DNA from: a virus
IMG/VR virus record: IMGVR_UViG_3300050821_009114
Span: 1-50,701 of that record
Direction: 5' to 3' (one strand)
DNA length: 50,701 nucleotides
Part shown: piece by piece, positions 1 to 50,701 of the stretch
Layout of the letters: each line of letters opens with the position of its first letter
Numbering within the stretch: position 1 is the first letter of the stretch
Notes under the pieces: model-generated
The model's database searches: none
What the model was told of the DNA's origin: nothing
Seen by the model: only the letters and a program-made list of their open reading frames with translations
Made by a program: the position numbers and the translations under genes

Positions 1-97
1 GAATCAGCGTTGGCGGAACGATGATTTGGAGTGTAGCCGGATGGATAGCATTACCGGCAAAAGCGGGAATAATCACTTGCGGCGAGGTAAACAGCCC
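1..97. repeat. Terminal direct repeat, left copy
   Basis: Identical to 50605-50701. It lies inside the 3' part of a gene that reads continuously only if the ends are joined, so it marks a circular assembly, either a k-mer overlap or a real terminal redundancy. T7-type direct terminal repeats are usually longer, and 97 is a plausible assembler overlap length, so it should not be taken as a proven physical end. Confidence 0.95.
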
Positions 98-454
98 GGT
101 CGCCGGATTATAGGTTGAGCCGATCGGTATCGTTGCGTAGGCCTGCACTAAAGTCATATTCGGCACGCTATCAATGCTTGCATCGGCCTGGATCAATTGA
201 ATGACGGTGTTGGTCTGATCCACGACGCAGCAGGCTGGATTGCCGGGCGCCATGCCCGCTGCCGTCGTCACGGCATTATTCACCGCCGTTTGCCATGCCG
301 CGCTACTTGGATAAGGCCCGCGACTTACCGCAACGATGGATTCGCCAGGACCACACAGGTTCGAGGTCAGTTCGGCATCATTGGTCGGATAGACATATCG
401 CCGGATCATGGCGCTGCCAGTTGCATAGATCACCCCAAAGTGGGTCGATGCCAT
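1..454 (-). CDS. Hypothetical late protein, 5' part (gene crosses the window join)
   Basis: Starts with ATG at 454, sharing one base with the TAA of the upstream gene (TAATG), and stays open to base 1. Joined to the other end it continues to a TGA at 50596-50594, giving 154 residues; that stop overlaps the start of the glycine-rich tail protein (ATGA). The product begins MASTHFGVIY, contains a CC pair near residue 76 and ends in a Pro/Ile-rich stretch. No family was recognised. Its place between a beta-rich adhesin-like gene and a glycine-rich tail gene suggests a receptor-binding accessory or tail-tip protein; this is inference from position only. Confidence 0.8.
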   Translation of the reverse strand, partial: MASTHFGVIYATGSAMIRRYVYPTNDAELTSNLCGPGESIVAVSRGPYPSSAAWQTAVNNAVTTAAGMAPGNPACCVVDQTNTVIQLIQADASIDSVPNMTLVQAYATIPIGSTYNPATGLFTSPQVIIPAFAGNAIHPATLQIIVPPTLI

Positions 455-1206
455 TATATCACCCATGCTGGTTTGAGGGGACGGCGCTTGCGCCAGCCGA
501 CGAGGCGTTTGCGCATCATGATTAGGGTAGCGGAACCTTTGGCGGGAGTTGATGGACCACCGGCCGGTTTGAACGCGGCCGCGACTGCGAATAGGTTGAT
601 CACCCCCGTCGTCCCGGTAGCAAAGCTGGGATTGATGGCGCCGGCAGCGCCCTGCGTCTGAAACTCAGAGACATAACCAGAGTTGGCGGTGTCATCGAAT
701 CCGGTTGCGAATCCGCTACCGTGGACTAAGCAGCCGGCAGATTGCGTACCATCGTTAAAGCCAAACCCCCAGATCAAGTCGCCATTGACGGTCGTGGTGA
801 TCGAGCCAGCGTTGAATGTCTGACCGGACGAGCCTGAACCTGCCGTGGCGGTCGCGTTGGCGCCATCGAAGGCGGCTGATGTTGCGACTCCGGACCATTC
901 TTCGATCCAGACCTGGCCAAGGGTGAGTGTGCCACTGTAATTGACAGTAACGGTTGGCGTCCCAGAAGCGATGCCGAATGCATATCCAAAACCGAGTTTG
1001 GAATTACCGCCGATGGTGCAGGTAGGGGTGCCGACTGTGTATGAATTGACGGTGTCTGCAATTGTAGAGACGGATAGCGTGATTGGGTCCGCGTCCCAAC
1101 TAACAAAGATAGAATTACCCGCCGTGACCGGATTGGTAAAGGTCACAGCACAGGTGGTGCCTGAAAAGACGATCCCGCGTTTACCTTGGATAAAGGAGTA
1201 TGACAT
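454..1206 (-). CDS. Beta-rich secreted or tail-tip protein, adhesin-like
   Basis: 250 residues, almost entirely Gly/Thr/Ser/Ala/Val-rich with alternating hydrophobics, as in an all-beta jelly-roll or Ig-like domain. Trp residues fall in short motifs (WIEEWSG, LIWGFGF), a pattern common in tail-associated binding domains. The last 30 residues switch to a basic tail (RKR, RKRR). The start lies one base after the stop of the beta-helix gene upstream, and the stop overlaps the next start (TAATG), so the three genes are translationally linked. A receptor-binding or decoration role is inferred; no specific family was recognised. Confidence 0.75.
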   Translation of the reverse strand: MSYSFIQGKRGIVFSGTTCAVTFTNPVTAGNSIFVSWDADPITLSVSTIADTVNSYTVGTPTCTIGGNSKLGFGYAFGIASGTPTVTVNYSGTLTLGQVWIEEWSGVATSAAFDGANATATAGSGSSGQTFNAGSITTTVNGDLIWGFGFNDGTQSAGCLVHGSGFATGFDDTANSGYVSEFQTQGAAGAINPSFATGTTGVINLFAVAAAFKPAGGPSTPAKGSATLIMMRKRLVGWRKRRPLKPAWVI

Positions 1207-3021
1207 TTATAATCCGCAAGGGACCGAAGCGAGTCCCTTTCTTACTTCAATGGTTGATCCATTGTAATGGTGGTAGACCAATCCCTTTAGGTTTGTTGGA
1301 TATAGAGGATCGGATGGTATGCAGGCATTGCTGGGTGTGGCATATTGCTTGCCACCGCATTGGGTGCAGGTAGCGGTTAGATCATCGATTACCGACAGGG
1401 CAGTAACTGTTTGCGTTGCAACATTCCATCCCATGCAGGCAGCGACGTTGTCGAAGCCGGTGCAGTTCGGTTGGCCAAGGTGGTTGGCAAGGAAGTCCGC
1501 GGCGTTTTTGAATTGCGGATCGACATAGAAATTGGTTCCGATGGACGAGCCATCGCGGGCGTCGATGGAGAAGGGAGGGCCGCCAGGGTCGCAGACGCTT
1601 GTGCCCGGTGAACAGGTCGTTGCGACGCCTTTGAAGATGTTTTCAATGCCCGTGCCACCGGTTGTGATTATCCCACTGCCCATGTTGCCGAGGACTGATC
1701 CGGATAGGAAGGCGTAGACTGGGCCAGTGGTGCCGGTGCCCGCGGTCGCTACGGTGGTCTGGCTGACATTGTTGTAGGTTTTGACTGTCCATGGTTGGCC
1801 GCCGTCGAGCGACATGTTGATCGCGCCAGTTGCGAACACTGGAAATGGGGTGGCCACGTCGTTGTCGTAGAGGGTGTTTTGCGTGATGATGACCGTCAAA
1901 GTCGTCGTGTGATAGGTCTTCTGGGTAAGCTGGATACCTGCCCAGGAACTCACGGCGACTATGTTGTTCCTGAAGACTGTCTGACCGGAGTAGGCATGGG
2001 CTTCTGGCGTGTCGAGCATCATGCCTTCTAGGTCTGACGATATTCCACTTGAAGCTGAGACTTGGTTATTGATGGCAAAGTTACCTTCGAAGAATATGCG
2101 CGTGCCAGTGCCTGAGTTGAAATTGGCAGGGCCAACATCGACGAATGCCGCAGAGGGAAAATCGCTTCGCTGGTTGGCGTTCCAGGCCAGGTTGCCGACC
2201 ATGAAGCAATAGTCAGGCCCGTTGCCGGGGACGTTTTGGTTCAAGGCTCCATCGCCACAGACGAACCCAACGCCGGCGTTGTTGCAGATATTATTGATGA
2301 AACTGACATCGTGATAAATCGAAGTCGCGGACGTGGCGGCATCGAAATAATAACAAAAAGCATTGCTGCCACTAGTGGTTATCTGCCAACCTTGGTGACT
2401 CCAATTACTGGCCTGGATATCGATCCCAGCGGTTCCCGATGCGCCACCGTAGTTCATGGTGCAAGCGAATGCGACTTGGCAGTTGACGACGACCTCCCAA
2501 ATACCACCGGAGCCATCGATGCCACCGGTTGTGGATGGACAGGATGTTGGCTGACGGGTGACTGAGTAACCTGATGTCGAATACGCACCCGGTGCGGCTA
2601 TAATCTCATCGCCGCATTTAAGGGCGGCGTTGCCATTGGGGGTTAGCCAAGCACAGTTGCCGGAAAGCCCAAGCGAGGGCGAAGTGCCATTGCAGGCATC
2701 GTTGCCCGCAGGGTTCATGTAGTGGAGAACCTCACCATTGGGCAGGGTGAAGATGGTTGTGGTTGATAGTGAAAAGATCGTGGTGATGACACCGCCGATC
2801 ATGTTCGCCATCGCGAAGTAGATTTCGGTCGTGCGGACGGGGATCAGGATGTTGGCGACGACTAGGGTGACCACGGAATAGAAGTGGATGGACGAGAGCA
2901 GCCGCAAGGCCTGCTTGGCCCGGGTGATTGTGATATCGGTCACCGACGTGCGAACGACTTCCCACTTGGCTTGGGCGTAGCGGTAGATCAGTTCCTTGGT
3001 CGGGACGTCGTCGAACATCAT
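1207..3021 (-). CDS. Parallel beta-helix (pectate-lyase-like) protein with hydrophobic N-terminus
   Basis: 604 residues. About residues 1-40 are charged and helical. Two hydrophobic stretches follow (about 48-62 and 70-90), then from about residue 98 a beta-helix with the usual opening (HYMNPAGNDACNG, as in YVSPxGNDxxxGT of right-handed beta-helix proteins) and repeated N/G-turn strands (FINNICNN, FRNNIVAV, ITQNTLYDN). About two dozen Cys are present, unusual for a cytoplasmically assembled tailspike. ATGA overlaps the upstream gene. The fold family is typical of tailspikes or polysaccharide lyases; membrane or export targeting by the N-terminus is inferred. The hydrophobic part is in frame and uninterrupted, so the long start is kept, but a later start near M102 is possible. 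Confidence 0.75.
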   Translation of the reverse strand: MMFDDVPTKELIYRYAQAKWEVVRTSVTDITITRAKQALRLLSSIHFYSVVTLVVANILIPVRTTEIYFAMANMIGGVITTIFSLSTTTIFTLPNGEVLHYMNPAGNDACNGTSPSLGLSGNCAWLTPNGNAALKCGDEIIAAPGAYSTSGYSVTRQPTSCPSTTGGIDGSGGIWEVVVNCQVAFACTMNYGGASGTAGIDIQASNWSHQGWQITTSGSNAFCYYFDAATSATSIYHDVSFINNICNNAGVGFVCGDGALNQNVPGNGPDYCFMVGNLAWNANQRSDFPSAAFVDVGPANFNSGTGTRIFFEGNFAINNQVSASSGISSDLEGMMLDTPEAHAYSGQTVFRNNIVAVSSWAGIQLTQKTYHTTTLTVIITQNTLYDNDVATPFPVFATGAINMSLDGGQPWTVKTYNNVSQTTVATAGTGTTGPVYAFLSGSVLGNMGSGIITTGGTGIENIFKGVATTCSPGTSVCDPGGPPFSIDARDGSSIGTNFYVDPQFKNAADFLANHLGQPNCTGFDNVAACMGWNVATQTVTALSVIDDLTATCTQCGGKQYATPSNACIPSDPLYPTNLKGLVYHHYNGSTIEVRKGLASVPCGL

Positions 3022-3350
3022 ACGAGGATATAGCTAAGGCTACCTCCTACTGGGATTCCGGAACTGAGGTTGATTAGGAGACTATCGCCAACGGCGGTTT
3101 GAAACCAACCACCGGCGTTGAAGCCGAGGACGATACCGCCGAACTGGGCATCGTAGGCTGGGCCGGTGAGGTCGACTGCGCCGGTTGAGGTTTGGAATTT
3201 CATTTGAACGATGTTGCTGGCTACGGCCCAGAGACTGAGGACAACGATGCGCTTGCCCGCTACGCCGAGGACGAGCGTGGAGGAGGAGGCTGTCTCGATC
3301 GGGGCGTAGAGGATGCCCGATGGGATTTCTGGGCGATAGATTTCAGGCAA
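3018..3350 (-). CDS. Small beta-rich structural protein, hypothetical
   Basis: 110 residues starting with TTG at 3350; the frame overlaps the coiled-coil gene upstream by 8 bases and its TGA overlaps the next ATG (ATGA). The sequence is beta-rich with Gly-containing turns (GGIVLGFNAGGWFQT) and a terminal strand, resembling small head-decoration or tail-accessory proteins. No family was recognised. It sits in a cassette of structural genes downstream of the capsid, so a virion role is likely but not shown. Confidence 0.65.
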   Translation of the reverse strand: MPEIYRPEIPSGILYAPIETASSSTLVLGVAGKRIVVLSLWAVASNIVQMKFQTSTGAVDLTGPAYDAQFGGIVLGFNAGGWFQTAVGDSLLINLSSGIPVGGSLSYILV

Positions 3351-3711
3351 ATTTGGCTTTCAGCGATCCGAGGGAATCTTCGATTTGTTTGTGGCGGGTC
3401 GTTGCGGAGTTGATCTTGGCATTGAGGTCATCGAGGGTGGCCTTAGCGGTGGTGGTGCGGGCGGTGATGTCTTCAAGTTCTTTGTGCTTGGCGAAGATGG
3501 CTTCGTCGTGGGCTTTTTGGTTCGCGATCTGGGCCGTGGTGAGGCCGGCCTTTGAGCTTTCGAGTTCTTTCTTGGCCGAGGCAAGAGCGTCTTGGACGGA
3601 TTTGAGATCGGCCTCGGAGGTGTTGTGCGCGGCTTTGATATCGCCGAGTTCGGTGAGGTGGTCTTTGAAGGCCGAAAGATCGGCGATAAGGGAGTCGATT
3701 TTATCTTGCAT
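3343..3711 (-). CDS. Coiled-coil protein, hypothetical
   Basis: 122 residues, almost wholly heptad-like helix (Lys/Glu/Ala/Leu-rich, for example DLKSVQDALASAKKELESS), with no Cys or membrane segment. An AGGAG Shine-Dalgarno lies 6-8 bases before the ATG at 3711. It lies between a predicted exported protein and small structural genes. Such coiled-coil proteins in podoviral structural operons may act as trimerisation or tail-fibre connector elements; here that is inference. Confidence 0.75.
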   Translation of the reverse strand: MQDKIDSLIADLSAFKDHLTELGDIKAAHNTSEADLKSVQDALASAKKELESSKAGLTTAQIANQKAHDEAIFAKHKELEDITARTTTAKATLDDLNAKINSATTRHKQIEDSLGSLKAKFA

Positions 3712-3720
3712 CGGGGGCTC

Positions 3721-4152
3721 CTAGAATTGCGAGAACCAGATTGTGGTGGCGATGGTGACGACAGATGGGGTGATGCAGAGGGTTGCGCCGGAGGTGGTTT
3801 GCATCTGGGCCACGCCGACGTTGTAGGTCGCGGGTGCGTTGTTGGAGACGTTCTGCGCGGTGACGAGGGTGGTCGGGGTCGTGCAGGTGGAACCGGTGCC
3901 GAAGCTGAGGGTGAAGGTACCGGCGGATGCGGTGTTGGAGATTTGGTAACCGCAGACGAAGATGGATTGGCCAGGGACGCCCGCGACGATTTGGGTTGCG
4001 ACGGCTACACCGGCGGGGACGTTGGCAACGCGATTGCAGAGGATAGCGTTGGATGGGCCGACGGTATTCTCGGCGTGAAGGGGAGGACCCCACGCCGAGA
4101 TACCAAGGCCTAGCACTACCATGGACAGAAGAGCGAGGCCGAGCTTGCGCAT
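3721..4152 (-). CDS. Predicted Sec-exported protein, hypothetical
   Basis: 143 residues from ATG 4152. N-terminus: a basic n-region (MRK), a hydrophobic core (LGLALLSMVVLGLGI) and a small-residue site (LHA/EN), a textbook signal peptide. The mature part is beta-rich with four Cys, possibly two disulfides, and Thr/Ser-rich turns. An alternative ATG at 4176 has no ribosome site and would bury the signal, so 4152 is preferred. It follows directly after another signal-peptide protein (4158-4640). Phage virion parts normally lack signal peptides, so delivery to the host periplasm or surface is inferred. Confidence 0.7.
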   Translation of the reverse strand: MRKLGLALLSMVVLGLGISAWGPPLHAENTVGPSNAILCNRVANVPAGVAVATQIVAGVPGQSIFVCGYQISNTASAGTFTLSFGTGSTCTTPTTLVTAQNVSNNAPATYNVGVAQMQTTSGATLCITPSVVTIATTIWFSQF

Positions 4153-4157
4153 GGGGG

Positions 4158-4640
4158 TCACCGTACTTTGTACCATGTGTTGGTGGAAAGGACATAGCGG
4201 AACTCGATGCTGGACGCGGCGGCGAGTGCACCGGTAGCGTTCGAGCCTTGGATGGTGGAGCCGTCGGTGGTGGCAACGGTATTGCCGGTGGTGAATGCGC
4301 CAGCAGCACCGTTGCACCATTCGAAGATTTCGCCATCCCAAGGGAGGACCGGGAGGTTGACCACCATGGTCCCGCCAGCCGCGGCGGTGGAGATCAGGGT
4401 CGCGGTTGTGTTGGTTAGGGTTGAGAGGGTACCGGTGGTGACGGCGGTGACGGCAACGCCTTGGGAGTTGCGCATCTGACCAGTGGTGATGAATTGGGAT
4501 GTACCACCAGGGCCACCAAGGCCGACTTGCCAAGTTTCGAGACCGGTAAGGGAGCGGGTGGTTAACTGCTGCGCCACCGCGAGGGAGGCAAGGGCGGCTA
4601 ACGCTGCCCCTGCGACCAGTGCTTTGAGTTTCCAGCGCAT
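4158..4640 (-). CDS. Predicted Sec-exported protein, hypothetical
   Basis: 160 residues. The N-terminus (MRWKLKALVAGAALAALASLAVAQQ) has basic residues, an Ala/Leu core and an AVA-Q cleavage site, hence a predicted signal peptide. The mature part is Thr/Gly/Ala-rich beta sequence with one Cys, ending in an aromatic strand (EFRYVLSTNTWYKVR). It starts 2 bases after the stop of the cement-protein gene. The function was not recognised; it may be a virion decoration or exported factor. Confidence 0.7.
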   Translation of the reverse strand: MRWKLKALVAGAALAALASLAVAQQLTTRSLTGLETWQVGLGGPGGTSQFITTGQMRNSQGVAVTAVTTGTLSTLTNTTATLISTAAAGGTMVVNLPVLPWDGEIFEWCNGAAGAFTTGNTVATTDGSTIQGSNATGALAAASSIEFRYVLSTNTWYKVR

Positions 4641-4642
4641 GG

Positions 4643-5170
4643 CTAGTTTGCCACGACTACGCCCGGGGGATAGCCACCCAGGACAGCGTTGGATTGTTCG
4701 GGGAGGTCGTGGCGATCGAGGACGAGGAATGCGGAGCAGTTGCCCGCGGTGGTGGTTGCGGCCGCGATAACGAAGTTGAGACGGAGGAACCGTGGGATGG
4801 GTTGGCCCGGGACGGGTCGGGGCATATCGTCATCGAGTAGACGAGCGCCAACGACGAGTTGGGCCAGGGTTGCGGTTGCGCCGATGAGCATGGTGGTGAA
4901 CGCGCCTTCGCCGCCAGAGCCGTTGTCGGGTGCACCTTGGAGGTTGACGGTGAGGGTCGGGGCACCACCAGAGGTGAAGGTGGTGGTGACGAGGACGAGG
5001 AGTTTCATCGCCGGGTCGTCGCCGATGCCGATATCGCGGGCGCCACCGCCGGATGCCGAGAGGGGAATGCCGACGATGCCGAGATCGATATCGTTGGTGG
5101 CCGGGTAGGTGCCGGCGACCTGCGCTAGGTTCTGCGCCGAGGAGAATTGGAGAAGTCCATCGAGAATCAT
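4643..5170 (-). CDS. Bbp16-like capsid cement protein
   Basis: 175 residues starting MILDGLLQFSSAQ, with the RDIGIGDDP turn and long beta strands (LLVLVTTTF, TLTVNLQGA) followed by a C-terminal Arg/Leu-rich strand (RFLRLNFVI). This pattern and the position directly after the major capsid gene match the cement protein that stabilises the BPP-1-type shell (Bbp16 family). The gene lies 10 bases after the capsid stop. Expected role: binds the outside of the shell at local symmetry axes after expansion. Assigned from remembered family pattern and gene order, not from a search. Confidence 0.8.
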   Translation of the reverse strand: MILDGLLQFSSAQNLAQVAGTYPATNDIDLGIVGIPLSASGGGARDIGIGDDPAMKLLVLVTTTFTSGGAPTLTVNLQGAPDNGSGGEGAFTTMLIGATATLAQLVVGARLLDDDMPRPVPGQPIPRFLRLNFVIAAATTTAGNCSAFLVLDRHDLPEQSNAVLGGYPPGVVVAN

Positions 5171-5180
5171 GATGCGCTCC

Positions 5181-6224
5181 TTAGGATACGGTTGCTTCGT
5201 TGCTGAGGATCGCGTCTACCGTTCGCACGGGGATTCCGCGGAAGGTCGTGATCGGTTTGCCGTTGAATTCTTCGATCCGGAGCAGGACGTTGGTTTTGTT
5301 CATCGCCTGAAGATCGAGGTAGGTGCGGATGATGCGGTTGCAGTAGATGACGGTACGGCCCATGTCAGCGCGGACCATCGGGGTGTCGGAGGTTTGGATG
5401 GTGGTTGCGGAGACTGGGGCGGTCGGGAGGCGATATAGGGCGCGGACGATGAGGTTGATCAGGTTCGCGGCGGAGACACCGGTGAGTTGGGTCACGTCGA
5501 TGTTCGCGATGCGGGCGATGTAGCGCCAGTCGCGATTGACGAGGCCGATTTCCCATTTGAAGTGCTCGCGGTAGGCTTGGTAGGTGTTGCCGTTGGAATC
5601 GGTGACCGGCCATTCGCCCATATCGCGCTGTTGGAGACCAGTGAGTTTGCCCTTGGGGAAGGTCGCGAAGTTGGTGTCGGAACCCCAGGTCATGATCCAC
5701 ATGGAGGTGTTGGTGGATGCTGCGCCACCGCCCGAGAGGACGTTGACTGCGGTTTGGGAATTGGCCACTGTAATTGTCGAATAGCGAGGGGCCAGTCCGG
5801 TGAAACGCTCCGGGTTGACGAACTGATTGCCGTAGATGAGAGTAGCGGCGACCTGTTGGGACATGCCCTCGAGGAAGGCGCGAGACTCGGAGAGGCGGAA
5901 TTCGGGTGTGTTACCATTGAGGTCCGCGATGTCCTTATCGATGACGGAGTAGGTTTCGAGGTTGCCACAGGTGTCGACGATCTGCGCGGTGGTGGATTTG
6001 GCGTTCGGGACACCGGTGTTGAGCAAGCGCCAAGTGGCTTGGGGAAGGCCGGTGCGGACGGTGGTTTTGTGTCCGGTCGGGAGGTTGCCCTCGACGACCA
6101 TCATGTCGTCTAGGATTTCGTTGGTCTGGGAGAGGAGCTCGATGATCGCGGCGACTTTGTAACCGTCGTCCATCCGCTTCGCCCAGTCCGCGTAGGTAAG
6201 TGCGGTGGCGCCAATGATTGCCAT
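5181..6224 (-). CDS. Major capsid protein (BPP-1/Bbp17 type)
   Basis: 347 residues, the usual size for this podoviral HK97-fold group. It begins MAIIGATALTYADWAKRMD and contains the conserved-looking middle ETYSVIDKDIADLNG and FRLSESRAFLEGMSQ, then the P-domain-like RTYLDLQAMNKTNV and a C-terminal FRGIPVRTVDAILSNE. It is placed between the scaffold and cement genes, as in BPP-1-like heads. It forms the icosahedral shell. A leader of about 90 bases separates it from the scaffold gene, the largest gap in this cluster, consistent with a strong independent ribosome site for an abundant protein. Confidence 0.9.
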   Translation of the reverse strand: MAIIGATALTYADWAKRMDDGYKVAAIIELLSQTNEILDDMMVVEGNLPTGHKTTVRTGLPQATWRLLNTGVPNAKSTTAQIVDTCGNLETYSVIDKDIADLNGNTPEFRLSESRAFLEGMSQQVAATLIYGNQFVNPERFTGLAPRYSTITVANSQTAVNVLSGGGAASTNTSMWIMTWGSDTNFATFPKGKLTGLQQRDMGEWPVTDSNGNTYQAYREHFKWEIGLVNRDWRYIARIANIDVTQLTGVSAANLINLIVRALYRLPTAPVSATTIQTSDTPMVRADMGRTVIYCNRIIRTYLDLQAMNKTNVLLRIEEFNGKPITTFRGIPVRTVDAILSNEATVS

Positions 6225-6315
6225 AGGGGGTTATCCTGTGCTTGGGTTGCGTTGGGTAGTCACCCTTGGTGCCTCTGGGGGTTGCCGTTCGACCGCTCTG
6301 CGGTGGACCGCGGGA

Positions 6316-7032
6316 TTACTTGCGGAGATGGCCATAGATGGCCTCCGCGATTGATGGGGGTGCTGCGTCCGGCGCGACTTGGCCTGCTGGCGAGGGCTTG
6401 CCGCCGCGGACTGGGGTTCCTTCGGAAAGGGGCTTGAGGAGGATCGATAGGGCCTCGACTACGTCAGGGTGGGAGCCTGCGCCAGTGATGTCGAGGGCTT
6501 GACGGAGGCCCTTCGCCAACGTGGGAGGAAGGGTGGTGTCGATCACGCTGGAGATCATGGATTTGACCGCGGTGCTTTTTTCGCCCGGGAACCGGTTGGA
6601 GATTTCGGTGGTCCATTCTTTCTGGAGGTTGGCCCACATGTCGTATGGGGCCTTGGCGGCCTGGAGGGAGTTCTCCGCGTAGAAGTCTACGTATTTTTGG
6701 GCTTGCTCTTGCGAGAGCCCGGCTTCTTTGAAGAGGGTTTGGGCCTGCGTGAGTTGGGCCGGGTCAAACTGATAACCATCGGGGAGTTTAAAGTCTCCAT
6801 ACTTATCAGGAGCGCCAGCAGGAGCCTCAGGCTTGGACTCAGCGGCCGCAGGTGGTTTCGGTGGCGGGGGCGCGTCCGCTTTCTTCGTGAGGAAGGAATC
6901 GCCATCAGTTGAGGTCTCCGGCGTAGGGGTTGTACTCGCCGGCGGGGCTCGATCCACTATCGTCCCGTCCGGGGTCCTCGCTTCCGGGGAGTTCGCTGGA
7001 GGTGCTTCGGTCGTCACTGTAACGTCGGTCAT
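6316..7032 (-). CDS. Capsid assembly scaffold protein
   Basis: 238 residues. An acidic, Pro/Ala/Thr-rich disordered N-terminus (1-75) precedes a conserved-type core (DFKLPDGYQFD, LFKEAGLSQEQAQKYVDFY), amphipathic helices, and a C-terminal helix (SIAEAIYGHLRK) likely to contact the capsid protein. This matches T7-like or BPP-1-like scaffolds in composition and position immediately before the capsid gene. It acts transiently inside the procapsid. Its first 128 bases overlap, in another frame, the end of the Bbp19-like gene. Confidence 0.85.
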   Translation of the reverse strand: MTDVTVTTEAPPANSPEARTPDGTIVDRAPPASTTPTPETSTDGDSFLTKKADAPPPPKPPAAAESKPEAPAGAPDKYGDFKLPDGYQFDPAQLTQAQTLFKEAGLSQEQAQKYVDFYAENSLQAAKAPYDMWANLQKEWTTEISNRFPGEKSTAVKSMISSVIDTTLPPTLAKGLRQALDITGAGSHPDVVEALSILLKPLSEGTPVRGGKPSPAGQVAPDAAPPSIAEAIYGHLRK

Positions 7033-7339
7033 GGACTGATTCCTTTATTGCGGCTTCGGACATCATTAGTACGTATTCAGCGGGCGATGAAGAGATAACA
7101 TCGGCGAAGACTTGGAGGCCGAGGTTTTGCTCACCAAGTCGAAACGCAGTTGTATCCGGTTGCCCGGCGGCGAAAGAGGTGTGCCAGATATGGCATCGGA
7201 CAAGTAGATCATGCATCCACTTTCGACCAGCAGCGTCAGACATGATTCGTCGAGTGTAAGCGATGCGGTTGTTTTCGGCGATCTTGAGTTCTTTCTCACG
7301 TTCGCGGACCTGTTTGCGGTTCGAGCCATCGAAGGTCAT
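6905..7339 (-). CDS. Bbp19-like head-associated protein
   Basis: 144 residues. The core (KIAENNRIAYTRRIMSDAAG, RKWMHDLLVRCHIWHTSF, AFRLGEQNLGLQVFADV) is the pattern of the Bbp19-like phage domain found between portal and scaffold genes in podoviruses. ATGA overlap with the portal stop. The last about 40 residues (Ser/Asp/Pro-rich) lie over the start of the scaffold gene in a different frame and look like unconstrained tail. The exact function of this family is not known to me; it is consistently part of the head module. Confidence 0.85.
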   Translation of the reverse strand: MTFDGSNRKQVREREKELKIAENNRIAYTRRIMSDAAGRKWMHDLLVRCHIWHTSFAAGQPDTTAFRLGEQNLGLQVFADVISSSPAEYVLMMSEAAIKESVHDRRYSDDRSTSSELPGSEDPGRDDSGSSPAGEYNPYAGDLN

Positions 7340-9087
7340 CCTGCGAGCATCCTTTGGACGAGGTTCTGGCCACCGCCGACGTCAATTGCGGAGGCGTTTG
7401 CACCGGCTTTGGTGAGGGTCTCGGCGGACTGGAGTTGCTGCTGCTGGGCTTGTTGCTGGGCACGTTGGGCGCGGATCGCGGCGAGGGCCTGCGGGGCGCG
7501 GATCATCCGCGGGTCGAGATTGAGGAGGGACGAGTATAGGTCCAGAGCCATATCGAAATCGATATTATCGATAATAGCCGGGTCGATTCCTCCAAGCTGA
7601 CCAGCCAGTTGTAGCACTCGTTCGATCGATCCGGCTTGAGCAGCACGTTGGGAGATCGCGAGCATGGAGGTGTATTCGATATTGAGTTCACGACCGGAGA
7701 CCTCGGGTGGTGGTGGGGGGATTATGCCAGATCGAGACATGATGCCCCAGGTGCGGTCGATCAGCGGGGCGAGGACCTCGCTTTGCAAGCGCTCGATGAC
7801 GGGGGTGAGCATCATCAGGGATTCGGACTTGCGCATGTCCCATTCGACTGCGGTAATGTTGGAGCGGGTCTCGAATTGGGACGCGACTTGGAAGAGGTTG
7901 GAGAAGAAGGTGTCTTTGATGCGAGCACGGACTTCTTGCATGTCTTCGCTGATCGACTTGATATCGGGTTTCCAGTTTCCGTACGCGGGCTTCATTCCGT
8001 CGTTGCCGGTGGACATCATGCCTTGGAGGAAGGTCATGCCCCCAGGGAGGAGCGAGGCGGGTTGGTTCTTCAGCTGAACATCTACCACCAATGGTGGATT
8101 AATCCCCTTATCAATACCCTGCGCCTTGCGTCGAGTCTCCTGTTGAAGTTGCTTGATATCCGGGAGTGCATCCATGCCGGGCGAGCGCCCGTAGGGATCA
8201 TTTGCAACCAAATCCCAACGACCAATAATTGCGGCACGTTCATTAAACCCACGCTTACGAAGATAACCACGAGCGGAAGTACCCCCTTGAGGATTTGTAG
8301 CGCCACCCCATTCCCAATAAGTTTCTCGGTATTTGAAGTGACTAGGAATACCATACTTCTCAGGATCGGTGTTCGGTTCGATAGCATGGGCGATGATTAT
8401 CTCGCGGGTGAAGTTTGCGCCGTCTTGGAGATCGTAGAACTGGCGGACCATAGGGGAGGTGGCTTCCCAGCCGAATTCGTCAACGGTCTGAGCGATGGTG
8501 TAGGTGAACTCACGGTAGAAGATGACTGGGCGATAGCGGCCGTCGATGTCGACGTAGTATTCGCCGAAGGCGGGGTTGATGCAGTTGATGACGTTGTCGA
8601 AGTCCTCGTAGATCAGGAGGACGGCTGTGCCGAAGACGACGAGGTCGAAGTAGAAGATGGCCATCGCGGTGTAGAAGTTGGACTCGGCGAAGACGAGGTA
8701 CATTAGGCGTTCGCACTCAGCGAGCCAAAGGCTTACCGGGGATGTCTGGGTACTGTCGATGCGGCCGACTTTGAGTTTGAACCACGGGCGAGTCGGGGAT
8801 GATATGCCCGACATCATACCAGCCGCGAGGTTGCGAGCCGCTAAGGTACCTGTGGAGTCGAGGATGTGTTGATTGATCGGGGAGCCGCGGTTCTGTTGGT
8901 TCTGGGTGATTAGCCATTTGTATCTCCTGGGGAGGATGTAGTCAGCGAGCTCGCGTGCGTGGGTCCACCAGGAATAGCGGTTGTTGCGGAGGCCGAGAAG
9001 ACGGCCTTGCTGGAACTTGCGGAGGAGAAGGTCTTGCTCGGTGACCTTTTCTTGATAGATGCCACTATATGGTTGGTGGAGGTTCAC
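7336..9087 (-). CDS. Portal protein (head-to-tail connector)
   Basis: 583 residues, typical of T7/BPP-1-like connectors. The N-terminal helix-rich part (LLLRKFQQGRLLGLRNNRYSWW) is followed by HILDSTGTLAARNLAAGMMSG, SPTRPWF, the wing region with ANDPYGRSPGMDALPDIK, and a Gln/Ala-rich C-terminal helix (about 520-560) that would form the barrel. GTG start at 9087 overlapping the previous TGA, preceded by a GGGGA site. It forms the dodecameric ring through which DNA enters and to which tubular protein A binds. Confidence 0.95.
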   Translation of the reverse strand: MNLHQPYSGIYQEKVTEQDLLLRKFQQGRLLGLRNNRYSWWTHARELADYILPRRYKWLITQNQQNRGSPINQHILDSTGTLAARNLAAGMMSGISSPTRPWFKLKVGRIDSTQTSPVSLWLAECERLMYLVFAESNFYTAMAIFYFDLVVFGTAVLLIYEDFDNVINCINPAFGEYYVDIDGRYRPVIFYREFTYTIAQTVDEFGWEATSPMVRQFYDLQDGANFTREIIIAHAIEPNTDPEKYGIPSHFKYRETYWEWGGATNPQGGTSARGYLRKRGFNERAAIIGRWDLVANDPYGRSPGMDALPDIKQLQQETRRKAQGIDKGINPPLVVDVQLKNQPASLLPGGMTFLQGMMSTGNDGMKPAYGNWKPDIKSISEDMQEVRARIKDTFFSNLFQVASQFETRSNITAVEWDMRKSESLMMLTPVIERLQSEVLAPLIDRTWGIMSRSGIIPPPPPEVSGRELNIEYTSMLAISQRAAQAGSIERVLQLAGQLGGIDPAIIDNIDFDMALDLYSSLLNLDPRMIRAPQALAAIRAQRAQQQAQQQQLQSAETLTKAGANASAIDVGGGQNLVQRMLAG

Positions 9088-9335
9088 TCCCCGTGCTCCT
9101 CGTGATCACCGTGTTCATAGAGATCGCAACAGTATTCATCGGATGGATATGGAAGATGCGGAGAACCGTTCCATTTGATAAAGCCGGGGTTGCCACAGGA
9201 GCGATAGCCGGTGAGGTATTCGCAATTGGCACACATCGATCCGCCCTTGGGAATTTGCATACCGAGTTGGTGATCGGGTGGTAGGACCGATGCGGGATCG
9301 ACTAGGCCCGGGCGGGTGAGGAATGAGGTGGTCAT
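9084..9335 (-). CDS. Small Cys-rich protein upstream of portal
   Basis: 83 residues from ATG 9335, which overlaps the stop of the previous gene (ATGA). The C-terminal half carries a putative metal site: CANC (35-38), C47 in GYRSCGNPG and a CC pair (69-70), with a His/Glu-rich tail (YEHGDHEEHGE). The spacing suggests a rubredoxin-like zinc or iron knuckle. A longer reading from 9563 is less likely because its extra N-terminus is Arg-rich shadow sequence over the upstream gene. Function unknown; its position between terminase and portal suggests packaging. Confidence 0.75.
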   Translation of the reverse strand: MTTSFLTRPGLVDPASVLPPDHQLGMQIPKGGSMCANCEYLTGYRSCGNPGFIKWNGSPHLPYPSDEYCCDLYEHGDHEEHGE

Positions 9336-9532
9336 TTGACTACCTGCACGTGTTTGGTAGGTTTGAGCCGACCGGCCTTGGCGAGTGGGTCGCGGCCCCG
9401 CGGAACAGGGGATGAGAGTTGGCCCGCACCGTGCATGTCGGCTGCGGCGATGAGGAAGTTGGCCGGATTGATCCCCGCGGAGGCCTGTGCCTGCTGCATT
9501 TGATCCGGCGGAAGTATCGGCGCCTGTGGCAT
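9332..9532 (-). CDS. Small hypothetical protein, packaging cluster
   Basis: 66 residues from ATG 9532, chosen because a strong purine site (GAGGGAGGGG) ends about 3 bases before it; a TTG at 9559 is possible but lacks such a site. The product has a Pro/Gln/Ala-rich N-terminus (ILPPDQMQQAQAS) and a basic C-terminus (KAGRLKPTKHVQVVK). ATGA overlap with the Cys-rich gene downstream. No family was recognised. Confidence 0.65.
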   Translation of the reverse strand: MPQAPILPPDQMQQAQASAGINPANFLIAAADMHGAGQLSSPVPRGRDPLAKAGRLKPTKHVQVVK

Positions 9533-9585
9533 CAACCCCTCCCTCGGGCGCGATGACAAACACGCTGCGCGTGCAAAGGCATGGG

Positions 9586-9771
9586 TTAGTTTCCTATCAA
9601 TTGTTTACCGCCGAGGTTCCCGGGCGAGGGCAGGGCACTGGCACCGAGGAAGGATGCGGTTGGGGATTTCACGCCGGGTTTCTTGCCGGTTGGGGCAGAG
9701 CCGAAGACAGGCGGGGGCGGCACGTTGTTGGGCAAGGTTGGGAGTGCGGCTTGGGGTGTCTTTGGGGTCAT
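9586..9771 (-). CDS. Small Pro/Ala-rich hypothetical protein
   Basis: 61 residues; its ATG overlaps the TGA of the large terminase (ATGA). Low complexity: Pro, Gly, Ala, Ser and Lys, no Cys, no membrane segment (TLPNNVPPPPVFGSAPTGKK). It may be a disordered accessory in the packaging operon. Kept as a gene because of the 4-base coupling and the good packing between neighbours; no function can be read from it. Confidence 0.6.
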   Translation of the reverse strand: MTPKTPQAALPTLPNNVPPPPVFGSAPTGKKPGVKSPTASFLGASALPSPGNLGGKQLIGN

Positions 9772-11339
9772 GCCGCCTCCATGTGTTTGGCATCGAAGGG
9801 GTTGTATTCGGAGATATGGATTTCCTCGCGTGGACCTTCACCGCCGGCTCCGCGATGGGCTGCGAGGGGTCCGCCATAGGTCAGGGCAAGGGCATCGAGG
9901 TCGTCGAGGTTGAGGCCTGGGTTGTCTTCCATCAGGTCTTCTTTGGAGACGAGTTGGATTTCATCGTTCTTGTTGAAGGTGTATTTGATCGCGAGCATGG
10001 CAGTGCGGAGATCGGGATCGGCGGGGAGCATTAGGGTGGGGAGGGCGCTTCGAAGGGCTCCATACATTGCGGCTCGCATGTTGGCGTACTTTTCGCCGGA
10101 GTTGTTGTTGTTGGTTCCGGTTACTGAGTCCTTTGCGCCGAATTGGATTTCCCAGACAAATAGATGCTTGGCACGACACTGATCCACAACGCCGCCGCCA
10201 ACGCCACCGCCGTCAATAAAGATACCATCAGGATGCCACTGAGTCCAACAATCAAACACCCAGTTAGCAAGCTCCACAGTGTTGATTCCATTGAAGACCT
10301 TTCGTTCGATGGTGCGGGCGTCGCGGCCCTTGCGGGGGAAGATAACCGAGTTGTTGCGCCCGTAGCGCGCAACATCGACCCCCATTGCAAGCGGGGTCTG
10401 GGCGTCTACGTAGACAGAGCGATCAGGGGACATTGCGGCATCGATTTCGGTCGCGGAGAAGAATTCCATCAGACCGAGGCGAGGGAACTGGCCGAGGATG
10501 CGGATGCGGGTGTAGTCGGAATCGATGCCGTAGGTTTTTATCAGGCGTTCCTGATAACGATGATCGGTGATCGGGACGGTGCGCGAGTCGACTTGGGTGC
10601 AATGCCAATGCTCATGGTGTTGACCACCGTCGAAGCATTCACGGAAGCGGCCGAAGTTACGCGTGGGGTTGCCGAAGACCAACCAGATAAGTTGAGTGTC
10701 CGCATCGGTCAGGGCTCCCTCCGCGGTTTCCCAGATGATGTCCTCGATCTCGGAGGCTTCGTCGAAGACAAGGAGAAGGCGCTTGCCTTTGTTGTGTAGG
10801 CCGGCGAAGGCTTGCGGATTGGTCTTGGACCAGGGGATCATATCGATCCGCCAAGTGCGCTCGCGCTCGGGGTCTTTGGAGACGAGGGAGGTGGCGTTGA
10901 GGGTGAAGAACTCGCGGGCGAACCAGCAGAGGTTGAACCACTTGCCGAGTTCGGCCCAGGTCTTCGTTTTCAGTTGTGTCTCGGTATTGGCGGTGATCAC
11001 CCCGCGGCAGTCGGGGAAGGTCATGAAGGCCCAGAGGATGAGTTGGGACACGGTGGTGGATTTGCCGATGCCGTGACCGGATGCGACGGCTTCTTGGATC
11101 GCACCGTCGAGAGAGATCAGGCCAAGCTTGATTCGCTCCATCAAATCGCGGGCCCAGGGCATTGGGCCGTCGAAGGCTTCGAGTTGGGAGCCGGGCTCGC
11201 GCCAGGGGAAGGCGTGCATGACGAAGGCGAGGGGGTCATCGCGGACTTCGGAGAGCCAGACGAGGAGTGATTCCTGCCAAGCCGAGTCGGGGGAGAGCGT
11301 CGAGACCGGAGAGCCATGCCAGGAAATCCGATCGAGCAT
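9768..11339 (-). CDS. terL: Terminase large subunit
   Basis: 523 residues. ATPase: Walker A GHGIGKSTT (about 88-96), Walker B LLLVFDEAS with the catalytic Glu, and a coupling motif near GNPTRN. Nuclease: first Asp in MGVDVARYG, second acidic site in GIFIDGGGVGGGVVDQ, third in LDDLDALALTYGG. It cleaves and pumps DNA into the procapsid through the portal. It follows the small terminase gene by 11 bases. The family is well recognised; the packaging mode (cos, pac or terminal repeat) cannot be read from this alone. Confidence 0.96.
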   Translation of the reverse strand: MLDRISWHGSPVSTLSPDSAWQESLLVWLSEVRDDPLAFVMHAFPWREPGSQLEAFDGPMPWARDLMERIKLGLISLDGAIQEAVASGHGIGKSTTVSQLILWAFMTFPDCRGVITANTETQLKTKTWAELGKWFNLCWFAREFFTLNATSLVSKDPERERTWRIDMIPWSKTNPQAFAGLHNKGKRLLLVFDEASEIEDIIWETAEGALTDADTQLIWLVFGNPTRNFGRFRECFDGGQHHEHWHCTQVDSRTVPITDHRYQERLIKTYGIDSDYTRIRILGQFPRLGLMEFFSATEIDAAMSPDRSVYVDAQTPLAMGVDVARYGRNNSVIFPRKGRDARTIERKVFNGINTVELANWVFDCWTQWHPDGIFIDGGGVGGGVVDQCRAKHLFVWEIQFGAKDSVTGTNNNNSGEKYANMRAAMYGALRSALPTLMLPADPDLRTAMLAIKYTFNKNDEIQLVSKEDLMEDNPGLNLDDLDALALTYGGPLAAHRGAGGEGPREEIHISEYNPFDAKHMEAA

Positions 11340-11350
11340 CTCCCCCTCCT

Positions 11351-12016
11351 CTACATCCGCCGCCGGAAGCCAGCACGCGGGGCGGAATTGGCGTCTCGGG
11401 AGGGGGTTTCACCCTCATCCATCTGGCGTTCCGGGCCATGCTCTAGTTGAGCTACCGAGACAGGGGCGTCGATAACGGCAGACTGGCCTCGCTCGGCCAT
11501 GATCTTCTCCATGCGCTTGGCGAAGTCTTGGTTTATGTTGACGTTGACGGTTTTCTTCGAATAGCCAAAACGGTCGGCGCGGTCGCCGATGCCTTTGAAC
11601 AGGGTCTGGAGCGGGGCGAGTTCGGAGGCTTCGTCGAGGCGGTCGAGGTGTTCTTCGACTTGGCGTTCCATGCGGAGCATGTTGGAGGTCGCGGTGTCGT
11701 AGAATTCGTCCATGGATGCGGTGAAGGATGCGTCTACGGCACTGCGGTACTGGGCAACGAGTTCCATAAAGGCCGGGTCTTGCTTCAACGTGGAAAGACG
11801 CACCGCGGAGAATCCGGTAATGCGGAGGATTTCCTCATTGCGGAGACCCGCAGCGACGAGCCGGGCTAGGCGATGGTGGGTGTCGCGGAAGGCTTTGACA
11901 CGCGGGATAGTCCGCTCAGCGGTTTTGAGCACTGCAAGGTCCTCACGCGTGAGCGCCCGCACGGCCAAAACCTTCGGCGCCTTCGCTAGCTTGCCTCGAT
12001 GTAGAATAGGCTTCAC
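11351..12016 (-). CDS. Terminase small subunit (putative)
   Basis: 221 residues, GTG start at 12016 overlapping the GIY-YIG gene's TGA (GTGA), with AGGAG about 7 bases upstream. A predicted helix-turn-helix (LVAAGLRNEEILRITGFSAV, about 52-72) precedes a long helical region with MERQVEEHLDRLDEASELAP that could oligomerise, and a basic C-terminus (RAGFRRRM). The layout and position just before terL support recognition of packaging DNA. Assignment rests on architecture and context. Confidence 0.8.
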   Translation of the reverse strand: MKPILHRGKLAKAPKVLAVRALTREDLAVLKTAERTIPRVKAFRDTHHRLARLVAAGLRNEEILRITGFSAVRLSTLKQDPAFMELVAQYRSAVDASFTASMDEFYDTATSNMLRMERQVEEHLDRLDEASELAPLQTLFKGIGDRADRFGYSKKTVNVNINQDFAKRMEKIMAERGQSAVIDAPVSVAQLEHGPERQMDEGETPSRDANSAPRAGFRRRM

Positions 12017-12405
12017 AATCGTCTCCTAGAAAGAACCCGCGGTTCGGGCGCGGGCGGTAAGCAAAATGGTGGCGGTTGGCATAGCAATACATCCAACGGA
12101 ATCACCGGAATTGGTTTGTGCCTTTCATTATATCTAGGCAGATACTTCTGGATCAATTCCTTTTCCAGATTATCCAAATCACTCAACTGACAAGGCCTGA
12201 ACCAAATCTGATCAAACACAACCCCTTTCACAACACGCCCGCTCAATCGCTGCTGGCGTTTTCCCCTAGCCACAACATGGTTATAAACCCTTGTTGCAAG
12301 GCACTTGCTCTGACCTACATAGACGACCTCACCCCTCCACGCGAGGATATAAACCCCTGGCCGTATCAACGCCGTTCCATCATAAAACCCTGACGGTATC
12401 TCCAT
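12013..12405 (-). CDS. GIY-YIG nuclease
   Basis: 130 residues. GIY-YIG core: GVYILAW (about 17-23), VVYVGQS (27-33), an Arg at about 39 in TRVYNHV, and the C-terminal Glu/Asn signature in LEKELIQKYLPRYNERHK; the remaining 30 residues are Pro-rich. No separate DNA-binding domain, so this is a compact single-domain enzyme rather than a typical homing nuclease. AAGGAG lies upstream of the ATG, and a possible leftward promoter ends about 25 bases before it. The GTGA overlap with the small terminase suggests a link to DNA maturation or packaging; this is inferred. Confidence 0.85.
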   Translation of the reverse strand: MEIPSGFYDGTALIRPGVYILAWRGEVVYVGQSKCLATRVYNHVVARGKRQQRLSGRVVKGVVFDQIWFRPCQLSDLDNLEKELIQKYLPRYNERHKPIPVIPLDVLLCQPPPFCLPPAPEPRVLSRRRL

Positions 12406-12430
12406 ACCGTTACTCCTTCATCCTAGGGGT

Positions 12431-12459
12431 ATTCTGAGCCATACCGCCGCAAAAGTCAA
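12431..12459 (-). promoter_or_regulatory. Possible sigma70 promoter for the packaging/late genes
   Basis: On the minus strand TTGACT (12459-12454), a 17-base spacer, then CAGAAT (12436-12431, 4 of 6 consensus). Predicted start near 12424, about 20 bases before the GIY-YIG ATG, leaving room for its AAGGAG. The -35 is good and the -10 mediocre. Confidence 0.4.
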
Positions 12460-12543
12460 TCCCTTACATGATGAATATGGGCTCTTCAGAAATCGTAAGT
12501 TTTGCGCTGGGACATATTGGGCCACCCGCGGGCACGAAATTTT

Positions 12544-12573
12544 GGCCCCCCGGCCTGTCGGGCGCGGAGGGCC
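12544..12573 (-). terminator. GC-rich hairpin after the 95-residue gene
   Basis: GGCCCCCCG and CGGAGGGCC form a 9-bp stem with one wobble around a 12-base loop, 25-55 bases past the stop at 12599. On the minus strand it is followed by AAAATTT rather than a long T run, so it is a weak terminator or RNA-stabilising hairpin. Nothing else is visible in the gap 12406-12598 apart from the promoter candidate. Confidence 0.3.
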
Positions 12574-12598
12574 ATGAAATCGCAGCAGGATCAGTGTG

Positions 12599-12886
12599 TT
12601 AGGACTTGATGCGGCCCTTGGACAGCAGATGCTCGTTGGCCTTGGCAAAGGCGAGGATTGCATCAGCTTGGCCTAGGATGCGCTCCCATTCCTTGACGTA
12701 GAAGGTGACAGGGAATTGGCGAATGCCGAGTAGCATGATCGCGCCCTTTTCGGAGACTTTCAGGGTAAGAGATCGCCGCGCCTTGGCTTCAGCAGCAGCG
12801 GCTTCTGCCTTGGACTTGAGGACCATTTCGATCAGGTCTTTGGTGGACAGCTTTGCGAGGTCGGTCACTAGGGAGAGGTCGGTCAT
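12599..12886 (-). CDS. Small conserved phage protein, unknown function
   Basis: 95 residues from ATG 12886 (GGAG about 10 bases upstream; a longer reading to 12955 has no ribosome site). Ala/Glu/Lys-rich helix (SKAEAAAAEAKARRS), then the pattern LKVSEKGAIMLLGIRQFPVTFYVKEWERIL, which resembles small proteins widespread in proteobacterial phages (KGAVSVYGLGRFPVTLY type). Their role is not established to my knowledge. First leftward gene from the divergent control region, so probably expressed early relative to the structural genes. Confidence 0.75.
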   Translation of the reverse strand: MTDLSLVTDLAKLSTKDLIEMVLKSKAEAAAAEAKARRSLTLKVSEKGAIMLLGIRQFPVTFYVKEWERILGQADAILAFAKANEHLLSKGRIKS

Positions 12887-12994
12887 GGCATCTGCTCCAA
12901 ATCGCTTGATTGCGATGGCACACAATCGCACGATCATCGCACAATGTCCAATCACGAAATGTTACAACGCTGCGACAAAATGCCGCATGGATAT

Positions 12995-13231
12995 CCCCGA
13001 TGGCGTTCGATACTACCTCGATACTACCCTCATTGGCTCATGGGCCAAACCGCCCGCCGTGGGATGGGTATGGGCTCTATCCTGTGCTATCTAGTGCTTA
13101 ATCATCGTCTATATATATACAACTTTAGACAGATACAGACCGGAGGTATCCCCATACCCCTCCCAGACGGGGTCGATTGGCCAATGAGCCAATCAGGGGA
13201 ACATCGCGGTAGTATCAGGGTTACATCGGGG
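12995..13231. repeat. Large imperfect inverted repeat (two ~80-bp arms)
   Basis: Left arm 12995-13074, right arm 13151-13231 in inverse orientation. Matching blocks include CCCCGATG (12995) with CATCGGGG (13224), GATACTACC (13009 and 13020) with GGTAGTATC (13208), ATTGGCTCATGGGCCAA (13032-13048) with TTGGCCAATGAGCCAAT (13177-13193; one mismatch when inverted) and GGGATGGGTATGGG with CCCATACCCCTCCC. The right arm also holds its own palindrome GATTGGC-N6-GCCAATC. The symmetry suggests operator clusters serving both directions. Confidence 0.8.
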
Positions 13232-13252
13232 AATATGCACGGGCGAATTGTG

Positions 13253-13281
13253 TTGACAAATTGTCGGTTTGGGCCTATAAT
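13253..13281 (+). promoter_or_regulatory. Strong sigma70 promoter, early operon P1
   Basis: Perfect consensus TTGACA (13253-13258) and TATAAT (13276-13281) with the optimal 17-base spacer. Predicted start near 13288, giving a leader of about 100 bases before the first gene. It lies 21 bases past the right arm of the inverted repeat. Such a promoter would fire at once with host RNA polymerase. Confidence 0.93.
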
Positions 13282-13301
13282 ACTTGGATGATTGGGGCAT
13301 T

Positions 13302-13329
13302 GCGCTTCACGCGATTGTGATCGAAGCGC
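13302..13329 (+). other. Leader hairpin of the early transcript
   Basis: GCGCTTC (13302-13308) and GAAGCGC (13323-13329) pair perfectly around a 14-base loop, starting about 15 bases into the predicted transcript. Likely a 5' stabilising structure or a control element; no T run follows. Confidence 0.5.
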
Positions 13330-13390
13330 CGCAATTTCGCCGCAATTGGAGCGCAGAATGCGGATCGGGCGATTGGGCCTGATAGGAGCT

Positions 13391-13609
13391 ATGCCGATGC
13401 GATACCCAAAGACACCGATACACATTGCGGATGATGGTTCAGTGCTAGCGTGGATATGGAATGGGCATGAGTATTACGAAAGCACTGTGAACGGCCAGCG
13501 GATACCGGTCTATAGATTGGGCAAGCCAAAGGCTGGGCAGTCACGCAACGGGAGACTATTGCGGATACCGCATAGGAGTGATTTCGTACAGCGTATGGAT
13601 CGAGCTTGA
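13391..13609 (+). CDS. First early protein, hypothetical
   Basis: 72 residues from ATG 13391, with AGGAG ending 3 bases before it; a second in-frame ATG at 13397 is equally well placed. The protein is basic (many Arg/Lys) with aromatic residues in a compact N-terminal half (VLAWIWNGHEYYEST). No family was recognised. As the first gene behind a consensus promoter it is a candidate host-takeover protein, by position only. Followed directly by a GCACaGTGC element. Confidence 0.65.
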   Translation: MPMRYPKTPIHIADDGSVLAWIWNGHEYYESTVNGQRIPVYRLGKPKAGQSRNGRLLRIPHRSDFVQRMDRA

Positions 13610-13640
13610 TTGCACAGTGCGTTTAACCATGCAAAGGGAG
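13610..13640 (+). repeat. Intercistronic GCACtGTGC element, copy A
   Basis: Starts right after the stop of the first early gene. GCACAGTGC (13612-13620) followed by GTTTAACCATGC shared exactly with copy B; TTGCA (13610) can also pair with TGCAA (13630-13634). The ribosome site AGGGAG of the next gene sits at its end. Confidence 0.75.
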
Positions 13641-13647
13641 ACTGTTC

Positions 13648-13854
13648 ATGATGCCGTATCAGATACAGCGCACACGCCTTGTAGAGGACGTTGAGAGTGA
13701 TGTGCGATATTATCGGTTTGATCTTATCAACACGGCGACGGATAAGGTCATTGCCCATGCGTTTAGCCGATCGCCAATTGCGCCATCACGGTTAAGGCAT
13801 AGGCTTGGGGAGTTGAACAGTCGGCATTTGCTGAATGAGTTGGCGATCTATTGA
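13648..13854 (+). CDS. Small early protein, hypothetical
   Basis: 68 residues; ATG 13648 or 13651 behind AGGGAG. It looks like a small alpha/beta protein with a charged N-terminal strand region (RLVEDVESDVRYYRFDL) and a C-terminal helix (SRLRHRLGELNSRHLLNEL). No Cys, no membrane segment. Flanked on both sides by copies of the GCACtGTGC element. Function unknown. Confidence 0.7.
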   Translation: MMPYQIQRTRLVEDVESDVRYYRFDLINTATDKVIAHAFSRSPIAPSRLRHRLGELNSRHLLNELAIY

Positions 13855-13855
13855 T

Positions 13856-13892
13856 TACACTGTGCGTTTAACCATGCCACGTAACGAGGGAG
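13856..13892 (+). repeat. Intercistronic GCACtGTGC element, copy B
   Basis: Begins 1 base after a stop codon. ACACTGTGC (13857-13865) then GTTTAACCATGC (as copy A) and the GAGGGAG ribosome site. Shares CACTGTGCGTTTAACCA (17 bases) with copy E at 15285. Confidence 0.75.
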
Positions 13893-13901
13893 ATCAATGC
13901 C

Positions 13902-14156
13902 ATGCTAACTCAATACACAAGTGCTGCGATCGAGAGTGAGGTGATGCGGATTGCGAGGAATGAGGTGAAGCTGATGATCCGGGCCAGCGGACAGAAGATT
14001 GGGTGTTTCAGGGCTGGGGAGATCACCAAGGCTTGTAAGGCTTTGGTAAAGGCAAAGCCTGAGCTATTGGTTGAGGCAGAGCGGAATCTTGCGGAGCGGG
14101 AAAAGGCCACTGAGAACGTGAATGTGAGCAAGACGCTGAGGAAGCTATTTGCATAA
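13902..14156 (+). CDS. Early protein, paralogue of the 226-residue protein
   Basis: 84 residues. ATG 13902 lies 9 bases after GAGGGAG. The core matches the C-terminal half of the protein at 14604-15284: EVMRIARNEVKLMIRASGQK here and EALRIIKNVVKDQVRSSGQK there, followed in both by an A-x-E-x-x-x-A-x-K-A helix and a terminal SK-x-L-x-x-LF. So this is a stand-alone version of a shared helical domain; its basic surface would suit nucleic-acid binding, which is inference. The stop codon abuts hammerhead 1. Confidence 0.75.
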   Translation: MLTQYTSAAIESEVMRIARNEVKLMIRASGQKIGCFRAGEITKACKALVKAKPELLVEAERNLAEREKATENVNVSKTLRKLFA

Positions 14157-14255
14157 GGCCGAAACCTTGCACTGTGCGTCGCGCCCATGCATCGCGTAGC
14201 GCACACTGGATGTACGGTGCAAGGTCCAAGGGTGAAGCCCTTGCTGACGATGGCC
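14157..14255 (+). ncRNA. Type II hammerhead ribozyme, copy 1
   Basis: In order: stem II 5' strand GGCC (14157-14160); core GAAA (14161-14164); stem III CCTTGCAC (14165-14172) with GTGCAAGG (14217-14224), the arm between them folding further (TGTGCG with CGCACA); cleavage triplet GTC with the cut after C14226; stem I CAAGGG (14227-14232), loop TGAAG, CCCTTG (14238-14243); core CTGACGA (14244-14250); one extra T (14251); stem II 3' strand GGCC (14252-14255). All invariant core bases of the hammerhead family are present. The extra T and the 4-bp stem II are off-consensus. It starts immediately after a stop codon on the transcribed strand. Confidence 0.82.
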
Positions 14256-14269
14256 ATAGGGAGAGGAAG

Positions 14270-14434
14270 ATGCAGATGAGCTTTACGAAAGCGATTGTGG
14301 AGTACTTTGGGAAGAAGCCGGGTCAATCCACCGGGGAGTTTATGCAGGAGATCAAGAACCTGACGCCGGAGGATCGGTTGTACTTCAAACAAGAGTTTGC
14401 GAAAGTTGGGATTGAGATCATTCAGGCGATCTAA
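14270..14434 (+). CDS. 54-residue early protein lying between two ribozymes
   Basis: ATG 14270 (or 14276) behind GGGAGAGGAAG. The product begins MQMSFTKAIVEYFGKKPGQS and continues with two amphipathic helices (GEFMQEIKNLTPEDRLYFKQ, EFAKVGIEIIQ). Similar short proteins (KAV-EYFGKKPGQ...LTPEDR) occur in many proteobacterial phages without an assigned role. If both hammerheads cut, the coding sequence sits on a 258-nt RNA starting with a 5' hairpin and ending inside hammerhead 2. Well supported as a gene by its start signal and codon pattern. Confidence 0.85.
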   Translation: MQMSFTKAIVEYFGKKPGQSTGEFMQEIKNLTPEDRLYFKQEFAKVGIEIIQAI

Positions 14435-14436
14435 AA

Positions 14437-14513
14437 GGCCGAAAGCCTTGCACTGTGCATCTGGTATGCGCCCTTGCAAGGCTCAGGGAGTAAGGCTCCC
14501 TCTGACGATGGCC
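14437..14513 (+). ncRNA. Type II hammerhead ribozyme, copy 2
   Basis: Same order as copy 1: GGCC (14437-14440); GAAA (14441-14444); stem III GCCTTGCA (14445-14452) with TGCAAGGC (14475-14482), capped by GTGCAT/ATGCGC; CTC triplet with the cut after C14484; stem I AGGGAG (14485-14490), loop TAAGG, CTCCCT (14496-14501); CTGACGA (14502-14508); extra T (14509); GGCC (14510-14513). Stems I and III differ from copy 1 in sequence yet remain fully paired, so the two copies show compensatory change, while core residues are unchanged. It begins two bases after a stop codon. Confidence 0.82.
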
Positions 14514-14603
14514 ATAGAGGACGGCTAGGTGGGCTAGGCCCATACGCGACAGTCCTAGTGCGAGGATCAGAACCATAGACGTGTAGCATAAGGAAGTGCA
14601 CAC

Positions 14604-15284
14604 ATGACTGACGTAACGGTTGAACAAGACGAAGGCGATGTGGTCATTGAGTTTTCACTCAAAGGCGACAGCGGCCAGCGGAAGGTGAATTGGTCCCAGC
14701 TTAGTGATGAGGTTAAGATCAAGCTTGCGCAGCTTGCGCTTGAGACCATCACGGCGAAGGCCAACGGTGCGGTGAAGGCCATTGCCGGCGTCACCAAGCT
14801 GGAGGGTAAGGCTCTGGAAGACCGACAGGCCGAGATCAGGAAGGCTGCGGATGCTACCATCAAGCAACTTGAAGATGGGGTTTATCCGGGTGCCAAGAAG
14901 GTCAAGGTCAGCGGCGCAGTCCAGACTGAAGCCTTGCGGATTATCAAGAATGTGGTCAAAGACCAAGTCCGCAGTTCCGGGCAGAAGGTTGGCGCGTATA
15001 CTGCCAAGGAGTACACCGCGGCTGCGAAGGCGATCTTCGAGCAGCAGAGTGCACGATATCTAGCACTTGCCCAAAAGGCACTGGATGAACGTGCTGCTGA
15101 TGCGAAGGGACAGACTTCGAAGAGCCTCGTTGATCTCTTCGGCGAGAAGGCCAACTCCGAGGAAGTCAAGGCAAAGCCAAAGGTTGCCCCGAAGCGGAAG
15201 GAGAAGGGTGCGCCCCTCTCTGCGAAGCAGGCGGGTATGGCTGCGCCGAGGCAGAAGCCGGGAACACAGCACACAGCGCATTAG
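14604..15284 (+). CDS. Early protein with duplicated helical domain, hypothetical
   Basis: 226 residues; ATG 14604 follows AAGGAAG by about 8 bases. N-terminal acidic strand region (VEQDEGDVVIEFSLKGDSG), then helices; residues about 105-180 are homologous to the 84-residue protein at 13902, ending SKSLVDLFGEK; the C-terminus is a Lys/Arg/Pro-rich tail (KVAPKRKEKGAPL). The tail and basic domain fit a DNA- or RNA-associated protein. The gap of about 90 bases after hammerhead 2 holds only a GGGC-TAG-GCCC hairpin. No enzymatic motif seen. Confidence 0.8.
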   Translation: MTDVTVEQDEGDVVIEFSLKGDSGQRKVNWSQLSDEVKIKLAQLALETITAKANGAVKAIAGVTKLEGKALEDRQAEIRKAADATIKQLEDGVYPGAKKVKVSGAVQTEALRIIKNVVKDQVRSSGQKVGAYTAKEYTAAAKAIFEQQSARYLALAQKALDERAADAKGQTSKSLVDLFGEKANSEEVKAKPKVAPKRKEKGAPLSAKQAGMAAPRQKPGTQHTAH

Positions 15285-15305
15285 GTTGCACTGTGCGTTT
15301 AACCA
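15285..15305 (+). repeat. Intercistronic GCACtGTGC element, copy E
   Basis: Directly after a stop codon: GCACTGTGC (15288-15296) and GTTTAACCA as in copies A and B. Copies C and D are inside the hammerheads (14169-14177 and 14450-14458). Downstream, two 16-base near repeats GTGAGCAATGrGCACG lie at 15315-15330 and 15395-15410. Confidence 0.7.
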
Positions 15306-15401
15306 GTATCCTGTGTGAGCAATGGGCACGCTGTGAAGCCAGAGAAGCCTAGGATCAGCAGGTGAGGAACACGGGACCAGTAGTCCCAAACAGGGTGAGC
15401 A

Positions 15402-15527
15402 ATGAGCACGACAGCGAGGGCCATGGAGCGACCATTAGCCCTCGCCTCCCAACAAGCTCAGGATCACCCTGATCTTTTCAAGCGATGGAAGAGTAAGTCC
15501 AATCGAAAGGAACCATGCTATGACTGA
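15402..15527 (+). CDS. Possible 41-residue small ORF
   Basis: ATG 15402 behind a GGTGAG site; the frame ends inside the start of the next gene. The product begins MSTTARAMERPLALASQQAQ and ends in a basic stretch. The start region is one of two near-identical repeats (GTGAGCAATGrGCACG), the other of which opens only a four-codon frame. Otherwise 15306-15519 holds no gene. Weakly supported. Confidence 0.3.
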   Translation: MSTTARAMERPLALASQQAQDHPDLFKRWKSKSNRKEPCYD

Positions 15528-16419
15528 ACACGGACATAATTTCATCCGCGAGATTGCGGAGGCGTATCGCGCCCTCGAAATGGAACCGCAATATCAGTCC
15601 CAGATCAAGGACTGGGAACGGATCAACAAACGCGATGGCGATGCGATAGCTCGACTAGAGCTTCGCCTGATGGAGATGAGCCAAGAGCATGATGCACTCA
15701 AGGCAAAGCTCCGCTCGGTGGAGGCCGAGCGGGATGAGGCCGGGTTTCGCCAGTTGGAAGCTGAGGACACAACGAACAATCTGCTCACGACTCTCCGCAG
15801 CGTGCAGGCTAGTGTTGGGTCGGCTATAGCTGCGGCGACGGCATCGGGTAAGGATCAAACGGTGATGATGTCTGTTGATGAAATGGACGGATTTGCAAAC
15901 TACAAGGCCGAGCTACAGCGCAAGCATGAGGAGAACATTGCCAAGGCCGAGGCAGTGCGATTGGGCATCGAAGCTGCGGAGAAACAGCGACAGGCCGACG
16001 AAGCCGCACGCACTGCCAGCGAAGCGGCAAGCCAAGCTCCGGGGACTTGGACGCTCGAAACGATGGACCTAGAGCCAAAGGCTGAGGGTAGCGTGCCAGC
16101 GGACCCTACTCTGGTCCAAGAGCCAGTGACTTCTACTACGACCACGACAGAGGACGTTATATCAAGCTCTGAGAGCGGGGAGGTCTCTCAATCTCTCCCT
16201 ACTGCAACAGTGGACACCACGCAATCGCAGACTGCATCGTCCACTACTGTCGAGCCCACGCAGTCTGTTGCCTCGCCCGCTTCGCAGCCTAGTGGCCAAT
16301 ACTCCGGCAAGCGATACTACGAATGGCCATACTACGTCTCGCTGACAGGCTGGCTCGCCCAAGGCGGAACGGAAGACGACTACAACTGGCGGCCGGAAGG
16401 CTTAGCCTCTGCTCGTTGA
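15520..16419 (+). CDS. Coiled-coil protein with Ser/Thr-rich linker
   Basis: 299 residues; AGGA lies 6-10 bases before ATG 15520. Residues about 1-180 are helical and coiled-coil (MEMSQEHDALKAKLRSVEAE, AELQRKHEENIAKAEAV), about 195-265 a low-complexity Thr/Ser/Glu/Gln linker, and about 268-299 an aromatic end (KRYYEWPYYVSLTGWLAQGG). The layout suggests a scaffold or tether that presents a small C-terminal binding motif. No family was recognised. Last gene of the P1 operon, 9 bases before a strong terminator. Confidence 0.8.
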   Translation: MTEHGHNFIREIAEAYRALEMEPQYQSQIKDWERINKRDGDAIARLELRLMEMSQEHDALKAKLRSVEAERDEAGFRQLEAEDTTNNLLTTLRSVQASVGSAIAAATASGKDQTVMMSVDEMDGFANYKAELQRKHEENIAKAEAVRLGIEAAEKQRQADEAARTASEAASQAPGTWTLETMDLEPKAEGSVPADPTLVQEPVTSTTTTTEDVISSSESGEVSQSLPTATVDTTQSQTASSTTVEPTQSVASPASQPSGQYSGKRYYEWPYYVSLTGWLAQGGTEDDYNWRPEGLASAR

Positions 16420-16428
16420 TCCACTCCA

Positions 16429-16457
16429 GGCCAAGGGCTCCCTCCCTTGGCCTTTTT
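16429..16457 (+). terminator. Rho-independent terminator of the P1 operon
   Basis: GGCCAAGGG (16429-16437), a 6-base loop and CCCTTGGCC (16444-16452) form a perfect 9-bp stem followed by TTTTT. It separates the P1 transcript from promoter P2, 46 bases further on. Confidence 0.93.
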
Positions 16458-16502
16458 CTTGCGTTCTAAATCAGAACAAATCAGACAAATCGAAGAACAA
16501 TC

Positions 16503-16531
16503 TTGACTTACAACCGCTCCGGGTGTATAAT
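16503..16531 (+). promoter_or_regulatory. Strong sigma70 promoter P2
   Basis: TTGACT (16503-16508), a 17-base spacer and TATAAT (16526-16531), preceded by an A-rich tract from 16464 that could act as an UP element. Predicted start near 16538. It serves the small-gene and replication cluster. Confidence 0.9.
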
Positions 16532-16578
16532 AGACTTACAATGGGAGATTGCCCATTGTTCTAGCCAAGGAGCACCAC

Positions 16579-16662
16579 ATGGCAACAGGGGAGGGAAAGC
16601 CTCCCCAACCATGCAGGAAGGGATTAGAGCCATGTCAGATACATATGAAAGCAACGCCGTAA
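16579..16662 (+). CDS. 27-residue leader ORF
   Basis: ATG 16579 with AAGGAG six bases upstream, the best ribosome site near P2. The frame ends at 16662, 31 bases into the next gene and out of frame with it. It codes for a Pro/Lys/Cys-containing peptide (MATGEGKPPQPCRKGLEPCQ...). A hairpin GGGGAGG/CCTCCCC (16588-16606) lies within codons 4-10. It could be a leader peptide controlling the 128-residue gene by coupling or attenuation; no T run follows the hairpin. Confidence 0.5.
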   Translation: MATGEGKPPQPCRKGLEPCQIHMKATP

Positions 16663-17018
16663 CCGTTACCATCATCGCGAATGGTGACGATGAGAACACC
16701 CCCGCCGAGGCTGTGCATCACGCACTAGAATATGCGCGCAAGGCTGGATTCATCGAAGCGTGGAGTGATCCTGTCTGTTCTGCCCAACAACACGCGCCAG
16801 TCGCGTGGCTTTGTGAATGGGACGGACATAAAGACGCGACGGCAAATTCGATGCGCGCCCATGAATGGGAAGTAAAGCACGGTCGCAAGATAACACCGCT
16901 CTATGCCGCGCCTGTTGCATCGACTGATACCGGGAGCGAGGGCGATCCGTGGTGTGCCATAAGCGGAAATTACGAATTGGCGAGAGAAGTTATCGACCGA
17001 CAGGTGAAGCGATCATGA
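16632..17018 (+). CDS. Small early/middle protein, hypothetical
   Basis: 128 residues from ATG 16632 (AGGAAGGG about 10 bases upstream). N-terminal beta/alpha unit (VTVTIIANGDDENTPAEAVH), a CSAQQH motif near residue 50, then a WLCEWDGHK turn and an ITPLYAAPVAS segment common in phage proteins that occur next to each other in such clusters. Two 20-21 base stretches are repeated in the next gene. ATGA overlap with the downstream gene. Function unknown. Confidence 0.75.
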   Translation: MSDTYESNAVTVTIIANGDDENTPAEAVHHALEYARKAGFIEAWSDPVCSAQQHAPVAWLCEWDGHKDATANSMRAHEWEVKHGRKITPLYAAPVASTDTGSEGDPWCAISGNYELAREVIDRQVKRS

Positions 17019-17626
17019 CGGACCACATATCCCCTGCAACAGACACGATCGAAGGCGGACTGTTACTACTTCTTGAGGCGGTCAAGGCCGGTGATCCGAG
17101 AGATGAGATTATTTGGCGCATCCAAGAGGAATTACGTCAGGTTCGGTTGCGCTGTTCTGCCCAACAACACGACGGCCCTAATCCGCTGCGAGTAGCGATG
17201 GCGCGGGCAATAGATTTATTGACTGAGCGTACCTATGGCAGTCCCGCGCGATCCCCTGGGCACAATGCCCGCCTCGTTCTAGAGGCCGCGCTGGCCGCGC
17301 CTGTTGCATCGACTAATAGGCCAGAACTGAACTTGATGGCGCTCAGGGACATTATCGCGCAACACCAAAAGTGTTTCCTGCCGTGCGCCTGTACAAGAAA
17401 TCCTCAACCGTCAGACTGTGCCTCGCTGGCGGAAAAGATCATCAATGCGATGTCATCGACGGATAGCACTGGCTGCATTTGTCAGGAGCAACATCGGAGA
17501 GGATATTGCACGGAGCCGGGATGCTCATTCGCATCGACAAACGAAGACACGACGAAGACTGTGATCTTCGAACCTGATTTCGACTACGGCCAAGAGCGAA
17601 AGCATTGGGGAGATGATTGGTCATGA
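17015..17626 (+). CDS. Cys-containing hypothetical protein
   Basis: 203 residues from ATG 17015 (ATGA overlap, AGGTGA about 8 bases upstream). N-terminal helical half with CSAQQH and AAPVAST segments shared with its upstream neighbour. The C-terminal half has seven Cys (CFLPCAC, CASL, CICQEQH, YCTEPGC) that could bind zinc. An acidic end (EPDFDYGQERKHWGDDWS) overlaps the next start. No family was recognised. Confidence 0.75.
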   Translation: MTDHISPATDTIEGGLLLLLEAVKAGDPRDEIIWRIQEELRQVRLRCSAQQHDGPNPLRVAMARAIDLLTERTYGSPARSPGHNARLVLEAALAAPVASTNRPELNLMALRDIIAQHQKCFLPCACTRNPQPSDCASLAEKIINAMSSTDSTGCICQEQHRRGYCTEPGCSFASTNEDTTKTVIFEPDFDYGQERKHWGDDWS

Positions 17627-17994
17627 CTTATCTCTACAACTGCAAGCATGACGGGGATCAGTATCGGATTACCAAATTCGATGGTGATCTGAACGTTGAA
17701 AGCAGTTATCTTTGCACCGAACGCGAATGCGAATGCCCAGCAGGATCGCGACCAATGTGTAGGCATCGGGAGATGTTGCCGCTATTCATCCGACGCAATA
17801 CCATCGGCACAGATTGGTTTCTGGATTACGACCGGGGAGGCTGGGTACAGAATGACCTGCCGACCCTTGCACTGCCTGATGGCGTTACCGTTCTGTCCCT
17901 CGATGATCCTATCACCGTACACAACACCATCGCGGAAGCGGTGGGCGAGCCAGAGGCGATCATCACACCCAAGCCAAAACGGAGGCGATTGTGA
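17623..17994 (+). CDS. SWIM-type zinc-finger protein
   Basis: 123 residues from ATG 17623 (ATGA overlap). Beta strands, then CECPAGSRPMCRH (about residues 38-50), the C-x-C-x(n)-C-x-H arrangement of SWIM zinc fingers; the rest is a beta-rich body with WFLDYDRGGWVQ and a basic end (PKPKRRRL). SWIM fingers bind nucleic acid or protein partners. Small proteins of this design are common in tailed-phage early clusters, role unassigned. Confidence 0.75.
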   Translation: MTYLYNCKHDGDQYRITKFDGDLNVESSYLCTERECECPAGSRPMCRHREMLPLFIRRNTIGTDWFLDYDRGGWVQNDLPTLALPDGVTVLSLDDPITVHNTIAEAVGEPEAIITPKPKRRRL

Positions 17995-18167
17995 TCGTCA
18001 AATGCCGCTGTGTGCGGTGTTTCGTTCTGGTAGAGCTACCAATTGAAGAATTCCGCGAACGGCTTGCACGCTCCGAACTCATTGCGGATTACGACAAGAC
18101 AAACATCGCCCTGCTATGTGAGCCATGCTCAGAAGATCAGCTAAACGAACAAGCGAGGCAATCATGA
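17991..18167 (+). CDS. Zinc-ribbon-like small protein (GTG start)
   Basis: 58 residues. GTG 17991 overlaps the previous TGA (GTGA), and its own TGA overlaps the next ATG (ATGA), which fixes both ends. N-terminal C-x-C-x-x-C (KCRCVRCF) and C-terminal C-x-x-C (LLCEPCSED) with an acidic helix between make a plausible four-Cys zinc ribbon. Without this gene there would be an otherwise unexplained gap in a gap-free operon. Confidence 0.75.
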   Translation: MIVKCRCVRCFVLVELPIEEFRERLARSELIADYDKTNIALLCEPCSEDQLNEQARQS

Positions 18168-18466
18168 CCGCAGAAGTTCTTCCAACCGCCGCACCGCCCT
18201 ACGCGGTGAAGGTATGGGCTGATGACAACAGCATCTACGCCGAAGTCCCATCCCTCAACGCGCCCTGCGTGGTCTCCTTCCGCCTGTCCGAAGGTGGCCT
18301 CGCGCAAGTCCTCAAACTTCTCGGCGCCCAACACACCCTCGAAGGCTCTGGCCAACCGTACCTGCGACCGGCGGTGATATCGAAGAAGCTAATCGTGGAT
18401 GGTGTGACCCAACCCGACCTCGACACAGCACGGTCGATACTAACGCAGCTAGGAATACTCAAATGA
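18164..18466 (+). CDS. Small hypothetical protein
   Basis: 100 residues from ATG 18164. Alternating beta strands (YAVKVWADDNSIYAEVPS, CVVSFRLSEGGL), then a helix and a C-terminal helix (DLDTARSILTQLGILK): a compact alpha/beta fold. ATGA overlaps on both sides. No known family was recognised. Confidence 0.75.
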   Translation: MTAEVLPTAAPPYAVKVWADDNSIYAEVPSLNAPCVVSFRLSEGGLAQVLKLLGAQHTLEGSGQPYLRPAVISKKLIVDGVTQPDLDTARSILTQLGILK

Positions 18467-18663
18467 ACGTCATCACCGCAAACACCTGCAAGACCTGCAA
18501 GCACAGCTGGACCAGCGACGGCCAACTCTTCTGCCGTCGCTATCCACCGACCGTTGGCTTCGTTCCCGGTCCAAACGGACCAATGCCGATCTCAACCTAC
18601 GCCCCGATCCATCCCGACCAAACCTGTGGCGAGTACAAGCCGAAGATCGCATTGGAGAATTGA
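18463..18663 (+). CDS. Zinc-knuckle small protein
   Basis: 66 residues. CKTCKH (9-14), FCRRYPP and QTCGEY give a C-x-x-C...C...C pattern typical of small phage zinc-binding proteins (CxxCKxW...CRRYPP type). ATGA overlap with the upstream gene. Likely a structural zinc site; partner unknown. Confidence 0.75.
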   Translation: MNVITANTCKTCKHSWTSDGQLFCRRYPPTVGFVPGPNGPMPISTYAPIHPDQTCGEYKPKIALEN

Positions 18664-18664
18664 G

Positions 18665-18733
18665 ATGGAAGAGGGATTGATCGTGCTGATCTTCCCATTC
18701 CTAATTCTCTGGATTTGCTCATGGCCTTTCTAA
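18665..18733 (+). CDS. 22-residue single-pass membrane peptide
   Basis: ATG 18665 with GGAG 7 bases upstream, in the 80-base space between two accepted genes. The product is MEEGLIVLIFPFLILWICSW plus PF: an acidic start then one continuous hydrophobic helix. Its stop runs into the AAGGAG site of the next gene. Small phage membrane peptides of this type can act on host envelope proteins; that is inference. Confidence 0.45.
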   Translation: MEEGLIVLIFPFLILWICSWPF

Positions 18734-18743
18734 GGAGCCAATG

Positions 18744-18926
18744 ATGAACACCAAACGCCTTACCAAATCCCTGAACCGCGCAATGGACCAGCAAGTAGGG
18801 CTCATAGTCCACGACGCTTGTACCACCATTGAAACCGAACCAAGCGAAACTATCAAGCGCATGGATATGCGACTGACGCATTTGTTGCAGGTGGAACAGT
18901 CGATGAAGGATATATTGAAGCTATGA
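18744..18926 (+). CDS. Small helical hypothetical protein
   Basis: 60 residues; ATG 18744 is chosen over the adjacent ATG 18741 because AAGGAG (18732-18737) is then 6 bases away. Almost entirely helical (SLNRAMDQQVGLIVHDACTT, MRLTHLLQVEQSMKDILKL). ATGA overlap with the next gene. No family was recognised. Confidence 0.65.
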   Translation: MNTKRLTKSLNRAMDQQVGLIVHDACTTIETEPSETIKRMDMRLTHLLQVEQSMKDILKL

Positions 18927-19309
18927 GCAATCTCTTCCTCATCGCCCACAAGGTCCGCGGCGAACCCGCGTTCGACATCGCCGCGCAGATGGAATGCCCA
19001 GAGTGTGGCGGCGGTGATCCGGATGAAGAACAAGGCTGTGCCGAGTGTGATCACCACGGCTATTGGTGGATCATCCCCACCAGCGGACATCGGGCGTATC
19101 CAGCGGCCACATGGAACCTTAAGTATCTCTATGACGACCCTGATTTCCAGATCAGCGTGGTGGATGCACCATTGCCAGTGATGGATAGTCTCCCCGATCA
19201 CTACATCCATGGCCACTCTCCACACGAGATCAAAACCCGCATCGAGGACCTAATCGCGACCTTGCTACCGAACCCACCAACGAAACCATTCAAAACGAGG
19301 CGGTTATGA
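18923..19309 (+). CDS. DnaJ-type zinc-motif protein, hypothetical
   Basis: 128 residues. CPECGGG (25-31) and CAECDHHGYWW (about 39-49) form the C-x-x-C-x-G-x-G pair seen in DnaJ-like zinc fingers. It is followed by a beta/turn region with Trp and Tyr, and a C-terminal helix with a basic end (KPFKTRRL). ATGA overlaps on both sides. Function unknown. Confidence 0.75.
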   Translation: MSNLFLIAHKVRGEPAFDIAAQMECPECGGGDPDEEQGCAECDHHGYWWIIPTSGHRAYPAATWNLKYLYDDPDFQISVVDAPLPVMDSLPDHYIHGHSPHEIKTRIEDLIATLLPNPPTKPFKTRRL

Positions 19310-19533
19310 CCTACTCAACCATCGGTGGCCAAGTCACCCGCGGAGAGACCTACGCGAAGTTAATGGACCACCTCCGCGAGGCCCAAGAATGCTGCATTGT
19401 CATGTCCCATCTCCACAACACCGAGACCGACGTCCATGACGTTGCCCTCTCCCGTGGGTGGATGATCATCGGCGAGCTAATGCGGATGTTCCAACACAAA
19501 GTCACCTCCCTCGCGCAAGGAAAGCTCCAATGA
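19306..19533 (+). CDS. Small helical hypothetical protein
   Basis: 75 residues, mostly helical (TYAKLMDHLREAQECCIVMS, GWMIIGELMRMFQHKVTSLA). A His/Cys cluster (ECCIVMSHLHNTETDVHD) might bind a metal. ATGA overlaps at both ends. No family was recognised. Confidence 0.7.
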   Translation: MTYSTIGGQVTRGETYAKLMDHLREAQECCIVMSHLHNTETDVHDVALSRGWMIIGELMRMFQHKVTSLAQGKLQ

Positions 19534-19847
19534 CCCACCACTGTCGCCTTTGCGGACAACCGATCGAAATCCCTCACCTGTTCTCCCCTTGGCGACAGCG
19601 GACCTTCGAATACATCTGGCAGAACCCCGGCTGCACCCGCGAAGAAATCCACGACGCGATCTACAACACCATCGGTCGCCATGTCTGCCTAAACATCATC
19701 AGCGTCTACATCGCCAGCATTCGCCGAGGACTCGATGATGGTCACGACTATATCCTAACCAGCACCCGTCACAAGCCCTATCAATACTACATCAAACACG
19801 CGCCTATCCTCAGCAGTGAAGGACTCCCACACCATGGCATTGTCTAA
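19530..19847 (+). CDS. Winged-helix-like DNA-binding protein (putative)
   Basis: 105 residues from ATG 19530. N-terminal zinc knuckle (CRLCGQPI), then a helix-turn-helix-like segment: TFEYIWQNPGCTREEIHDAI (about 25-44), a second helix with NIISVYIASIRRGL, and a wing-like beta pair (YILTSTRHKPYQYYI). This is the pattern of response-regulator or phage transcriptional-regulator winged helices. A candidate regulator of middle or late transcription, by inference. Confidence 0.65.
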   Translation: MTHHCRLCGQPIEIPHLFSPWRQRTFEYIWQNPGCTREEIHDAIYNTIGRHVCLNIISVYIASIRRGLDDGHDYILTSTRHKPYQYYIKHAPILSSEGLPHHGIV

Positions 19848-20229
19848 CTCAATCCTCGCCTATGCCGATTGTAGCGAGTTTCTCGAACGCGCCCTCGATG
19901 CCGAACGCGGAGCCCGCATTCCATTCCTTGCCGAGACCGAAGCCCGATACTGGCGCATGCGGTGTAACCAATTCCGCACTCTACACCGAGAACAAAACCG
20001 GCAAATCCACGAAATCGGCACCAAGATGCACGGGGTAAGCGAATACGACGAACTCACCATGACGATCAAACAATCCTCCGATGGCTATTTCTGGGTCTAC
20101 GCCCAGAAGCGAACCATCCGCGCCGGGGACATTGAAGAAATCCCAATCGAGGAAGCTCCGCTGCAAATCACCCAAGATGAAATCCGTATGCTGGAGGACC
20201 ATTCCGATGACGACCAAACTCCCGCCTGA
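19834..20229 (+). CDS. Hypothetical protein, acidic C-terminus
   Basis: 131 residues from ATG 19834; a GTG at 19816 is in frame but the ATG is preferred. Helical first half (FLERALDAERGARIPFLAET), then two or three beta strands (TIKQSSDGYFWVYAQKRTI) and an acidic end with many Asp/Glu (RMLEDHSDDDQ). It overlaps the previous gene by 14 bases and the next by 23. No family was recognised. Confidence 0.65.
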   Translation: MALSNSILAYADCSEFLERALDAERGARIPFLAETEARYWRMRCNQFRTLHREQNRQIHEIGTKMHGVSEYDELTMTIKQSSDGYFWVYAQKRTIRAGDIEEIPIEEAPLQITQDEIRMLEDHSDDDQTPA

Positions 20230-20434
20230 GACCTATATCCAATTCTGGGAAGCCGCGGACCGGCAAGAATTCGGCATCCTGATCAACACCCTTCCCGAAG
20301 ATCAGCTAAAGCTGGTCAACGCCCTGTACGAATGCCGATCCACCTTCGGCGGATACGAAAACCTGATGATCTTCCAGCCGAAGCCGGAGGGGCAGATATT
20401 CATCGCGCACAAAGATGCGGAGTTGCCAGAATGA
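20207..20434 (+). CDS. Small hypothetical protein
   Basis: 75 residues from ATG 20207 (GGAGGA 8-12 bases upstream, inside the preceding gene). Helices followed by a short beta end (NLMIFQPKPEGQIFIAHKDA). ATGA overlap with the next gene. No recognisable domain. Confidence 0.65.
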   Translation: MTTKLPPETYIQFWEAADRQEFGILINTLPEDQLKLVNALYECRSTFGGYENLMIFQPKPEGQIFIAHKDAELPE

Positions 20435-20604
20435 GCTACTATGAAACAGTCAAGCGCTTCCATGACGAACTAGTCAAGCTTTGCAAAAAGCTCAACATAG
20501 TGATCATCGCGGACAGGGTATGGATCGTCGATCGCCAAACAGGCGAGACAACTTCAATGTCTGTGCAAAACTGCGGAGCCGACGATGCCCAATCCCGGCG
20601 CTGA
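20431..20604 (+). CDS. Small hypothetical protein
   Basis: 57 residues. N-terminal amphipathic helix with basic face (VKRFHDELVKLCKKLN), a beta strand pair (IVIIADRVWIVDRQTGE) and a polar end. ATGA overlap upstream and 20-base overlap with the ribbon-helix-helix-like gene downstream. Function unknown. Confidence 0.6.
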   Translation: MSYYETVKRFHDELVKLCKKLNIVIIADRVWIVDRQTGETTSMSVQNCGADDAQSRR

Positions 20605-20773
20605 TGCCCCACTCCGCAAGGTCACCCTCAACCTCTACGACGCCGATGTCGAAGCCGCGGAGCAATTCTATGGCCGAGGATGGACCAGCGAACTCCGCGA
20701 GTTGTGGCAAGCCCACATGCGGAACGTCACCGGCTACCACAAGCTTCGTCAACAGCTAGGAGACCTGCCATGA
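20585..20773 (+). CDS. Ribbon-helix-helix-like DNA-binding protein (putative)
   Basis: 62 residues. A short strand LRKVTLNLYDADVEAAE followed by FYGRGWTSELRELWQAHMRN matches the strand-helix-helix size and spacing of Arc/MetJ-type regulators, in which the strand inserts into the major groove. GGAG precedes the ATG. It could be an operator-binding regulator of this phage; the palindromes at 13.0-13.2 kb are possible targets. Assignment from pattern only. Confidence 0.6.
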   Translation: MPNPGADAPLRKVTLNLYDADVEAAEQFYGRGWTSELRELWQAHMRNVTGYHKLRQQLGDLP

Positions 20774-20964
20774 GCGCTGCTGGTAACTGGAAAATCAACC
20801 CTTGGGTTGGGGGATACCCCATCTGGTGTGAGTTGTTCTATCGCGGTGAACGCTTAACCCAAGTACGCCATACCGAACTCCGCGATCTAGAATACGCCGT
20901 GAAACGTGCAATCAACGAAGCCAGATCAAACCTACCAGACAACTACAAACACGAAATGGACTGA
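20770..20964 (+). CDS. Small hypothetical protein
   Basis: 64 residues from ATG 20770 (ATGA overlap). Beta-hairpin-like start with aromatics (WKINPWVGGYPIWCELFYRG) and a helix (LRDLEYAVKRAINEARSN). No family was recognised. Confidence 0.65.
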   Translation: MSAAGNWKINPWVGGYPIWCELFYRGERLTQVRHTELRDLEYAVKRAINEARSNLPDNYKHEMD

Positions 20965-20967
20965 GCC

Positions 20968-21222
20968 ATGACCGACGACACCCCTGATGACCTCGACCAC
21001 CTGATGTCCATCGACCCACTCGAACTCTCCACCCTGCCCGGCACCGAAGGTCGGCGGAAGCTCGACCAGATCATCACCTACCAACGCAAGCAACGAACCC
21101 TCCGCGAAGCCGGGGTCAAGCCAAGGAAGGCCAAGTCCGAATCCGCACCGGCGGTTCAGCTATCCGAACTACTCGCGAGTTTGCCAAAGCCAGAGCCAGT
21201 GAAGCCAAAGAGGAGAATGTAA
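20968..21222 (+). CDS. Conserved small phage protein, hypothetical
   Basis: 84 residues. The core SIDPLELSTLPGTEGRRKLDQIITYQRKQR has the x-DP-x-x-L...I-x-x-YQR-x-x-R pattern of short proteins found beside phage exonuclease genes. The C-terminus is Pro/Lys-rich and basic (PKPEPVKPKRRM). Its TAA overlaps the nuclease ATG (TAATG), so the two are coupled; a nuclease-accessory role is inferred. Confidence 0.75.
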   Translation: MTDDTPDDLDHLMSIDPLELSTLPGTEGRRKLDQIITYQRKQRTLREAGVKPRKAKSESAPAVQLSELLASLPKPEPVKPKRRM

Positions 21223-22211
21223 TGCCCGACGAAGCCATGCCAGCCAGCCCGTTCTTACCGGGCACACATATCCAATACGCTTGGGACAGCACCTCCCTCG
21301 GTTATCTCAAAACCTGCCCGCGCCTGTATCAATACCACATGATCGAGGGTTGGATACCCAAGGAAGAATCAATCCACCTTCGCTTCGGAACCGAGTTCCA
21401 TCAAGCCATGCATGATTACGAAATCGCCAAGGCCTCGGGGATGGAGTTCGAAGACGCCGTACGCGAAGTCGTACTCGCCCTGCTATCCCGCATTCAAACC
21501 TGGGACCCGGACCCGACACTGAGGCCGTATTCGCATAAGAATAAGGCCCAGCTATTGTATCTCGTGGTGGCATACATGGACGCCTACCGCGATGACCCTT
21601 GCGAGACCTACATCCTCGACAACGGCCTTCCGGCGGTGGAGTTGAGCTTCAAGTTCCAACTCGACTTCGGTCCACAATCCGAAGCGGCTATATTCGAATT
21701 CGATGAATATGCGGTAAACCGTCATTCCTACCTCCTCTGCGGCCATCTCGACCGTGTCGTCACCTTCTCGTCCGAAATCTTCGTCATGGACTACAAAACC
21801 ACCACCACGACCCCCACCGATTACTACTTCGCCCAATATTCCCCCAATAACCAAATGACCCTCTACACCTTCGCGGGGAAGGTGGTCCTCGACACCGTCG
21901 TATCCGGCGTGATCATCGAGGCCCTACAAGTCACCAACGAAGCCCCGATGAAGTTCACCCGACGGCCGACCTATCGCTCCGACGAAGTCATCGACGAATG
22001 GCTAGACGATCTTGAATACCACCTCGCCAACGCCGAAAGCTTCGCCACGGCCGGATACTGGCCCATGAACGACACCGCTTGCGGAATGTACGGCGGGTGC
22101 CGCTTCCGCGAGGTATGCTCTCGCCCCGCTGCGATCCGCGATCGATTTCTCAAATCCGACTTTATCCAACTCCCGGAGGAAGAACGATGGAATCCACTCC
22201 GAAGCCGATGA
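21222..22211 (+). CDS. PD-(D/E)XK exonuclease with Fe-S cluster (Cas4/RecB-like)
   Basis: 329 residues. SLGYLKTCPRLYQYH supplies the first cluster Cys and the QxxxY-like start of the family. LRFGTEFHQAMHDYE carries the conserved GxxFHxxx His. A mid-domain Asp lies in CGHLDRVV, the catalytic IFVMDYKTTT (D-x-K) near residue 190, and QMTLYTF follows. The last three cluster Cys lie in CGMYGGCRFREVC. This is the exonuclease partner of the recombination system with the Sak4-like ATPase two genes on; it would resect DNA for annealing and repair. The family assignment is strong; polarity is unknown. Confidence 0.9.
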   Translation: MPDEAMPASPFLPGTHIQYAWDSTSLGYLKTCPRLYQYHMIEGWIPKEESIHLRFGTEFHQAMHDYEIAKASGMEFEDAVREVVLALLSRIQTWDPDPTLRPYSHKNKAQLLYLVVAYMDAYRDDPCETYILDNGLPAVELSFKFQLDFGPQSEAAIFEFDEYAVNRHSYLLCGHLDRVVTFSSEIFVMDYKTTTTTPTDYYFAQYSPNNQMTLYTFAGKVVLDTVVSGVIIEALQVTNEAPMKFTRRPTYRSDEVIDEWLDDLEYHLANAESFATAGYWPMNDTACGMYGGCRFREVCSRPAAIRDRFLKSDFIQLPEEERWNPLRSR

Positions 22212-22393
22212 GGGCCGTCCTCCCACTCGGCAAAGGCCGGGTTGTCGCCAAGGACTCGCGCCAGTTCAAAATCGCCATCGGCGGGTCCACCACCATCACC
22301 GTCCAACCGGCGCATATGTCCATGTACGACATCCGCGATGGTGATCTCCTCACCCTCTACACCGAGGTGCTTCTTGCCCCACCACAAGGATAA
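22187..22393 (+). CDS. Small beta-rich hypothetical protein
   Basis: 68 residues from ATG 22187 (GGAGGA 6-10 bases upstream); overlaps the nuclease 3' end by 25 bases. Five or so beta strands (RAVLPLGKGRVVAKDS, QFKIAIGGSTTITVQPAHM) suggest a small barrel. Its position between nuclease and ATPase suggests an accessory of the recombination complex. Confidence 0.7.
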   Translation: MESTPKPMRAVLPLGKGRVVAKDSRQFKIAIGGSTTITVQPAHMSMYDIRDGDLLTLYTEVLLAPPQG

Positions 22394-22396
22394 GCC

Positions 22397-23242
22397 ATGC
22401 CATCCATTGCTGAACACCAATCGAACCTATTCACAAAACTCCTACTACTGGGAGACGCCAAGTCAGGCAAGACAACGTCTCTTGAGTCCCTTGTTAATGC
22501 CGGTTACCTGCTACGTATACTCGATATGGACAACCTACTTGACGGACTCAAAGACAAAGTCATGCGAGATTGTCCCGCCCTTGCCAAGAACGTAGAGTTC
22601 ATCACCCTCCGCGACAAATACAAATCCGGACCCACCGGGCCAATGCTCGATGGTCCTGCCACCGCCTTCATCCGTGCGATGAAGCTGCTCGATAACTGGC
22701 CTGACCTTGGCAAGCCCCGCGATTGGGGCACAGACGTGATCCTAGTCATCGATGGTCTCTCGCGCCTTTGCGATGCAGCCTACGATTACCATCTCTCCAT
22801 CGGCGGCCCCAAAGCCGATGGTCGTGCAGTCTATGGCGCAGCGCAAGACGCGGTGGAGATGGTCCTTGCCAACCTCACCAGCGATAGCTTCCAAACCAAC
22901 GTCATCGTCGTCTGCCATTCCATGTACATGGACCTGCCAGATGGCACGAAGAAGATATTCCCCCAAGGCGTTGGCCAGAAGCTATCCCCGAAGATACCAA
23001 GCTATTTCCCGGTCTACATCCGCTATAAGAACAACGCCGGCAAACGCGTTATCCAAATCGAGTCCGACGTGATGATCGATCTCGCAATGCCCAAACTCGG
23101 CGCATTCGCGGGGAAAACCCTCCCGATCGAAACCGGCCTCGCGACTATCTTCGAAACCCTCCGCGGGAAGCCCGAGCCAAAGAGCGACGCTCCAGCCCCC
23201 GTGACTCCCCGTCCCAAGTCGCTCACCCTTAGACGAGTATAA
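22397..23242 (+). CDS. Sak4-like RecA-fold ATPase (recombinase/mediator)
   Basis: 281 residues. Walker A LLLGDAKSGKTTSLE (about 14-28), a second conserved patch ILDMDNLLDGL, Walker B DVILVIDGLSRL (about 112-123), and a sensor-like VIVVCHSMYMDLPDG. This is the short single-domain RecA-like ATPase seen in phages (Sak4 type, AAA-24/nucleotide-binding). It is placed with an exonuclease and an ssDNA-binding candidate, the usual neighbours of Sak4. It probably promotes strand annealing or SSB-dependent recombination. The basic Pro-rich C-terminus is likely unstructured. Confidence 0.85.
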   Translation: MPSIAEHQSNLFTKLLLLGDAKSGKTTSLESLVNAGYLLRILDMDNLLDGLKDKVMRDCPALAKNVEFITLRDKYKSGPTGPMLDGPATAFIRAMKLLDNWPDLGKPRDWGTDVILVIDGLSRLCDAAYDYHLSIGGPKADGRAVYGAAQDAVEMVLANLTSDSFQTNVIVVCHSMYMDLPDGTKKIFPQGVGQKLSPKIPSYFPVYIRYKNNAGKRVIQIESDVMIDLAMPKLGAFAGKTLPIETGLATIFETLRGKPEPKSDAPAPVTPRPKSLTLRRV

Positions 23243-23246
23243 ACCA

Positions 23247-23702
23247 ATGGCAAATGCACAAACCAACTTTGCAGATATCCTCGACCAGCCTGCTGCTGAT
23301 GTAAAACCGCCCCCGATGCTTCCTGTTGGAACCTATCACACCATCATCCAAGGCCTACCAGAAGCCGGAAAGTCCTCACAGAAGCAGACCGACTTCTTCA
23401 AGTTCACCCATCGGATCGTCGCGGCACTAGACGATGTCGACGAGGATGCCCTCAACGAAGCCTTTCCCGAAGGAGTCAGCGGGAAGACAATCGACAACAC
23501 CCTCTACCTCACCGAGAAGTCCTTGTTCATGCTCACTGACATGATCAAGAACTGCGGCATTGATCTCTCCGGCGGCAAATCCGTCCGCGCCGCGATCGAC
23601 GAGACTCCCAATGCCGAAGTTGGCATTGTGATCAAACACGAGACTTCCCAAGACGGCCAACGGGTCTTCGCCAAGGTCGCACGGACTGTCGCACTCGACT
23701 AA
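23247..23702 (+). CDS. Probable single-stranded DNA-binding protein
   Basis: 151 residues, starting 4 bases after the ATPase stop. Strand-rich (VGTYHTIIQGLPE, KQTDFFKFTHRIV, EVGIVIKHETSQDGQRVFAK) with an acidic insertion (DDVDEDALNEAF); this fits phage OB-fold or DUF669-like replication proteins. Context: immediately after a Sak4-like ATPase, which is usually paired with an SSB. It lacks the classic acidic C-terminal tail of bacterial SSB. Assignment by context and fold-like pattern. Confidence 0.6.
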   Translation: MANAQTNFADILDQPAADVKPPPMLPVGTYHTIIQGLPEAGKSSQKQTDFFKFTHRIVAALDDVDEDALNEAFPEGVSGKTIDNTLYLTEKSLFMLTDMIKNCGIDLSGGKSVRAAIDETPNAEVGIVIKHETSQDGQRVFAKVARTVALD

Positions 23703-23720
23703 CCCTTCCTCCCCCAGACT

Positions 23721-23752
23721 GGATGGTGCGCAAATGCACCATCCGCCTTTTT
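23721..23752 (+). terminator. Rho-independent terminator or attenuator inside the replication operon
   Basis: GGATGGTGC (23721-23729), loop GCAAAT, GCACCATCC (23736-23744): perfect 9-bp stem, then GCC and TTTTT (23748-23752). It lies between the ssDNA-binding gene and the polymerase genes with no new promoter visible, so it probably lowers expression of the downstream genes. The T run leads into the GGAG site of the next gene. Confidence 0.85.
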
Positions 23753-23764
23753 GGAGCCTTCCAC

Positions 23765-24043
23765 ATGCTACAGACCAGATCAATGGCCGAGATACTAACC
23801 ACCATCGACCGCGAGATAACCGAAGAAGCTATCGAATCAACAGTGCCCACCACGGAGAACCGGGATTATTCCTTGAACGTAATCCGCAAGAGTGCGGACG
23901 ACAAAGTCCTCGTCACTTTCGTAGAACAAGAAGGCTATATGATCCTCCGAATCACCAGCGAAGGCAAATCAACCGACTTGATCCTTAACAGCGATCAGAT
24001 CAAGCTACTACTCAGGCAATCCGCGCTGTGGCTAACGCGGTGA
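23765..24043 (+). CDS. Small hypothetical protein before the polymerase genes
   Basis: 92 residues from ATG 23765, with GGAG about 8 bases upstream; an ATG at 23723 lies inside the terminator stem and is unlikely. Helix (TIDREITEEAIESTVPTT), then beta strands (KVLVTFVEQEGYMILRITSE) and a helix (DQIKLLLRQSALWL). TGATG overlap with the next gene. No family was recognised. Confidence 0.65.
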   Translation: MLQTRSMAEILTTIDREITEEAIESTVPTTENRDYSLNVIRKSADDKVLVTFVEQEGYMILRITSEGKSTDLILNSDQIKLLLRQSALWLTR

Positions 24044-25158
24044 TGAGTATGGGTTCTTCCCCTCCGGTATTTTTAGTTGGCGAGGCCATGGGCGAGAACG
24101 AGGTTAAAATCGGCCGCGGGTTCGTAGGGACTTCCGGCGCGGAGCTACTTCGAATGCTCCGCGAGGCTGGCGTGATCACCTTCACCCCTGCGGACCGCGA
24201 TGCCATGTCCCGGTTCTACAAATCCTACGATCCATGGTGCCTTGACGATATCTGGTCCGCGCACCCCGAAGTCATCCGCACCAACGTATTCCAACAACAC
24301 CCACCAGCCAACAAACTCGAATACTTCTGCGGGGCCAAGCCCCTCGGTATCCCCGGCTTCCCCGCGTTGATCAAATCCGGCTACGTTCGAAAGGAACTGA
24401 GCTATGAATTGGACCGACTCGGAGATGAGATTCTGGCGCACGATCCTAATCTTATCGTCTGCCTTGGCAACTCCGCTCTTTGGGCTTTGGCTGGCCGGAC
24501 TGGTGTCACCAAGCTTCGCGGGACAACTTGCGTCAGCACTCATACTGTTGCTGGCTATAAGCTTCTATGTACTTACCATCCTGCTGCGGTCACGCGGCAA
24601 TGGGAACTGAGACCGACCACCATCGCCGATCTCCGCAAGATCAACCACGAGAAGGAATTCCCCGATGTCCGCAGACCGAAGTGCGAAATCTGGACCGAGC
24701 CGGACCTTGAAAACATCGAGAGCTTCATTCAGCAGTTCATCATGGGAACTGAATTACTTTCTGTCGACATTGAGACTAGCGGTTCGCAAATTACATGTAT
24801 TGGATTCGCTCCCCGACCAGACCTCGCACTTGTTGTTCCAATCCATGACTCGCGAGCAAAGAGCGGAAGCTATTGGGAATCTGCGACAGCTGAACGACAG
24901 TGTTGGGAACGTATACGTTCGGTGCTTGAGGATCGATCAATTCCTAAGGTCTTCCAAAACGGGCTTTACGACATCGCATTCCTCTGGCGAGCGTACGGAA
25001 TTGGAGTACTGGGCGCAACGCATGACACAATGCTCCTCCACCACGCGCTCCAGCCGGAAAGCCTTAAAGGCCTAGCGTTCCTTGGGTCGATCTATACGGA
25101 TCACGGACCATGGAAGAGCGAGAGGAACAAGACAGAGACGATAGGAAGAGACAAGTGA
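24043..25158 (+). CDS. Uracil-DNA-glycosylase-like domain plus first part of a 3'-5' exonuclease
   Basis: 371 residues from ATG 24043 (TGATG overlap). Residues about 8-190 resemble family 4/5 uracil-DNA glycosylases: VGEAMGENE, GFVGTSGAELLRML, TNVFQQHPPANK, LIVCLGNSALWAL and CTYHPAAVTRQ. About 235-360 is the DnaQ-like proofreading fold: exo I in LLSVDIETSG and exo II in KVFQNGLYDIAFL. The third exonuclease motif is missing here and is found in the next frame. A UDG-like domain joined to a family A polymerase is known from a few phages such as SPO1. Frame ends after 49 bases of overlap with the polymerase ORF. Confidence 0.8.
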   Translation: MSMGSSPPVFLVGEAMGENEVKIGRGFVGTSGAELLRMLREAGVITFTPADRDAMSRFYKSYDPWCLDDIWSAHPEVIRTNVFQQHPPANKLEYFCGAKPLGIPGFPALIKSGYVRKELSYELDRLGDEILAHDPNLIVCLGNSALWALAGRTGVTKLRGTTCVSTHTVAGYKLLCTYHPAAVTRQWELRPTTIADLRKINHEKEFPDVRRPKCEIWTEPDLENIESFIQQFIMGTELLSVDIETSGSQITCIGFAPRPDLALVVPIHDSRAKSGSYWESATAERQCWERIRSVLEDRSIPKVFQNGLYDIAFLWRAYGIGVLGATHDTMLLHHALQPESLKGLAFLGSIYTDHGPWKSERNKTETIGRDK

Positions 25159-26660
25159 GGATAATCCGAACCGATGAAACCCGCCCGAACACCATCGACA
25201 CCCAGCAAGAGCGAGACTGGGTCTACAACGGACTGGACTGTTGTGTTACTCTTGAAGTTCTCGGAGCCATCCTCCCGCAGTTGGACGATCACACTGCCGC
25301 TACCTACCGATTTGCTCGGGCTTTGCAAGGGCCGACCTTGGAGATGCGATTGCGGGGCGTACTGGTGGATGAGCGACGTAAGCAGGAGGTTATCGAAGAG
25401 TTCTACGACCACATAGATCGGCTTGAGCAGCAGCTAGACGAGATCGTCCTCGACGGTGTCGGTCTTCACACCTTCAACTGGCGCAGCAACCCCGACCTGC
25501 ATAATCTCTTCTACAACCATCTCCAAATTCCCCCGGTCCGCAAGCAGGGCAAGCCCACCGTCAACCGCGAAGCTCTCGAGAAGATGGAAGTCTACCTCAT
25601 CGCCAAACCAATCATCACCCACCTCACCGCGATGCGGGACCTGCACGCCAAGATCAAAATGCTCAAAACAGGAATCGACCCCGATGGACGAATGCGAACT
25701 TCGTATAATATTGCTGGCACTAGCACTGGCCGCTTTAGCTCTAGCTATAGCGAGTTCGGCACCGGGGGAAATCTGCAGAATGTGGAAGAGTCATTGCGAT
25801 CGATATTCATCGCGGACCCTGGATACAAGTTCGCAAAGTTCGACGCCAAGTCCGGGGAGAGCTATTGCGTTGGCGCGATTGAATGGAATCTATTTAAAGA
25901 TGGGAGATACTTAGATGCGGTGGAGTCAGGAGACGTGCATACAGCTGTTGCAAGAATCTGTTGGCCGAATCTTGGATGGACGGGTGAGCTTAACCGGGAT
26001 AAACATATCGCCGAACGACCATACTATCGTCATTACACTTACCGATTCATGTGCAAGAAACTCGGCCACGGATCAAACTACGGAGGCCAGCCCAAGACCC
26101 TCGCCGGACAAGCCAAGCTCCCCGAGACCGTTGTCAGAGACTTCCAGCCTAAGTACTTTACTGCTTTCCCTTCACATATTCGATGGCACGGCTGGGTGGA
26201 CACTCAACTTCGAACAAGTGGGAATCTTGTCACGCTTACTGGACGCAAGAGGTGGTTCTTTGGACGTAGAAATGACCCATCTACATTCCGGGAGGCGGTG
26301 GCGTATGACCCTCAGGGAAGTCTCGCCGATATTGTAAACCGCGCCATGCTCCGCATCTGGCGCAAGCGGACGGCGGTCCTGATGATGCAAGACCACGATG
26401 CCTTAACCTTTATGTATCCAGAGGAACTCGAAGATGAAATCATCCCGGCAATCCAGCGCGATCTCATCGAACCCATCCCCCTCCAGCACGGGCGAACCCT
26501 CGCCATTCCGTATGACTGTAAAGTAGGCTGGAACAAGGGCGATTACAGTGACAGCAACCCTGACGGCCTTAAAGAATATCAAGGAAGCGACCAACGGACA
26601 CGCACTCCGCAAGTGTCGATCTTGGATCGAATCATTCATCGAAGCAACATCAGCGCTTGA
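25110..26660 (+). CDS. Family A DNA polymerase (with exo III motif)
   Basis: 516 residues from ATG 25110, which has no clear ribosome site. Residues about 30-48 carry the exo III motif (DWVYNGLDCCVTLEV). Polymerase: TSTGRFSSSYSEFGTGGNLQN, motif A KFAKFDAKSGESY, motif B RFMCKKLGHGSNYGG (R...K......YG), motif C MMQDHDALTF (HDA where HDE is usual) and the common end KVGWNKGD. It replicates the phage genome. It lies at -1 relative to the upstream gene, whose exonuclease motifs it completes, so the two may form one frameshift product or a two-chain enzyme. The last 113 bases also code, in another frame, for the start of the helicase. Confidence 0.9.
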   Translation: MEEREEQDRDDRKRQVRIIRTDETRPNTIDTQQERDWVYNGLDCCVTLEVLGAILPQLDDHTAATYRFARALQGPTLEMRLRGVLVDERRKQEVIEEFYDHIDRLEQQLDEIVLDGVGLHTFNWRSNPDLHNLFYNHLQIPPVRKQGKPTVNREALEKMEVYLIAKPIITHLTAMRDLHAKIKMLKTGIDPDGRMRTSYNIAGTSTGRFSSSYSEFGTGGNLQNVEESLRSIFIADPGYKFAKFDAKSGESYCVGAIEWNLFKDGRYLDAVESGDVHTAVARICWPNLGWTGELNRDKHIAERPYYRHYTYRFMCKKLGHGSNYGGQPKTLAGQAKLPETVVRDFQPKYFTAFPSHIRWHGWVDTQLRTSGNLVTLTGRKRWFFGRRNDPSTFREAVAYDPQGSLADIVNRAMLRIWRKRTAVLMMQDHDALTFMYPEELEDEIIPAIQRDLIEPIPLQHGRTLAIPYDCKVGWNKGDYSDSNPDGLKEYQGSDQRTRTPQVSILDRIIHRSNISA

Positions 26661-27810
26661 GAGCCCACTATTGTTCCGCAAGTGGGCTGCGATCTCGGCT
26701 GTGTCTGCCGCGGTGGAGCAGCGGGTGTGGGTGATATCTGGCGGTGAGCGGCTTCATCCGAATATCTATTGCTTCCTCGTGGCCCATCCCGGGGTGGGCA
26801 AGACCCGATCGATACGGGCCGCGAAGAGGTATTACCTTGAGATAGAAGAGCCGCTACCGGCACCGACATCCATGAGTGCCTCGTCGATGATCGATGCGGT
26901 GGCCAAATCCCGTCGAAAGGTGATCTTCCGCGACTCGACCCAACAGGAATACAACACCCTCTACATCACCGCGGATGAACTCTCCGCGTTCATGCACAAG
27001 TACGACGAAGAAGCCACCGGCGTACTCTCCGACTTCTACGATCCGCAACCCTACGGCCAAACCCGACGCGGGAATGAACTCAATATCAAAATCAAATCCC
27101 CGCAGATCAACCTCATCTGCGGTTCAACCCCCTCGACGCTTCTCAAATACATGCCCGAGACCGCATGGGACCAAGGCTTCATGTCCCGCGTGATCATGGT
27201 CTTCTCAGACGAAAGGCAAATCGGCGATGACTTCGCTACGGTGGATACCAGCCTCAATCCTGATCTCATTCATGACCTACGGTCTATTTCTGGCTTGGTG
27301 GGACCATTCGAGGTCACCCCGGACTACCGCAAGGCTGTCGACAACTGGCGAGCCTTACGAGAGCCACCGCTTCCAACCCATCCAAAGCTCATCCACTACG
27401 CTACCCGTCGAAGGGTCCATTTGTACAAACTGTCGATGGTTTCCGCAATTGACCGAAGCGATGTGCTCATGCTCACCGTCGACGACTTTAATCGTGCCCT
27501 TGGATGGCTTATCGAAGCCGAAGCAACAATGCCTGATATCTTTAAAGCCGGTGCGGGAAATGCTGACGCGAGAGCAATGGACGAAATCTATCATTACGTG
27601 CTTACAATGGGAGCCAGAGGACCGGTAGCGGAGCGGAAGATAGTCAACTTCGCCAAGGAGCATATCCCACTGCATTCGATCGAGCGCGTGGTAGGGGTGA
27701 TGGAACGCTCGGGGCAACTGGTCGCGGTGGGCTTGGACAAAAGAACAGGACTCCGGATGTATCGCGCCGGAGTCCCTGAGGTTGACGTAGACGGGAACTT
27801 GCTTCAGTAG
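26548..27810 (+). CDS. DUF3987-like replicative helicase
   Basis: 420 residues. It opens with CRSWIESFIEATSALESP and FRKWAAISAVSAAVEQRVWV, then Walker A VAHPGVGKTRSIRAA (about 78-92), Walker B-like LYITADELSAF with the catalytic Glu, a sensor in INLICGSTPSTLL, an Arg-containing GFMSRVIMVFSDE, and a C-terminal winged-helix-like part (VGVMERSGQLVAVGLDKRTG). This layout matches DUF3987-type helicases that serve phage replication without a separate DnaB. GTG start at 26548 is the only start before the conserved region. No primase zinc motif was seen; the phage may use the host primase. Confidence 0.8.
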   Translation: MTATLTALKNIKEATNGHALRKCRSWIESFIEATSALESPLLFRKWAAISAVSAAVEQRVWVISGGERLHPNIYCFLVAHPGVGKTRSIRAAKRYYLEIEEPLPAPTSMSASSMIDAVAKSRRKVIFRDSTQQEYNTLYITADELSAFMHKYDEEATGVLSDFYDPQPYGQTRRGNELNIKIKSPQINLICGSTPSTLLKYMPETAWDQGFMSRVIMVFSDERQIGDDFATVDTSLNPDLIHDLRSISGLVGPFEVTPDYRKAVDNWRALREPPLPTHPKLIHYATRRRVHLYKLSMVSAIDRSDVLMLTVDDFNRALGWLIEAEATMPDIFKAGAGNADARAMDEIYHYVLTMGARGPVAERKIVNFAKEHIPLHSIERVVGVMERSGQLVAVGLDKRTGLRMYRAGVPEVDVDGNLLQ

Positions 27811-27890
27811 CCGAGTAGCAGGGCGAACGTTACAACCAGCACCACCCCTACTGATATCAATATCAGCACCGATTGCCAGCTTTGGAACAT
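27804..27890 (-). CDS. 28-residue membrane peptide, last late gene
   Basis: ATG 27890 shares a base with the TGA of the upstream gene (TGATG). The product MFQSWQSVLILISVGVVLVV plus TFALLLGY is one transmembrane helix with a short N-terminus. Its 3' end overlaps the convergent helicase gene by 7 bases. Position at the end of the lysis-related membrane genes suggests a holin-like or envelope-acting peptide. Confidence 0.5.
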   Translation of the reverse strand: MFQSWQSVLILISVGVVLVVTFALLLGY

Positions 27891-28192
27891 CACGCTGCCG
27901 GGGGTGTCGCGGGTGGATTTGCCGCGGTGGCAATCCCTTGAGCTTCGGTGTTGATCGCATCCAACGCAGCCTGTTGCGCCGGGGTCAACCCAGCCGTAGG
28001 CATCGCGGCGATCTTTGCCAGCAGGTTCGTCACACCGGTCTGAATCAAATCAAGCGATGCCTTAATCGCAGCTAGTTCGTCATCAACTGCGGCCATCATA
28101 GCCTCCTGTTTCGCGAGAATGAGGTTCAAGGTCTTCCGAATATCCTGGGGAACCTCATCCCAAGATACATGGTGGTTGATGGTGATTGCCAT
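27890..28192 (-). CDS. Coiled-coil hypothetical protein
   Basis: 100 residues. N-terminal strand (ITINHHVSWDEVP), then a long helix (AVDDELAAIKASLDLIQTGVTNLL) and a Pro/Ala-rich end (LTPAQQAALDAIN...PPATPPAA). Such short helical proteins with a VTNLLAKIA-type helix are common near phage lysis genes; role unknown. The 64 bases upstream (28193-28256) hold no convincing gene. Confidence 0.7.
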   Translation of the reverse strand: MAITINHHVSWDEVPQDIRKTLNLILAKQEAMMAAVDDELAAIKASLDLIQTGVTNLLAKIAAMPTAGLTPAQQAALDAINTEAQGIATAANPPATPPAA

Positions 28193-28256
28193 TCAGCATC
28201 CCCTACATATATCCATCGGCGGTGGTGCGGCCGGAGGCAACGCGTCGAACTGCGAC

Positions 28257-28502
28257 TCACCTTGGAAAGTGCATCAGGCCACCCCCAGAGCCGAGGAGGC
28301 AGGCGAGTAGGGCGAAGATGATATAGACACAGAGTATCGCAACGATCGCCCAGAGAATGATGTTGATGATCCGACCCACGATGGGAATGCCGATCATCCC
28401 GGTGAGGAACGGGACTAACAGCTTGATGATCGACACAATCGCGATGACCACGATGAGCCAGATGCATAGCTGTTCGATGAAGCCTAATGATAAACAAGAC
28501 AT
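28257..28502 (-). CDS. Small membrane protein, holin-like
   Basis: 81 residues with two or three hydrophobic segments: IEQLCIWLIVVIAIVSIIKL (about 9-28), LTGMIGIPIVGRIINII (33-49) and AIVAILCVYIIFALLACL (51-69), with few charges. Close to the lysozyme gene, so a holin-like role is plausible, though another candidate (28917-29270) is nearby. Confidence 0.65.
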   Translation of the reverse strand: MSCLSLGFIEQLCIWLIVVIAIVSIIKLLVPFLTGMIGIPIVGRIINIILWAIVAILCVYIIFALLACLLGSGGGLMHFPR

Positions 28503-28513
28503 ATCAACTCTCC

Positions 28514-28909
28514 TTAGTGTCCGTTCCGCAATAGCAACGCGAGCAATAGAATCACCATCGTTGCCATTGCAACTGCGGTGCTAATCACCGCACTAATCGC
28601 TCCGTACCCTTGCCTCTTGCCAGTATCGCGGGCGGATAGTTCAGCAAGCGCAAGCTGTATAACCTCAATCCGTTTGTCCTGGGCAACAATTCGATCCGCG
28701 AGCGCCTGATGCTGAACGCTATACTCAGCCCGCGGAAGCATAGTATTTGACAGATCAGATACCATCCCACGGAACTCGTTGACAGTATGGAATCGATTGG
28801 TGATCTGCTGTTCTGCTTTAACAATGGCCTGATCAGCGGCAACGAACCGCTGATCAACGTACCTCTTCAGAGTGTCGAACGTCCAGCCAAGTTCATTTCC
28901 TTCTACCAT
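28514..28909 (-). CDS. Coiled-coil protein with C-terminal membrane anchor
   Basis: 131 residues. Helical DTLKRYVDQRFVAADQAIVK, then VNEFRGMVSDLSNTMLPRAEY and a coiled-coil (ADRIVAQDKRIEVIQLALAE), ending with one transmembrane helix (ISAVISTAVAMATMVILLLA). This tail-anchored design recurs in lysis regions of tailed phages; function not established. It may act as a spanin-like or antiholin-like component; inference. Confidence 0.7.
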   Translation of the reverse strand: MVEGNELGWTFDTLKRYVDQRFVAADQAIVKAEQQITNRFHTVNEFRGMVSDLSNTMLPRAEYSVQHQALADRIVAQDKRIEVIQLALAELSARDTGKRQGYGAISAVISTAVAMATMVILLLALLLRNGH

Positions 28910-28916
28910 TTTCCAC

Positions 28917-29270
28917 TCACTTATCGCCAGTGGCGATTTTGGTCAGCGCCTCCCGTGCCTCTGGTGATGCAGGCCCGACCTTCGTCTGCCCCGGATCAAT
29001 CGCGACCGATGCGAGGGTTGGGTTCGCATCGGTGTTAACGCTGACGCGTTGCACGCCGGGCATTGCCGCAACGTCTTTCACCAGATTAGCTTGGCCAGAC
29101 ACCGCGGTGCCCACTGTGCTAAGGACGATGTTGATGATGCCCAGGACCGCGACGATCTTGATCGTCAAGTCCTGGCCGAACAGGGTCGTCAGCAGTGCAG
29201 CCCCGGTGATCAGCCCAGAGATGCTACCGCTGATGATCTGAAACCATTGCTTGCTGGTGAGGTTGAACAT
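28917..29270 (-). CDS. Two-helix membrane protein, candidate holin
   Basis: 117 residues from ATG 29270. Two predicted transmembrane helices (WFQIISGSISGLITGAALLT and IKIVAVLGIINIVLSTVGTA, about 8-55) with a short loop, then a soluble tail (VSVNTDANPTLASVAIDPGQ). Two genes from the lysozyme. Holin assignment from topology and context only. Confidence 0.65.
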   Translation of the reverse strand: MFNLTSKQWFQIISGSISGLITGAALLTTLFGQDLTIKIVAVLGIINIVLSTVGTAVSGQANLVKDVAAMPGVQRVSVNTDANPTLASVAIDPGQTKVGPASPEAREALTKIATGDK

Positions 29271-29271
29271 G

Positions 29272-29655
29272 TCATGTACCTGCGGGTGGCGGCGGCATGT
29301 CGGGGATCGGGTACGACGCCGGTGCAGGGCCCGCAAGGATCGGCGAGGTGGGCTGGCCTTTGGTAATGTGCTGGATCAGCTGAAGGAACGAGGTGAGTAC
29401 ATCACCGTTGTTGCCCTTCGACAGATCATCAAACGCCTGTTCCAAGTACGGCGCGGCCATTAGAATCCAAGGCTGCACCAAGGCCACTTGCGGAACAAAC
29501 ATCCCCGCAATGCCCGCCACCGTCGGCTCAACTTGCATCACGGACTTCAGCACCTTCTCGGCATTAGCCGCAGCGGCCGCTACCGAACCAGACGCAGCCA
29601 CAGAACTCGACGCGACAGAAGCCACCGCCTCAGGGATCACAGTTGTATCAGTCAT
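29272..29655 (-). CDS. Ala-rich hypothetical protein next to lysozyme
   Basis: 127 residues from ATG 29655, chosen because GGAGAG lies about 5 bases upstream; an earlier in-frame start would include that site. N-terminal Ala/Ser/Val low-complexity region, a helical core (VQPWILMAAPYLEQAFDDLS, FLQLIQHI) and a Pro-rich end (PDMPPPPAGT). No transmembrane segment is certain. Function unknown. Confidence 0.65.
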   Translation of the reverse strand: MTDTTVIPEAVASVASSSVAASGSVAAAAANAEKVLKSVMQVEPTVAGIAGMFVPQVALVQPWILMAAPYLEQAFDDLSKGNNGDVLTSFLQLIQHITKGQPTSPILAGPAPASYPIPDMPPPPAGT

Positions 29656-29666
29656 ACCACTCTCCT

Positions 29667-30326
29667 TCACAAAGGGTTGTCGATCATCCTAACTTCGGCT
29701 TCGCGCCGTGCGGTCAAACCAGGGAGCACTTGCCCACCGGCGTGATTGTATTGGAGGATATCTGCTTTGATAGTGTCCATCTTCAGGGCCTTGACGGCTG
29801 CGCCGAGTGAGCCTTCCTCCCAGCCGGACCCGGCGTTGTAGGTGAGATCGGTTAGGGCTTGCTTTAGGCCCTTGGGTGCGCCAGCAGGGACGAACTGTTC
29901 AACCAGCTTCTCCGCTGCGGCGATCTCCGCGGTGAGCCGCGCCTCCGCAGTGGCCTCGTCAACCACCTCGGTCGATGACGCGGCCTTGGTGCCATACCCA
30001 TTGGTCCATTGCTTATAATCCCACGTGGCCTTAGGCTGGAAGCCCTCTTCCTTCTTGATAAAGTTCACCAACCCCGTATCCACCACCGGCGTTGGTGCGG
30101 GGGCCGGCGCTGGAGTTGGTGCGGGCGGTGCAACCGGTGGCGCTGGCTGCTTCGCCACCGTGGCTGCTGCGATTGCCGCGGGGTGAATCTCCGCAATGAT
30201 CTGCGCCAGCGATTGCGCCTGGGTATTCAGCGCCGACATTGCCTTCCAGCATAGGGCCAACATCCCGGTGAAGATAAATAAGGTCACCCCCCATGGGGCA
30301 AGGGTAATCAGATCAGCCATCGTCAT
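29667..30326 (-). CDS. Membrane-anchored endolysin (GH24 lysozyme)
   Basis: 219 residues. N-terminal hydrophobic helix (WGVTLFIFTGMLALCWKAM, about 12-30), a Pro/Ala linker (about 60-82), then a T4-lysozyme-type domain: EEGFQPKATWDYKQWTNGYGT holds the catalytic Glu, Asp and Thr of the E-x(8)-D-x(5)-T pattern, and AGSGWEEGSLG plus the basic end complete the fold. Cleaves peptidoglycan. The N-terminal helix could be a signal-arrest-release element or a permanent anchor; the single Cys at the helix end is notable. ATGA overlap with the giant virion protein upstream. Confidence 0.88.
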   Translation of the reverse strand: MTMADLITLAPWGVTLFIFTGMLALCWKAMSALNTQAQSLAQIIAEIHPAAIAAATVAKQPAPPVAPPAPTPAPAPAPTPVVDTGLVNFIKKEEGFQPKATWDYKQWTNGYGTKAASSTEVVDEATAEARLTAEIAAAEKLVEQFVPAGAPKGLKQALTDLTYNAGSGWEEGSLGAAVKALKMDTIKADILQYNHAGGQVLPGLTARREAEVRMIDNPL

Positions 30327-33300
30327 CGTTTTCTCCTAACTGCTTCGCCATGGGCCAGCCCCCGCATCCATTCAACCGGGGTCTTGGGCTTTTGTTGTCC
30401 AGTTGCAACGTCGATGCCGAACCGGGCGGCACGCGCAGCGGTCTTGGGCATCTTGCCAGTGAGTTCACCGAACATAGTCAGCGTGTCTTCAACGGTCTTT
30501 CCCGCGTGTTGCTTATCGATAGCCCCAGTCCCACGACGTATATCTCGGGCAACATTCGCGACATCATGCATCGCCGAGGAGATCAATCCAGCACCCGGAT
30601 CATGCCCAGTGGTCAGGCCATACATCAGATCGCGGAGGTATAGCACGGACGAAGACAGGCCCATGGTAGCCCCGGCGAGCATATACATTCCCCATCCGCG
30701 GCGGTCTTCGGTGGTCAGGCCAGTGACGGCTTCTTCGATTAAGGTCGGCACAACCACATAGGCCATGAAGTTGTTCAACAACGATGGAACATTCTTCGCG
30801 GCCTGCTTCAGTTCTCCCTCGCGACCGAGCTTATAGGTATCATTGATCTCATGCGCCAACTCAATCCGCCGCTGCATCGCCGTGCCGAAGAAGCCATAGA
30901 CCGAGGTGAAGTATCGATTCGCAATGCCACCAGCACGGACCACCGGTGGCAGGTTGGTCTCGGCTGTGGACCCATGCGCCCGTCGCACTGCACGATCCGC
31001 GAGGAACGCCGCTGTGCCATGCGTCTCGCCCTTCGCCAAGGCCTGCTGATACGCCGCCCACCATGTTGGCCTTGCAGAGATCATATCCGACTTCGCTACC
31101 CACTTCGATCCGTTCTCGATGATCCGTTCTCGAATGGTGCCCTTACCACTAAGCTCATTCCCTTGCCCGGCCATGGTGTCTTGCCAATGCCTCTCGCGCC
31201 GCTGGAGTTCTTCGGAGTTATCCATGATGAACTTGTTCAGGTCCGCGGTGCCCGGCTTGTTCACCTCGGCATAGGCCTTGAGGAAATCCTTCGCGCCGAC
31301 CTCCTTCGAAGAGAACCACGCAGCGGTTGGCATGTGCTTGAACACGGTAAAGGGGTTGAACCCGATGTAGGTGGAGATGATATTCTGCCTTGCCTTCTCC
31401 AAGAACGCCTCAGCCCATGCATGACTGGCGGAGTGGATGCCTTCGGACCCGGCAAGGTGGCGCAGGTAGGGCATCAGTCCATCAGCATATTCAGTGCCGT
31501 AGTACTTCGCGACATCCTCGCGGAACAATCGATCGGCGAATATCTTTTCAACGTTCAACAACGGCTCGCGGAAGTGGATGTCATGTATGATCTGCCGCAT
31601 ACGGGTCGGGACCATGTTGAAGTCTAGGTTCACCGGGTAGACTGCGCCAGTGCGCTTCTTGGTGTAGCCGTTGGAGGTCGAAGCATGGAAATAATCCGCG
31701 TCCTTAAACGCCGAGTCGCGACTTTGTGCACCGGTACGAATGCGCTCGCCGGTCTCGGGGTCGTCCTTCCACATCGACGCCCGATGCGGATCGCGATCCA
31801 GCGGATGGTACCAGCCATCGGTGGTCATCTTCGTACCATCCGCAAAGGTAAACTCGATCGGCTCCAGCGGAATCTTCTCCACCGTAGCCCCAGTCACCCG
31901 CTCGTACATATCATCCGACTTCGCGATTAGCTTCTTGAAGATAGCCCCCACCGACTGCGCACGTTCAACATCCTCCCGCGTTACATTCTTCTGCAACCAC
32001 CTGAACAACCCTTCCGGCTCTGCCCCAAGCCCCCGCGCCAGCACATTCCAGTTCGACTTATTCCCCGCGTTCTGAAGCATCATCAGCACATTGCCCCGGT
32101 TGAACCCGGTCCATGTACCTTGCCCACCCGGTGACTTAGGATCGGCGAATGGAGCATCGACGAGCTTTGAGAGTTCCTTAGCAGTCGGGCGCTTGAGTTC
32201 GTTTAGCTCCTTCGCCACACTCCGGAGCATTGCGGACTTTGCATTCGCAGCCTCGACCAGAGGACGGATCACCACTTGATTGAATAGGCCCATAGGGCTT
32301 CCGCGATCCCAGCGGTTCAGTAGGGTCTCCATATTGGTCAGCCCATACGCCATCTCGCGAAGGAACCGGAACTTGGATTGTTCAAGGTTGAACTTAGCGT
32401 CGCTATAGCCAAAGCTCTCCAGCAGCTGGCGCATACCGGTCTTCACTCGACTAAGGTCCTGAGCCTCACCACCAACAATGATCGACTTCTCATCGCGCCC
32501 TGCCTTCTCGAGTATCTTAATCCCCTGCCGTAGACCCTCAAACTCATACGCCGTCAGATCATCCACATTCTTCTTGAAGTCCGGTTCGCGAAGGAAGTCC
32601 GGAACATCCAACTGACGCTCGCCCATGAAGTGGGCCTCTTTAGCCTCAATGAACTTATCAAGTGTAGTCTGCGGCTGACGACCGATGTTCTCCTGTAGGT
32701 CCTGCACTGATCGACTAAGCCCATGCCCAGTGCGAAGGAGAAGGTCTTGTATCCAGTTGACATATTCCTGCTCCACGCCAGTAAAGGTTCGGTTCTTCGA
32801 GAAGGTCTTCGCGGTGCGATCGAACTGCCGCCGGGACTTCTCATAATCCCTCGCGAACTTCGCAGCGATCACCGCATGGTTCCGCTGTTGCGACAGCCGA
32901 TACGCCTCAGCCCAATCCCCCTTCGCGCCAGCCTCTTCGATCTTCTTCCCGATCATCCCCGCCTTCTGCAACAACCGATCCGACTTGATCTGATTCACCG
33001 GGGTCTGGTCAAACACCGACTTCACCATCGCCCGCGTCTGTTCCTTGGTAAACTGCGGCTCTTGCCCGGCCTTCAGCGCATAGGCCAAGGTCTCCTCATG
33101 CGTCAGATTGAGTTGGGTTTCGGATAGGGCCTGATCCTTCGCCTCATCGAGTATATTCTGCTCTCGATTTCCGAACTCTCGATTGAGTCTCCGATCGGTT
33201 TCCACATCGACGAGTCGATTGAAGTAATCCCGTGCAGACATCCCGGATCGCCGCCGGTCCTCTGTAAGCATTGCGAGACGTTCGACGAGGGCATCGCCGG

Positions 33301-35944
33301 AAGTGTAGCCAAAATAAGGAGCCAGATCATCCGGGTTAACTCCGTCTTTCTTTTGAATGTAGTCACGCGGGAGGCGGGATTTTTGTTCGTCGGAGAGGGT
33401 TGCAGGATCGATCTTGATATTCTGCTTGCTGAACAGTTGATCAAGGGCAAGGTCGGGGCGACTACCTAGCGCCTCCCTAACCTCATCGCGGAGTTGGGTT
33501 CGCCGCTCCTTCCATTCCTTGTTGGACCGACGCCGCTGGCGTACCTCTGCCCGGCGCTGGGAGGATTTGAAATCCTCTTCGTTACGCTTGGCGATCAACT
33601 TCTCCATTCGATCTAGATGGGTCTGCGTCACCCCAAGGGCCTTGCCGCGATCGTAGAGACCAGACGGTTTCTCCCCTTCGCCGCCTTCATCGGCGGGTTG
33701 CGTCGCGAGTTCGCCTTCGCCCTCCATCGGCTCAGCCTCACGAGCACCGATCTCCCCCGAGTCAATCTTCTCGAATATCTGCTCCCATGTCAAATCATGC
33801 CCAAGCATCTTCGCAATCGTCTGCCGCAGGTTCTCAAAGAAGGCCTTGATCTTCTCAAAGATCGGATGAACCTCCTTCGACATGGACGAGCCACTGTGCC
33901 AATCACGGAAGGCCTCGGCGATGGATTCCTCTGGAAGGTCAACGTCCTTGAAGTTCTTCCAGCGCTCTGCGACGTCGTACTTCTCCATCCACCCTTCGCT
34001 CTGCGAAGCTCGTTCGAGGGTGGACCACTCGTCTTCGGTCAGTAGCCCCATTCGACGAAGGGCATGGATGGACTCGTGTCGAGCAGTGCCAATCGGATCG
34101 CGACTCCGCAGCGACACAATGATCGATCGCAGGTTCGGCATGTACACCCCATGTACATGCCCACCGGTGGCCTTCAGTTGGTGGGCTACATCGCTCTCGG
34201 CATCGGGGACAAGGCGACGGAGTTCGGCCAGGACCATCTGGCCCATGGGCGAATCCGCAGCGAGGCCCTTCCCATCCTCATGGAACAACCCTAGCAGGCC
34301 CTGTCCCATCTCCTCCCAGTTCTGGGTCAGGAGGGATTTGAAGTATTCATGATCGCGGTAGCTGAGCGGGCCACCCTCCTGAACCTTGATCGTCGCAGCA
34401 CCGGTGGTCCCGGCTTTCTCGCGAGCACCGGAGATGCGGAACCCACCGATCTCCTTGAGGTTAGGATATACTTCCTTCATCTGACGGATCAGTGACCGGG
34501 TCAGCGCCGGCCCAAAGCTATTAGGCCCGAAGCCTTTGTGTTCAAACCCACCAATGTTCTCAACGTATACCTGCGTACCATCCTCACTTGGCCTAGTCTC
34601 AAGAAAACCTACCTTATTTCCATTCTCGTCAAGCAAGCGAAACATGTCTGTGGCACCGGGCTCTTTAGCTTGTCGAGAGTACTTTTCAATTGATAGCTTC
34701 CGATCCCCAACTTGGAATATCGGTTCCAACCCTGCGGACCCCCGCACCGACGTCAGCGGCTCCGGGATAACCTCCTTCGGTTCAGCCTCGACCTTCCCCT
34801 CGTTGATCGTGATCCCATCATCCCGTACACGAATGTCATCATGCAACTCCTTCGCAACATCCGGGTCAACCTTCGCCAGCCAGTCCGCGAGCCGGACCTG
34901 GATATCCCCACCGACTCCTTCTGCCGCAAGGAGCTTCTGATCAAGATCGGGTATCCACCCGAGTATATTATCGTCCACGGCTGGGGGCTTGTCGCCGTAT
35001 AGTCCGCGTACCGCGTCAGCAGATATTCCAATCTCTCGATCTCCCAGCTGGGATCGGAGGAAGTTCGCAAAGAACTCGGGTGATCGTTCGCGGGTTGCGG
35101 ACTTCTGCGAGGCTTTGAGGGCGTCATCGAGGACATCTAGGTCCTCCTTGGTTTGGAGTTCTTTGGCCTTGTCGATCAGGGGGTGAACACCGGCTGGGGG
35201 TTCGCGACCGATGCCGGTGTAGAGATCGGACAGATCGAGGCCGTTACGCATATCACGAAGTAGCTTGGAATTGGCTTCGACCCGGGCCAATGGCCCACCC
35301 ACCTCCCCGCCGAAGCCCTTGACGCCGATGTCCCCCCGCATCATTCCATACTCAGCCATCCCCGCCATCTCGCGGGCGAACTTCTCGCCGAAGATGGAAG
35401 ACATACCTTCGTAGCCCATATGCAGAACACCGCCGGTGACTCGAGACAAGGCCTCCAATGGCATCGTTGCCGCACCCACCGCCGATGCAATCAACGGATG
35501 CGACAAGGCCCACTCTACATCATTCGGCCTCTGGAACGCGGTCTGGCCAAACGGCTGCTCGCCGAATCCTTCTTGGAATGACTTAGCAATGCTATCGCTC
35601 TTAAGCCATTGCTGTAGCTTACTCTCCCCGCCCATTGGAGCAACAGCACGAGACACATCGTCAAGAGCGCCCAGATCATCATGGCTGACGCGAGGAGCCA
35701 TAGGATGGCTATTGAGATAGTCAGCGATGTATTCATTATCGCCAATAATCGCCGATCCGAGAGCGGCCTTATGCGCACGTTTGAAACCATCGAGGTCACC
35801 ATATATTGCAGTAGCGGGGACGCCAGTGGAGTCGGATAGATCAAGGGCTTCACCCGCCTGTTCCGGATCAGCATCAAGCGAGGCCACGTTGGCCTGACGG
35901 GCCATCAGCTGGGAGTTTTGGAAATAGTCTTCAACTTCGGTCAT
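30323..35944 (-). CDS. Giant internal virion protein (gp16-like) with zincin motif
   Basis: 1873 residues, by far the largest gene. It is the last of four internal core genes, the position of T7 gp16, which helps form the DNA-ejection channel. Residues about 400-530 look like an N-acetyltransferase-type fold (VGFLETRP, GFGPNSFGPALTRSLIRQM). About 615-680 carries a zinc-peptidase signature TARHESIHALRRMG (HESIH 623-627) with a downstream Glu in EESIAEAFRDW. Then long charged helices (about 770-1250) and a C-terminal region resembling large polyvalent-protein domains (PFTVFKHMPTAAWF). No lysozyme-type N-terminal domain was recognised. ATGA at both ends. Confidence 0.85.
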   Translation of the reverse strand: MTEVEDYFQNSQLMARQANVASLDADPEQAGEALDLSDSTGVPATAIYGDLDGFKRAHKAALGSAIIGDNEYIADYLNSHPMAPRVSHDDLGALDDVSRAVAPMGGESKLQQWLKSDSIAKSFQEGFGEQPFGQTAFQRPNDVEWALSHPLIASAVGAATMPLEALSRVTGGVLHMGYEGMSSIFGEKFAREMAGMAEYGMMRGDIGVKGFGGEVGGPLARVEANSKLLRDMRNGLDLSDLYTGIGREPPAGVHPLIDKAKELQTKEDLDVLDDALKASQKSATRERSPEFFANFLRSQLGDREIGISADAVRGLYGDKPPAVDDNILGWIPDLDQKLLAAEGVGGDIQVRLADWLAKVDPDVAKELHDDIRVRDDGITINEGKVEAEPKEVIPEPLTSVRGSAGLEPIFQVGDRKLSIEKYSRQAKEPGATDMFRLLDENGNKVGFLETRPSEDGTQVYVENIGGFEHKGFGPNSFGPALTRSLIRQMKEVYPNLKEIGGFRISGAREKAGTTGAATIKVQEGGPLSYRDHEYFKSLLTQNWEEMGQGLLGLFHEDGKGLAADSPMGQMVLAELRRLVPDAESDVAHQLKATGGHVHGVYMPNLRSIIVSLRSRDPIGTARHESIHALRRMGLLTEDEWSTLERASQSEGWMEKYDVAERWKNFKDVDLPEESIAEAFRDWHSGSSMSKEVHPIFEKIKAFFENLRQTIAKMLGHDLTWEQIFEKIDSGEIGAREAEPMEGEGELATQPADEGGEGEKPSGLYDRGKALGVTQTHLDRMEKLIAKRNEEDFKSSQRRAEVRQRRRSNKEWKERRTQLRDEVREALGSRPDLALDQLFSKQNIKIDPATLSDEQKSRLPRDYIQKKDGVNPDDLAPYFGYTSGDALVERLAMLTEDRRRSGMSARDYFNRLVDVETDRRLNREFGNREQNILDEAKDQALSETQLNLTHEETLAYALKAGQEPQFTKEQTRAMVKSVFDQTPVNQIKSDRLLQKAGMIGKKIEEAGAKGDWAEAYRLSQQRNHAVIAAKFARDYEKSRRQFDRTAKTFSKNRTFTGVEQEYVNWIQDLLLRTGHGLSRSVQDLQENIGRQPQTTLDKFIEAKEAHFMGERQLDVPDFLREPDFKKNVDDLTAYEFEGLRQGIKILEKAGRDEKSIIVGGEAQDLSRVKTGMRQLLESFGYSDAKFNLEQSKFRFLREMAYGLTNMETLLNRWDRGSPMGLFNQVVIRPLVEAANAKSAMLRSVAKELNELKRPTAKELSKLVDAPFADPKSPGGQGTWTGFNRGNVLMMLQNAGNKSNWNVLARGLGAEPEGLFRWLQKNVTREDVERAQSVGAIFKKLIAKSDDMYERVTGATVEKIPLEPIEFTFADGTKMTTDGWYHPLDRDPHRASMWKDDPETGERIRTGAQSRDSAFKDADYFHASTSNGYTKKRTGAVYPVNLDFNMVPTRMRQIIHDIHFREPLLNVEKIFADRLFREDVAKYYGTEYADGLMPYLRHLAGSEGIHSASHAWAEAFLEKARQNIISTYIGFNPFTVFKHMPTAAWFSSKEVGAKDFLKAYAEVNKPGTADLNKFIMDNSEELQRRERHWQDTMAGQGNELSGKGTIRERIIENGSKWVAKSDMISARPTWWAAYQQALAKGETHGTAAFLADRAVRRAHGSTAETNLPPVVRAGGIANRYFTSVYGFFGTAMQRRIELAHEINDTYKLGREGELKQAAKNVPSLLNNFMAYVVVPTLIEEAVTGLTTEDRRGWGMYMLAGATMGLSSSVLYLRDLMYGLTTGHDPGAGLISSAMHDVANVARDIRRGTGAIDKQHAGKTVEDTLTMFGELTGKMPKTAARAARFGIDVATGQQKPKTPVEWMRGLAHGEAVRRKR

Positions 35945-37746
35945 TTGCCCTCTGGAGCGTTAGGCGGGAACTGGGCTTCCGCGGGCTTCTTCGCGGACCC
36001 GCCGTACTTCTCGCGGAACTGTTCGGCGCGGTAGATACGGTTGAGCATTTCATCGGTCGGGGTAACCCCATGGGACTTCCAATACGGGTCCGCACGGAGC
36101 CGATCAAGGTCCTCAGTCGGGGCTGGCATTTGATAGAACTTCTGCGAACCCTGCCACCAGTGGGTGTGTTGTTCTTGCAGAAGCTGGGCGCCCATCGTGG
36201 TCAACTCCTCATGGGTCGGAAGCTTACCAGGGTGGTCTTTCTGGTATTGATCGAGTTGATCCTGAAGCGAGCCGACGAAGGTGAAGTAATCGCTGCGGGC
36301 ATCCGCAGTGCCCCGGGTGATCCCTGCGGCGGCCATGTCTGGGCCGAGGAACCGGAGGGCGCGGGCGATGCGGGGGTCATCGGTGGTGGCAATCGCAGCA
36401 CGATGCTTCAACTGGTCTTGAAGATTCATCAGCTGGTTGCGCTGGGCCAGGGTCATCTTCGCTTCGGTACCGAAGTTATGCGCCATGAACTCGGCGCGTT
36501 GTTCGTCAGTCCCGGCCATGGCCTGCCCACGCCATGTGTGGTATTGTTGTAGATTCTCCGGCGTGGTGGTGACACGGCCACCCTTGGCGTTCTGGTCTAG
36601 CTGCTTCAACACCGCCTGCTGCTTCTGCGGATTGCGGCCCATTGCATCCCACGCCGGACCGACGGATGGGTCAATGGCCTTTAACTCTTCGATCGAGGTT
36701 GGGAGTAGACCCTCCGAGTTGCCTTTGATCAGGGCCTGACCAATGACTCGGGTATTGGAATTGTCTTGATCGGTCTCGATCGCCTTCTGACGATTGTAGT
36801 CCGCGACCACCCGCGAGCGAACGTAGTCAGGGAACAACGGGTCCTTTTGCGAGTACTTCTTCGCTTCTTCCATCGCGGCGTCGATGTATTCCTGGACCGG
36901 CTTGTTCTCCTCATCCCCATTACGGCGATCTGCAAGGACCTTATCCGAGATGAACCGGGAACCTTGATCGCGGAATTGGGTTTGGACCGAACCCTGAATC
37001 TTCTCAGCATCCTGCGGGCGGATGGCACCTTGCTTTACCGCATCGTCGAGTATCCGTTGAGCCTTCGGCGCGTTGGTCTTGGCAATGCCAAGGATTCGGT
37101 GGCTCACTGCTTCCGATGTTTCAGCCTGCGTTGTTGCATCGATCTGCTCTGGTGTCCAGCCGCTATTGCGGCCCTTGGCAGCGACCTCGGATTGGATCAC
37201 CCGGCCCATGCGGGCGACGTTAACGTCGTCTTCCGGGTTGTCACCGATGGAGGTCTTGGCTAGGGCAATGCGGGAATCGCTAGCGTTGTTCGCCGCAACC
37301 TTCATCTGCTGCCCAGAATGCCCTGCGGCGTTGAAGATGTTGCGACCCATGAAACCAAGCGACGACGCGTCATACATCCGCTGGGCTGCGGGGTTGGATA
37401 GCGATCCGCGGATGGAGGTGCGGAGGTCTTGAAGCTCTTGAATATGCTTCTGAAGTGCTTCCGGCCCAGCGTTTAGGCCTTCCTTGTTGATGAAGTCGGC
37501 GTGCATCAACCCTGATTGCATCATATACTTGGCATCAGCCTCCTTTGCCTCGGTCTCATTCTGCAACCCCTGCATCTCAACCGCACGGCTCCAGATGCGA
37601 TCGGAGGATTGTTCAATCTGCCCACCGAGGCCCTCAAGGGCATGCCCCACTGCACCACCAAAGGCATCGACCGGGACGGGAAGGCCAACCTCCGGGGCGA
37701 AGCCGGATGGGACAGCGGTGGGGGTAAGGCCAGATGCTTGGGGCAT
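35941..37746 (-). CDS. Internal virion protein (gp15-like)
   Basis: 601 residues from ATG 37746 (TAATG overlap; an earlier in-frame start would lie within the upstream gene). Mostly helical: DRIWSRAVEMQGLQNETEAK, ALQKHIQELQDLRTSIRGSL, FINKEGLNAG, then repeated Gln/Asp-rich helices. Size, helix content and position match the T7 gp15-type core protein that follows gp14 and precedes gp16. It leaves the virion with the DNA to form the periplasmic conduit. Confidence 0.82.
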   Translation of the reverse strand: MPQASGLTPTAVPSGFAPEVGLPVPVDAFGGAVGHALEGLGGQIEQSSDRIWSRAVEMQGLQNETEAKEADAKYMMQSGLMHADFINKEGLNAGPEALQKHIQELQDLRTSIRGSLSNPAAQRMYDASSLGFMGRNIFNAAGHSGQQMKVAANNASDSRIALAKTSIGDNPEDDVNVARMGRVIQSEVAAKGRNSGWTPEQIDATTQAETSEAVSHRILGIAKTNAPKAQRILDDAVKQGAIRPQDAEKIQGSVQTQFRDQGSRFISDKVLADRRNGDEENKPVQEYIDAAMEEAKKYSQKDPLFPDYVRSRVVADYNRQKAIETDQDNSNTRVIGQALIKGNSEGLLPTSIEELKAIDPSVGPAWDAMGRNPQKQQAVLKQLDQNAKGGRVTTTPENLQQYHTWRGQAMAGTDEQRAEFMAHNFGTEAKMTLAQRNQLMNLQDQLKHRAAIATTDDPRIARALRFLGPDMAAAGITRGTADARSDYFTFVGSLQDQLDQYQKDHPGKLPTHEELTTMGAQLLQEQHTHWWQGSQKFYQMPAPTEDLDRLRADPYWKSHGVTPTDEMLNRIYRAEQFREKYGGSAKKPAEAQFPPNAPEGK

Positions 37747-38285
37747 TATGATGAACTCGCTAATCCTACTGATTGCGCCTGCTTCCATTTGCTGGCAACG
37801 CTACTAGCACCGCCGAGGAATGAGCCAATGGCACCAATGGTCCCAGCAGTCTGCTCTGTCCCTGCGGCCATTACATCGAGATTGGCCTCCGCGGTGTCGG
37901 TCATGGCTTTGGTTTCGAAGCCGTATGAGGTCTTGGCAGCGTCCCACGCGATCACATTCTGGTCGAAGGACGCAACCTTCTGCTGGGTATCGCGAACCGC
38001 CGCATTGGACCCGGAGTTGACGTCGAGACCCGACGCAGCCTGTACCGCCTTGGTCTGGCCGATCTCCTGTCCAGCCTTAAGCCCAGCTTCCTCGCCTTTG
38101 ATGTCCCCTTCTTCCAAGGCCCAGCTAGCGTTTTGCTGGTTGATCTGTTTGTTGAGAAGGGCAACCCCAGCCTTATACTTCGACGTTGCAGCAGAGGCTG
38201 CCCCAGCAGTTAGCTGACCAATGCCACTCACGATAGCGCCACCCGCCGTAGCGGCAGCAGCGCCGATTGTAATCGGATCAGCCAT
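37746..38285 (-). CDS. Internal virion protein (gp14-like)
   Basis: 179 residues. Gly/Ala-rich hydrophobic N-terminus (TIGAAAATAGGAIVSGIGQL), then a helix with KAGVALLNKQINQQNASWAL and the common SGLDVNSGSNAAVRDTQQK turn, and a second Gly/Ala segment near the C-terminus (TIGAIGSFLGGASSVA). This matches T7 gp14-like proteins, which insert in the outer membrane during ejection. It overlaps the upstream gene by 8 bases. Confidence 0.85.
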   Translation of the reverse strand: MADPITIGAAAATAGGAIVSGIGQLTAGAASAATSKYKAGVALLNKQINQQNASWALEEGDIKGEEAGLKAGQEIGQTKAVQAASGLDVNSGSNAAVRDTQQKVASFDQNVIAWDAAKTSYGFETKAMTDTAEANLDVMAAGTEQTAGTIGAIGSFLGGASSVASKWKQAQSVGLASSS

Positions 38286-38697
38286 TTGCCCTCCTAATGA
38301 CGAAAGGCAACAACCCGTTCCGCGGTTCGTCGAACTTCGCGCCGAGCCACTTCAACCAGCGATGCGCGGAGTAGTTCGTCAGGGTACACTCGCCGACGAT
38401 GGATTCGTACTTCTCCAACATCTTCTGCACCTGTATCTGCGACCTGCGGATGAACACGAATTGATGCTTCATTGGTTCCGGTGCCCACATCCAAAGATAG
38501 GCCTGGGTGGATAGGAACGATGGTGGGATCAAGCCCCAACAGCAGATGAATTCTCCATCGACGAAGCCAGTCCAAACCTCGCCAAGGGTCTGGCAGTAGT
38601 CGAACATGTCCATGTCCTTCCGGGGCATTTCCCAGCCGAAGGAGGAGAGGAGGCCCGAGACGGGACTGGTGATTAGTGGTTGAACCACGATTCTCAC
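38278..38697 (-). CDS. GNAT-like internal virion protein (gp13-like)
   Basis: 139 residues, GTG start at 38697 (GTGA overlap). Pattern: FICCWGLIPPSFLSTQAYLW, KHQFVFIRRSQIQVQKMLEK, TLTNYSAHRWLKWLGAKFDE and GLLPFVIRRA, as in the acetyltransferase-like gp13 or internal core protein family of T7-like phages. The acceptor substrate is unknown; in the virion it is needed for core assembly. Confidence 0.85.
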   Translation of the reverse strand: MRIVVQPLITSPVSGLLSSFGWEMPRKDMDMFDYCQTLGEVWTGFVDGEFICCWGLIPPSFLSTQAYLWMWAPEPMKHQFVFIRRSQIQVQKMLEKYESIVGECTLTNYSAHRWLKWLGAKFDEPRNGLLPFVIRRANG

Positions 38698-41564
38698 TTG
38701 GATGTGTCCCCTATCTCGAGTTCTGGGATGACGCCGAGGATTGATGCGGGGTAGGGATTAGGTTGTTGGATCACGTATTGCCCCGGGACATCCCATAGCG
38801 GATCGGAGTACCCGCGGATATCGCCGAAGACAAGGCCGGTGACGAGGGTGTTGGTCATGGAACCGACGTTGCCAAGGACAAGGTCCTGCAAGGGCTGTAC
38901 CGTTGCGGCGGTTCGGCCCATGGTGAGGCCAAGGGTGTTGTTGACCTTAAGGGTAACCCCCGCAACTTTCTTGCGCTTGGATTGAACGGTCGGCTCGCCG
39001 AGATCGAGCGGTAGGGTGGTCAACTGCGGAAGGAAACTCAGCCCGACGGTGACCACGCTTGCAGACGGGATACCAGTGAGACCCGGTGTTCCGCCGGGAC
39101 CAAACACGAAGGTCCCTGAGGTGGGCATTGTGAAATTGATAACAGCACCATCAGCGACTCCGGTGACAACTGCACCGGCGAGGTGTTGGGCTCCGGAGAA
39201 GGTGGTTGCGGCGTTGGCGTTGTATCCGATCCCCGCGTCGACTTGCCACGAGGAGATGTAGTCGGCCGGGTAGATGAGTTCGACGAAGCGTTCGACGTAT
39301 TGGACGGTTTGGCCATTGATGTTCCTCTGGACGATGAGATAAACCGCATCGACTGCGCCGATGGTGTTGGTTTGTTCGGTGATCGATGCGACGGAGACGA
39401 AGGTGCCTTGGGTCAACGAGTGGGCCCAAGCGATCATCTCTTGTTCTTTTTGGAACGTGAGGGAGAGTAGGGTACCGTCGTTACGGGTGGCCCAGATAAG
39501 CTTGAAGGGTTCCTCGGCGTAGGCCCATTGGGTCAGGGTGAAGCCGTAGAATAGATGCGAGGATAGGATTGAGATGTCTGTACCAGCGAAGATGTTGGTA
39601 TAGAAGTTATAAGTGAGATCACGAACGATTGACCCTTTGGCTTGGACATAGAGTATGTCATAAGTGGCCACGATGGGCGGAAGGTTGGATGATCCATTAT
39701 ACGCCTGCGGATTGGCAACGATATCAGTCGCGGTTGCGGCAGAGCCGGGTGAGCCGCCGTTGATTAGCCAAGCTCCCTTATCGGTCAGGGTAATCAACCC
39801 AGCCTGCATTGGGATGAAGGCTTGGATGGTATTGAGTTGGCCAGAGATCAACGTACCTTGGATTGCATTGTCGGCCTCGACCGGGAAGGTCACGTTGAAG
39901 TTATAAATCGACCCCGGTTGCGACATGTTGAATTGTGACGGTGAGCCAACTGGTCCACCAAAAACGGAGCGTTGGTTGTAGTATCCCGGCACGGTGGGAT
40001 TGCCCGCGCTTTGCGCACCAAGCGTCGCAGTCGCTGCCGCACCAGAACCGGCGCCACCAACGAAGCCGACTGTTGGTGTAACCAAATAACCAGTCCCCGC
40101 AGAGATCAGCGTCACCGACGCAACGCCCCAGGTTGCGTTGAACGTCGCACCGGTGCCGGAGCCTCCACCGGATAGGACCCCGAGAGGATTGCCAGGGACG
40201 AAACCAGAGATAACACTTCCCGGGTTGAACACGGTAAAGCCGGTGATCTGCCCAAATGGCGATCCAACCGAAGTCACCGCAACGGATAGTCCGGTACCGC
40301 CTTGCAGGACCAGAATCTCGCCCGGTGCATACCCACTCCCGCCGAGCCCTGACAGGGTAACATTGATTGCCTCAAGGGTACAAGACCCTTGCGCCGTGAC
40401 CCCACCCGGCGGTGCCGCAGTGAACGTAACTGCCGGGACCGAGGTGTAGTTATTCCCATTAGCAGTCAGGGTTAGATTGGTGACCCCGGTTCCAGAGAAT
40501 GGATTCTGCGGCACTGGCGGGCCTTGTGAAAAGTCCGGGACGACGTCCGAGTCGAAGAATAGGGTAGTGGTGACATTCCCAACAAAGCCAAATGAACTCC
40601 CAGGTGGGATAGCGCCGGAATAGTACGGGTCGGCACGGTAGACGTTATAGCTCTGTGCCCCGGTGACTGGATTCCATTCAACAGTGATCGACCCGAGGGT
40701 ATTGCGGATGTCTTGAAGGTTACCAATACCCCCCGCACCGGGCGCAGATTCTTGACCGTTGATATCGACTGCGGTTACGAGATAGCCATAGTGAACCTGA
40801 CCACCTGATAATGTGCTAACAACAGTCGTAACCACCGGCGAGCTTAACGTGGTTCCGAAATTGATCGGGGCTAGGGTCCAGTTGGTTGCAGTGTTGAGGG
40901 TTAACTGATACGGCGGATGGTTCGGATGGCAGAGAAACATCACATTGACGTCTTGGGCATAGCGAATGTCGAAGAGTTCGTTTGGGAGATATGGTGATTG
41001 GATAGTATAAACCCTCTGGGCGGTACCACCTGAGGTATACGTCCCGGTAAACACCACAGGATTTCCATAGAGGTCTGTGAGGGTATAGGTATTCGTGGTA
41101 CGACCGGTGATGACGTAGTAGTTCCCGTTTAATTGATTTCCAACTGTACCGACTATGCCGTTGATAAGAACCCATTCAGTGTTATTGTATCCATGACCAA
41201 CGTCAGTGATCGTGCTGGTGCCGATATTGATCGCGGAGATGGTAGTTGGGTTCTCAAGAACCGGTGCACCTTGATAGTAGAATCGAATAGTGCCATTGCC
41301 GTTAGCAACATTGCGGCCGAATTCAAGGATATACCCCACACTGAACGAGGCTTGAAATGGGATCAGGCGATTGATAGTGGTGGAGGATAGACAACGGTTG
41401 ACGAACTTACTCCCTGGCCGGGTGGTTGCGCCACCGCGGTAGTCGACGAAGAAGTTCTGGAGTAGCGCAGCGCCGGAATGGTACTTCTGGAGATCGACGC
41501 GGGAGTACAGCGATGGTGCCCACTCACCTGCGTTGAATGAAGTTTGAATTACCGGGTTGGACAT
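38694..41564 (-). CDS. Tail tubular protein B (nozzle)
   Basis: 956 residues from ATG 41564 (TAATG). The N-terminus is typical: VIQTSFNAGEWAPSLYSRVD, KYHSGAALLQNFFVDYRGGA, TRPGSKFV. The middle (about 370-530) contains inserted Gly-rich beta modules (GGSGYAPGEILVLQGG, GSGTGATFNATWGVASVTLI, SAGTGYLVTPTVGFVGGAGS); the end has LVTGLVFGDIRGYSDPLWD. It forms the lower nozzle of the short tail to which fibres attach. Longer than T7 gp12 (about 794) because of the inserted modules. Confidence 0.9.
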   Translation of the reverse strand: MSNPVIQTSFNAGEWAPSLYSRVDLQKYHSGAALLQNFFVDYRGGATTRPGSKFVNRCLSSTTINRLIPFQASFSVGYILEFGRNVANGNGTIRFYYQGAPVLENPTTISAINIGTSTITDVGHGYNNTEWVLINGIVGTVGNQLNGNYYVITGRTTNTYTLTDLYGNPVVFTGTYTSGGTAQRVYTIQSPYLPNELFDIRYAQDVNVMFLCHPNHPPYQLTLNTATNWTLAPINFGTTLSSPVVTTVVSTLSGGQVHYGYLVTAVDINGQESAPGAGGIGNLQDIRNTLGSITVEWNPVTGAQSYNVYRADPYYSGAIPPGSSFGFVGNVTTTLFFDSDVVPDFSQGPPVPQNPFSGTGVTNLTLTANGNNYTSVPAVTFTAAPPGGVTAQGSCTLEAINVTLSGLGGSGYAPGEILVLQGGTGLSVAVTSVGSPFGQITGFTVFNPGSVISGFVPGNPLGVLSGGGSGTGATFNATWGVASVTLISAGTGYLVTPTVGFVGGAGSGAAATATLGAQSAGNPTVPGYYNQRSVFGGPVGSPSQFNMSQPGSIYNFNVTFPVEADNAIQGTLISGQLNTIQAFIPMQAGLITLTDKGAWLINGGSPGSAATATDIVANPQAYNGSSNLPPIVATYDILYVQAKGSIVRDLTYNFYTNIFAGTDISILSSHLFYGFTLTQWAYAEEPFKLIWATRNDGTLLSLTFQKEQEMIAWAHSLTQGTFVSVASITEQTNTIGAVDAVYLIVQRNINGQTVQYVERFVELIYPADYISSWQVDAGIGYNANAATTFSGAQHLAGAVVTGVADGAVINFTMPTSGTFVFGPGGTPGLTGIPSASVVTVGLSFLPQLTTLPLDLGEPTVQSKRKKVAGVTLKVNNTLGLTMGRTAATVQPLQDLVLGNVGSMTNTLVTGLVFGDIRGYSDPLWDVPGQYVIQQPNPYPASILGVIPELEIGDTSK

Positions 41565-42736
41565 TAGGTATACCCCGGCCAGATTGCTCCCCAATTGAAC
41601 CCGGTGTTGTACGGACCGGAGTAGTCTTCGACGTAGTCGATCCCACGAATGCGGAGCCAGTCAGGGGTGACGTCGTTGACCTTCAGGCCTTCGTTCGCAT
41701 CGGTCCCGCGGGCTTCGGTGATCATCGCATTGGCTTCGGCGATTTTGAGATTGGCAAGTTGCTTATCGCCGGTGAGGGCTTGGCAGAGCCGGGCGCCGAT
41801 GATGAGGGCGAAGGCTTCTTGGAAGTCATCGTCGAAGATGTTCTCGTCGGTGACGTCGCGGACGTAGTTGAGGATCGCGAATTCTTGATTGGTGAGGATA
41901 ACTCGTTGATCGCTGGGACCGCCATAGGTGAGGTTGAACGTTGCGCCAGTCCCCGAACCAGTGGTGTAGTTCTGCGCCACAGGCTGGGTGGCGTATTGGT
42001 AGTACAGCGAACCGGTATATGGCGTGTCCTCACCGCGGGTTGCGGGATATGGCGCAACCGAAGTCACTGATCCACCACCGCCAATCCCCGTTACCTGTAG
42101 TATCGGCGGGGCGCCTTGCGGCTGGCCAACCGGGAACCCCGGGGCTTGTGCAAGGGTGCCGATGACCGATCCTGGGGATGGATTCAGCGCGTTGGTGACG
42201 ATCGAGGTGTTGGGCTGGAGGACAAGGACGATGATATCGCCAACGGCATAGCCCGAGCCAGGGGCAGATGGCGTTGCGGCGGTCACGTTGTAGAACTGAT
42301 CCTGCGCAACGGAGTACTTCACCGGCGGCCCTTGCCAGAAGGTCGGTGCGCCACCGGTAACCGCGGTGGTGATGGGGATACCCGAGGCAAAGCCAGTTGC
42401 GGTTTGCGGAGTCACCCAGCAAGCGCGGATGCAGTCGATGGGATATTGGTACGCGTAGGCCCACGGTGGCGCGGGTTGGCCTTTGGTCCAGATGGTTTGG
42501 GCAGCAGTAACGTTCTCCGGCGTGCCGTAGACTGAGGTGATATAGTTCAACGATAGGGTATTGAATCCACAGGCCCACGGGGCCATTCGAAGCAACCTCC
42601 GCCGGAACGGGACGTAGATGAGATTTGCCTGAATGGCCTCGTTAGAGCCGTTGTTTGCTAACTGCGCCGCGGTCACGGTTGTTCGAGAACCGAAGGTTTG
42701 CAGCGCTCGATTAACCATGGCCGTCTGGTCGGTCAT
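41564..42736 (-). CDS. Tail tubular protein A (adaptor) with beta insertion
   Basis: 390 residues from ATG 42736 (TGATG), roughly twice the size of T7 gp11. N-terminal helical part (MVNRALQTFGSRTTVTAAQL, NLIYVPFRRRLLRMAPWACG) and C-terminal part (VTDENIFDDDFQEAFALIIG, ARLCQALTGDKQLANLKIAE) are the gp11-like gatekeeper fold. Between them (about 145-285) lies a beta module (GSGYAVGDIIVLVL, GTGATFNLTYGG) related to those in protein B. It joins portal and nozzle. Confidence 0.88.
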   Translation of the reverse strand: MTDQTAMVNRALQTFGSRTTVTAAQLANNGSNEAIQANLIYVPFRRRLLRMAPWACGFNTLSLNYITSVYGTPENVTAAQTIWTKGQPAPPWAYAYQYPIDCIRACWVTPQTATGFASGIPITTAVTGGAPTFWQGPPVKYSVAQDQFYNVTAATPSAPGSGYAVGDIIVLVLQPNTSIVTNALNPSPGSVIGTLAQAPGFPVGQPQGAPPILQVTGIGGGGSVTSVAPYPATRGEDTPYTGSLYYQYATQPVAQNYTTGSGTGATFNLTYGGPSDQRVILTNQEFAILNYVRDVTDENIFDDDFQEAFALIIGARLCQALTGDKQLANLKIAEANAMITEARGTDANEGLKVNDVTPDWLRIRGIDYVEDYSGPYNTGFNWGAIWPGYT

Positions 42737-43011
42737 CAGTACCTCCCTTGTGATCCGCAACAGCCGTGGTTGGTACCGCCAATGCCGGGCCCACCGCTAT
42801 GTGACCCGCCCATACGAGGACCGTTCTCGTTACCATGGTTGGAGCCGTGGAGGCCCGGGGATTGGGATTCCATTATGCCCTTTGGCCCGGTTGGTGGCTG
42901 GTAGTTCATCACGTCTTTGGTCTTGCCCGGGAGAACGCCTCCACAGGTGGCTCTTGCGGCCTGTGGTTGCGATGAGCCCGAGCCGTATTCGCCTAGGATA
43001 TCTCTACTCAT
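42736..43011 (-). CDS. Gly/Ser/His-rich small protein
   Basis: 91 residues. N-terminus MSRDILGEYGSGSSQPQAAR, then a low-complexity end rich in Gly, Ser, Asn and His (SGGPGIGGTNHGCCGSQGRY) with a CC pair. It may be disordered or metal-binding. The 8-base overlap upstream and TGATG overlap downstream support it as a gene of the tail cluster; function unknown. Confidence 0.65.
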   Translation of the reverse strand: MSRDILGEYGSGSSQPQAARATCGGVLPGKTKDVMNYQPPTGPKGIMESQSPGLHGSNHGNENGPRMGGSHSGGPGIGGTNHGCCGSQGRY

Positions 43012-43225
43012 CGATGGTCTCCTTCTCTGGTTCTTGCGTGGGTTCTTGCACGGGGGTCGGTGCGACTGGCGCAACTGGTGGTGTTGTTGCCATATCGTCG
43101 TTGATCTCCTTCAGCCGGGCCAAGGCTGAGGCGGTGATGTTGGGAAGGTTACCGTGTGCATGGGCCTTCTCGTGGATGTGAAGCAGCGTGGCGATTTCGT
43201 CCGCGTTGTGCTTGTGTATTGCCAT
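43004..43225 (-). CDS. His-rich small protein, hypothetical
   Basis: 73 residues from ATG 43225. His-rich helix (HKHNADEIATLLHIHEKAHA) followed by a second helix (ITASALARLKEINDDMA) and a Pro/Thr/Glu tail. Could bind metal. Starts one base after the stop of the preceding gene. No family was recognised. Confidence 0.65.
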   Translation of the reverse strand: MAIHKHNADEIATLLHIHEKAHAHGNLPNITASALARLKEINDDMATTPPVAPVAPTPVQEPTQEPEKETIDE

Positions 43226-43226
43226 G

Positions 43227-43460
43227 TTAATACTTCCCTTGACTGCCGCCCTTGCGGGAGGTGATATTGCGAATACCGGGGGCTTTGTATCCGCGACCGT
43301 CGGACCATGGGGTGTAGTTTGCTTGCGGATCGTCACGTTCTGTAACATGACTGCCCAGCTTGTTCCCTAGATAGCTCACCGCCCCAGGGTTAACCGCCTT
43401 TGGATTGGGCTCGACCTTGCGATCGTATGGCCCAGAGATACTCGCTCTGCCTTGTTTCAT
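43227..43460 (-). CDS. Small basic hypothetical protein
   Basis: 77 residues from ATG 43460 (ATGA overlap). Gly/Lys/Pro/Asn-rich, little regular structure (GPYDRKVEPNPKAVNPGAVS, YTPWSDGRGYKAPGI). Small basic proteins of this sort are found near tail genes of podoviruses, role unknown. Confidence 0.65.
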   Translation of the reverse strand: MKQGRASISGPYDRKVEPNPKAVNPGAVSYLGNKLGSHVTERDDPQANYTPWSDGRGYKAPGIRNITSRKGGSQGKY

Positions 43461-43849
43461 AGTCCACTCCTTTTGAAAGTTAGTTGACGCTTGTGATCCC
43501 AACGGTTCTCTGGATCGTCGGCCATTTCCCGACGAACCTTCTCCAGCGCCCCGCCATCGGAATGCAGGGTTTGGAGAATCTGCCGATAGCGGTCGTCGAG
43601 CCGTTCGAGTTCGTCGAGGAGATGTTTGGGGACCGCATGGCCGAGTTCTTCGTACATGTATTTGACATCGTGGACATCGTGCATGTAGTTCATGAACCGG
43701 CGGAGACTTTCGGGGACCTCGCTCTCCGCGGCCCGCATGAAGCTAAGGGCTTGGATGACCCCGATGCGGATCATTTTCATATCCGAAGCGATCCATTTCA
43801 GATAGACCTCTGCCGGGTGTTCGCCTTCTGGGCGTTCTTCATCAGCCAT
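43457..43849 (-). CDS. Helical hypothetical protein
   Basis: 130 residues from ATG 43849. Helical throughout: AEVYLKWIASDMKMIRIGVI, RFMNYMHDVHDVKYMYEELG, HLLDELERLDDRYRQILQTL. Charged, soluble, no Cys. It overlaps its upstream neighbour by 8 bases. Possibly a chaperone-like accessory for the fibre-like protein encoded just before it; inference. Confidence 0.7.
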   Translation of the reverse strand: MADEERPEGEHPAEVYLKWIASDMKMIRIGVIQALSFMRAAESEVPESLRRFMNYMHDVHDVKYMYEELGHAVPKHLLDELERLDDRYRQILQTLHSDGGALEKVRREMADDPENRWDHKRQLTFKRSGL

Positions 43850-44000
43850 TCTTTTTCTTCTTTCGCAGTATGCCGGTGCGTGCATCGGCTTGGTTGAAGT
43901 CCTTGGCGACCTTGGTAGGGATGCCGACCTTCTTAGCAAACGCAGGGTTGTGTGCCGCCGCGGCCATGGTGCGAGCTTGCTTTGGGGATGTGCTGGGCAT
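43842..44000 (-). CDS. Conserved 52-residue phage protein
   Basis: ATG 44000 shares a base with the TAA of the fibre-like gene (TAATG). Sequence type SPKQARTMAAAAHNPAFAKK plus VGIP-x-x-VAKDF-x-x-AD is a short module found in very many tailed phages, usually annotated hypothetical. The C-terminus is Lys-rich. Role unknown; recognised by its conserved pattern. Confidence 0.8.
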   Translation of the reverse strand: MPSTSPKQARTMAAAAHNPAFAKKVGIPTKVAKDFNQADARTGILRKKKKNG

Positions 44001-45667
44001 TACTTTCTCCCATATACCTTGAACGTTCCGCTGGTAATGACGCCAGCGGAGAACAGCGCCTGCCAGCCATCGATCAATGTAGCACTGTTCCAATAACCAC
44101 TCGTCATAGTGGTGACCGACGCGGGCGTTGCGTTCTGGCCAGAGGTCATGCAGTTCCATTGTCTAATCGCCGCGGTCAGCGGACCATATAGTGTGCACTT
44201 ACCCGAAACACCCGGGGCGGCATTGGCTTGGGTGCCAATGCTTAACTGGATAAATGTGGTTGGTTGTGCAAAAGCCGCTGCGCCAGCGGCGACCGCCTGG
44301 GTCTGGGTGACGTAAGACGTGGCCTGGAACGACCCGCTGGCATGGACTTGGAGTTCAAGCGTGCTAGTAGCTGTGCCGGGTATGATGTTTTCAAAGACGA
44401 TATCATAGTCGTTAAACGCAGTGGTGAGACTGGTTGTGTCCGAGACCGTTGCGGAGGCACTGGCGGTGAGGGTGGCTAGGAGGACCTCAGAGCCACCGCC
44501 TGGGGTGGTGTTGATTACTTGGTAGTTGGCGCCATCGGAGATAATGCGGACGCTCTGCGTGGGGTATATCTTCAGCGCGGTGGTGCCGGTGGTGGAGAAG
44601 GTTGACGTGGTTGCGGTGACGGTTACCACTCCCGCGCCTGCAACGCCACTTGCGGAGTTGTTTTGAATATCGGTATACCACCCGGCTTGGAAGGTGGTGC
44701 TGGCACCGGCCTGAGCGATGGTATAGGCCTGCGATGCGGCGTTCGATGCGGTTATGATCTTACCGCGGTCGGTGTCGGCGATAGCATAGGTGGTGCCGGA
44801 TTGCGGGTTAACACATTCGGCCGCAGAAAGGGTACCGGAAGTGGTGATGTTGGATTGTGAACAGGCGGCGGTGGTTGAGGAGACAATGCCACCACCTGGG
44901 GTAATGGCCGTGACGGTACCGGTACCGGAGACGGTGACCCAAGAGGGAACGCCGGATGCGTTCTCAGAGAGGAACTGAGTACCGGTAGAATTGCCTGCAA
45001 GGGTGGTCCATATGGAACCATTCCAGTAGACCACATCGCCGGTGGTGACTGGCGTAGGGAAGATCATCGCCGCGGCACCAGCTTGGGTAGTGGCATTAGT
45101 ACCGCCGTTGGCGAGCGCAAGAACGGTTGCGCCTGGGCCGCCGAGTACGCCGCCACTCCAAGAGGCAAAGCCGGTGGTTCCGGAATTGTTCGCGCCGGTG
45201 CCTCCACGGGTGGAGGAGAGGGTGCCAGTCCAGCCGAGAGTTGCGTTCTGGGCGGTGATCGACGCGGTGACGTTGGTATCGTTGGTGAAGGCTTGGACTA
45301 CATTCGCGTTGAGCCGGGCGGCGGCAAGGGTGCCAGACCAGCCCATGGTGATCGATGCGGCGTGGACTAGGGATGTCGCGAATGATCCGCCAAGGGTGAG
45401 TGTGACATTAGTGTCGTTGACGCTGGATAACGCACCCGGAGCCAGATCGGCAAGGACGGTACCGCTGGTGTTGTTCCACGTCGCAAGGTCGCCAACTACG
45501 GTAGTGCCAGGGCCGGTTAGGGTGGTTGAGGAGTTGATCTGGAACGGCGTCCGTGGTGAGCCGGTGTTGTTGCCGCAGACGGTATTGGGCTGGAAGATGC
45601 CATTGCATTGGGCCTGGGCAAGGGACGGGAGGAGGATCAGTAGGAGAACGAGGAGGAGCTTTTTCAT
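44000..45667 (-). CDS. Fibre-like protein with Sec signal peptide
   Basis: 555 residues from ATG 45667 (ATGA overlap). Residues 1-20 are a classic signal peptide: MKK, an LLLVLLLILLPSL core and an AQA-Q site. The remainder is a Thr/Ser/Gly/Ala-rich, strand-repeat sequence like tail fibres (TLGWTGTLSSTRGGTGANNS, VLALANGGTNATTQAGAAAM) with a C-terminal lectin-like domain (about 410-555: SGSFQATSYVTQTQAV, KCTLYGPLTAAIRQW). The GGTGA/GGTNATTQ repeats are familiar from phage fibres. A signal peptide on such a protein is unexpected and argues for periplasmic export or a lysis-linked role. Confidence 0.8.
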   Translation of the reverse strand: MKKLLLVLLLILLPSLAQAQCNGIFQPNTVCGNNTGSPRTPFQINSSTTLTGPGTTVVGDLATWNNTSGTVLADLAPGALSSVNDTNVTLTLGGSFATSLVHAASITMGWSGTLAAARLNANVVQAFTNDTNVTASITAQNATLGWTGTLSSTRGGTGANNSGTTGFASWSGGVLGGPGATVLALANGGTNATTQAGAAAMIFPTPVTTGDVVYWNGSIWTTLAGNSTGTQFLSENASGVPSWVTVSGTGTVTAITPGGGIVSSTTAACSQSNITTSGTLSAAECVNPQSGTTYAIADTDRGKIITASNAASQAYTIAQAGASTTFQAGWYTDIQNNSASGVAGAGVVTVTATTSTFSTTGTTALKIYPTQSVRIISDGANYQVINTTPGGGSEVLLATLTASASATVSDTTSLTTAFNDYDIVFENIIPGTATSTLELQVHASGSFQATSYVTQTQAVAAGAAAFAQPTTFIQLSIGTQANAAPGVSGKCTLYGPLTAAIRQWNCMTSGQNATPASVTTMTSGYWNSATLIDGWQALFSAGVITSGTFKVYGRK

Positions 45668-46089
45668 TGGATCAAGGTCCATCCGCCGGAGATAACGTTG
45701 GGTTGGAGAGAGAACGCGCCGAAGGCACTGGAGAGGGAGATCGAGGCTTGACCATCGATGGTCTCCGCACCGGCTGGGAGGATGGTGATTGGATGGGCTG
45801 CGGCGAAACCGCCGATGTCGACGATGATGATCGCCGCGGCAAGGGCTTGGCCAGGGACCGCGGCTTGACCCGCGGAGTTGGATTTGGCCGCGGGGAGTTG
45901 GACGGTGACCGCGGCGTTGACGTTGACGGTGATTAGGCTGTTGCCGGGAAGGACGGTAGTGGTCCCGGCAACGGTGATGGGAAGAATGGCCGTGACAGGC
46001 CCGGTGACCCAACCGATCGATGGACCGAGATAGACCGACTGAGTTTGGCGGAAGGTCCCGCCTTGGTCAAGATCGAGTTGGGAGGGCAT
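45664..46089 (-). CDS. Beta-rich virion protein, fibre-associated
   Basis: 141 residues. Beta-rich with an N-terminal attachment-like stretch (DQGGTFRQTQSVYLGPSIGW), strands of alternating Val/Thr (ITVAGTTTVLPGNSLITVN) and a Gly-rich end (SLSSAFGAFSLQPNVISGGW). It resembles fibre or spike beta-prism repeats. Directly precedes and overlaps the fibre-like gene, so may be its partner or anchor. Confidence 0.7.
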   Translation of the reverse strand: MPSQLDLDQGGTFRQTQSVYLGPSIGWVTGPVTAILPITVAGTTTVLPGNSLITVNVNAAVTVQLPAAKSNSAGQAAVPGQALAAAIIIVDIGGFAAAHPITILPAGAETIDGQASISLSSAFGAFSLQPNVISGGWTLIQ

Positions 46090-46092
46090 GGG

Positions 46093-46740
46093 TTACATCC
46101 TTCGCCCAGCGGCTCGACGAGGTTGGATTTCGGGAAGGGGCGGTTCAGTATCGACGACTGGCGTCTCACCAAGTTCCTTACCAAGGCGTTTGAACTCTTC
46201 CTCTGGTGATAGTGGGGGCATCTTCACCTCATGCGCTGGATTGGCAAGCTTGTGCAAGATTTCGGTCTGCACTTTCATCATCTCTGCCATCGTCTTCATG
46301 AACTCATTCATGCCTTCGGCTTGCGGGGCGGCTTGTGCAGCGCCTTTCAGTTCTTCAGTGAGGCCGATCAATAGCTTTTGACTGAAGCTATTCTGCTGTG
46401 ACTCTATATCGAGCCCCTGTGTTGGAGTCCAGCTATACTTCGCGGACTCGGCTTTGGCTTCGTCATCAATCGGAAGCATCCCCGGAGTTGGCGGACCGAC
46501 GAAGATGATATCCTTCTCTTGACCCTTCCCTTCCCAACAGACGATGATCTTGCCATCGACAACGTTCTGACCAACACGCTCGGCGTAGTTCCAATCACCT
46601 TCGATATCGGGATCGAGGTGGAGAGGGACGGGAAACTGCTTCCGCTCTGGGCGACCAGTGGTGCGGTTGCGGATTTCCAGTTCCCATTTGTTCCCGGGGA
46701 CGTTGAGGTAGTGGGGCTCGGTTAGTTGCCATCTTGCCAT
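46093..46740 (-). CDS. Hypothetical virion-cluster protein
   Basis: 215 residues with AGGAG before ATG 46740. N-terminal beta region (WQLTEPHYLNVPGNKWELEI), then the acidic IIFVGPPTPGMLPIDDEAKA and a helical central part (NEFMKTMAEMMKVQTEILHK), ending basic (RRAAGRRM). This strand-plus-helix layout recurs in podoviral structural clusters; exact role unknown. Confidence 0.7.
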   Translation of the reverse strand: MARWQLTEPHYLNVPGNKWELEIRNRTTGRPERKQFPVPLHLDPDIEGDWNYAERVGQNVVDGKIIVCWEGKGQEKDIIFVGPPTPGMLPIDDEAKAESAKYSWTPTQGLDIESQQNSFSQKLLIGLTEELKGAAQAAPQAEGMNEFMKTMAEMMKVQTEILHKLANPAHEVKMPPLSPEEEFKRLGKELGETPVVDTEPPLPEIQPRRAAGRRM

Positions 46741-46749
46741 TGTAGTCTC

Positions 46750-48246
46750 CTATAATCCGACGCCGGTTAGCGTCCGTTGGATGAGGGTGGTGCCGACTGG
46801 GGTCGGGAGGGTTAGGGCATAAGCTGGTTGCGGGTAGAACGATTGCGGAGTGTCTTGTGGGATGTTGAGGTTCCACATCGATGCAACGAAGGATACTGGG
46901 AATTTCTGGGTGAAGAAGGAGTTGTGCGATTGGCCAGTCCAGACTGCGGAGTCGTCGAGGCCGAAGGTCCATTGAAGCGGGGTGAATGGATGCGGGGCAA
47001 CCGCGGTGATCGTTATCGGGACTGGGCGCAGGCCACCGGACCACCCCGGCTGGTCTGGGGGATTGGGGATGTAGATCGACGGGAAGAATTTGACCGGAGG
47101 CAGGATCACCGGGACGTAGAGGGCTTGTGAGACGACTTGGGTTTGGGTATACCATACCGCGGCGTCGTCGAGGTTGTAGGTCCATTGCTTCGAGAACGGG
47201 CGAAGGGACAACGCGGTGATGGTGGCGGCCTGCGCAGACGGAACCGTCCATGACCAATCCGGCGGGTCGATCAGGTCATAGCGCCATTGTTTGCTGAAGG
47301 GCTTGAACTCGAGCGCTGCAAGGGGCTGGGCGCGAGGCATGGTCCATTGCCATGTCGATGCGTCATCGAGACCATATCGCCATTGCAGCGGGATGAACGG
47401 CGACGGCACAGGTTGAAGTGGCGGCTTCCGCGGCGGGGCCCAAGACCACATCGGCGGATCGTCAAGATCGGGGACGGACATTCCAGAGGTTTTATAGAGG
47501 GCGAGTTGGTTCACAGCGATGTTCGGCGGGGTCCATTGCCAAGAGCCGTGGTTATCATAGGCGTAGTTCCACTGAGTCGCAGCTGCAATTGGCTTACTGA
47601 CCTTAGGTACGACGACGATGTTGTTATACGGCGCCCATCGCCAACCTTGGATATCGGGTGCGTTCGGGGCATAGAATGGCGCGACCGCGGCTGGGATCAC
47701 TACCGATGGTGAATTGTTGCGCTGGTGGATGAAGGTCCAGATTGCTGGGTCGTCATAGGTAAAGGTCTGTTGCCTTGGCTTGACCACGCCAAGGCGAGAG
47801 AGTGGAGGGATTGTCGCGGAGTTCATATTCTCCAGTTGCGGTGCCCAAGGCGAAGCATCGTCATAGTTGAACCTCCACCAATACCGGAAGACCTTACCGA
47901 CCTTAACGATATCCGACCGGATCGGTGTACCGGTCCAGACCGCGGGGTCGTCATAGGTGTAGAACTGCGACCAGCGGCGGGTGACAGCTTGACCGGGCTG
48001 GCCAAAGAACTTGGTCTGGGTCAGGGTCACACGAACTGGCCCGTTCTGGAACGCGGGTGCCCAGGTCAGTGCTGGGTCATCATAGAGATAGGGCGACCAG
48101 CGCCGCGTGGGCACTTGCCCACCAGCCCCGAAGAACTTCTGGAACGACAGCAAACGCATCGTGTCAGACGGGGGCGGTGACCACGACCAGACCGGATCGA
48201 CTGGTGGGCTGGGGATATAGATCGGAGGTGTTGGTAGGCTTGTCAT
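46750..48246 (-). CDS. Tandem W/DD-repeat protein, previously unrecognised type
   Basis: 498 residues built from about 13 diverged repeats of roughly 33 residues. Best units: QWRYGLDDASTWQWTMP (about 288-304), QWRYDLIDPPDWSWTVP (320-336), QWTYNLDDAAVWYTQ (354-368), QWTFGLDDSAVWTGQ (425-439), RRWSQFYTYDDPAVWTGTP (90-108). Consensus: W-aromatic-x-aromatic/Leu-DD-P/A-x-x-W, joined by Pro-rich strands. Two outer units begin IYIP(S/N)PP. Trp content is exceptional. No matching family came to mind; a beta-propeller, beta-solenoid or carbohydrate-binding array is possible. TAATG overlap upstream. Confidence 0.8.
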   Translation of the reverse strand: MTSLPTPPIYIPSPPVDPVWSWSPPPSDTMRLLSFQKFFGAGGQVPTRRWSPYLYDDPALTWAPAFQNGPVRVTLTQTKFFGQPGQAVTRRWSQFYTYDDPAVWTGTPIRSDIVKVGKVFRYWWRFNYDDASPWAPQLENMNSATIPPLSRLGVVKPRQQTFTYDDPAIWTFIHQRNNSPSVVIPAAVAPFYAPNAPDIQGWRWAPYNNIVVVPKVSKPIAAATQWNYAYDNHGSWQWTPPNIAVNQLALYKTSGMSVPDLDDPPMWSWAPPRKPPLQPVPSPFIPLQWRYGLDDASTWQWTMPRAQPLAALEFKPFSKQWRYDLIDPPDWSWTVPSAQAATITALSLRPFSKQWTYNLDDAAVWYTQTQVVSQALYVPVILPPVKFFPSIYIPNPPDQPGWSGGLRPVPITITAVAPHPFTPLQWTFGLDDSAVWTGQSHNSFFTQKFPVSFVASMWNLNIPQDTPQSFYPQPAYALTLPTPVGTTLIQRTLTGVGL

Positions 48247-48614
48247 TACTCTTTAGCTATCAATCGTTGCAGGGCGAGATTCGGCGGGCCAGAGTTGGAC
48301 GTGCCGACGTTAGTCCACTTGCGGTTGGTTTCTTGCAGGATGCTTTGGATGCAATTGTCACAGAACATCGGATTGGGCAGATGGTCCTGAACGCGGAGAA
48401 TCGACCGCACTTGGAACCATACCTCGAAGGGGTATTCCTTCGGGGAGTACCAGCTAAGGCACCGGCGGCAAACGGGTTGGCGATTGAGCAATCCGTTTAC
48501 CAAAGCGGAGCCGGCGATATGAGTTGCCAGCGGAACCTGACCAGCAAGCTCTTGCTTCTTCTGCGCAGCCTTTGCAAAGTTCCAGCTGTCTCTGATGAGT
48601 CGAAGCCAGTTCAT
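48246..48614 (-). CDS. Zinc-ribbon hypothetical protein
   Basis: 122 residues from ATG 48614. Helix (WLRLIRDSWNFAKAAQKKQE), then C-R-R-C (about 49-52) and F-C-D-N-C-I (about 84-89), a two-knuckle zinc site, and a polar C-terminus. It overlaps both neighbours by one base (TAATG). Function not recognised; one of several Cys-rich proteins in the virion region. Confidence 0.7.
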   Translation of the reverse strand: MNWLRLIRDSWNFAKAAQKKQELAGQVPLATHIAGSALVNGLLNRQPVCRRCLSWYSPKEYPFEVWFQVRSILRVQDHLPNPMFCDNCIQSILQETNRKWTNVGTSNSGPPNLALQRLIAKE

Positions 48615-49129
48615 TAGGAGGTCTCGTAGATGACGTGGCCAGAGATCAGGCCGGGGGTACCACCGGTGTAGCAGGATAGGGAGGTGGAGCCGACGGTGAC
48701 CGCGGTGCCGTATTGGGCCATGCATTCCTCAGCACGGTTGGCTCGCCAGAAGTAGACCCCGCCAAAGGCGTTGAGGCCACATTCGAGTAGGTGGTTTGCG
48801 GCATCGCGTTGCGGGAAGGTGGTCGCGGCGATGTTGCCAACGCCAAGTGGGGCTGCAAGAGCAGCGGTAAACGGGTCCATGAAGGAATCGGTACCGCCTG
48901 CGGCGAAGGTGAGCGCACCAACGGCGACTGCGGAGTTGCGAGAGAGCAACATCGGAGTCGGCGAAGAGGTGGAGGCGGCTAGGCCCGAGAGGGAGATTTC
49001 CCACACGCGGGTGTACTGGGTAGCCGAGCCTGAGAGGGTGAACCAGAAGGCTTGGCCAGAAGTGAACGCGACGGTGTCTGCGACAGCCGCCGGGGTGATA
49101 CCGGTTTGGTTGGAGGTTCTGCGTGCCAT
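48614..49129 (-). CDS. Beta-rich structural protein, hypothetical
   Basis: 171 residues. Gly/Ala/Ser/Thr-rich beta sequence (AVAVGALTFAAGGTDSFMD, SGQAFWFTLSGSATQYTRVW) with a helical Cys-bearing segment (HLLECGLNAFGGVYFWRANR, EECMAQYGT). May be a tail or decoration protein. One of a run of Gly-rich virion-type genes. Confidence 0.65.
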   Translation of the reverse strand: MARRTSNQTGITPAAVADTVAFTSGQAFWFTLSGSATQYTRVWEISLSGLAASTSSPTPMLLSRNSAVAVGALTFAAGGTDSFMDPFTAALAAPLGVGNIAATTFPQRDAANHLLECGLNAFGGVYFWRANRAEECMAQYGTAVTVGSTSLSCYTGGTPGLISGHVIYETS

Positions 49130-49441
49130 TTAGGAATCCTTTCCGTATTCGATGGCGATGCGTTTGATATGCCAACAAGAGTCGAAGGTACATTCGTGGT
49201 TGAGTTTGAGAAGGAGCGAGCAGCGGTCACAGATGTCATGGTCGCACTTGCGGCAGTAGCCCCGACTGCGACTCCGATCGGGGTTTAGGATGACTTGGAC
49301 CTGGCATTTGGAACAGGTGAAGGTCGGGGATTCGAATAGCGCACCTGCGCCTTGACCGGGCTTGTCGAGGCCCGGCGAGTCGCGGTGGTCGACGATTAGT
49401 TCGTTCTCGAGCGAGCGTTTGGAGAAGATTCGAACGGTCAT
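49130..49441 (-). CDS. Treble zinc-ribbon protein
   Basis: 103 residues. Cys pairs: CSKC (about 43-46), CRKC (63-66), CDRC (72-75) and two later Cys (HECTFDSCWHIKR). This spacing is typical of double zinc ribbons. A basic N-terminus (SKRSLENELIVDHRDSPG) precedes it. ATG 49441 shares a base with the preceding TAA. A nucleic-acid-binding role is inferred. Confidence 0.7.
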   Translation of the reverse strand: MTVRIFSKRSLENELIVDHRDSPGLDKPGQGAGALFESPTFTCSKCQVQVILNPDRSRSRGYCRKCDHDICDRCSLLLKLNHECTFDSCWHIKRIAIEYGKDS

Positions 49442-49611
49442 TACACAGCCATCGCGTTAAGACGAGGAACGAGATTAGTTGGAGGTCTGACAAACAGGTT
49501 TGAGGTAATGGTGAATTGGGTCGGGGTGGCCAGCGATAGTGTGACGTTGGCGGTCGCTAATTGCGTGTCACCCGCCGCACCGTAGTCAGTTTTGATGTTC
49601 TTGATTGGCAT
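49441..49611 (-). CDS. 56-residue hypothetical protein
   Basis: ATG 49611 and stop 49443-49441, both in TAATG overlaps with neighbours, which makes the call firm. The sequence begins MPIKNIKTDYGAAGDTQLAT and carries a strand-rich middle (NVTLSLATPTQFTITSNLFV) and a Pro/Arg-containing end. Small beta proteins between tail genes; role unknown. Confidence 0.7.
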   Translation of the reverse strand: MPIKNIKTDYGAAGDTQLATANVTLSLATPTQFTITSNLFVRPPTNLVPRLNAMAV

Positions 49612-50597
49612 TACATAAAAATCCTACCAGCAGCAAGGATGGTTAGGCCTGAGGCTGGTGTATACGTGATGACGATGATGCCTTGCGCGCCGTCACCGCC
49701 CTTTGCCGTAGTAATGGCAAAGCCTGCACCACCGCCGCCGCCACCAAACCCACCACCAGCGCCGCCCGCACCACTTACTTGCGGTGTCAATCCGGTTGAT
49801 CTACCACCACCACCACCACCACCGCCACCTGCACCGTGGGTACTATCCCATTCAACGCCGCCACCACCTACGCCACCATCGCCAGCGTTAAGGGCGGTTG
49901 TGTCGGTAGCTGCACCACCACCGCCGCCCGAGCCGTGCGAACCGGGATTACCTGGATTATTAGGACCGCCGGAAGTAAACGTGCCGCCCGTGCCGCCAGC
50001 CGTGCCGTCTTGAGCGGTACCCCCGTTTGATCCGCTATTGGTAGCACCAGATGCACCGCCTGCGGTTGCCGAACCAGCCGCCGCACCACCGCCGCCAGCG
50101 CCACCTTGAAAAGAACCAGTTCCGCCGGTTCCACCAGCTTGACCACCACCACTCGGCCCCGCGGCACCGCCGCCGCCAGCACCGCCGTTTTCGTTAAATA
50201 AATTAGTACCCCCTGCGCCGCCTGTGGAACCAACTCCGGTAACAGCCGCACCACCAGCACCACCAGCACCACCGTTCGCCACACCAAGTCCACCACCATG
50301 GGCACCGACACTAGAAGCCCCGATAGATGCGCCATTAAAGTAAGTGTCTCCCCCGGCTGTTCCATTGTTCACGCCACCCGCTGCGCCACCCGGACCAAGC
50401 GCACCAACAACATAGGCAACAGGAAAGCTAACGGTTAAACTAGTGACTTTCGAATAGCCGCCGCCACCGCCTCCACCACCGTCGTTACTGCCGCCGCCAC
50501 CACCGCCACCAATCACCTCGACGCTATCCAATAACCCGGCATTGGTATTGCCAGGATCAGGATAGGAGGTGCCGGAAACTAGGAAAACAACGGTCAT
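49611..50597 (-). CDS. Glycine-rich tail protein, adhesin-like
   Basis: 328 residues. A short N-terminal strand region (TVVFLVSGTSYPDPGN, LDSVEVIGGGGGG), a central region of about 240 residues with long poly-Gly runs broken by Ala, Ser, Asn and Pro, and a C-terminal strand pair (GDGAQGIIVITYTP). Such Gly-rich arrays are known from T-even gp38 adhesins, where they stack as polyglycine-II helices and vary between strains. The start ATG overlaps the stop of the gene running through the join. Likely host-receptor contact; inferred. Confidence 0.78.
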   Translation of the reverse strand: MTVVFLVSGTSYPDPGNTNAGLLDSVEVIGGGGGGGSNDGGGGGGGGYSKVTSLTVSFPVAYVVGALGPGGAAGGVNNGTAGGDTYFNGASIGASSVGAHGGGLGVANGGAGGAGGAAVTGVGSTGGAGGTNLFNENGGAGGGGAAGPSGGGQAGGTGGTGSFQGGAGGGGAAAGSATAGGASGATNSGSNGGTAQDGTAGGTGGTFTSGGPNNPGNPGSHGSGGGGGAATDTTALNAGDGGVGGGGVEWDSTHGAGGGGGGGGGRSTGLTPQVSGAGGAGGGFGGGGGGAGFAITTAKGGDGAQGIIVITYTPASGLTILAAGRIFM

Positions 50598-50701
50598 GGT
50601 TTGGGAATCAGCGTTGGCGGAACGATGATTTGGAGTGTAGCCGGATGGATAGCATTACCGGCAAAAGCGGGAATAATCACTTGCGGCGAGGTAAACAGCC
50701 C
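50594..50701 (-). CDS. 3' end of the join-spanning gene (second copy)
   Basis: The repeat at 50605-50701 plus the next 11 bases complete the gene that starts at 454: the frame runs through to a TGA at 50596-50594, sharing bases with the glycine-rich gene's ATG. Same gene as 1-454, shown twice because of the terminal overlap. Confidence 0.8.
   Translation of the reverse strand, partial: GLFTSPQVIIPAFAGNAIHPATLQIIVPPTLIPKP
50605..50701. repeat. Terminal direct repeat, right copy
   Basis: Exact duplicate of bases 1-97; see the left copy. Removing one gives a 50,604-bp circle with no gene interrupted. Confidence 0.95.

Follow-up and report, generated by a model that had tools for sequence, protein, structure and literature searches.

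The locus at 14157-14513 raises the question of whether two similar elements on either side of a 54-aa phage gene are type II hammerhead ribozymes and, if so, what they may do for the RNA that carries them. The window, which here means the whole stretch of DNA analysed, is the 50,701-nt IMG/VR virus record IMGVR_UViG_3300050821_009114, and all coordinates refer to it unless another record is named. The agreement of the core, its circular order, the covariation of the stems, the position and an orthologue in a related phage supports the assignment of both elements as type II hammerheads, for which cleavage is predicted at the sites below.

14157-14255, + strand: HHR1, type II hammerhead (by core, fold and covariance-model match)
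14157-14160/14252-14255, + strand: stem II of HHR1
14226/14227, + strand: predicted cut of HHR1
14437-14513, + strand: HHR2, type II hammerhead (by core, fold and covariance-model match)
14437-14440/14510-14513, + strand: stem II of HHR2
14484/14485, + strand: predicted cut of HHR2

HHR1 reads GGCC-GAAA, stem III (CCTTGCAC with GTGCAAGG), TC, stem I (CAAGGG with CCCTTG), CTGACGA, T and GGCC; HHR2 reads GGCC-GAAA, stem III (GCCTTGCA with TGCAAGGC), TC, stem I (AGGGAG with CTCCCT), CTGACGA, T and GGCC. The type II core is present in both, with CUGACGA, GAAA, UC at the cut and A-U as the pair A15.1-U16.1. In the folds and in the covariance model all three stems are paired, stems I and III being closed by loops and stem II being open, and stem I of both copies, with the conserved U.G pair that closes it counted in, has 7 bp and a loop of 3 nt. 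The three-way hammerhead is the MFE as well as the centroid fold of each element (z -3.1 for HHR1 and -3.4 for HHR2), and no dinucleotide shuffle was as stable as the native sequence (0/200 for each). HHR1 directly adjoins the stop codon TAA at 14154-14156, and HHR2 follows TAA at 14432-14434 after two bases. The earlier note on this DNA was thus right in its main points: two type II hammerheads (core in circular order, three-stem folds, and E about 1e-11 with the model R1 described below), a position right after stop codons, the same cut coordinates, and stems I and III that are fully paired though different between the copies, a compensatory change around the core that is seen in the sequence, the folds and the covariation.

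The Rfam Hammerhead_II search that the note had proposed as a check gave a negative answer. At the gathering thresholds there was no match to any Rfam family anywhere in the window, and at E 10 the region 14100-14620 returned nothing related to hammerheads, just a chance microRNA match within the elements; HHR1 and HHR2 therefore stay below the 37-bit gathering cut-off of RF02276 (Hammerhead_II), with no window match even at E 10. This result reflects the limit of the model and not of the elements, because canonical T-less relatives are also rejected and RF02276 describes a subtype with a 2-bp stem II. The phage contig L057 carries six textbook T-less copies; the best score of RF02276 there was 29.7 bits, and at the gathering threshold it found no match in L057 and 14 other loci, most of which carry clear copies. 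RF02276 is thus the wrong yardstick for these elements. For an independent model, IMG/VR was scanned for GGCCGAAA..CTGANGA(T)GGCC with free spacers, and candidates with pairing stems were retained; the covariance model R1 was then made from 20 equal-length elements, all from other phages, with the window excluded from training. These outside elements have 99.7% of their pair cells paired and 79 cells changed on both sides, and their covariation score is 0.654 vs 0.117 when shuffled and at most 0.120 when slid. In the 120 kb searched, R1 gave HHR2 55.8 bits (E 9.2e-12), HHR1 52.6 bits (E 6.3e-11) and the orthologue in L181 50.9 bits, and the next best match after these elements had E 3 within the window and E 1.1 across the 120 kb. 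With filters off, the two window elements were matched partially, at 27.4 and 23.6 bits, and were still the two best by far; the lower scores probably arise because their stem III exceeds the length limit of the model.

The two elements enclose one gene, and the surrounding features are as follows.

13902-14156, + strand: 84-aa gene ending directly at HHR1
14270-14434, + strand: 54-aa gene between the ribozymes (ATG at 14270 after GGGAGAGGAAG; TAA at 14432-14434)
14514-14585, + strand: structured leader RNA of the 226-aa gene, directly 3' of HHR2 (by covariation)
14518-14522/14552-14556 and 14529-14533/14539-14543, + strand: helices P1 and P2 of the leader RNA
14604-15284, + strand: 226-aa gene downstream of HHR2

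The 54-aa protein matches phrog_9674, of unknown function, weakly, and its gene has homologues in L181, L329 (the same locus as L098), L330 (the same as L127), L327, L328 and L331-L333. Hammerheads lie on both sides of it also in L098/L329 (52% protein identity) and in L127/L330 (42%), and the L098 cassette combines an upstream copy with the extra U and a downstream copy without it. In L181 (contig IMGVR_UViG_3300012362_000047), a hammerhead at 1397-1450 between the 54-aa and 226-aa genes is the orthologue of HHR2; it has no extra U, its stem III (GGGGCT/AGCCCC) is wholly unlike those of the window copies, and a counterpart of HHR1 is absent. Among HHR1, HHR2 and the L181 element, most of stem III and many bases of stem I differ with the pairing kept, and the changes in stems I and III of the seven cassette elements are compensated, with a covariation score of 0.706 vs 0.164 for the shuffled control. 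Homologous genes occur at places without a recognised hammerhead in L182-L184, L327, L328 and L331-L333, so the ribozymes are not indispensable, a point against the processing role proposed below. Stem III of HHR1 is long and structured (14165-14224, 60 nt), as it is in the upstream copy of L330 (about 83 nt) and not in L098; this long arm of the upstream ribozyme might bind a protein or a ligand.

The genes flanking the cassette are themselves related: the 84-aa protein and residues 103-180 of the 226-aa one are paralogous (39% over 79 aa, E 1e-13), which suggests a local duplication. The 226-aa protein has a 58% relative in L181, and the leader RNA occurs in the same place upstream of its gene homologue in four sequences (the window, L181, L329 and L328), in which 10/10 pairs are always paired and 6 are changed on both sides; it has no Rfam match. 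L328 carries this leader RNA without a recognised hammerhead. The + strand block of 13.6-27.8 kb encodes a family A DNA polymerase, a uracil-DNA glycosylase/exonuclease domain protein, a primase-like gene, a Sak4-like protein and a PD-(D/E)XK nuclease, and the structural genes are on the opposite strand, so the term "early operon" is reasonable but unproven. We found no sigma-70-like promoter in 13300-15600. The phage is unclassified and has no close cultured relatives; its terminase is 42% identical to that of Pseudomonas phage UFJF_PfDIW6, and its DNA polymerase 36% to that of Caulobacter phage Kuura.

The relatives of the two elements make up a catalogue of at least 252 unique viral elements, in which the stems and GGCC were partly imposed by the search patterns and the filtering script. 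Among those listed, stem II has an A on its 5' side in 250/252, and where stem-loop I is 17 nt long (216 elements), loop position 7 is invariably U. The position after stop codons is also general, as 219/245 listed elements start no more than 25 nt after the stop of an upstream ORF, vs 15% at random positions, and a start codon with a ribosome-binding-site-like sequence (searched over at most 120 nt) mostly lies 14-34 nt downstream. In multi-copy loci we found 26 extra copies with another stem II, whose strands covary (GGTC/GACC, GCCC/GGGC, GACC/GGTC and more); the conservation of GGCC is therefore partly a matter of ascertainment, and we do not claim it as universal. A pseudoknot between loop I and the tail, which was sought as well, has no 4-bp complement in HHR1 or HHR2 and is not above chance across the class (24/215 vs 26.3 in shuffles). 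Taken together, these elements appear to form a phage subclass with a 4-bp stem II (often GGCC), a 7-bp stem I, a 3-nt loop of U-N-A type, an optional U and no pseudoknot. In a pattern scan of bacterial and archaeal genome contigs, 0 of the 118 stretches listed passed the stem test; R1 found nothing in 299 genomes of one phylum, which is weak evidence of absence, as few candidates were scored per genome. With the window locus as query, annotated phages gave no nucleotide match, and phage PaP3, whose hammerhead has been published, lacks any member of this 4-bp-stem-II class.

Two further remarks of the earlier note fared less well. It had called a tandem pair unusual, but the text of PMC3088659 (Perreault et al. 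2011) describes clusters, and many of the contigs listed here have 2-8 copies, with up to 8 in one piece; L342, a 67.6-kb phage contig, packs seven pattern matches into a single piece of 8.5 kb, which is the densest array among the matches listed. It had also regarded the extra T before stem II as a deviation from the consensus, which is correct insofar as T14251 in HHR1 and T14509 in HHR2 stand between A9 and stem II, where the usual spacing has no nucleotide between A9 and the pair 10.1-11.1 (this is not a catalytic base). The T is, however, not peculiar to these two copies, since it recurs in more than 100 listed phage elements. Among the 252 unique phage elements in the matches listed, an insertion is present in 113 and absent in 139 (counts that are not readable as relative frequencies), and the inserted base is T in 112/113. 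T-bearing and T-less copies stand side by side in ten loci. We treated the extra U as a variant feature because the text of PMC3088659 files natural hammerheads with core insertions as variants, and it is a recurrent and base-specific one.

Another feature of some relatives is a tail N'TCAG after stem II, which 74/252 listed members have and in which N' is always complementary to the core base N7 (C7-G in 58, T7-A in 15, A7-T in 1, mismatches in 0). The carriers include T-bearing (L067, L095, L112, L122) and T-less (L057, L075) elements; HHR1 and HHR2 have ATAG there instead. Pairing of CUGANG with CN'UCAG would make a 6-bp hairpin engulfing the catalytic core, and its predicted median probability vs that of stem II is 0.88 vs 0.11 in the full RNA and 0.996 in the cut 3' product. 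Such a tail could serve as a post-cleavage lock or as a kinetic off-switch.

As to function, what we observed directly is the sequence, structure, covariation and orthology of the elements and their placement between stop and start codons. A cut at such a place would separate the genes of one transcript and leave a hairpin on both new ends. We consider it quite likely that the two elements are cis-acting type II hammerheads that process the early polycistronic RNA co-transcriptionally, with a hairpin at the end of each product. Each ribozyme would fold once the 3' strand of its stem II emerges during transcription and would cut after C17, between two closed hairpins. The stem III hairpin, bearing a 2',3'-cyclic phosphate, would then form the 3' end of the upstream product. 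The downstream product would have the stem I hairpin at its very start, with a 5'-OH, and its own ribosome-binding site after that. Cutting at both sites would yield the following RNA.

14227-14484, + strand: predicted RNA of 258 nt carrying the 54-aa gene only (from the two cut sites)

The genes for the 84-aa and 54-aa proteins and those further downstream would thereby come to lie on separate RNAs with hairpin-capped ends, whose stability and translation could be set independently. Cleavage, its co-transcriptional timing and the stabilisation of the products by terminal hairpins are what we infer from the sequence; the idea of processing comes from the text of PMC3088659, and the end-capping role of the hairpins is our own suggestion.

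Other readings of the pair have to be weighed against processing by active ribozymes. The inserted U might break the core, so that these would be decayed hammerheads which now act without cleavage as intergenic hairpins or mRNA-end stabilisers. The U does sit at the junction within the core, some of the hammerhead variants that have insertions there are only weakly active (according to the text of PMC3088659, insertions at A6a and on the C3 side can lower activity), and the orthologous site in L181 has a T-less copy. Decay, however, would not give U in 112 of the 113 insertions among the matches listed, the T-bearing copies keep all catalytic bases and all stems under compensatory change, and the two forms coexist in ten loci, so that we regard decay as unlikely. 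That the elements are ordinary intergenic hairpins or terminators which resemble a hammerhead by chance is hardly credible. A short motif by itself is not rare, and the pattern CTGANGANGGCC with one mismatch allowed was no rarer than the chance expectation; but R1 matches with E about 1e-11, the L181 orthologue and the conserved cassette speak against coincidence, and terminator calling found none at the HHR1 and HHR2 sites. The R1 E-values and the covariation in the 20 outside and the seven cassette elements refute this reading in effect.

In a more elaborate scheme, the pair excises 14227-14484. The ends of this RNA would come together again as a hybrid hammerhead, made of the 5' half of HHR2 and the 3' half of HHR1, and either the ribozyme or the RtcB of the host would seal them, which would give the 54-aa protein a circular mRNA. 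If true, the pair would be an excision-circularisation device yielding circular phage mRNA. Both half-ribozymes are indeed on the 258-nt RNA, and in its predicted fold, a nicked hammerhead, GGCC is paired to GGCC with a probability of 0.99. Nevertheless, neighbours with differing stem II are cross-compatible in 11/29 cases vs a shuffled mean of 15.5, and the L330 cassette is incompatible, with GACC facing GGCC. Perreault et al., according to the text of PMC3088659, also found neither circular nor spliced products when they sought them. We therefore consider circularisation quite improbable.

Processing of the transcript by two hammerheads also has support from known systems. As reported in the text of PMC3088659, clustered hammerheads flank single genes in prophages, three tandem arrangements cleaved in vitro, that of A. 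tumefaciens also cleaved in E. coli, and long phage transcripts were proposed to be processed to single-gene mRNAs. A review of the field (PMC6155905) calls it an open question what hammerheads do in prokaryotes and phages. The kind (since 2011), tandem clusters and a viral early-gene hammerhead (HF1/HF2) are already known. The type II hammerheads of Perreault et al. and RF02276 share with the window copies the core, the circular order, the open stem II, the phage intergenic setting and the clustering around single genes. They differ in that RF02276 has a stem II of 2 bp and the window class one of 4 bp (mostly GGCC), in that the type II consensus of PMC3088659 has the loop I/tail pseudoknot for which the window class gives no signal, and in the U-N-A type loop I and the extra U before stem II of the latter. 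The haloviruses HF1/HF2 (PMC3088659, text) have a hammerhead 13 nt upstream of the early helicase gene and a mapped transcript 5' end no more than 3 nt from where it would be cut, which resembles the window in the early transcript and the short distance to the start; their hammerhead differs in a core insertion near C3, an occurrence in hypersaline settings only and the lack of a pair around one gene. The U-bearing, pseudoknot-free subclass with a 4-bp stem II and the conserved cassette were not found in the open literature or the text of PMC3088659, the figures or supplement of which may list members. What appears to be new is a ribozyme-gene-ribozyme cassette that two divergent phages share, the changes in its stems being compensated, plus a T-less HHR2 orthologue in a third phage. 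R1 also identified members in cultured phages, at 46.6-60 bits, none of them annotated as a ribozyme.

MH576962, 146472-146527 and 146783-146838, - strand: members in Streptomyces phage Satis
PP183292, 56946-57012: member in Burkholderia phage Bm1
NC_009015, 5575-5647: member in Burkholderia phage BcepF1

Satis resembles the window in having a pair around one small gene, whereas in all three phages the neighbouring genes encode other hypothetical proteins. With members in cultured Streptomyces and Burkholderia phages, removal of a ribozyme and mapping of RNA ends during infection become practical. The window and its relatives define a phage subclass overlooked by Rfam, with an orthologous ribozyme-gene-ribozyme cassette.
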